Assembly: GCA_001767495.1 (NCBI GenBank)
Contig: MELA01000104.1
Coordinates: 1 to 32,875, forward strand
Origin: Acidobacteria bacterium RIFCSPLOWO2_12_FULL_65_11
GTDB lineage: Bacteria; Acidobacteriota; Vicinamibacteria; Vicinamibacterales; CAVVIG01
Reading direction: 5' to 3'
Length of the DNA stretch: 32,875 bases
Shown here: positions 1-32,875 of the stretch, piece by piece
Layout of the letters: every line of letters starts with the position of its first letter
Numbering within the stretch: position 1 is the stretch's first letter
Translations under genes and position numbers: made by a program
The notes under the pieces: model-generated
Told to the model about the DNA's origin: nothing
The model's input: only the letters and a program-made list of their open reading frames with translations
The model's database searches: none

Positions 1-3000
1 CTCTATGGATCGCTGCGGTGGACGCCGGCTGCCTTCGAGGTCTGGGACGCCGGCGCGAAGTTTTACGGCGGCGATGCGCGCTTCAACTACTCCATCAAGC
101 CGCTCGGCCTCGACATCCGTCCGATGTCGCGGTTCGATGCGAGCTTGACCAACGTCAATCTGGCGACGTACACCGACCTCGAGCGGTTGCCCGGGCAGCG
201 TTTTGCGGGTGCCGCATCGGGTCACGTCCTCATCGAGTGGCCGCTCGGACTGCTGTCCGAACGTCGTGGCAACGCCTCCTTGAGCGTGGCGCCACCATCG
301 GGCGTCCGGCCGATGACCGCTTCGCTCGACGTCTTCGAAGCTGCTGATGCCGGCCACGCGAGGCACGAGTGGGGCCCGTTTGCGCCGCTGCCGCTGCCGC
401 GGCATCTGCCGATTGCAGGCGAGTTGACGTGCGTGTTCGGACCCGACGAGGTGGTATTTGGCCCGAGCCGTTTCGTGACCGAACGCACGCACGTCGCGTT
501 CGAGGGCGCGACGATGTGGGGTGAGCGCTCGACGATCAACTTCCACGTGACGAGCGCCGACTGGCAGGAAAGCGATCAGGTGCTCGTCGGCCTCCTGCAC
601 GATTTCGGCGCATCGGCCTCGACCGTCGCCATCGGCGGGCGTGGCGAGTTCGACGGTGTGATGACGGGTTCCTTTCGCGGGCCGCGCATCGAGGGCGTCT
701 TCAGCGGAGACGATGTCCGGGCCCGGGACACCCTGTGGGGTGCGACGACGGGGCGCATCGTCTACGAGAACAGCTACGTGACGATCACCGACGGCGTGGT
801 CCGGCAGGATGATTCAGTGATCTTCGTCGACGGCCTGTTCTCGATCGGCTACCCGCGCGCCGACGGCGGCGAGCAGCTCGATGCGCGCTTCAAGCTGATG
901 CGCCGCGATCTGGACGGCCTGCGCCACGCATTTCTCTTCGACGACTATCCGGTATCGGGTCGGATGTCCGGCGAGTTTCACTTGGCGGGCGGTTACGAGC
1001 GGCCCATTGGCTTCGGTGCCATGACGATCGACGAGATGGTGGCGTTCGGTGAGCCGTTTGCGAAGGCGACGGCCTCGCTTCGGTTTGAGGAGGCTGGCGT
1101 GCGGCTCGACGGCGCCGAGATAGCCAAGGGCGCTGGGACCATCACCGGTGCGGCATTCCTGGACTGGGACGGGTCCTATGCGGTCACGGCGGACGGCAGG
1201 CAGATCTCGATCGATCAGGTCGCCCGGCTCTCTTATCCACGCGTGCCGTTGTCAGGGATGGTCGAATTCTCGGCCAGTGGCGCCGGCACGTTTGATGACC
1301 CGCGCTACGACATCACGTTCCGCGCGAGCGATCTCTTCGTCGCCAAGCAGAGCGTGGGGCTGGTGACGGGCACGCTGGCCGTGCGGGGTCAGGAGCTGAG
1401 CAGCCAGATTGACGCGGCGTCTCCGAGTCTGGACGTCAAGAGCACCGGGCGGGTCGCATTGACGGCTCGTGGCGAAGGCGAAATCACGTTCCGGTTCGAG
1501 GACACGACGATCGACCCCTACGTCCGCCTGTTCGCGCCGAACCTGTCGCCGCTCATGACGACCGTCGTCAGCGGATCGATCCGCGTCGTGGGCGGGCTCG
1601 CCGACCTCGATCGGATGTTTGCCGAGGGGACGGTGGACGATAGTCTGTCGGTCGACGTCACGATCGATCAGGTGGACATGCGGCTGCTCGACTACACGGT
1701 CAAGAACGCCCGGCCGATTCATCTCGTGCTCGAGTCACAGCAGCTGAGGGCCGATGATCTCGAGCTCATCGGCGACGAGACGCGGCTGATCGTGTGGGGC
1801 ATGATCGGGCTCAATGACCGGCGCGTGACGATCGAGGTATATGGCGAGGCAAATCTGGGCGTCATGGAGGGACTGCTCCCCGATGTCCGCGCCTCCGGCT
1901 ACGCCGAGATGAATGCCACCATCCGCGGTCCGCTCGACGAGCCAATCTTCTTGGGGACCGCCTCGATCAGCGATGGGCGCATTCGTCACGTTATGTGGCC
2001 GCATTCCTTCGAAGCGATCAATGGCACACTCTACGTCGACGCACGCGGCATTCATCTCGACGACGTGACGGCGACCGTGGCCGACGGCCGGGTGCAGCTC
2101 GGCGGGCGCATCGGGCTCGCGGGCTTTGTCCCGTCCATGCTGGACGTCACTGCCCACGCCGAGGACATGCGCCTGCGGATTCCGGAGGGCGTGCGGTCGA
2201 CCGTCGATGCGGATTTGACGCTCGGCGGCACGATCAAGTCGCCGGAACTCGGGGGCCTGGTCACGGTGAAGAATGCCGTGTGGACAAGGCGTCTGGATGC
2301 GCCGGGTAGCATCCTCGATCTGACGCGCTTGCGGCCGTCGAGCGAGGCCCCGGCCGGGGCCGTCGATGCGACGCCAGCGCTGCCGGTGAAGCTCGACGTC
2401 AGGATTCTGGCGCCGTCGACCTTCCAAGTGGACACAAATCTGGTCCGGCTGTGGGCGGACGCCGAGTTGACGCTCAGCGGCACGTACGACCAGCCCCTAC
2501 TGACTGGTCATGCGGACGTGGAGCGCGGCGACGTCAATTTCGAAGGCCGACGATACCGGATCGTGCGCGGGGCGATCGACTTGGCCGATTCGACACGAGG
2601 GGGGCCGTTTTTCGACGTCGAGGCAGAGACCAGCGTGCGGGTGCCGGCGCAGTCCGGACAGCTGTCACAGACCTACCGCATCACCGTGGGTGTGGTTGGC
2701 ACGCGGGCGCAGTTTCGGCCCACGGTCACCTCTGATCCGCCGTTGCCGGCGGCTGACGCGGTGGCGCTCCTTCTCGGCGGCGAGCGCCGGACTCAGGATC
2801 GGAATCAGGACATCGAGCTCCGGGCGCTCCAGAACCCGAACCAATCGGAAACCGACATCCTGACGGCGCGCCTCAACCAGGCGCTTGCCGCGCCGCTGTC
2901 GGCCGAGGTCGGCAGGATCGTCGAGCAGACGTTTGGCGTCGACACGTTCCAGCTCTCGCCGACGTTCATCGATCTCTTCAGCCAGACGTCGCGTCTCAAC

Positions 3001-3201
3001 AGCCCCACCGCGCGCCTGACCATCGGCAAGCGCGTCTCAGATCGCGTCTACGTGACGTTTTCTCGCAGCCTCGGCACGACGGTCAACGACCAGATCGTGT
3101 TTCTCGAGTACGAACAGAGCGAGCGACTATCGTGGGTTCTCTCGCGCAACGAGGACCAGCAGACCTACGCGCTGGAATTCCGCGTACGGCGCACCTTCTG
3201 A
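1..3201 (+). CDS. tamB: TamB-like translocation and assembly module protein (5' partial)
   Basis: The reading frame is open from base 1, so the start lies outside the window; 1066 residues are visible. The protein is a long run of beta-rich repeats with no catalytic motif, as in TamB (DUF490/AsmA-like) proteins, which span the periplasm and work with an Omp85 partner in outer-membrane protein or lipid transport. The last ~300 residues look like the TamB C-terminal domain: they include a 'VERGDVNFEGRRYRI' segment, a 'DPPLPAADAVALLLGG' segment and a final beta-rich stretch ending in Phe. The stop codon overlaps the ATG of the downstream Omp85 gene (TGATG), so the two are translationally coupled. 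This pairing is the main support for a TAM-type role. The N-terminal signal anchor cannot be seen. Confidence 0.88.
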   Translation, partial: LYGSLRWTPAAFEVWDAGAKFYGGDARFNYSIKPLGLDIRPMSRFDASLTNVNLATYTDLERLPGQRFAGAASGHVLIEWPLGLLSERRGNASLSVAPPSGVRPMTASLDVFEAADAGHARHEWGPFAPLPLPRHLPIAGELTCVFGPDEVVFGPSRFVTERTHVAFEGATMWGERSTINFHVTSADWQESDQVLVGLLHDFGASASTVAIGGRGEFDGVMTGSFRGPRIEGVFSGDDVRARDTLWGATTGRIVYENSYVTITDGVVRQDDSVIFVDGLFSIGYPRADGGEQLDARFKLMRRDLDGLRHAFLFDDYPVSGRMSGEFHLAGGYERPIGFGAMTIDEMVAFGEPFAKATASLRFEEAGVRLDGAEIAKGAGTITGAAFLDWDGSYAVTADGRQISIDQVARLSYPRVPLSGMVEFSASGAGTFDDPRYDITFRASDLFVAKQSVGLVTGTLAVRGQELSSQIDAASPSLDVKSTGRVALTARGEGEITFRFEDTTIDPYVRLFAPNLSPLMTTVVSGSIRVVGGLADLDRMFAEGTVDDSLSVDVTIDQVDMRLLDYTVKNARPIHLVLESQQLRADDLELIGDETRLIVWGMIGLNDRRVTIEVYGEANLGVMEGLLPDVRASGYAEMNATIRGPLDEPIFLGTASISDGRIRHVMWPHSFEAINGTLYVDARGIHLDDVTATVADGRVQLGGRIGLAGFVPSMLDVTAHAEDMRLRIPEGVRSTVDADLTLGGTIKSPELGGLVTVKNAVWTRRLDAPGSILDLTRLRPSSEAPAGAVDATPALPVKLDVRILAPSTFQVDTNLVRLWADAELTLSGTYDQPLLTGHADVERGDVNFEGRRYRIVRGAIDLADSTRGGPFFDVEAETSVRVPAQSGQLSQTYRITVGVVGTRAQFRPTVTSDPPLPAADAVALLLGGERRTQDRNQDIELRALQNPNQSETDILTARLNQALAAPLSAEVGRIVEQTFGVDTFQLSPTFIDLFSQTSRLNSPTARLTIGKRVSDRVYVTFSRSLGTTVNDQIVFLEYEQSERLSWVLSRNEDQQTYALEFRVRRTF

Positions 3202-6170
3202 TGCGACGACTGCGACCCCTCGCCGGTGCCGCCGCGCTGCTGACGCTGGCCGCCGCACCCCCGGCACGCGCGGACATCGGCGACTACCTGGGCAGGACGG
3301 TCGCGTCGGTCAGCCTGGTGCTGGACGGTCGCGAGACCACCGATCCGGCGTTTGTAGGGATCGTCGAAACGCGCGTGGGCCGGCCGCTATCGATGTTTGA
3401 GGTCCGCGAGAGCATCGCGCATCTGTTCAGCCTGGGGCGCTTCGAGGGCGTGAGTGCCGACGCGAGCATGGTCGAAGCAGGGGTGGCGCTGCGATACGAG
3501 CTCAGCCCGATCCGCCTGGTGTCAAGAATCGAGTTCACCGGCAAGCTGGACGCGCCCGGGATCGACGTCGGCCAGCTTCGACGCGCCATCACGAACCGCT
3601 ACGGGTCGTCGCCCCGTCTTAGCCTAGCCGGCGACGTCACGACGCTTGTCCGCGATGCGCTGCGCCAGCGCGGCTATCGTCGTCCCGGCTTGAGACCGCG
3701 AGCCGATATGCGCGAGTCGGGGCAGGCCACACTCGTCTTCGATGTCGATCCCGGGCCGCGCACGATCATCGGCGCGATCGATGTCCTCGGCGCGCCGGCG
3801 GTGTCGCGGGCCGATCTCCTCAGACAATTCGGTGTCAAGACCGGCGACCCCTACGAGCCGGAGGCGCTTACCGCCCGCATTGCCAGTTACGTTGACAGGC
3901 GCCACAGTCAGAGGTACTACGAAACGCAAGTCCTGCCGACGGTCAGCTTCAGCGACGACGAACGCGTGGCGAATCTGGCGCTCACGGTCACGCCGGGCCC
4001 TCGAGTGACAGTCAACTACGCGGGCGACTCGATGCCCTCCGATCAGCTGGCCGAGCTGGTGCCGATCGAGCGAGAAGGATCTGCCGACGAGGATCTGCTG
4101 GAGGATTCGACGCGTCGCATCGCAGCGTATCTCCGTGGACAGGGCTACCGCGAGGCGACCGCCACCTTCACGCGCGATTCAAGCGACGGCGAGTTGTCCA
4201 TCACCTTCACGGTGTTCAAGGGACCGCAGTACGTCATCGAACGTGTCGATTTTTCCGGAGACGTGTCGAGGTCGCGCGCTGCCTTCGAACCTCGCTTGCG
4301 GCTGAGACAGGGCGCGCCGTTTTCGGCCGCGAGTCGGGACGCGGACAAAGCGGCCATCGAGGCCTTCTACCGTCTCGACGGCTTTCGTGGTGTACGGGTC
4401 GATTTCTACGATGAGCCCGGGACATCGATCCTGCGCGGCGCGCGAGTCCCGGTCGTGGTGCGGGTCGCGATCGTTGAGGGCGTTCGCACCGTCGTCGGCG
4501 ACGTCGGCTTTGAAGGTAATGCGTCGATCTCCGAGGGTGTGCTCCGCGCGTGTTCTCCAGACGAGCGAGACCTCCGCACGTGTCCGCAGCTGCAGCCGGG
4601 TGTGCCGTACTTCGAGCCGCAGTTGCAGAGGGACAGTGACGCGATTGCTCTGCGGTACGCGAATCTTGGCTTCCGGACGGCGACGGTGGCCGCGGGGCGA
4701 GAATTGACGCCGGACGGGACTCGAGCCGACCTGGTGTTCACGGTTCAAGAAGGGCCGCGTCTTCTCCTCGATCACGTGCTCATCGCCGGCAACCTGCGCA
4801 CGAATGCGGAGATCATCGAGCGAGAGTTACAGATCAAGCCGGGCGAGCCGCTGGGTCTTGCGGCGCGCGATGAGAGCCAGCGGCGGCTCGCCGCGCTCGG
4901 GCTGTTCAGGCAGGTGGAAATTAAGGAGCTCCGGCACAATAGCAATACGCTGTGGGACTGGTTGATTACGGTGGAGGAAGCCCCACCGACGACGATTGGC
5001 TACGGCGGCGGCTTGGAGGGACGGTTGCTCGTGCGACGCGATGACAGCAGCGGTGCCGCCACACAGAAGTTCGAAGTGGCGCCGCGTGCGTTTTTCGAGA
5101 TCGGGCGCCGCAATCTGTTCGGTAAGAACCGATCGGTGAACCTGTCCACCAGCGTCAGTCTGTACCCGAAGGACTCTCCGTCCGTGCCTAACAGTGCGGA
5201 CACCACCGGGGGCTTCGCGTTCGCCGAGTACCGGGTGCTCGGTACGTTGCGCGAGCCGCGCGTGTTCGGCACCGCCGGTGATGGGCTGTTGACCGCCACG
5301 ATTGAGCGGCAGATTCGATCGAGCTTCAACCTTTCCCGCCGGGGCGCCGCCGCACAGCTGGCCCGGCCATTCACGACGCACGTCAGTCTTGGCGCCGGCT
5401 ATCAGATTCAGCGTACCGAGCTGCTCGACGTCCAGAACGCGGATCAGCAGCAGTTGCTCATCGACCGCGTGTTCACGCAGGTGCGCCTCTCCTCATTGTT
5501 CGCGTCGGGCGTCTACAGCACCCGCAACGATCCCGTGGATCCGTCCGCCGGCGAGTACGTGAGCGTGACAGCGCAGGTCGCCGCCAGGCGCATTGGGTCG
5601 GAAATCGGGTTCGCGAAGTCGTCGTTCACCGCCCAGGCCTTTCGTGCGGTGCCCGGCGCCAACCGAATCGTGCTTGCCGGCAGCGCCCGGCTCGGTCTAG
5701 CGACCGGATTCCCGCGTGACGTCGTGGTGGTCGATGACCTCGGCCAGCCGAGCGTTCAGAGTGTGAGAGACCTGCCCCAGGCCGAACGCTTCTTCGCTGG
5801 CGGCGATACGACCGTGCGCGGGTTCGCCCTCGACAGACTCGGCACGACCGACACGATCAGAGATGGCTTTCCGATCGGCGGGAATGCCCTGGCCATCCTC
5901 AACGGCGAACTGCGCGTGCCCCTCTTGAGCAGTCTTGGCGTGGTTGGGTTCTGGGACGTTGGCAACGTATTCGCCCACGTCGTTGATGTCGATCTAAGAA
6001 AACTGCGAAGCGCCGTCGGCTTCGGCCTTCGCGTCAGAACGCCGATCGGCCCGATCCGCGTCGACTGGGGATACAAGATGGACAGCCGGCCCGGCGATCT
6101 GGCGCGTCCCGATTCGATCTTCGTGCTGGGAGCGTCGGCGGCCTTCATCAGCTTCGGACAGGCCTTCTAG
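3201..6170 (+). CDS. Omp85-family outer-membrane assembly protein with seven POTRA-like repeats
   Basis: 989 residues from the ATG at 3201, which overlaps the tamB stop. Starting there gives a clean signal peptide (MRRLRPLAGAAALL, cleavage probably after Ala24); the open frame upstream lies inside tamB. Seven POTRA-like units can be traced by recurring strand-helix patterns and 'GY/GF...A' turns, beginning near residues 30, 103, 185, 267, 342, 428 and 519. A C-terminal 16-strand-type barrel begins near residue 600. The barrel carries the Omp85 loop-6 signature VRGF at residues 872-875 after FFAGGD. The protein ends in a Phe (GQAF), typical of outer-membrane proteins. BamA has five POTRA domains and TamA three, so the repeat number does not decide between them; the tamB neighbour favours a TamA-like role, but it may be the general BamA. 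Confidence 0.9.
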   Translation: MRRLRPLAGAAALLTLAAAPPARADIGDYLGRTVASVSLVLDGRETTDPAFVGIVETRVGRPLSMFEVRESIAHLFSLGRFEGVSADASMVEAGVALRYELSPIRLVSRIEFTGKLDAPGIDVGQLRRAITNRYGSSPRLSLAGDVTTLVRDALRQRGYRRPGLRPRADMRESGQATLVFDVDPGPRTIIGAIDVLGAPAVSRADLLRQFGVKTGDPYEPEALTARIASYVDRRHSQRYYETQVLPTVSFSDDERVANLALTVTPGPRVTVNYAGDSMPSDQLAELVPIEREGSADEDLLEDSTRRIAAYLRGQGYREATATFTRDSSDGELSITFTVFKGPQYVIERVDFSGDVSRSRAAFEPRLRLRQGAPFSAASRDADKAAIEAFYRLDGFRGVRVDFYDEPGTSILRGARVPVVVRVAIVEGVRTVVGDVGFEGNASISEGVLRACSPDERDLRTCPQLQPGVPYFEPQLQRDSDAIALRYANLGFRTATVAAGRELTPDGTRADLVFTVQEGPRLLLDHVLIAGNLRTNAEIIERELQIKPGEPLGLAARDESQRRLAALGLFRQVEIKELRHNSNTLWDWLITVEEAPPTTIGYGGGLEGRLLVRRDDSSGAATQKFEVAPRAFFEIGRRNLFGKNRSVNLSTSVSLYPKDSPSVPNSADTTGGFAFAEYRVLGTLREPRVFGTAGDGLLTATIERQIRSSFNLSRRGAAAQLARPFTTHVSLGAGYQIQRTELLDVQNADQQQLLIDRVFTQVRLSSLFASGVYSTRNDPVDPSAGEYVSVTAQVAARRIGSEIGFAKSSFTAQAFRAVPGANRIVLAGSARLGLATGFPRDVVVVDDLGQPSVQSVRDLPQAERFFAGGDTTVRGFALDRLGTTDTIRDGFPIGGNALAILNGELRVPLLSSLGVVGFWDVGNVFAHVVDVDLRKLRSAVGFGLRVRTPIGPIRVDWGYKMDSRPGDLARPDSIFVLGASAAFISFGQAF

Positions 6171-6177
6171 AGCGATC

Positions 6178-6741
6178 ATGAGATGGCAGGCTGGCAGGCT
6201 GGCAGGCTGGCAGGCTGGCGGATGGCGGACCGTCCGGACGATCCTGGCATCCGCGCTCCTGCTCGGTGTGGGGGCCGACGCGACTCGCGCCGAGGTGATC
6301 GACCGCCTCCTTGCGGTCGTGGGCGGCGAGCTGATCATGTTGAGTGACGTGAGCGCCGCCCGTGACCTTGGGCTGGTGAAGCCGGGGCCCTCCGCCGATC
6401 CGATCCGCGAAGTCCTGTCCCACCTGATCGACCGCCAGCTGCAGCTGATCGAAGTCGAGCGGTACGCGCCGAGAGAGCCGACCTCGGAGGAGGTCGATCG
6501 GGAAATCCAGAACGTACGGGCCAGACACCCCTCGCAGGAAGCGTTTGACGCAGTGCTCGCGCGGTCGGGCATCACCGTGCCGCAACTGGGGAAACGGTTG
6601 CGCGATGACCTGCGCATTCAAGCGTATCTCGATCAGCGATTCTCGACCGCGGCCGATCGTCGTCAGCGGTTGATTGACGAGTGGATTGCGGGCCTGCGGC
6701 GTCGGACACCCATCATCGATCTCTATCTGGTCGGCGGATAG
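6178..6741 (+). CDS. SurA-like periplasmic chaperone lacking a prolyl isomerase domain
   Basis: 187 residues, starting 7 bp after the Omp85 stop. After a signal-peptide-like segment ending near 'ATRA', the mature part begins EVIDRLLAVVGGELIMLSDV, the usual opening of SurA/PpiC N-terminal chaperone domains ('...I..VVN...I..SD'). A helical chaperone core follows and the protein stops there, with no parvulin domain. It probably escorts unfolded outer-membrane proteins to the Omp85 partner. The only ATG, at 6178, lies just before four copies of an 8-bp repeat, which encode WQAGRLAGWQAGG-like residues in front of the hydrophobic signal core. No other ATG, GTG or TTG occurs in frame before residue 31, so the repeat is part of the gene if the signal peptide is used. 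No clear ribosome binding site is seen. Confidence 0.8.
   Translation: MRWQAGRLAGWQAGGWRTVRTILASALLLGVGADATRAEVIDRLLAVVGGELIMLSDVSAARDLGLVKPGPSADPIREVLSHLIDRQLQLIEVERYAPREPTSEEVDREIQNVRARHPSQEAFDAVLARSGITVPQLGKRLRDDLRIQAYLDQRFSTAADRRQRLIDEWIAGLRRRTPIIDLYLVGG
6185..6216 (+). repeat. Four tandem copies of GGCAGGCT at the start of the SurA-like gene
   Basis: GGCAGGCT is repeated four times without change, followed by degenerate copies (GGCGGA, TGGCGGA) to about 6229. The unit is 8 bp, so gain or loss of a copy would shift the reading frame of the SurA-like gene that starts at 6178. Related words (CTGCCATC) occur at 26176-26198. Confidence 0.9.
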
Positions 6742-6747
6742 CGTCTG

Positions 6748-7497
6748 CTACCGGCTCCCGGCGATCTGCGCGATCTGCAGCAGGTCGAACCCCGCGTGGC
6801 TCACCATCGGCGCAACGGCCGATCGCCGGCGCAAGTACACGACGCCCCAGAACGCGCCGAGCAGGCCCGTCGTGACGGCCGCATCGAGCCCCTGCAGCAG
6901 GTGCCCGGCCCCGAATGCCGTGCTCGTGACGAGGACGCCGACCTTGGCACCGCCGAGCCACTCCTCGAAGCGGTGGAGTAGGAACGCACGCTGAATTTCT
7001 TCGCGCACGCCGCCTGCGACGATCGCCACAAGGGCAAACAGCCACGCGTCGCGAGTGGAGCCGAGCAACGCCTCTAACGGATTGCGCTCGACTGTGCGCA
7101 GCGACGGTGCCAGCAGCCGAATCGTCAGGAGCATCCCGATGCCGATGGCCAGAGCCGCCAGGGCGAGTGGCACGCCCAACGCCGCGTCGGCGGCCGGTCG
7201 TCGCCCGAAAATGACGTCACGCGGCCGTTCGCCGTGCGCGCGCAGAAACAGCAGCACGAGGCCGACGAGCATCAGCGTGTCGATGAGCGACAGCCCCACG
7301 ACGTAGCCGACGCGCAGCCGGCCGGCCGAATCGAGCGGCCCGTACCCGAACGCCGCAAATGTCGCCCCGAGCGCCAGCTGAGTGGGAACGTCGGAGCAAA
7401 GCAGCACCTCGAGGACGGCGACGATGCGTCCGACGTGCGGCTTCTCAGACGGTGGCTGGGGGCTTGTGGCTGGTGGCTGGAACTGGTCTGGCAGCAC
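6748..7497 (-). CDS. CPBP-family intramembrane metalloprotease
   Basis: 249 residues, several hydrophobic segments. The three CPBP (CAAX protease/bacteriocin-processing, Abi) motifs are present: EEIQR at residues 166-170 (two glutamates and an arginine), FGAGH with His199, and SHAGFD with His234 and Asp238. These residues form the metal site and catalytic glutamate of Rce1-type proteases in the inner membrane. The substrate cannot be told. The gene is convergent with the SurA-like gene, 6 bp apart. The start is uncertain: the GTG at 7497 is used here, but residues 8-16 (PPATSPQPP) are encoded by an intergenic-type word array at 7451-7486, so translation may begin further in. No strong ribosome binding site precedes this GTG. 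Confidence 0.85.
   Translation of the reverse strand: MLPDQFQPPATSPQPPSEKPHVGRIVAVLEVLLCSDVPTQLALGATFAAFGYGPLDSAGRLRVGYVVGLSLIDTLMLVGLVLLFLRAHGERPRDVIFGRRPAADAALGVPLALAALAIGIGMLLTIRLLAPSLRTVERNPLEALLGSTRDAWLFALVAIVAGGVREEIQRAFLLHRFEEWLGGAKVGVLVTSTAFGAGHLLQGLDAAVTTGLLGAFWGVVYLRRRSAVAPMVSHAGFDLLQIAQIAGSR
7451..7486. repeat. Degenerate GGTGGCTGG word array
   Basis: Copies of GTGGCTGG and close variants (GGTGGCTGGGGG, TTGTGGCTGG, TGGCTGGAACTGG) follow one another. The array overlaps the predicted N-terminus of the CPBP gene on the minus strand. No inverted partner is seen nearby. Confidence 0.75.
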
Positions 7498-7561
7498 GCG
7501 GTCAAGGGTACTTGATCGACCGGATCCTGCGGTTGCACGCGAAGTCTCGAACTGACAAACA

Positions 7562-7577
7562 CATCAACATCTTGCGA
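7562..7577 (+). promoter_or_regulatory. NrdR box 1 (upstream, weaker)
   Basis: CATCAACATCTTGCGA matches the core of the NrdR consensus (acaCwAtATaTwGtgt) at C, w, A, A, T, T, w and G, with degenerate ends. It lies exactly 32 bp (start to start) before the stronger box at 7594, the three-helical-turn spacing usual for paired NrdR sites. On its own it would not be convincing. Confidence 0.65.
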
Positions 7578-7593
7578 TTGCCCTAAAATAAAC

Positions 7594-7609
7594 GCACAAT
7601 ATGTTGTGT
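7594..7609 (+). promoter_or_regulatory. NrdR box 2 (strong)
   Basis: GCACAATATGTTGTGT is a near-perfect NrdR box: only the first base and one central base differ from acaCwAtATaTwGtgt. It ends 8 bp before a -35 element and lies upstream of the ribonucleotide reductase gene. NrdR is the ATP/dATP-sensing repressor of nrd genes, so nrdJ is probably repressed when dATP is high. Confidence 0.85.
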
Positions 7610-7617
7610 TTACACGC

Positions 7618-7648
7618 TTGACAAAGCCTTACTCTGGGCGCATATTAA
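7618..7648 (+). promoter_or_regulatory. Sigma-70-type promoter of nrdJ
   Basis: A perfect -35 TTGACA at 7618-7623 is followed by TATTAA at 7643-7648 (19-bp spacer; CATATT at 7641 would give 17 bp). Transcription would begin near 7655, leaving a leader of about 130 nt before nrdJ. Confidence 0.65.
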
Positions 7649-7674
7649 TCCGCCGTAACTGCGACAGCCGACAA

Positions 7675-7751
7675 GCGAGAACCTCCCGGCTTCTCGCCAG
7701 GCGTATCACATCCAGGGTTTGAACCCGAGGCGCTTCCGGGGGCGGGAAGCG
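7675..7751 (+). other. Structured leader of nrdJ
   Basis: Two 7-bp hairpins lie between the promoter and nrdJ: GCGAGAA (7675-7681) with TTCTCGC (7691-7697), and CGCTTCC (7731-7737) with GGAAGCG (7745-7751). A smaller GGGTT/AACCC pairing lies between them. A cobalamin riboswitch would make sense before a B12-dependent enzyme, but I cannot find a convincing B12 box, so the identity stays open. Confidence 0.45.
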
Positions 7752-7788
7752 ATCGTCATCCGGGCAGCCGGAGTATGGGAGTTGGGAC

Positions 7789-10665
<2,877 letters not shown>

Positions 10666-10675
10666 CGACGACGCA

Positions 10676-10704
10676 GGGATTTGGGATTCGGGGTTTGGGA
10701 TTCG
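10676..10704. repeat. Degenerate GGGATTTGGGATTCGGG word array
   Basis: GGGATTTGGGATTCGGGG is followed by TTTGGGATTCG, directly after the nrdJ stop and before its terminator hairpin. It is one of several different word arrays at gene ends in this window. Confidence 0.75.
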
Positions 10705-10709
10705 TTGGG

Positions 10710-10733
10710 GCCGGGCTCACGCCCGGCTCTTTT
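10710..10733 (+). terminator. Intrinsic terminator of nrdJ
   Basis: A perfect 7-bp GC stem, GCCGGGC (10710-10716) and GCCCGGC (10721-10727), with a TCAC loop, followed by TCTTTT. It is correctly placed 45 bp after the nrdJ stop. Confidence 0.85.
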
Positions 10734-10856
10734 CGCGTTGAAGGGATCCTGCCTCCGTTCAGAGGTCACAATTGGGAGCCGCTAACAAGTGGTACTCGGC
10801 TGCGTCCTGGCATAAGGTCAAAGGTCACTATCGTTCATTCTCGAAGGAGCCAAAGC

Positions 10857-11112
10857 ATGAAGCGAGTGATGTGCGTCCCAGATCGGCCACGTGGCCAACT
10901 TCCACTATCAGTTGTGCGCAGCGGCCAAGGGTGTGCCCAACCCGAATATGGGTAACAACCTCGAAATGAAAACGACGAAGGCCGAGTTCGTCCAGGCGCT
11001 GGCCGAGTCGTTTGCGTTTTGCGACGATGCGTTTTCAGCGCTGACTGATGCGAGTGCCGCTGAGCTCGTCACGCAGGGACGGGGTCAGACCGCGCGCGGC
11101 GGCGGTAACTAA
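10857..11112 (+). pseudogene. DinB-family protein remnant
   Basis: Residues encoded from about 10873 (QIGHVANFHYQLCAAAKG, then NPNMGNN, KTTKAEFVQAL, SFAFCDDAF, LTDASAAELV) match the middle of secreted DinB-superfamily proteins. The usual first ~65 residues are missing and the protein ends at RGG-GN instead of continuing into the final helix with its metal-site His. Upstream at 10857 an ATG with a good AAGGAG ribosome site begins MKRVMC, which looks like the original signal-peptide start, but in another frame. An internal deletion with a frameshift, plus loss of the 3' end, explains this. DinB proteins are four-helix metal-binding proteins, often thiol-dependent enzymes. A short translated product from GTG 10891 cannot be excluded. 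Confidence 0.65.
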
Positions 11113-11115
11113 CGG

Positions 11116-11955
11116 GTGCCGACGACCGGACGCCTGCGTTATCTGGAATCCGTGCCGCGTCCCTCGACGGTCGGGGGGCGCGGCAGCCCTCGAGACGCTG
11201 CCCCGAGCCAGTCGAGGGGCACCCTCGTTCTCCTTCACGCTTTCCCCCTCAACGCACGGATGTGGGAACCTCAGCTCGCGCTAGCCGATTACGGATGGCG
11301 CGTGCTGGCACCACAGTTTCGCGGTTTTGATGGCGACCCTGGCGATCCACCGGCGGCATCGGTCGACGACTACACCGGCGACGTTATCGACCTACTCGAC
11401 GCGCTCCACATCGAGGACGCGGTCATCGGCGGTTTGTCGATGGGCGGGTACGTGGCTCTTTCGATATTCCGCCACGCGCCGAGGTACGTTCGCGGACTGA
11501 TCCTCGCCGATACGCGGCCGCAGGCCGACACGCCGGAAGTGGCGGTGGGACGCAAGCGGATGCTGCAGCTGGCAGCCGAACAGGGACCATCGGCCATCGC
11601 CGACGAGATGATTCCCAAGCTGCTTGGCGAGTCGACCAGGAAACACCGGCCGGAGATCGTCGACCGCGTCCGCGGCCTGGTACTGGCAAACTCGTCGGAG
11701 TCCATCGCCGGCGCCGTCCGCGTCCTGATGACACGGCCGAACTCGACGCCGCTCCTGCAAGAGATTCATTGCCCCACGCTCATCCTCGTGGGCGACGAGG
11801 ACACGATTACTCCGTCCGCGCTGTCCGAGGACATGCATCGCAGGATCGCCGGCTCGGAGCTTGTCGTCATCGCGGGCGCTGGACATCTTTCCAGCATCGA
11901 GCAGCCTCACGCATGCAATGAGGCGCTAGCCCGGTTCCTGACCCATCGGGTATAG
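11116..11955 (+). CDS. Alpha/beta-fold hydrolase
   Basis: 279 residues from GTG 11116. The catalytic triad is visible: nucleophile Ser108 in GLSMGG, Asp229 in GDEDTIT and His257 in GAGHLSS. LVLLHAFPLNARMW carries the oxyanion-hole 'HAFP' region. This fits the esterase/3-oxoadipate enol-lactonase-like branch of the superfamily; the substrate is unknown. Residues ~15-35, between the first strand (RLRYLES) and the second (GTLVLLHAF), are encoded by a palindromic DNA element (11161-11218) and have no counterpart expected in the family. GTG 11152 is an alternative start but would remove the first strand. The SDR gene follows 11 bp after the stop and is probably in the same operon. Confidence 0.88.
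   Translation: MPTTGRLRYLESVPRPSTVGGRGSPRDAAPSQSRGTLVLLHAFPLNARMWEPQLALADYGWRVLAPQFRGFDGDPGDPPAASVDDYTGDVIDLLDALHIEDAVIGGLSMGGYVALSIFRHAPRYVRGLILADTRPQADTPEVAVGRKRMLQLAAEQGPSAIADEMIPKLLGESTRKHRPEIVDRVRGLVLANSSESIAGAVRVLMTRPNSTPLLQEIHCPTLILVGDEDTITPSALSEDMHRRIAGSELVVIAGAGHLSSIEQPHACNEALARFLTHRV
11161..11218. repeat. GC-rich palindromic element inside the hydrolase gene
   Basis: The arms are CCCTCGACGGTCGGGG (11161-11176) and CCCCGAGCCAGTCGAGGG (11201-11218). They pair over 16 positions, with two unpaired bases in the 3' arm, around a 24-nt loop. The element keeps the reading frame open and adds about 20 residues to the hydrolase. Confidence 0.75.
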
Positions 11956-11966
11956 TCCAAGGGTCA

Positions 11967-12764
11967 ATGGACCTGGGGCTCACCGGCAAAGTGGCTATCG
12001 TGACCGGATCCAGCCGCGGCTTGGGCCTCGCGAGTGCGGCGGCTCTCGTTCAGGAGGGCTGTCGAGTGACAATTTGTGCTCGTGGACAGGCCCGATTACA
12101 GGAGGCGGCTACAGAGCTGCGAACGCTGGCCGGTTCAGGGAAATCCTCGGGAAACCAAGCCCGAGTCCTACCGATCGCTGCGGACCTGGCGACAGCCGGG
12201 GGGGTCGAGCAGGTTGTGAGTCAGACCGTCGAGACCTTTGGTGGCCTGGATATTCTCGTCAACAACGTCGGCCTTGCGCGTGGGTCTGGCATTGTCGACA
12301 CGAGCGATGCCGAGTGGGCCGAAGCGATCGACCAGACGCTGGTTCCTGCCATTCGGGCCTCGAGGCTCGCGGTTCCGCACATGCGCCGCCAGGGCGGCGG
12401 TGCCATCGTCATGATCGCCTCGATTTGGGGCCGCGAATCGGGCGGTCGGATGACCTACAATGCCGTCAAGGCCGCGGAGATCAGCCTGGCCAAGTCGATG
12501 GCACAGCAGCTCGCGGGAGACAACATCCGGGTGAATAGCGTGGCGCCGGGATCGATCTTGTTTGCTGGGGGGTCGTGGCAGCGCCGTCAGCAAGAGGCGC
12601 CGGCGGAAATCGCGGACTTCGTGCGACGGGAGCTTCCCTTTGGGCGGTTCGGCCGCCCCGAAGAGGTCGGGGCGGTCGTCGCGTTCCTCGTCTCGCCGCG
12701 CGCGAGCTGGATCAGCGGGGCAAGTGTGCCCGTTGACGGCTGCCAGTCACGCTCCCTGATCTGA
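11967..12764 (+). CDS. Short-chain dehydrogenase/reductase (SDR)
   Basis: 265 residues, a classical SDR of the FabG-like type. The NAD(P)-binding TGSSRGLG is at residues 13-20, followed by the structural NNVG motif. The active site is Ser152 (IASIWG), Tyr164 and Lys168 (YNAVK). The C-terminal 'SWISGASVPVDG' segment is the usual last strand. It reduces or oxidises an alcohol/ketone substrate that cannot be named; many such proteins are labelled 3-oxoacyl-ACP reductase without proof. The ATG at 11967 lies 11 bp after the hydrolase stop, so the two genes are probably co-transcribed. Confidence 0.92.
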   Translation: MDLGLTGKVAIVTGSSRGLGLASAAALVQEGCRVTICARGQARLQEAATELRTLAGSGKSSGNQARVLPIAADLATAGGVEQVVSQTVETFGGLDILVNNVGLARGSGIVDTSDAEWAEAIDQTLVPAIRASRLAVPHMRRQGGGAIVMIASIWGRESGGRMTYNAVKAAEISLAKSMAQQLAGDNIRVNSVAPGSILFAGGSWQRRQQEAPAEIADFVRRELPFGRFGRPEEVGAVVAFLVSPRASWISGASVPVDGCQSRSLI

Positions 12765-12779
12765 TCGCGGGGAGCGATT

Positions 12780-12800
12780 CGTCGCCCTGCGTCGGCGACG
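12780..12800 (+). terminator. Possible terminator hairpin after the SDR gene
   Basis: CGTCGCC (12780-12786) and GGCGACG (12794-12800) form a 7-bp GC-rich stem 15 bp after the SDR stop. There is no T-tract, so it may stop transcription only with Rho or not at all. The rest of 12801-12988 holds nothing I can recognise. Confidence 0.35.
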
Positions 12801-12988
12801 CAGCGCGTCGAACACTCGAGAATTGTCGGGGAGTTTCGGAACGGGCGGTTCTGGCGCGAACCGTGAAGCCTTCGGCATTTTCGTGTTCGCCGGTTTCCGG
12901 CTCGCCTGTATCCGCTGAGTGAAGGAAGAAGCCTCTACGCCGCGCTCGCGGCTCGTGTACATCCATCTCCACGCCTCCTTGCAGAGAT

Positions 12989-13205
12989 CTATCGGCCGAC
13001 GTTCGAAAGAGTAACAGTCGGTACTTGGTACGTCAACGAAATCTCGCATGATCGCGCAAGAAATACGCAATAGATCTGAACGCCGGCGACGATGAGCGCC
13101 AAGGCGATGAGCGTCGCCGGCGTCGGGTCGGCGAGAAGTGCATTGACGACGAACCAGACGGCCAAGAGGATAGAGGCCGATGCGTGTCAGGCCGACGCGC
13201 GTCAC
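12989..13205 (-). pseudogene. Frameshifted small membrane protein
   Basis: Reading from GTG 13205 on the minus strand gives VTRVGLTRIGL. After a shift of frame near 13165-13175 the sequence continues ASILLAVWFVVNALLADP, then TPATLIALALIVAGVQIYCVFLARS, and ends at 12989-12991. The joined product, about 70 residues, would have two membrane helices. In either frame alone it is broken: the second frame has a stop just upstream and no ATG or GTG. The family is not recognised. A real frameshift mutation or an assembly error would both explain it. Confidence 0.4.
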
Positions 13206-13285
13206 CGCCAAGAGTCTTTGTGCTACGGTAGCCCGCAGTTCGAACGGATGCCGCAGGTGTTTCGTGCTGCCGAGGATCCTGTGAG

Positions 13286-13464
13286 ATGAAAATGAAACTT
13301 GCATTCCTGGGCGTGGCGACCCTCTCGTGACGACGGACAAGATTTTCGAGATCGTCAATCAGGACTTCGCCGGGCTGAAGGAGCGCGCCGGCGAACCAGT
13401 GAAGGTCACCGGCGAGCTGCAGATGGACCGGATAGTCATTTCCACGGTCGAAATCTCGAAGTAG
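13286..13464 (+). pseudogene. Remnant of a small secreted protein
   Basis: ATG 13286 begins MKMKLAFLGVATLS, a typical signal-peptide start, then meets a TGA at 13328. One base out of frame, from GTG 13327, runs TTDKIFEIVNQDFAGLKE, then RAGEPVKVTGELQMDRI and VISTVEISK to the stop at 13462. That second part looks like the C-terminal beta-rich half of small exported proteins whose middle would normally be longer. The gene appears to have lost its centre, leaving start and end fused out of frame, the same pattern as the DinB remnant. I cannot name the family. Between 13206 and 13285 nothing was seen. Confidence 0.5.
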
Positions 13465-13478
13465 ACGACTTTCACCTC

Positions 13479-13507
13479 TTGATCGCCCCCTGATCGGCTG
13501 GTACTAT
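13479..13507 (+). promoter_or_regulatory. Promoter of the mrfAB operon, near-leaderless
   Basis: TTGATC (13479-13484), a 17-bp spacer and TACTAT (13502-13507) form a good sigma-70-type promoter. The ATG of the helicase is at 13517, so transcription would begin about 3 nt before it. There is no ribosome binding site, which fits a leaderless or nearly leaderless mRNA. Confidence 0.6.
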
Positions 13508-13516
13508 CGGTCCACC

Positions 13517-15949
13517 ATGGCCGATTTGGCGGCGCTACGCTCCAGCGTTCTTGCGCCGAGATCTGGTCAGGATCAGGCGCTCGATGCCGCTCTTGAGCGG
13601 TTGGCACCCGGCAGGTTACCCGACCGGCCAGACACGCCTGACCTGCACGTCACGTCAGTGAGACGCCTGCCAGCCCAGGCCGCGCAGTGCGCGCCGTTTC
13701 CCGCAGGGCTCGACCCTCGTCTGCTGGGCGCGCTAGAGGCGAGAGGGGTCACCAGGCCCTATACGCATCAGGCCGAAGCCATCGCGCACGCGCTTGGCGG
13801 GCGGCACGTCGTCGTAACGACCCCAACCGCGTCTGGTAAGACCTTGTGCTACAACGCCCCCGTGCTCAACTCGATCCTGCGGGATCGGTCGAGCCGCGCG
13901 TTGTACCTGTTTCCCACCAAGGCGCTGGCCCAGGATCAGCTCGCCGAGCTGCAGGCGACGTGCGAGACGATCGCCGCGAAGGCTGGCGAGGAAATCGGTG
14001 TGTTCACCTACGACGGTGATACGCCGCAGGACGCGCGCCGGACCATCCGCGGGCGTGCGCACGTGGTGCTCAGCAATCCGGACATGGTGCATGCAGGCAT
14101 CCTCCCGCACCATCCGCGCTGGGCCAAGCTCTTTGAGAACCTGCGCTACGTGATCATCGACGAGCTGCACGCCTATCGCGGCGTGTTCGGCAGCCACCTC
14201 TGCAACGTCTTAAGGCGGTTGGGCCGCATCTGCCGCCACTACGGGTCGAGCCCCGTGTTTGTGTGCTCGTCGGCGACGATTGCCAACCCGCGCGAACTGG
14301 CCGAGCGGCTGACCGAGCAGTCTTTCGAGGTGGTGGAAGAGAGCGGAGCGCCTCGCGGTGAGAAGTGTTTTGTGTTCGTCAACCCGCCGGTTGTCAATCG
14401 TCAGCTGGGCATTCGTCGCTCGTATCTGAGCGAGACGCGGCGCATTGCTTCGGAGTTTCTCAAGCGGGGCCTCCAGACGATTGTGTTCGCGCAGAGCCGG
14501 TTGTCGACCGAGATTCTGACGACGTACTTGAAGGACGACTTTGCAGGAATCCCAGGCGGCCCCGAGCCCATCAGAGGGTACCGAGGCGGGTATCTGCCGC
14601 ACCGGCGCCGCGAGATCGAGAAGGGCCTGCGGGATGGCAGCGTTCGTGGTGTGGTGGCCACCAACGCGCTCGAACTCGGCATCGACATCGGCGCGCTCGA
14701 CGTGTCGGTGATGGCCGGATACCCCGGCACTATCGCCGCGACCTGGCAGCGTGCCGGGCGTGCGGGGCGCCGATCCGGCCGGTCGGCGGCGGTGATGGTG
14801 GCCAGCAGCGCGCCGCTCGATCAGTTCGTCGTGCGCAACCCGTCGTACTTCTTCGACGCGTCGCCCGAGCACGCGCTCATCGATCCGGACAATCTGCACA
14901 TCCTCGTCGATCACGTGAAATGCGCCGCCTTCGAGCTGCCGTTCACGACGACAGAGGTCTTCGGCAAGCACGACGTTCAGGAGATCCTCGGCGCGCTCGA
15001 CGAGCAAGGCCTCGTGCACCTGATCGACACGCAATGGGCCTGGACCAACGAGTCGTATCCGGCCGACGCGGTCAGCCTGCGCTCCGTCTCCTCAGACAAC
15101 TTCGTCGTCGTTGATACCACCGACGAGGCGCGGGTCATCGGCGAAACCGACTTCACGAGCGGTCCGGCCACCTTGCATCCGAAAGCCATCTATATCGTCG
15201 AAGGCAAGCCGTATCAGGTGGAGCGGCTCGACTTCGAGGGGCGTAAGGCGTTCGTCCGCGAGATCGACTGCGACTATTACACCGACGCGATCACGTACAC
15301 GAAGGTCACCGTTCTCGACACATTCGCGAACGGGTCTGACACGGAACTGCGACGTTCTGTTCTAGATACGCCCGAGTGCGACGGCGCGAGGGCGTCAGCC
15401 GCGGGGGTGGGGCCCCGGGGCAGTAATCATGGTGAAGTCCGCGTGGTATCGCGCGTCGTGGGCTTCAAGAAGATCAAGTTCTACACGAACGAGAACGTCG
15501 GCTCTGGAGAGCTGGATCTGCCAGAGCAGCAGATGCACACGACGTCGTACTGGCTGACGATTCCGGCCTCGGTCATGGGACAGTTGCCGCTTGCGCCAGA
15601 CGATCGACGTGACGGCGTTGTCGGCCTCTCGTTTGCGATGCGGCAGGTTGCGCAACTCCTCCTGATGTGCGACCGCCATGACATCGGCATCTCAATTGAT
15701 TCGGAGCCGGCTCCGCTTTCGGCGCGCATCTTCATCTACGACAACTACCCAGGCGGCATCGGCTTCAGCGAGCCGCTGTTCCGCATGCATGGTGAGCTCG
15801 TGACCGCGACCCGGCGACTGATCGCCGAGTGCGAATGCGAGAACGGCTGTCCTGGTTGCGTTGGGCCGATCGGTAGCACCGGCCCGTTGGCCAAGTCGGC
15901 TGCGCTACGGATTCTGGACTTGCTGCTCGCAGATGCGGCCGCCGCCTGA
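13517..15949 (+). CDS. mrfA: DEAD/DEAH-box repair helicase, MrfA (YprA)-like
   Basis: 810 residues. Superfamily 2 helicase with Walker A TPTASGKT (residues 102-109, Lys108), Walker B DELH (215-218) and motif III SSAT, followed by the second RecA-like domain with ALELGID and QRAGRAGR. The DUF1998-type C-terminus carries four cysteines, Cys772, 774, 778 and 781, the metal site typical of MrfA. In Bacillus subtilis MrfA works with exonuclease MrfB in mitomycin C damage repair separate from UvrABC. Here the exonuclease gene follows by 1 bp, in the same order. Residues ~610-640, before HGEVRVVSRVVGFKKIKFY, form an unusual insertion coded partly by a GC-rich palindrome (15398-15421), but the frame remains open. 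Confidence 0.9.
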   Translation: MADLAALRSSVLAPRSGQDQALDAALERLAPGRLPDRPDTPDLHVTSVRRLPAQAAQCAPFPAGLDPRLLGALEARGVTRPYTHQAEAIAHALGGRHVVVTTPTASGKTLCYNAPVLNSILRDRSSRALYLFPTKALAQDQLAELQATCETIAAKAGEEIGVFTYDGDTPQDARRTIRGRAHVVLSNPDMVHAGILPHHPRWAKLFENLRYVIIDELHAYRGVFGSHLCNVLRRLGRICRHYGSSPVFVCSSATIANPRELAERLTEQSFEVVEESGAPRGEKCFVFVNPPVVNRQLGIRRSYLSETRRIASEFLKRGLQTIVFAQSRLSTEILTTYLKDDFAGIPGGPEPIRGYRGGYLPHRRREIEKGLRDGSVRGVVATNALELGIDIGALDVSVMAGYPGTIAATWQRAGRAGRRSGRSAAVMVASSAPLDQFVVRNPSYFFDASPEHALIDPDNLHILVDHVKCAAFELPFTTTEVFGKHDVQEILGALDEQGLVHLIDTQWAWTNESYPADAVSLRSVSSDNFVVVDTTDEARVIGETDFTSGPATLHPKAIYIVEGKPYQVERLDFEGRKAFVREIDCDYYTDAITYTKVTVLDTFANGSDTELRRSVLDTPECDGARASAAGVGPRGSNHGEVRVVSRVVGFKKIKFYTNENVGSGELDLPEQQMHTTSYWLTIPASVMGQLPLAPDDRRDGVVGLSFAMRQVAQLLLMCDRHDIGISIDSEPAPLSARIFIYDNYPGGIGFSEPLFRMHGELVTATRRLIAECECENGCPGCVGPIGSTGPLAKSAALRILDLLLADAAAA
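15398..15421. repeat. REP-like hairpin inside the helicase gene
   Basis: Arms GCCGCGGGG (15398-15406) and CCCCGGGGC (15413-15421) pair at 8 of 9 positions around the 6-nt loop GTGGGG. The geometry and core (GGGGGTGGGRCCCCGG) match the hairpin at 28534-28557, and the bases before it (GCGAGG, then TCAGC) are also shared. Confidence 0.7.
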
Positions 15950-15950
15950 C

Positions 15951-17255
15951 ATGGATTCGTCGACATTCGTTCGGCGACTCCGCGACGTCGTGGGAACTGC
16001 GCGTCCGCGATCCACGTCGCCCGTCTCGCATGCCGTCTCTGATGTCCGGACCGACAGGGATCTCAAACGCGTCCTCCGTGGAGAATGGCGCTCATGGAGC
16101 GGCGCCTCCTGCTTTGTTGTTGAACGGAGGCAGGAGCCGTCCGCCAGGCACGGCCGCGACCCGGTCGGAACAATCGCGGCCCGGTTCGCCGAGGGATCGG
16201 CCGGGGCGGCGCTGATCGCTGGCGGACGTCCGGCTCGGCCTCCATTCCTCTTCCTCGATCTGGAAACAACCGGACTGAGCGGCGGAGCGGGAACGCACGC
16301 GTTTCTCGTCGGCTGCGGTTGGTTTGACGTTAACGGCGCCTTCGTCACGCGTCAATTCCTGTTGACACGCTATGCCGACGAACGCGAGCTGCTTGCGGCC
16401 GTGACCGAGGAGATCGCCACGGTGGGCGCGCTCGTCAGCTTCAACGGCAAGTCGTTCGACGCGCCCGTGCTCGAAACGCGATACTCGTTTCATCGCCTCG
16501 AGTGGATCGGTGCCAGCCTCCCGCACATCGACGTCTTACATCCGGCCAGACGATTCTGGGGTATGCGCGAGAGCTGCTCACTGACTGTGCTGGAGTCGGA
16601 GATTCTGGGCGCGCGGCGCGTAGACGACGTGCCGGGGTTCGAGATACCAGGCCGCTACTTTCAGTTCGTCCGATCGGGCGACGCCCGTCCGCTCGTTGAC
16701 GTGCTCGAGCACAACCGGCTGGACCTCTTGTCGCTCGCGGGCCTGACGGCGCGCCTCCTGGAACTGGTCCGCCTCGGGCCGGGCTCGGCACGAGATGCCG
16801 GCGAGGCGTTGGCGTTGGGAGCGGTCTATGCGCGAGCCGGTCTCCCTGCACGCGCGCGCGAAGCCTACACGACGGCGATTGCGGCGAGCACCAGGCTGCC
16901 GGCCGTTAGAATCGAGGCGCTGCGCGCGCTGGCGCCTCTTCTGCGTCGGGACCGCCGGTACGACCAAGCCGCGGCCTGCTGGCAGCTGCTCGTCTCCGTG
17001 CGGGGCTGTCCGGCGCACATCGTCCGCGAGGCAACCGAAGCGCTTGCGATCCACCACGAGCATCGTGTCCGGGATTTCGCTGCCGCGAAGGCCTTTGCGC
17101 TACGCAGTCTCGATGCTGGGGAGCATGCGCGCTGGACCGAGGCCGTTCGGCATCGCCTGGCACGGATTCAGAAAAAGATGGGCAAGTCTGAAGTCTCAGG
17201 TCTGAAGTTTGACGGCGAATCCCCGCAGACTCCAAACTTGAGACTTGAGACTTGA
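15951..17255 (+). CDS. mrfB: DEDDh exonuclease with TPR-like tail, MrfB (YprB)-like
   Basis: 434 residues from ATG 15951, one base after the helicase stop; the open frame extends upstream but only inside mrfA. The RNase H-like exonuclease core shows FLDLETTG (Asp103, Glu105), SFNGKSFDAPVL (Asp170) and HNRLDLL (His254, Asp258), the full set of DEDDh metal-binding residues. The last ~150 residues are Ala/Arg-rich helical repeats (residues ~280-410) like the TPR tail of YprB. MrfB is the nuclease partner of the MrfA helicase in Bacillus. The final ~24 residues (from GKSEVSGLKF on) are encoded by a word array and hairpin (17184-17260), so the original C-terminus was probably nearer residue 411. 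Confidence 0.88.
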   Translation: MDSSTFVRRLRDVVGTARPRSTSPVSHAVSDVRTDRDLKRVLRGEWRSWSGASCFVVERRQEPSARHGRDPVGTIAARFAEGSAGAALIAGGRPARPPFLFLDLETTGLSGGAGTHAFLVGCGWFDVNGAFVTRQFLLTRYADERELLAAVTEEIATVGALVSFNGKSFDAPVLETRYSFHRLEWIGASLPHIDVLHPARRFWGMRESCSLTVLESEILGARRVDDVPGFEIPGRYFQFVRSGDARPLVDVLEHNRLDLLSLAGLTARLLELVRLGPGSARDAGEALALGAVYARAGLPARAREAYTTAIAASTRLPAVRIEALRALAPLLRRDRRYDQAAACWQLLVSVRGCPAHIVREATEALAIHHEHRVRDFAAAKAFALRSLDAGEHARWTEAVRHRLARIQKKMGKSEVSGLKFDGESPQTPNLRLET

Positions 17256-17260
17256 AACTT
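17184..17260. repeat. Inverted pair of AAGTCT-word arrays between convergent genes
   Basis: The left arm (17184-17212) is made of AAGTCTGAAGTCTCAGG-type words; the right arm (17232-17260) holds the reverse-complement words (CAAACTTGAGACTTGAGAC). The arms match at 24 of 29 positions, with a 19-nt loop. It covers the mrfB stop codon and lies 12 bp past the rpmE stop on the other strand, so it may end transcription from both sides. Confidence 0.75.
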
Positions 17261-17272
17261 GAGGCTTCAGTA

Positions 17273-17548
17273 TTACCGGGCAGCAGCGGCGGTTTCTTTC
17301 TTGATCTTGGCCGTCTTTGCGGCTGCGGCCTTCTTCCGGCTTTCCGACGTCTGGGCGCCGAATTTCTTCGTGAAGCGTTCGACGCGGCCCTCCGTGTCGA
17401 TCAGCTTCTGCCGGCCGGTAAAGAACGGGTGGCAGCTCGAGCAGATTTCAAGGTGCAGTTGGGGCTTGGTCGAGCGGGTCTTCCAGGTCGCGCCGCACGC
17501 ACAGCGGGCCTCAACCTCGTGGTACTTCGGATGGATGCCTTCCCTCAC
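17273..17548 (-). CDS. rpmE: 50S ribosomal protein L31
   Basis: 91 residues from GTG 17548, preceded by an excellent ribosome site (AAGGAG, 6 nt away). It starts [19 protein letters not shown], the L31 signature, with four zinc-type cysteines (Cys16, 18, 36, 39) and the conserved [19 protein letters not shown]. This is the zinc-binding C+ form. It is longer than the usual ~70 residues because of a basic Ala/Lys-rich tail from residue ~66. The gene is convergent with mrfB, and an extended -10 element sits upstream. Confidence 0.95.
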
Positions 17549-17581
17549 AGCGATCTCCTTGGGCTACCCTGCAAAATCCGA

Positions 17582-17590
17582 AGTATAGCA
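17582..17590 (-). promoter_or_regulatory. Extended -10 promoter of rpmE
   Basis: On the minus strand the sequence reads TGCTATACT, an extended -10 (TGn plus TATACT). No good -35 is visible. Transcription would begin near 17575, leaving a leader of about 27 nt that includes the AAGGAG site. Confidence 0.5.
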
Positions 17591-17731
17591 TCACGCCCGG
17601 TTTCATCGCTGGACCGGGGTCCGCGCACAGCCCACCCGTGCTCAGGCCTCTCTTACGATGCGACGAGGGGCGGCCCTCCGCTCGGGCGGGCGCCCGTGCG
17701 CGGCCACCCACGAGGGGTTATAAAACCGGTG

Positions 17732-18697
17732 CTACTGAATCACGGCTGTTCGGTCCCAGCGGTGGGTGCGCAAAGCGTCGCGCAACCGAGGGGGGAGTCG
17801 CACGCCGTCGCTTGCTGCCAGGTTCCGTTCGACGTGCCGGGGCCTGCGCATGCCCGGAATCGTCGTGCTGACGGCGGGATGTTCAAGGATGAACCGCAGC
17901 GCCAGTTCCGGCAGATCCATGTCTTCGGGCACGAGCGGCCGCAGCCGATCGACACGGTCGAGCGTCGTTGCGAGGTTCTCTGGCGTGAAATAGATGTTGC
18001 GCCAGTCGCCGTCTGGCCACCGTGAGTCGCGCGTGAGCGTCCCAGCGAGGCTGCCTTCATCAAACGGCACGCGCGCGATGATCGCGATGTTGTGCCGTTG
18101 GCAGTACGGGAACAATTCGTCCTCGGGCGCCTGGTCGAAGACGTTGTACACCACCTGCACCGAGTCGATGAGGCCCGTGTCGAGCGCGCGGAAGACGTTG
18201 GTCGGTTCCCATCGGTTGACGCTGATGCCGAAGGCGCGCACCAGCTTCTCGCGCTTGAGATCGTCGACGGCACGCTGCCAGTCGGCATCGCTCGCCCACG
18301 CGTCGCTCCAGACGTGGAACTGCTGCAGGTCGATCGTCTCGACGCCGAGATTCTTCAGGCTCTTCTCGGTGTACTGCCGGATGTGGTTGGGCGGATACGT
18401 GCTGGCGACGGGGTACTCGGCGCTGCCCGGCCATCTCATGTTCTTCGGCGGAATCTTGGTCGCGATAACGGCGCGGGCGTCGGGTCTGGCTCGCAGGGCC
18501 TGACCGAGCAGCCTCTCGCTGCGCCCCATCCCGTAGACCCACGCGGTGTCGAAGAAATTGCAGCCGAGCGCAATCGCCCGATCTAAGGCGCGGAGCGATT
18601 CCTCATCGTTGCTGCCGGTCCACCCGCCCATGCCCCACATGCCGTAGCCGACTTCGGAAACCTGCCAGTCGGTCCGGCCGAAGCTGCGTTGGCGCAC
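17732..18697 (-). CDS. Aldo/keto reductase
   Basis: 321 residues, a NADPH-type aldo/keto reductase with the full catalytic tetrad: Asp50 and Tyr55 (FFDTAWVYG), Lys81 (ATKI) and His128 (QQFHVW). The barrel strands are in the usual order, and the C-terminal 'TTIPGMRRPRHVERNL' region contacts the cofactor. The substrate is unknown; it resembles the general 'oxidoreductase/Tas-like' group. It starts 18 bp after the rho stop and is probably read through from rho. The 183 bp between it and rpmE are GC-rich, with imperfect inverted repeats near 17670-17712 but no clear terminator. Confidence 0.93.
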   Translation of the reverse strand: MRQRSFGRTDWQVSEVGYGMWGMGGWTGSNDEESLRALDRAIALGCNFFDTAWVYGMGRSERLLGQALRARPDARAVIATKIPPKNMRWPGSAEYPVASTYPPNHIRQYTEKSLKNLGVETIDLQQFHVWSDAWASDADWQRAVDDLKREKLVRAFGISVNRWEPTNVFRALDTGLIDSVQVVYNVFDQAPEDELFPYCQRHNIAIIARVPFDEGSLAGTLTRDSRWPDGDWRNIYFTPENLATTLDRVDRLRPLVPEDMDLPELALRFILEHPAVSTTIPGMRRPRHVERNLAASDGVRLPPRLRDALRTHRWDRTAVIQ

Positions 18698-18715
18698 GCG
18701 GAGAATCCCTGGGAC

Positions 18716-20116
18716 CTAGCCTTTTCCGTTCGACATCGACGCGAGGAAGTCCTGGTTGGATTTCGTCTTGGACATCTTCGAGAGCAGCAGCTCCATGGCC
18801 TCGACGGGCGAGAGCGGCGTGAGCACTTTGCGGAGCACCCACACGCGGTTGAGGTCGTCTTTCGGGATGAGCAGCTCCTCTTTGCGGGTGCCGCTCTTCT
18901 GGATGTCGATCGACGGGAACACGCGGCGATCCGTCAGCTTCCGGTCGAGAAGAATCTCGAGGTTGCCGGTGCCCTTGAACTCTTCGAAGATCACATCGTC
19001 CATCCGCGAGCCGGTGTCGATGAGCGCCGTGGCCACGATGGTCAGCGAACCGCCCTCCTCGATGTTTCTGGCCGCGCCGAAGAAGCGCTTGGGCCGCTGC
19101 AGGGCGTTGCTGTCCACGCCACCAGAAAGGATCTTGCCCGACGGCGGCACGATCGTGTTGTAGGCGCGCGCCAGACGTGTGATGGAGTCGAGCAGGATCA
19201 CCACGTCCTTCTTGTGCTCGACCAGGCGCTTCGCTTTCTCGATCACCATCTCGGCGACTTGCACGTGGCGCTGCGCGGGCTCGTCGAAGGTCGACGAGAC
19301 GACCTCGCCCTGCACCGATCGCTGCATGTCGGTCACCTCTTCGGGCCGCTCGTCGATGAGCAGCACGATCAGGTACACCTCCGGATGGTTCGCCGTGATG
19401 CTGTTCGCGATGTTCTGCAGCAGCATGGTCTTCCCGGTGCGCGGAGGCGCGACGATGAGGCCCCGCTGGCCTTTGCCGATAGGCACCAGCAGATCCAGCA
19501 CGCGGGCGGAGAGGTTGTCGCCCTCGGTCTCGAGCGAAATCTTCGACTGCGGGTACAGCGGCGTCAGGTTCTCGAAGAACACCTTCTCGCGCGCACGCTC
19601 GGGCGGCTCGAAATTCACCGCCTCGACCTTGATCAGCGCGAAGTATCGCTCGCCATCCTTGGGCGGCCGAATCTGGCCGGAGACGGTGTCGCCGGTGTGC
19701 AGATCGAACTTCCGGATCTGCGAAGGCGAGACGTAGATGTCGTCCGGTCCCGGCAGGTAGTTATAGTCGGGGGCGCGGAGGAACCCGAACCCGTCAGGGA
19801 GCACTTCGAGAACCCCCTCAGAGAAGATCAGGCCGCTCTTTTCGGCGCGCGCCTTCAGAATCTCGAAGATCAGCTCCTGCTTGCGCATGCCGGTCGCGCC
19901 CGGCACATCGAGCTGCTTGGCGATCTTGGTCAGCGCGCCGACGCTCATGTCCTTGAGCGTCGCGAGATCGATGCGCTCGATTCTCTCGGGTGGCGCGGCG
20001 CCCTTGTCCTGAGCGCCGGCGCCGTTCCCCTTCGGAGACGGCTGAGATTGCTGTTGCGGCGTGGTGGGGGTTGGGGGCTGCTGAGGTTGCTCGCCCGTTG
20101 GTCGATCAGTGTCCAC
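18716..20116 (-). CDS. rho: Transcription termination factor Rho
   Basis: 466 residues from GTG 20116. An N-terminal Gln/Pro-rich stretch (residues 9-45) precedes the Rho N-terminal helical domain, the RNA-binding cold-shock-like domain (around GFGFLRAP) and the RecA-like ATPase. Walker A is APPRTGKT (223-230), Walker B is [16 protein letters not shown], and the Q/R-loop region [20 protein letters not shown] follows. The hexamer unwinds RNA and releases transcripts, which matters here because few GC-hairpin/T-tract terminators are visible in the window. lon lies 140 bp upstream on the same strand; aldo/keto reductase follows 18 bp downstream. ATG codons near the start are out of frame or closed by a stop. 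Confidence 0.97.
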
Positions 20117-20148
20117 AGTTCATCCAGTCCTTACGTATTGGCGTGGGG

Positions 20149-20223
20149 CCCCCAGACTCGGGGGTAATGTTCAATGCGGGATGTCAGGATTCAAGACGGT
20201 AGATCGCAGCGACAGGCTGTCAA
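20149..20223 (-). promoter_or_regulatory. Possible rho promoter and leader hairpin
   Basis: On the minus strand TTGACA (20218-20223) is followed, after 16 bp, by TACCGT (20196-20201). The -35 overlaps the word array at 20222-20253. The leader then contains CCCCC-GAGTCT-GGGGG (20149-20164), a 5-bp GC hairpin about 33 nt before the rho start. rho is often self-regulated in its leader, but this one is only a suggestion. Confidence 0.35.
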
Positions 20224-20253
20224 TCAGCAATCAGCAATCCGCAATCAGAAATC
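20222..20253. repeat. AATCAGC word array downstream of lon
   Basis: Words AATCAGC, AATCAGC, AATCCGC and AATCAGA follow one another. The first 27 bases match 22709-22735, on the other side of lon, at 26 of 27 positions in the same orientation, so lon is flanked by direct repeats. Confidence 0.85.
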
Positions 20254-20256
20254 TCA

Positions 20257-22647
20257 CTAGTGCGTAATGGTGTCGTCGGCAATGGCACTGGCGACCGGTT
20301 CGGCTTGCGCCTCGGCGGCGAGGCGCCCCGCGAGCGGCTCGGCCAGCGCGATCTTCAGGACCTCGTCCATCGTCTGGACCAGGTAGACGTTGAGCGTGTC
20401 CAGCACGTTCTTCGGAATGTCGGCCAGGTCCTTCTCGTTATCCTTCGGCAGCACGATGTTCTTGATGCCGGCGCGATGGGCGGCGAGCACCTTTTCCTTG
20501 ACGCCGCCAATCGGCAGCACCTTGCCGCGCAGCGTGATCTCGCCCGTCATGGCCACGTCCTTGCGGATCGGCACGCGCGCCAGCGCCGAGACGAGCGCGG
20601 TGGCGAGCGTGATCCCCGCCGACGGTCCGTCTTTGGGGATCGCGCCCTCGGGCACGTGTATATGGACGTCGGTCTTGCGGTTGAATTCCTTCGGGATCCC
20701 GAACTCCTCGGACTTCGACCGCACCCAGCTCATCGCCGCCTGCGCCGATTCCTGCATGACGTCGCCCAGTTTGCCGGTGAGCGTCAGATGGCCCTTGCCC
20801 GGCATGAGCGTCGCCTCGGTGACGAGAATTTCGCCGCCCACCTCCGTCCACGCGAGACCGGTGGCGATGCCGATCTCGTTGGTCTCCTCGGCCATCGTGT
20901 TGCGGAAGCGCGGCACACCGAGGTACTGGGTCACTTTCTCGGCAGTAATCTCCTCGGAGAACGTATTGCCCTCGGCCACGACCTTGCGCGCGACCTTACG
21001 GCAGATCGACGAGATCTCGCGCTCGAGGTTGCGGACGCCCGCCTCGCGCGTGTACCGCTGAATGAGGGTCTGGAACGCCTCGTCAGCGAAGGTGATGTTG
21101 TCCTTGGTCAGCCCTACGCCTTCGATGGCCTTCGCCGAGAGAAACTTCTTCGCGATCTCGACCTTCTCGATCTCCGTGTAGCCGGCCAATTGCAGCACTT
21201 CCATGCGATCGCGCAGCGCTTGCGGGATCGTGTGCAGCACGTTGGCCGTGCAGATGAACATCACGTGCGACAGGTCGTACTCGACGTCGAGGTAGTGATC
21301 CAAGAACGTGTGGTTCTGCTCCGGGTCGAGCACTTCGAGGAGCGCCGCCGACGGATCGCCTCGGAAGTCCATCGACATCTTGTCGACTTCGTCGAGTAGG
21401 AAGACCGGATTCATCGAGCCGGCCTTCTTCATCATCTGGATGATCTGGCCAGGGAAGGCGCCGATGTAGGTGCGGCGGTGGCCGCGGATTTCGGCCTCGT
21501 CTCGCACGCCGCCGAGCGAGAGCCGCACGAACTTGCGGTTCATCGCACGCGCGATCGACTTGGCCAGCGACGTCTTGCCGACGCCCGGAGGCCCGGAAAA
21601 GGTGAGGATGGTCGCCTTCGGCTTCTTGACCAATAAGCGGACCGCGAGGAACTCGAGGATGCGCTCCTTGATCTTTTCCAGCCCGTAATGATCTTCGTGG
21701 AGGATCTCCTCGGCCCGCTTGAGATCCCGGCTCTCGCGCGTCTTCTTGTGCCAGGGCACGGCGATGAGCCAATCGAGGTAGTTGCGCGAAACAGTCGCCT
21801 CGGCTGACATCGGGGGCATCGCTTCCAGGCGCTTGAGCTCCTGGATGGCCTTCTCCTCGACGTCCTTGGGCATCTTGGAGGTTTCGATTTTCTTCTTGAG
21901 CTCGTCGACCTCGTTGCCCTTCTCGTCCTTGCGGCCCAGCTCCTTCTGGATGGCCTTCATCTTCTCGTTGAGGTAGTACTCCTTCTGCGCCTTCTCCATC
22001 TGCTTCTTGACGCGAGACTGGATGCGGCGGTCGACCTGGAGCTTATCCACCTCGATTTCGAGGATGCCGGCGATGCGGTTGAGCCGCTCGGTCGGCGAGA
22101 TGATCTCGAGCAGGTTCTGCTTCTCGTCCACGCCCACCAGCAAATGGGCAGCAATCGTGTCTGCGAGCTTCCCGGGATCGTCGACGCGTACGGCGGCAAT
22201 CATCGCGTCGAAATTCAGGTTGTTCGAGAGCTTGACGTACTGCTCGAAGAGCGACACGACGCGGCTCATCGTGCTTTCGGCGTCCGGGCTCGTTTCCCGC
22301 GCCTTGGGCAGCACCTTGACGACGACTCGGTAGAAACCCTTGTCTTCCTTCCACTCGACAGCCCGTGCGCGATCCACGCCTTCGACCAGCACCTTGATGT
22401 TGCCGTCGGGCAGCTTCAGGCTCTGCACGACGTTGGCCACGCAGCCCATCGTGTAGATGTCGTCCGGCTTCGGGTCGTCGACCGACGCGTCGTGCTGCGC
22501 GGCCAGGAAAATGCGTTTGTCCTTGAGGAGCGCGTGCTCCAGTGCCCGCGTCGAGGACGGCCGTCCAATGACGAACGGCATCATCATGTGCGGAAAGACC
22601 ACGACGTCTCGCAGTGGCACGATGGGGAGGGTTTCGTAGACTTCCAA
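20257..22647 (-). CDS. lon: ATP-dependent protease Lon
   Basis: 796 residues, normal length for LonA. The N-terminal substrate-binding domain ([15 protein letters not shown]) is followed by a coiled-coil region, the AAA+ module with Walker A GPPGVGKT (352-359) and [10 protein letters not shown], and the serine-lysine protease domain with catalytic Ser676 (PKDGPSAG) and Lys719 (GGVKEK). It degrades misfolded and regulatory proteins in the cytosol. Translation appears to begin at TTG 22647, the first codon that gives the standard N-terminus, with AGGAG about 8 nt before it. It lies downstream of clpX, separated by a long hairpin-forming repeat (22661-22740), which may reduce read-through from the clp genes. 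Residues after ~770 are an Ala-rich tail. Confidence 0.97.
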
Positions 22648-22660
22648 ACGGTGACTCCTG

Positions 22661-22740
22661 AATTGTTGATTTCGGATTGCTGATTGATGATTGCGTCCAG
22701 CGTGCCCGAATCAGCAATCAACAATCCGCAATCAGCAATT
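22661..22740. repeat. Long inverted repeat of AATCAGC words between clpX and lon
   Basis: The left arm (22661-22692, AATTGTTGATTTCGG at its start) and right arm (22709-22740, ending CGCAATCAGCAATT) are reverse complements at 27 of 32 positions, with a 16-nt loop. In the clpX-lon transcript this would be one strong hairpin. Both arms are built from AATCAGC/AATCCGC words. Confidence 0.85.
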
Positions 22741-22747
22741 CACGCGT

Positions 22748-23995
<1,248 letters not shown>

Positions 23996-24004
23996 GGAAT
24001 TCAC

Positions 24005-24628
24005 CTACGCCCGCTTGCGGATGACATCGTCAATGATACCGTATTCCTTGCCCTGGTCGGCCGACATGATGTAGTCGCGTTCCGTGTCATCCTGGATACG
24101 CTTGACGGACTGTCCGGTATGGGCCACCAGGATGTCATTGATGCGCTCGCGTATGCGCAGGATCTCCCGGGCCGCAATATCAATATCGGTCGCTTGGCCA
24201 CCCAGCCCAGACATCAGGGGCTGATGTATGACAATCCGTGAATTCGGGAGCGAGAACCTCTTACCCTTCGCCCCTGCCGCCAGCAAGACAGCCGCCATCG
24301 AGGCGGCCTGCCCGATGCAGGTGGTCTGCACATCAGGTTTGATGAACTGCATCGTGTCGTAGATCGCCAGCCCGGCTGTAATCGACCCGCCGGGACTGTT
24401 GATGTAGAGCTGGATGTCCTTGTCGGGGTCTTCCGCTTCGAGAAACAGCAGCTGCGCGATGGCAAGATTCGCGACGATGTCGTCGATTGGGGTCCCGATA
24501 AAGATGATGCTGTCCTTCAGGAGGCGCGAGAAGATGTCGTACGCTCGCTCGCCGCGATTGGTCTGCTCGACCACCATCGGCACCAGTTGCAGATGGGCAT
24601 CGACGATGCCAGGGAGATGATTCCTCAT
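24005..24628 (-). CDS. clpP: ClpP protease subunit
   Basis: 207 residues, a usual length. The catalytic triad is Ser110 (GQAASMAA), His135 (IVIHQPL) and Asp185 ([10 protein letters not shown]). The YINSPGGSI oxyanion region and GGQATDI handle are present. The tetradecameric peptidase works with ClpX, encoded next in the same operon. The start at ATG 24628 gives about 14 residues before the conserved LVPMVVEQ; a later start is possible but not needed. tig ends 71 bp upstream. Confidence 0.97.
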
Positions 24629-24699
24629 TCAGTACCGTGAGCGCATCGGCGCAAACGTCCGTGGGCTGGTTGTCAGGGAAATAGACCGTGCGGGAATGC

Positions 24700-24722
24700 C
24701 TACAATGCTCCCGAAATTGTAG
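24700..24722. repeat. Inverted repeat at the end of tig
   Basis: CTACAAT (24700-24706) and ATTGTAG (24716-24722) form a perfect 7-bp inverted repeat that includes the tig stop codon. It is AT-rich and lacks a T-tract, so it could be a weak pause, an mRNA end or an operator before clpP. Confidence 0.4.
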
Positions 24723-25974
24723 CACGCGCCATGAGGAAGTCAATGGACTTCTCCCGGCGCAGACCCGCCCGGACGCGAGAGAATCCGCCTTCTTTCTCGA
24801 GCTGCGCGCGCACCACAGCCGGAGCGCGACCCATCCGTTCGGCAAAGCGGCCGACCTCTTGCTCGATTTCCTCGTCGGTCGCCTCGATCCGCTCGCGGCG
24901 CGCCACTTGGTCGAGCGCCAGCGCCGCGCCGACCGCCTCTCGCGCGACCTCGCGCTGGCTTTCACGAAACGCCGCCCAGTCGATGCCCGCCTGACTGGGG
25001 TCGATCTTCTGCTCCATCAGGCGCCGGCCAAACTCTTCCAGGCGGCGATCCATGTCGCGCTCGACGAGCGATATCGGCACCTCGAACGGCACGCGGGCGG
25101 CGAGCTGCTTCATGAGCTCGGCGCGGATCTCGCGCTCCGATGCATGACGCGCCTCGTGCTCGAGGTCCTCGCGCACGCGGGAGCGTAACGCGTCGAGCGT
25201 GGCGAAGTCGCCCAGATCCTTCGCCAGTTCGTCGTCCAGATTCGGCAGCACGCGTGTCTTGATGGCTCGCACGGTCACCGTATAGGTCACCTCGGCGTTT
25301 GCCAGCTCGCTGATGGCGTAATCCGATGGGTAGCGAATCTGGAACGTCTTGGTGGCGCCGGTCGTGAGACCCATCAGTGGCTCGTCGAACCCTGGAGGAT
25401 TCGCCTTCGAGCCGAGCTCGATCGACACGCTTTCACGTGTGTCCACCTGGCCCTTGTCGTCGCGCGCAAGGTCCACGACGAGCGTGTCGCCGCTCTCGAT
25501 GGCGCGTCCCTCGACGGGCTCGTAGCGGGCCGCCCGGACGCGCAGCCGCTCGAGCGCAAGGGTGACGGCCTCCTCCTCCACGCGAGAGGAGGGCCGAGTC
25601 AGCGCGATCGTCGAGTACTCACCCGGGTCGAACGCCGGGACCGTGTCGAATACGGCGGTGAAGGTGAGCGGCTGGCCTTCCTCAATCGTCACGTCCCGAA
25701 CATCGGGGGTGTCGATCGCCTCAACGCCGCGCTCGCGCAGCGCTTCGTCGACGGCGCGCGGGACCAGATCGTGCGCGACATCGTGGAGAATCTGATCCTT
25801 GAAGCGCTGCCTGATCACGCGTGGGGGCGTCTTGCCGGGCCGGAACCCCGGCACGCGCGCCGTCTGCGAATAACGCCGGGCCACGCGATCGATCTCGGCA
25901 TCGACCACGAGGCTTGGAATCTCGACCCGCACGTTCTTGCGCGTCTCGTTGACGTCGACAAACTCAATTTTCAT
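24700..25974 (-). CDS. tig: Trigger factor, ribosome-bound chaperone
   Basis: 424 residues. The ribosome-docking signature GFRPGKTP is at residues 43-50. It is followed by a PPIase (FKBP-like) domain around residues 150-240 (SGDTLVVDL...GSKANPPGFDEPLMG) and a helical C-terminal chaperone arm. It binds nascent chains at the tunnel exit. It is the first protein gene after tRNA-Leu on the minus strand, 25 bp from the tRNA 3' end, so the tRNA and the proteolysis genes probably share a transcript. The order tig-clpP-clpX-lon is the widespread one. Confidence 0.95.
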   Translation of the reverse strand: MKIEFVDVNETRKNVRVEIPSLVVDAEIDRVARRYSQTARVPGFRPGKTPPRVIRQRFKDQILHDVAHDLVPRAVDEALRERGVEAIDTPDVRDVTIEEGQPLTFTAVFDTVPAFDPGEYSTIALTRPSSRVEEEAVTLALERLRVRAARYEPVEGRAIESGDTLVVDLARDDKGQVDTRESVSIELGSKANPPGFDEPLMGLTTGATKTFQIRYPSDYAISELANAEVTYTVTVRAIKTRVLPNLDDELAKDLGDFATLDALRSRVREDLEHEARHASEREIRAELMKQLAARVPFEVPISLVERDMDRRLEEFGRRLMEQKIDPSQAGIDWAAFRESQREVAREAVGAALALDQVARRERIEATDEEIEQEVGRFAERMGRAPAVVRAQLEKEGGFSRVRAGLRREKSIDFLMARATISGAL

Positions 25975-25999
25975 GTGAGGATGGCCGCTCGGAGGCGAA

Positions 26000-26083
26000 T
26001 GCGAAAGGGGGGACTCGAACCCCCATAGCCCTGCGGCTACCGGATCCTAAGTCCGGCGCGTCTGCCAGTTCCGCCACTTTCGC
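26000..26083 (-). tRNA. tRNA-Leu (anticodon UAG)
   Basis: On the minus strand the acceptor GCGAAAG (5' end at 26083) pairs with CTTTCGC, followed by discriminator A at 26000. The anticodon stem CCGGA/TCCGG holds loop CTTAGGA, so the anticodon is TAG. A long variable arm (TAGCC/GGCTA) marks a class II tRNA, and GGTTCGAGTCC is the T-arm. CCA is not encoded. Confidence 0.95.
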
Positions 26084-26118
26084 TCACGGCACCCGTTCAG
26101 CGTAACACGCTCATTGGA

Positions 26119-26202
26119 AATTGCAGGATTGCAGAAAGGATCTGACGCATCTCATCTCGAATACGTGTCTTTCCCGTCCTGCCATCCTGCCATCCTGCAA
26201 TT
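26119..26202. repeat. Inverted pair of TGCAGGAT words upstream of tRNA-Leu
   Basis: AATTGCAGGATTGCAG (26119-26134) and CTGCCATCCTGCAATT (26187-26202) are reverse complements at 15 of 16 positions. A second CCTGCCATCCTGCC copy extends the right arm outward from 26179. It belongs to the same style of word repeats as the arrays elsewhere in the window. Confidence 0.7.
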
Positions 26203-26528
26203 CGATAATCGTTTCTGATTGATACAGCTTCTCCATCCGATAATCTCCTGAGAGGGCTTCGGTCGCATCGCCATCTGTAAGAGATTGATAAACATACTCT
26301 TAGCGCTTACTAGCGACACGTCAGTCGCCGTGAAACTAATGGATGTTCGTATCGATAGAGACATTGGTAAGTATCAGATTTGATACACTACGTCTCTGAA
26401 ATAACGCTAAGTCTCTCATAGTTCTATCGCTGGTTCCTCGTTCGTTGGTCGGCTCCGGTGGCCCAAGTGTAAGTCGCGGGGCGGAGCTGTATCACTCTTA
26501 GCCAAACACACCAAAACAGGTCAGGGCC
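26203..26528 (+). promoter_or_regulatory. AT-richer control region of the exopolysaccharide locus
   Basis: No credible gene is seen in 26084-26528. The stretch is visibly richer in A/T than its neighbours. It holds four exact GTATCA/TGATAC half-sites (26220-26225, 26371-26376, 26381-26386, 26489-26494) and a GTATCG variant (26349-26354). The central pair forms GTATCA-GATT-TGATAC, nested in AGAGAC/GTCTCT (26357-26362, 26392-26397). ACTCTTAGC occurs twice (26296-26304, 26494-26502). These look like binding sites for a regulator; the promoter itself is not clear. Confidence 0.5.
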
Positions 26529-27548
26529 ATGGCAGACACCACACTTGCGTTGGCCGACGCTCGTGCCGCTCGTTTCGCCCGGCAGAGCGACGGGGCGGTC
26601 GAGCTCATCGGACGATCGCCGGCGATCACACGTGCCCAGGAACTGGTTCGTCGGGCGGCGGCAGTTGATGGCAGCGTGCTCATCACGGCCGAGGCCGGAG
26701 TGGCGCTGGACGGTGTCGCGCGAGAGCTTCACGCGCGGAGCCGTCACGCAACCGGGTCGTTCGTCCTCGTGGAGTGCGACGCGCGAGATCCAGCGCGGCT
26801 CGAGCGGCTGTTGTTCGGTACGGCTGTCGCCGATGGCTCGACTGACCTCGAGGGGGTATCGAGCGATAGCCGCCTGGCGGCCGTGCAGGGTGGGACGCTG
26901 TTCCTGCAGGACGTGACGGAGCTGTCGGCTGCGGCACAGGCGAGGCTGGCGCGGATTGCTCGTGACGGCGAGATGCGGATAGACGGTCAGCCGGCGGCGA
27001 CGCTGTTTCGGCTTGTTGCGGGCGCCGCGCCTGGCATCGAGACCGAGGTGCACGCCCACCGTTTCCGCGCCGATCTCTACCGGCGGCTCTCGACGGTGCG
27101 GATTGATCTGCCCTCGCTGCGTGAACGGGCCGAGGACGTGCCGGCACTGGCCACGCGGTTGCTGGAGGACAGCTGCGTCGCGCGCGGCCTTCCGACTCGG
27201 ACGTTGACGCACGCCGCGCTGGCGCTCCTTGGTGCGCTGATGTGGCCCGGGAACCTCGCCGAACTGCAGCGCGCCATCGAGCGAGCCCTCACCGCAGCAG
27301 ATGACGCCATGATACACGTCGAGCATCTGCTGCCCACGCTCCAACTGCAGCGCGCCCCGGCGCCGTTCCTGCCGGCTGGCAACCTGCGCGAGGCCCGACT
27401 GCGATTTGAGCGCGAGTACATCGCCACGGTGCTCCAGCATCACCAGTGGCGGGTCGCAGAAGCCGCCCAAGCCCTGGGCATTCAGCGACCAAATCTCTAC
27501 CGGAAAGCGCGCCAGCTTGGCATTCCGGTTGCGCGCCTATCGGAGTAA
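26529..27548 (+). CDS. NtrC-like regulator with degenerate ATPase motifs and Fis-type HTH
   Basis: 339 residues. The overall plan is that of sigma-54 enhancer-binding proteins: ELIGRSPAI at the start of the AAA+ domain, HRFRADLYRRLS and LPSLRERAEDVPAL, WPGNLAELQRAIERA, then a Fis-type helix-turn-helix (residues ~306-331). The working parts are lost. Walker A is AEAGVALD (54-61) where GExGxGKE is expected, Walker B is FLQD instead of FLDE, and the GAFTGA loop that contacts sigma-54 is replaced around 98-106. There is no receiver domain. It cannot be a normal sigma-54 activator and more likely binds DNA as a repressor, partner or sigma-70-type regulator. It stands just before the export gene. 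Confidence 0.85.
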   Translation: MADTTLALADARAARFARQSDGAVELIGRSPAITRAQELVRRAAAVDGSVLITAEAGVALDGVARELHARSRHATGSFVLVECDARDPARLERLLFGTAVADGSTDLEGVSSDSRLAAVQGGTLFLQDVTELSAAAQARLARIARDGEMRIDGQPAATLFRLVAGAAPGIETEVHAHRFRADLYRRLSTVRIDLPSLRERAEDVPALATRLLEDSCVARGLPTRTLTHAALALLGALMWPGNLAELQRAIERALTAADDAMIHVEHLLPTLQLQRAPAPFLPAGNLREARLRFEREYIATVLQHHQWRVAEAAQALGIQRPNLYRKARQLGIPVARLSE

Positions 27549-27564
27549 CATGGGGGCCACAGAC

Positions 27565-28455
27565 ATGCGAACCAAACTGTTGACGTTCGTCCTGCTTGTC
27601 GCGGGGCTGTCTGGCCTCGTGCGTGCACAGAGCGTCCAGGCACCACTGCCGTCCGGATCGGCGCCCGCCCAGCAGCGACCAACCACGCTGCCGACAGGTG
27701 AGCGCTACGTGATCGGCCCGCAGGACAACCTGTCGATTACGGTGGTGGACGAACCCGAATTGACCGGAAAGTTCCGGGTGGACAATGACGGCACCTTGAC
27801 GTTCCCCTTCCTCAATCGAGTACCGGTGGCTGGTTTGACGCTGGAGGAGCTTCAAGCCCGTCTGACGACCCTCCTCAAAGCGGGGGAGATCCTCAGGAAT
27901 CCGCAAGTGCGCGTGGAAGTCGACCAGTACAAGAGCCGCAGCGTGTACGTCATTGGCGAAGTACGAGTGCCAGGCAAAGTCACGATGAGTGGCACGACGC
28001 TGACGCTGCTCGAGGCGCTTGCGCTTGCTGGCTCACCCACCGCGAATGCCAGCAACGAAATCATTGTGGTGCATCCGTCGAGGCCGGGCGCAAGTGTTGG
28101 CGGCGTTGCGGGCGCCGACATTGAAGGCGAGCGCATCACCGTCAACCGCAGAGACCTGGAGCTTGGACGAGCGGGACGCGAGATTGTTCTGCAGGACGGC
28201 GACATCATCAACGTGCCAGTGGCACAGCGGTTCTACATCTACGGATACGTCAGAAACCCCGGTACCTACGTCCTCGATCCGGGAATGACTCTGCAGCAGG
28301 CGATCGCGCTGGCGGGCGGCCTGACCGACCGCGGCTCGGATCGGCGCATCAAGGCCAAGCGACAGGTTAACGGCAAGCTGGCCGAAATGTCGCTGCAGCT
28401 CGAAGACAAGATCCTCGCAAACGACACCATCGCCATCCCATCCCGCTTCTTCTGA
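27565..28455 (+). CDS. Wza-like polysaccharide export protein
   Basis: 296 residues from ATG 27565, which gives a clean signal peptide (MRTKLLTFVLLVAGL, cleavage near Ala21) and has GGGGG 8 nt upstream; ATG 27550 is an in-frame alternative. The Poly_export domain covers ~46-122 (YVIGPQDNLSITV), followed by two SLBB domains (~126-218 and ~223-294). Such proteins form the periplasmic/outer-membrane channel for exopolysaccharide. There is no lipobox cysteine, unlike Escherichia coli Wza. The gene follows the regulator by 16 bp. No Wzc-like kinase gene is present in the visible part of the locus. Confidence 0.9.
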   Translation: MRTKLLTFVLLVAGLSGLVRAQSVQAPLPSGSAPAQQRPTTLPTGERYVIGPQDNLSITVVDEPELTGKFRVDNDGTLTFPFLNRVPVAGLTLEELQARLTTLLKAGEILRNPQVRVEVDQYKSRSVYVIGEVRVPGKVTMSGTTLTLLEALALAGSPTANASNEIIVVHPSRPGASVGGVAGADIEGERITVNRRDLELGRAGREIVLQDGDIINVPVAQRFYIYGYVRNPGTYVLDPGMTLQQAIALAGGLTDRGSDRRIKAKRQVNGKLAEMSLQLEDKILANDTIAIPSRFF

Positions 28456-28533
28456 TTCTTGGCTAGAGGAGCGCCTGCGGCCATGCCGAAGCGACGGCCA
28501 GGTGAAGCCGGAGCGAGGCATCAGCGTTAGCTC

Positions 28534-28557
28534 GCGCCGGGGGTGGGACCCCGGCGC
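28534..28557. repeat. REP-like hairpin just before asnB
   Basis: GCGCCGGGG (28534-28542) and CCCCGGCGC (28549-28557) form a perfect 9-bp stem with loop GTGGGA. It ends 9 bp before the asnB start codon, so it may hide the ribosome site. It matches the hairpin at 15398-15421 in core and loop. A weaker GCGAG/CTCGC pairing (28513-28517, 28531-28535) lies next to it. Confidence 0.75.
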
Positions 28558-28566
28558 CACTATATA

Positions 28567-30420
28567 ATGTGCGGTATCGCCGGCCTGGTACGCCGGGACG
28601 GGCCGATTGAATCGGATCCGTCGCCGGCGCTCGGCGCAGCGCTTGCGCACCGCGGCCCAGACGGTCATGGCGTCTGGTGCTCGCCGAGGCGCGACGTGGT
28701 GCTCGTCCATCGGCGCCTCGCGATCATCGATCCCAGCCCCGCCGGCGCGCAGCCGATGAGCACTTCCGACGGCCTCCATCACATCGTCTTCAACGGCGAG
28801 GTCTACAACCATCGCGAGCTACGGCGATCGCTGGAAAGCCAGGGCGAGTTGTTTTCGACCCGCAGCGACACCGAAGTGCTGCTGCGGTTGCTGGTCCGCG
28901 AGGGTCCATCCGCGCTCGCGCGGGTGCGCGGCATGTTCGCGCTCGCGTGGTGGGACATGCGCGAGCGCGCACTCGTCATCGCCCGCGATCGCTTCGGCAT
29001 CAAGCCCCTGTATGTCGCGGCCGGTGAAGAAGCCGTGGCGTTTGCATCGGAAATCCGTGCGCTCGTGTCCTCTGGTCTCGTGTCCGGCACGGTCGATCCC
29101 GCGGGTGTCCTCGCCTATCTTGCGTGGGGAAGCGTGCCGCCGTCGCTCACCTGGGCGGCGGGTGTCGAGAGCCTGACACCGGGCACCTGGCGGCGGTGGC
29201 GTTCTGGACGCGCACCGGAGGAGCAGCGCTTCGCCAGCCCGACCGACGCCCATGCGCGCCCATCCACGTCATGCGATCAACGTGAGCTCAAGGACCGGAC
29301 CCGCGAGGCCGTCGAGGGCAGTGTCGTCGCGCACCTGGTCGCGGACGTGCCGGTTGGCCTCTTCCTGTCTGGAGGCATCGATTCGTCGGCGATCCTTTCC
29401 GCGGCGGCTCATGCCGGCGTCTCTGGGCTGCGCACCTTCACCGTCAGGTTCGATGACGGATCTTCCGAGCACGAGTATGCCCGGCTCGTCGCGTCCGCCT
29501 TCGGCGCCGAGCACCGGGAGCTCGTCGTCGATCCGTCACACGTCGTCGCCGATCTGCCGCGCATTCTTGGTCATCTGGACCAGCCGACTCTTGACGCGGT
29601 CAATTCGTTTTACGTCTCGCAGGCCGTGGCGTCGACCGGCATCAAGGCGGTCTTGTCGGGCACGGGCGGCGACGAGTTGTTTGGCGGCTATCCGTCGTTC
29701 CGTCGTCTGCCGGCGGCGGTTCGCTGGAAGCGGCGCCTGCGCCCCGTCGTGCCGGCTCTTTCTTCCGTCGTGGCCGCTGGGTTGCCCGAACGGCTGTCGG
29801 GGCGCTGGCAGCACTTCATGTCGGGCAACGGTGGCATGAACGCCGCCTATCGCGCGCAGCGAGGGCTCTTCATGCCGTCAGAGATCGAAGGCTTCGCGGG
29901 ACCGGCTCTTCGCGATCGGTGGAGGCCGGCGGCCGATCGGCTCTTGGCCACCGAGTCGGCGATCTTTGACGTCCACGCGACCAGTCCGGCAGGTGAGGTG
30001 GCGGGACTCGAGACGCGGATGTACCTGTGCTCGCAGCTGCTGCGCGACCTCGACGCGATGTCGATGGCGCATTCGCTCGAGGTCCGTGTGCCGCTGGTCG
30101 ATCACGTCTTGGTCGATGCCGTCTGGCCCGACCTCGGCGCCCACCCCTCGCTGATGCGCAACAAGCGATTGCTGCACGAGACGCTGGCCCGGCCGCTGCC
30201 GCCCGCCTCCGTCGAGCGGCCCAAGCAGGGGTTCATCCTGCCGTTTGAACGCTGGATCGGTGGCGAGCTCGAACCGTTCGTGCGTGATGGGATGCGCCAG
30301 CTCGCCGCCGGCCGCTGGATCTCGGCAGACGCCCCCGACCGAGTGTGGCAGGCGTGGCGCGAGGGTCGCGCACACTGGACGCGACCCTGGAGCCTCGCCG
30401 TCCTGGGACATTTTCTCTAA
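28567..30420 (+). CDS. asnB: Glutamine-hydrolysing asparagine synthetase
   Basis: 617 residues from ATG 28567. This start is fixed by chemistry: it places Cys2 (MCGIAG) as the N-terminal nucleophile of the glutaminase domain; the open frame begins earlier but would bury it. The synthetase domain has the ATP-pyrophosphatase loop SGGIDSS (268-274). The enzyme makes asparagine from aspartate, or in exopolysaccharide loci amidates or modifies a sugar or other acid; the location beside export and methyltransferase genes favours the latter. No ribosome site is visible in the 9 bp between the hairpin and the start. A methyltransferase gene follows after 15 bp. Confidence 0.93.
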   Translation: MCGIAGLVRRDGPIESDPSPALGAALAHRGPDGHGVWCSPRRDVVLVHRRLAIIDPSPAGAQPMSTSDGLHHIVFNGEVYNHRELRRSLESQGELFSTRSDTEVLLRLLVREGPSALARVRGMFALAWWDMRERALVIARDRFGIKPLYVAAGEEAVAFASEIRALVSSGLVSGTVDPAGVLAYLAWGSVPPSLTWAAGVESLTPGTWRRWRSGRAPEEQRFASPTDAHARPSTSCDQRELKDRTREAVEGSVVAHLVADVPVGLFLSGGIDSSAILSAAAHAGVSGLRTFTVRFDDGSSEHEYARLVASAFGAEHRELVVDPSHVVADLPRILGHLDQPTLDAVNSFYVSQAVASTGIKAVLSGTGGDELFGGYPSFRRLPAAVRWKRRLRPVVPALSSVVAAGLPERLSGRWQHFMSGNGGMNAAYRAQRGLFMPSEIEGFAGPALRDRWRPAADRLLATESAIFDVHATSPAGEVAGLETRMYLCSQLLRDLDAMSMAHSLEVRVPLVDHVLVDAVWPDLGAHPSLMRNKRLLHETLARPLPPASVERPKQGFILPFERWIGGELEPFVRDGMRQLAAGRWISADAPDRVWQAWREGRAHWTRPWSLAVLGHFL

Positions 30421-30435
30421 GCCACTCATCGATCT

Positions 30436-31578
30436 ATGCCGAACCCGCGGGCGATCGCGAAGCGGATGCTCTTGCGGACCGTTGAAGTCCTCACCAGCCG
30501 GCATCCGGTTCTGCTTCCGCAAATCGCCTCCGATGAGGCCTCCACGCTCGATGTGACGGCTCCGTACCGTGTCGAAGGACCAACGTTGGACATCCAGATC
30601 CACAACCCGGGGCGCGGCGAGCTGACGGCGACCTTGCTGACCCCGAATGGCACGAATGCCTCGCGCGTGCATTGGCGCTCGAAACCGATTCCATTCAACG
30701 GGCCGGCGATGCTCGGCTTCGATCTGACGAGCGGCCAGGTTCGAGTGGGAGGGCAGGATTGCGGCCACGCCCCCGTTCCGTTGCCAGCGCGTCGCTTCTC
30801 GTGGGCCCTCACGATCCGCGACTCCGGCCGCGAGCGCTCGCGGGTTACCGGACACTATCTGCCTGGCAACGGCGCGGTCGGCGACGACTACTATGCCGGC
30901 GGGAATTACGTGGACTATGAGGCCGAGAGCCTCACCACCCGCGAGTTAGTCGTGGCGCTGGCAAGGCAGTATCCCTTCCGCGGCGTGGCCGTGGAAATCG
31001 GCTGCGCCACTGGCGGCCTGTTGGAGGATCTGGGAAGGGCCGGCTTCGACGCGATTGGCGTCGACTACTCCGCGTGGGCTGTCGGCCGGGCCCGGGAACG
31101 GGTAGGGCAGGATCGCGTCTGGCAGGTCGACGTCGAAAAGGATGAATTGACCGAGACGCCGCTTGCCGCACGCGCCCCGTTCGGCGCGTTGATCATGCTG
31201 TCTGTCCTCGAGCACTTCGCCGATCCGTTCGGCGTCCTCGAACGCGTCGGCCGACTGGTCGGACCGGGCGGGCGTCTCTTCCTGACGACGACCAACGCCG
31301 GAGGCGTCGGCCGATGGCTGTTCGGCCGCGATTGGGAGGGCTATTTCGACTGGACCCATCGCGGCGTCGATGCTGTCAGCGCCGAGTCGCTCAAGACGCA
31401 TCTCGACCGGTTGAGCTGGAAGATCGAGCAGTTCGGAACGAGCCTGGTCTGGGACGGCAACGCCGATCCAACCCATGCGACGCTCCGCGAGTGGTGGGTC
31501 TCGGACGCGAGATTTCGCCGGCTGCTGGCCGAACGGGACCTGGGCGATCTGATCACATGTGTGGCCACCAAACGATGA
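30436..31578 (+). CDS. Class I SAM-dependent methyltransferase with N-terminal beta domain
   Basis: 380 residues. The C-terminal two-thirds are a Rossmann-like methyltransferase with motif I VEIGCATGG (186-194), the acidic strand end DAIGVDYS and the post-motif LIMLSVLEHFADP. The first ~150 residues are beta-rich and unrelated to catalysis; they may bind a lipid-linked or polysaccharide acceptor. The target is unknown, but the position between asnB and another methyltransferase points to O-methylation of an exopolysaccharide. Its stop overlaps the start of the next gene (ATGA). Confidence 0.85.
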   Translation: MPNPRAIAKRMLLRTVEVLTSRHPVLLPQIASDEASTLDVTAPYRVEGPTLDIQIHNPGRGELTATLLTPNGTNASRVHWRSKPIPFNGPAMLGFDLTSGQVRVGGQDCGHAPVPLPARRFSWALTIRDSGRERSRVTGHYLPGNGAVGDDYYAGGNYVDYEAESLTTRELVVALARQYPFRGVAVEIGCATGGLLEDLGRAGFDAIGVDYSAWAVGRARERVGQDRVWQVDVEKDELTETPLAARAPFGALIMLSVLEHFADPFGVLERVGRLVGPGGRLFLTTTNAGGVGRWLFGRDWEGYFDWTHRGVDAVSAESLKTHLDRLSWKIEQFGTSLVWDGNADPTHATLREWWVSDARFRRLLAERDLGDLITCVATKR

Positions 31579-32312
31579 TGGCGGACGCAGGCGTTGGCCC
31601 CGGCCTCATCGCGCGTCTCAAGCGCGCGGTCGGTCCTCGCGTGACAACCAAGGTTCGATGCCTTGTGCGGGGGTACGGCCTGCCGAGATGGGGCAATCTG
31701 CGGCGTACAAGGCCGTTCTCAACGCAGTACGGCTTCGAGCGCGGCACGCCGATCGATCGCTACTATCTGCACCAATTTTTCGAGCTGCATCGCCACCTCA
31801 TCACAGGACGCGTGCTCGAGGTGCAGACCAGCGCGTACACCAAGTTGTTCGGCCGCGACGTCACCCAGGCCGACACCTTTGACATCGTGCCTGAGTTCGA
31901 TCCGACGTATGTCTGCGATTTCGCCCATTGCGAGGGCATCCTGCCAGACGAAGCGTACGATTGCGTGCTGTTGCCGAATACGCTTCCTTGTTTCCGGGAG
32001 CTCGACCGCTCGCTGGCGCAGGCGTTTCGCATCGTCCGTCCGGGCGGCGCGATTCTGGCGTCCACGGGAGGGTTGCTGCCACTCACGAGGGATGTCCCCG
32101 AGTACTGGCGCCTGACGCCGGACGGGTGGCGCGAACTCCTGGCCTCGGCATGGCGCGGCGCCGAACTGACGGTTGCTGAACACGGGAATTGTCTGGCGGC
32201 GGTTGGTGCGCAGATGGGCCTCGCGCTCGAAGAGCTCACCGACGCCGAGCTGGACGTCCACGATCCTCGCTATCCGGTTCTGACGACAATTATTTGTCGA
32301 AAGCCATGTTAG
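31575..32312 (+). CDS. Methyltransferase-like protein, second of the locus
   Basis: 245 residues. ATG 31575 overlaps the previous stop by 4 bp; ATG 31578 is also in frame. YGFERGTPIDRYY and FDIVPEFDP-type segments, plus RIVRPGGAILAS, mark the class I methyltransferase family common near glycosyltransferases. Motif I is unusual: VLEVQTSAYTKLFG, where related proteins have ExG after the strand, so the glycine is replaced. Activity should not be assumed. The role is probably polysaccharide modification, inferred from neighbours. Confidence 0.78.
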   Translation: MMADAGVGPGLIARLKRAVGPRVTTKVRCLVRGYGLPRWGNLRRTRPFSTQYGFERGTPIDRYYLHQFFELHRHLITGRVLEVQTSAYTKLFGRDVTQADTFDIVPEFDPTYVCDFAHCEGILPDEAYDCVLLPNTLPCFRELDRSLAQAFRIVRPGGAILASTGGLLPLTRDVPEYWRLTPDGWRELLASAWRGAELTVAEHGNCLAAVGAQMGLALEELTDAELDVHDPRYPVLTTIICRKPC

Positions 32313-32348
32313 GCCGCCAGTGAACGTCGTTGCCAGCCGTAGCGGGTC

Positions 32349-32875
32349 ATGAGCTTCGCCCGTCAAACCGTCAAACACGCATTGCTCACGACGAGCCACT
32401 ACCGACATCGACTCGAGCGGGATCGCTTCCCGGGCGTCGCGGTGCTTTGCTATCACGCCGTCCGGCCCGACGACTGGCCCGAGCACACGATGGCGTTCGA
32501 AGGACTGCATGTGCGCGCCTCGGAGCTCGAGGCGCATTGCCGCTTCTTGAAGGCGACGTGTCACCCGATCTCGCTCGGCACCTGGCGCGCGGCGCTCGAC
32601 GGGGGGCCGTCGCTGCCTGAGCGCCCGGTCCTGGTCACCTTCGACGATGGGTATCGGACAGTTGCAACCGTGGCGCGGCCGATCCTGGAGAGGTTCGGCA
32701 TTCCCGCGGCGTTGTTTGTGTGCAGTGCTCCCGTCGAACAGCGGACGTTCTTCTGGTACGACGCGATCGCGATCGCCCGCGGCGAGGCCGAAGTGCAGCG
32801 CCTGAAGCAGGCGCCGTTCGCCGAGTGGCATGCCGCCGTCTGCGCTGCCCGCGCTCCAGTGTCTGAGGGCAATCC
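32349..32875 (+). CDS. Polysaccharide deacetylase (3' partial)
   Basis: The window ends inside this gene; 175 residues are visible from ATG 32349. The carbohydrate esterase 4 motif TFDDGYR begins at residue 97, with FDD providing metal-binding aspartates, after AVLCYHAV (residues 31-38), the usual first strand. These enzymes remove acetyl groups from N-acetylated sugars, here probably during exopolysaccharide synthesis. No signal peptide is seen. It begins 36 bp after the methyltransferase-like gene. Confidence 0.88.
   Translation, partial: MSFARQTVKHALLTTSHYRHRLERDRFPGVAVLCYHAVRPDDWPEHTMAFEGLHVRASELEAHCRFLKATCHPISLGTWRAALDGGPSLPERPVLVTFDDGYRTVATVARPILERFGIPAALFVCSAPVEQRTFFWYDAIAIARGEAEVQRLKQAPFAEWHAAVCAARAPVSEGN

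Follow-up and report, generated by a model that had tools for sequence, protein, structure and literature searches.

The window analysed here, a 32,875-nucleotide stretch of acidobacterial DNA, encodes an NtrC-type regulator belonging to a single clade in which the ATPase and sigma-54-contacting motifs have been lost and the loss conserved, which is maintained by selection, and whose genes stand, in most neighborhoods examined, at the head of exopolysaccharide (EPS) operons behind a conserved palindrome specific to their own upstream regions. The protein is quite likely to function as an ATPase-dead, sigma-54-independent autoregulator at a sigma-70-type promoter of its own EPS operon. A first-pass annotation of the sequence had proposed a protein repurposed for sigma-54-independent control of EPS genes, and this proposal draws support from the clade, the signs of selection, the operon position and the predicted sigma-70-type promoter. 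The relevant features are:

26221..26243, forward strand: conserved block GATACA-N9-(G/T)CCGATAA, with a sigma-28-like -10 sequence
26349..26364, forward strand: upstream candidate operator site GTATCGATAGAGACAT, 22 bp before the main one
26371..26386, forward strand: main candidate operator, palindrome GTATC-AGATTT-GATAC, overlapping the -35 position (TTGATA, 26380-26385)
26380..26408, forward strand: predicted sigma-70-type promoter position TTGATA-N17-AACGCT, with a weak -10
26468..26493, forward strand: JUMPstart/ops-like leader element TGTAAGTCGCGGGGCGGAGCTGTATC
26529..27548, forward strand: open reading frame of the ATPase-dead NtrC-type regulator, with a degenerate AAA+ domain (about residues 26-275) and an intact Fis-type HTH (293-328)
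27565..28455, forward strand: polysaccharide export protein (Poly_export/SLBB, Wza/EpsE-like), the next gene of the operon, with a likely ATG start at 27565
28543..30420, forward strand: asparagine-synthase-type amidotransferase of the EPS operon
30436..32312, forward strand: two overlapping open reading frames of the EPS operon, a methyltransferase (30436-31578) and a weak methyltransferase match (31314-32312)

The regulator gene runs from an ATG through 339 codons to a TAA without a break in the frame. Searches of its product against Pfam recovered Sigma54_activat at residues 26-192 (E 1.5e-24, 87 bits), AAA_lid_14 at residues 198-275 (60.9 bits) and HTH_8 at residues 293-328 (40.3 bits), all above their cut-offs, which, together with the matching fold, places it in the NtrC-type superfamily as defined by Sigma54_activat and the Fis HTH; Pfam found no receiver domain in residues 1-25. 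Inspection of the motifs shows that Walker A reads AEAGVALD as against the canonical GESGxGKE, Walker B reads GTLFLQDV as against GTLFLDEI, and sensor I reads AGA as against ATN, with loss, respectively, of the lysine, the D-E pair and the asparagine, while the position of the GAFTGA loop is occupied by the unrelated stretch FGTAVADGSTDLEGV. The protein hence lacks the Walker A lysine, the Walker B D-E pair and the GAFTGA that characterize an active bEBP. More than 20 other NtrC-type genes are present in the same genome, the closest being 37% identical to the regulator, and those compared retain the motifs with few exceptions. The AlphaFold model has a pLDDT of 87, and a fold search against the PDB placed NtrX and VpsR at the top (VpsR as the second-ranked protein), followed by other NtrC-type AAA+ domains; in the model, the AAA fold is retained despite the lost chemistry. 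The earlier description of an unbroken frame shorn of Walker A, Walker B and GAFTGA is confirmed by the motif comparison with the paralogues and with 54 relatives, as is the persistence of the fold plan and the Fis-type HTH by the Pfam, AlphaFold and PDB matches. The further statement that every residue set needed for ATP use and sigma-54 contact had gone holds for the ATP and sigma-54 motifs but goes too far, as the arginines of FRxDLxxR and the sensor II asparagine are still in place; the sensor II arginine has become an alanine. NtrX (Brucella, PDB 5m7n-p) provides both the best NCBIfam match (NF051870) and the best fold match; however, the score against this equivalog is 192.1 bits versus a cut-off of 600 and the receiver is missing, so the regulator is not a member of the NtrX family.

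The loss extends to the relatives. When 54 short and long homologues from one order were compared with 13 canonical proteins, the Walker A lysine was found in two of the former versus all 13 of the latter, the GAFTGA aromatic residue (F/Y) in 0/54 versus 12/13, the Walker B aspartate in 2/54 versus 13/13 and the sensor I asparagine in none versus 12, with the R, N, L, Y and K of the HTH being invariant across all 54. A maximum-likelihood analysis unites the 54 proteins in one clade (SH-aLRT 100), and the same result is obtained after removal of the motif columns, the trees being quick, bootstrap-free ones with a limited set of canonical proteins; the question raised in the first-pass annotation, whether the loss is conserved in a clade, is thus answered in the affirmative. 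Sixteen orthologues from the same family of genomes are 44-71% identical and have open frames (one orthologue, L027, interrupted by a masked stretch, was excluded from the tree). Pairwise dN/dS for four pairs ranges from 0.12 to 0.24 over the whole gene, 0.14 to 0.26 over the AAA part and 0.05 to 0.15 over the HTH, with synonymous sites near saturation in one pair (L001/L013). On these comparisons, the motif loss is a fixed trait of a monophyletic clade on which purifying selection acts. The decay of a single copy among relatives that keep their motifs, raised as the contrary outcome, is rejected in view of these dN/dS values and of the conservation of the loss across the clade, 52 of the 54 members being without the Walker lysine and all 54 without GAFTGA.

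The nearest outgroup found is a pair of proteins, L171 and L172, from the same class but a different order, which adjoin the clade in the tree and retain a receiver, a Walker A motif of the form GERGTGKE or GESGTGKE, GAFTGA or GSFTGA, and Walker B, along with an HTH nearly identical to that of the clade (ERTNLYRK). Accordingly, the motif loss is a derived state, and an ordinary response regulator of this type is the likely ancestor. Members with long N-termini also lack GAFTGA. The Walker A lysine survives in two divergent members, L144 and L145, in both of which GAFTGA is gone; hence, ATP binding was not lost in a single step. The former, which lies in the first-branching pair, combines the Walker lysine with a Response_reg match above the cut-off, and the two could represent intermediate stages. 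This distribution suggests an order of loss in which the sigma-54 loop went first, then the Walker lysine and then, in the short forms, the receiver. Among the 297 genomes drawn from the phylum, no motif-less member was recovered outside the order at the threshold used, and a search of genome contigs for related loci returned only a distant match in Novosphingobium. A clade devoid of receiver, ATPase and sigma-54 loop, together with an outgroup bearing GAFTGA, makes it possible to test directly by what route an ATP-driven activator becomes a simple regulator bound at a promoter.

In terms of gene-neighborhood, trigger factor, encoded divergently, and a tRNA come before the regulator gene, which opens a same-strand EPS run of more than 25 kb that continues to near the end of the contig; beyond the methyltransferases it encodes a deacetylase, many glycosyltransferases and a flippase (to about G000:C104:52900). 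In most of the neighborhoods examined in relatives, the regulator likewise precedes wza and/or asnB, often after trigger factor.

Alignment of ten upstream regions revealed near-invariant blocks, the main one being the palindrome GTRTC-N6-GAYAC. It contains the hexamer TTGACA, or TTGATA in the window, at the -35 position and in many orthologues forms part of a promoter of the form TTGACA-N17-CATATT. A TGTATC half-site lies exactly 22 bp before the main palindrome in all ten promoters. The exact palindrome occurs upstream of 17 of 22 short regulators versus 0/15 control operons, in which the leader element is the only shared feature, and these 17 occurrences in 37 upstream regions compare with a mean of 0.055 expected from dinucleotide shuffles. 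Among the complete upstream regions, one (L025) lacks the palindrome and three (L018, L031 and L040) carry imperfect versions. The double-site array without mismatch occurs once in the whole genome, before the regulator; in relatives, some strict matches to the operator pattern (L164, L166) fall in unrelated or coding DNA. Counting against a sigma-70 promoter in the window itself is its poor -10, and a consensus promoter scan of this copy called no promoter. No conserved sigma-54 (-24/-12) element was found in the upstream regions, sigma-54-like strings being sporadic and at varying places. About 150 bp upstream of the main palindrome lies the conserved block at 26221-26243 (GATACA-N9-GCCGATAA), which may constitute a second promoter; GCCGATAA matches the sigma-28 (FliA) -10 consensus. 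A related palindrome, GTRTC-N4-TTGACACA, is seen at a promoter-like place before a gene for a RodZ-like HTH protein in two related genomes (L167, L168).

These patterns suggest that the regulator probably binds the candidate operator, depends on sigma-70 and regulates its own expression. An enhancer-binding-protein ancestor, having lost its receiver, its ATPase activity and its sigma-54 contact, would have become an ordinary DNA-binding regulator, dimers of which could bind via the Fis-type HTH to the tandem GTRTC-N6-GAYAC sites 22 bp, i.e., two helical turns, apart. With the main site over the -35 box of the sigma-70-type promoter, the entry of the housekeeping RNA polymerase would be controlled, while the dead AAA+ fold could serve as a scaffold for the formation of dimers or oligomers and perhaps for a ligand. 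An operator placed across a strong -35 box usually points to repression. Given sigma-54-independent control, repression relieved by a signal is slightly favored, because in most relatives the -35 box under the candidate operator is close to consensus. Lying two turns further upstream, the second site could promote cooperative binding or, as an alternative, activation with a ligand by analogy with FleQ at pel.

A specific form of sigma-54-independent control would be a VpsR-like, ligand-sensing activator, whose dead pocket binds c-di-GMP or another signal and which recruits sigma-70 polymerase. The presence of VpsR among the closest folds, the EPS context, the retained arginine after Walker A and the tandem sites, one of them upstream of the -35 and equally suited to activation, are all in keeping with this; however, degradation is strongest in the Walker A region, by which FleQ engages c-di-GMP, and this version is possible but rather unlikely. 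It is less probable that another protein controls the operator and promoter, with the regulator acting elsewhere and the co-conservation reflecting gene order alone. Sites of the TGTATC/GATACA type could indeed serve other regulators, but the exact palindrome persists in those 17 of 22 promoters of the regulator gene, including those of 42-44% identical homologues from other families, and is absent from the 15 other leader-element operons, with the full array being single in the genome. The protein could also be ATP-independent yet still linked to sigma-54, as an anti-activator that damps sigma-54 transcription by occupying enhancer sites or by entering mixed hexamers with intact NtrC-type proteins, of which the genome offers the above-noted relatives. 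The retention of the AAA fold, the FRxDLxxR arginines and the sensor II asparagine would be expected if subunit interfaces still matter; nevertheless, the lack of a conserved -24/-12 element and the position of the conserved palindrome on a sigma-70-type -35 box render this distinctly improbable. Finally, that the gene is a functionless pseudo-regulator whose motifs were lost under relaxed selection, as the degraded motifs and the imperfect or absent operator in a few relatives might be taken to indicate, is barely credible in light of the intact frames, the clade-wide fixation of the loss, the invariant HTH, the low dN/dS and the co-conservation of promoter and gene.

Sigma-54-independent autoregulation at a sigma-70-type EPS promoter may be placed beside several known systems. 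VpsR has a receiver-type N-terminal domain and binds c-di-GMP, whereas the window regulator has neither a receiver nor a recognizable nucleotide site. VpsR of Vibrio cholerae (PDB 7v2b) nonetheless shares with it the NtrC-type fold and the absence of GAFTGA, and has the sigma-54-independence and control of EPS genes that are proposed for the window regulator, the relationship being one of fold and not of a shared EPS-specific subfamily. GAFTGA is absent from VpsR and from the NtrC proteins of Rhodobacter capsulatus and Caulobacter, all of which work at sigma-70 promoters (PMC10274813). The two NtrC proteins are sigma-54-family activators turned to such promoters after loss of the L1 loop, but they retain a receiver that is phosphorylated and depend on ATP binding; the window clade has lost the ATP motifs too and is predicted to have an EPS target. 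FleQ of Pseudomonas is comparable as an NtrC-type protein that controls an EPS target, pel, through two palindromic boxes at a sigma-70 promoter and needs no ATP hydrolysis to do so (PMC10723142); however, its Walker A/B and GAFTGA are intact and, together with FleN, it serves sigma-54 promoters as well, unlike the window regulator with its complete loss of these motifs. Hence, GAFTGA-less NtrC-type proteins at sigma-70 promoters and EPS control by VpsR and FleQ are already known, with the published sigma-54-independent relatives keeping, as far as stated, at least ATP or c-di-GMP binding. Relative to these accounts, what appears to be new is that an entire clade has lost the ATP site completely and is apparently dedicated to EPS operons within the order, together with the defined candidate operator and the linked UpxY-associated element (see below).

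The leader between promoter and regulator holds a further conserved element, TGTRASYSASRGGGCGRAGCY (26468-26493; L058-L085, L174-L181), which is phylum-wide and almost absent from controls: 43 matches were recovered in 27 genomes of the family versus one control match, and it is present in 17 of 247 genomes of the phylum with no control matches. One of the 43, a second match in the own genome (L043, one mismatch), lies inside a restriction-type gene and was judged to be due to chance. The element is followed by short regulators, by lipoprotein/long-regulator operons and by genes of MarR-like and FemAB-like type; beyond the order it is followed by three UpxY/RfaH-type genes, an export protein and FemAB-like proteins, as well as one radical-SAM-like and one contractile-tail-like gene (all these names being assigned by eye). 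The own genome encodes a second NusG homologue above the UpxY cut-off, as do 22 of the 27 family genomes with this one included, and in eight of them the UpxY gene is encoded in the same orientation as, and a few kb ahead of, the leader element or a long regulator; neither operator nor leader element was found near the own-genome copy. A search of 26330-26600 against Rfam did not match JUMPstart (RF01707) at E up to 10, with an E. coli control scoring 60 bits, nor any known riboswitch or other Rfam leader. An HMM of the element also misses the E. coli JUMPstart, on account of one-base gaps; in a gapped alignment the two are moderately similar, the resemblance being modest for the window copy, with 5 of 1000 shuffles scoring as high.

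A leader position before polysaccharide operons coupled with a specialized NusG paralogue in the genome, as expected of JUMPstart/ops systems, is found here, and the element is probably an ops-like recruitment site, short of a proven JUMPstart member, providing a second layer of control. It resembles the RfaH/ops (JUMPstart) and UpxY systems in leader sequence and position and in the presence of a UpxY-type protein in the genome, but is one base short of the ops core and, as noted, does not match the Rfam model; the detailed mode of recruitment is known only for E. coli RfaH (PMC7593976). Given its occurrence before EPS operons and UpxY/RfaH-like genes, it may be a recruitment element for UpxY-type antiterminators. 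In the proposed mechanism, it would load an antiterminator of the UpxY/RfaH type after initiation, such that the operon of more than 25 kb could be read to its end. A broader reading, plausible though short of probable, is that of a two-step polysaccharide switch acting at initiation and antitermination, which combines a dead AAA+ clade, a pocket rebuilt as a signal or interaction site and an undescribed UpxY recruitment element. The exact operator and the ops-like element offer concrete and cheap targets for bench tests.

At one locus (L178; G142:C46 near 14271), the gene behind the leader element looks like one for a contractile tail sheath protein, so that the element may also control a contractile injection or tail-like operon. 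The long homologues with pseudo-receivers (L063, L064, L084, L081 and L059) are preceded by a conserved lipoprotein-like gene with the leader element ahead of it, the lipoprotein-like product bearing D-x-N/D-x-D-G repeats.
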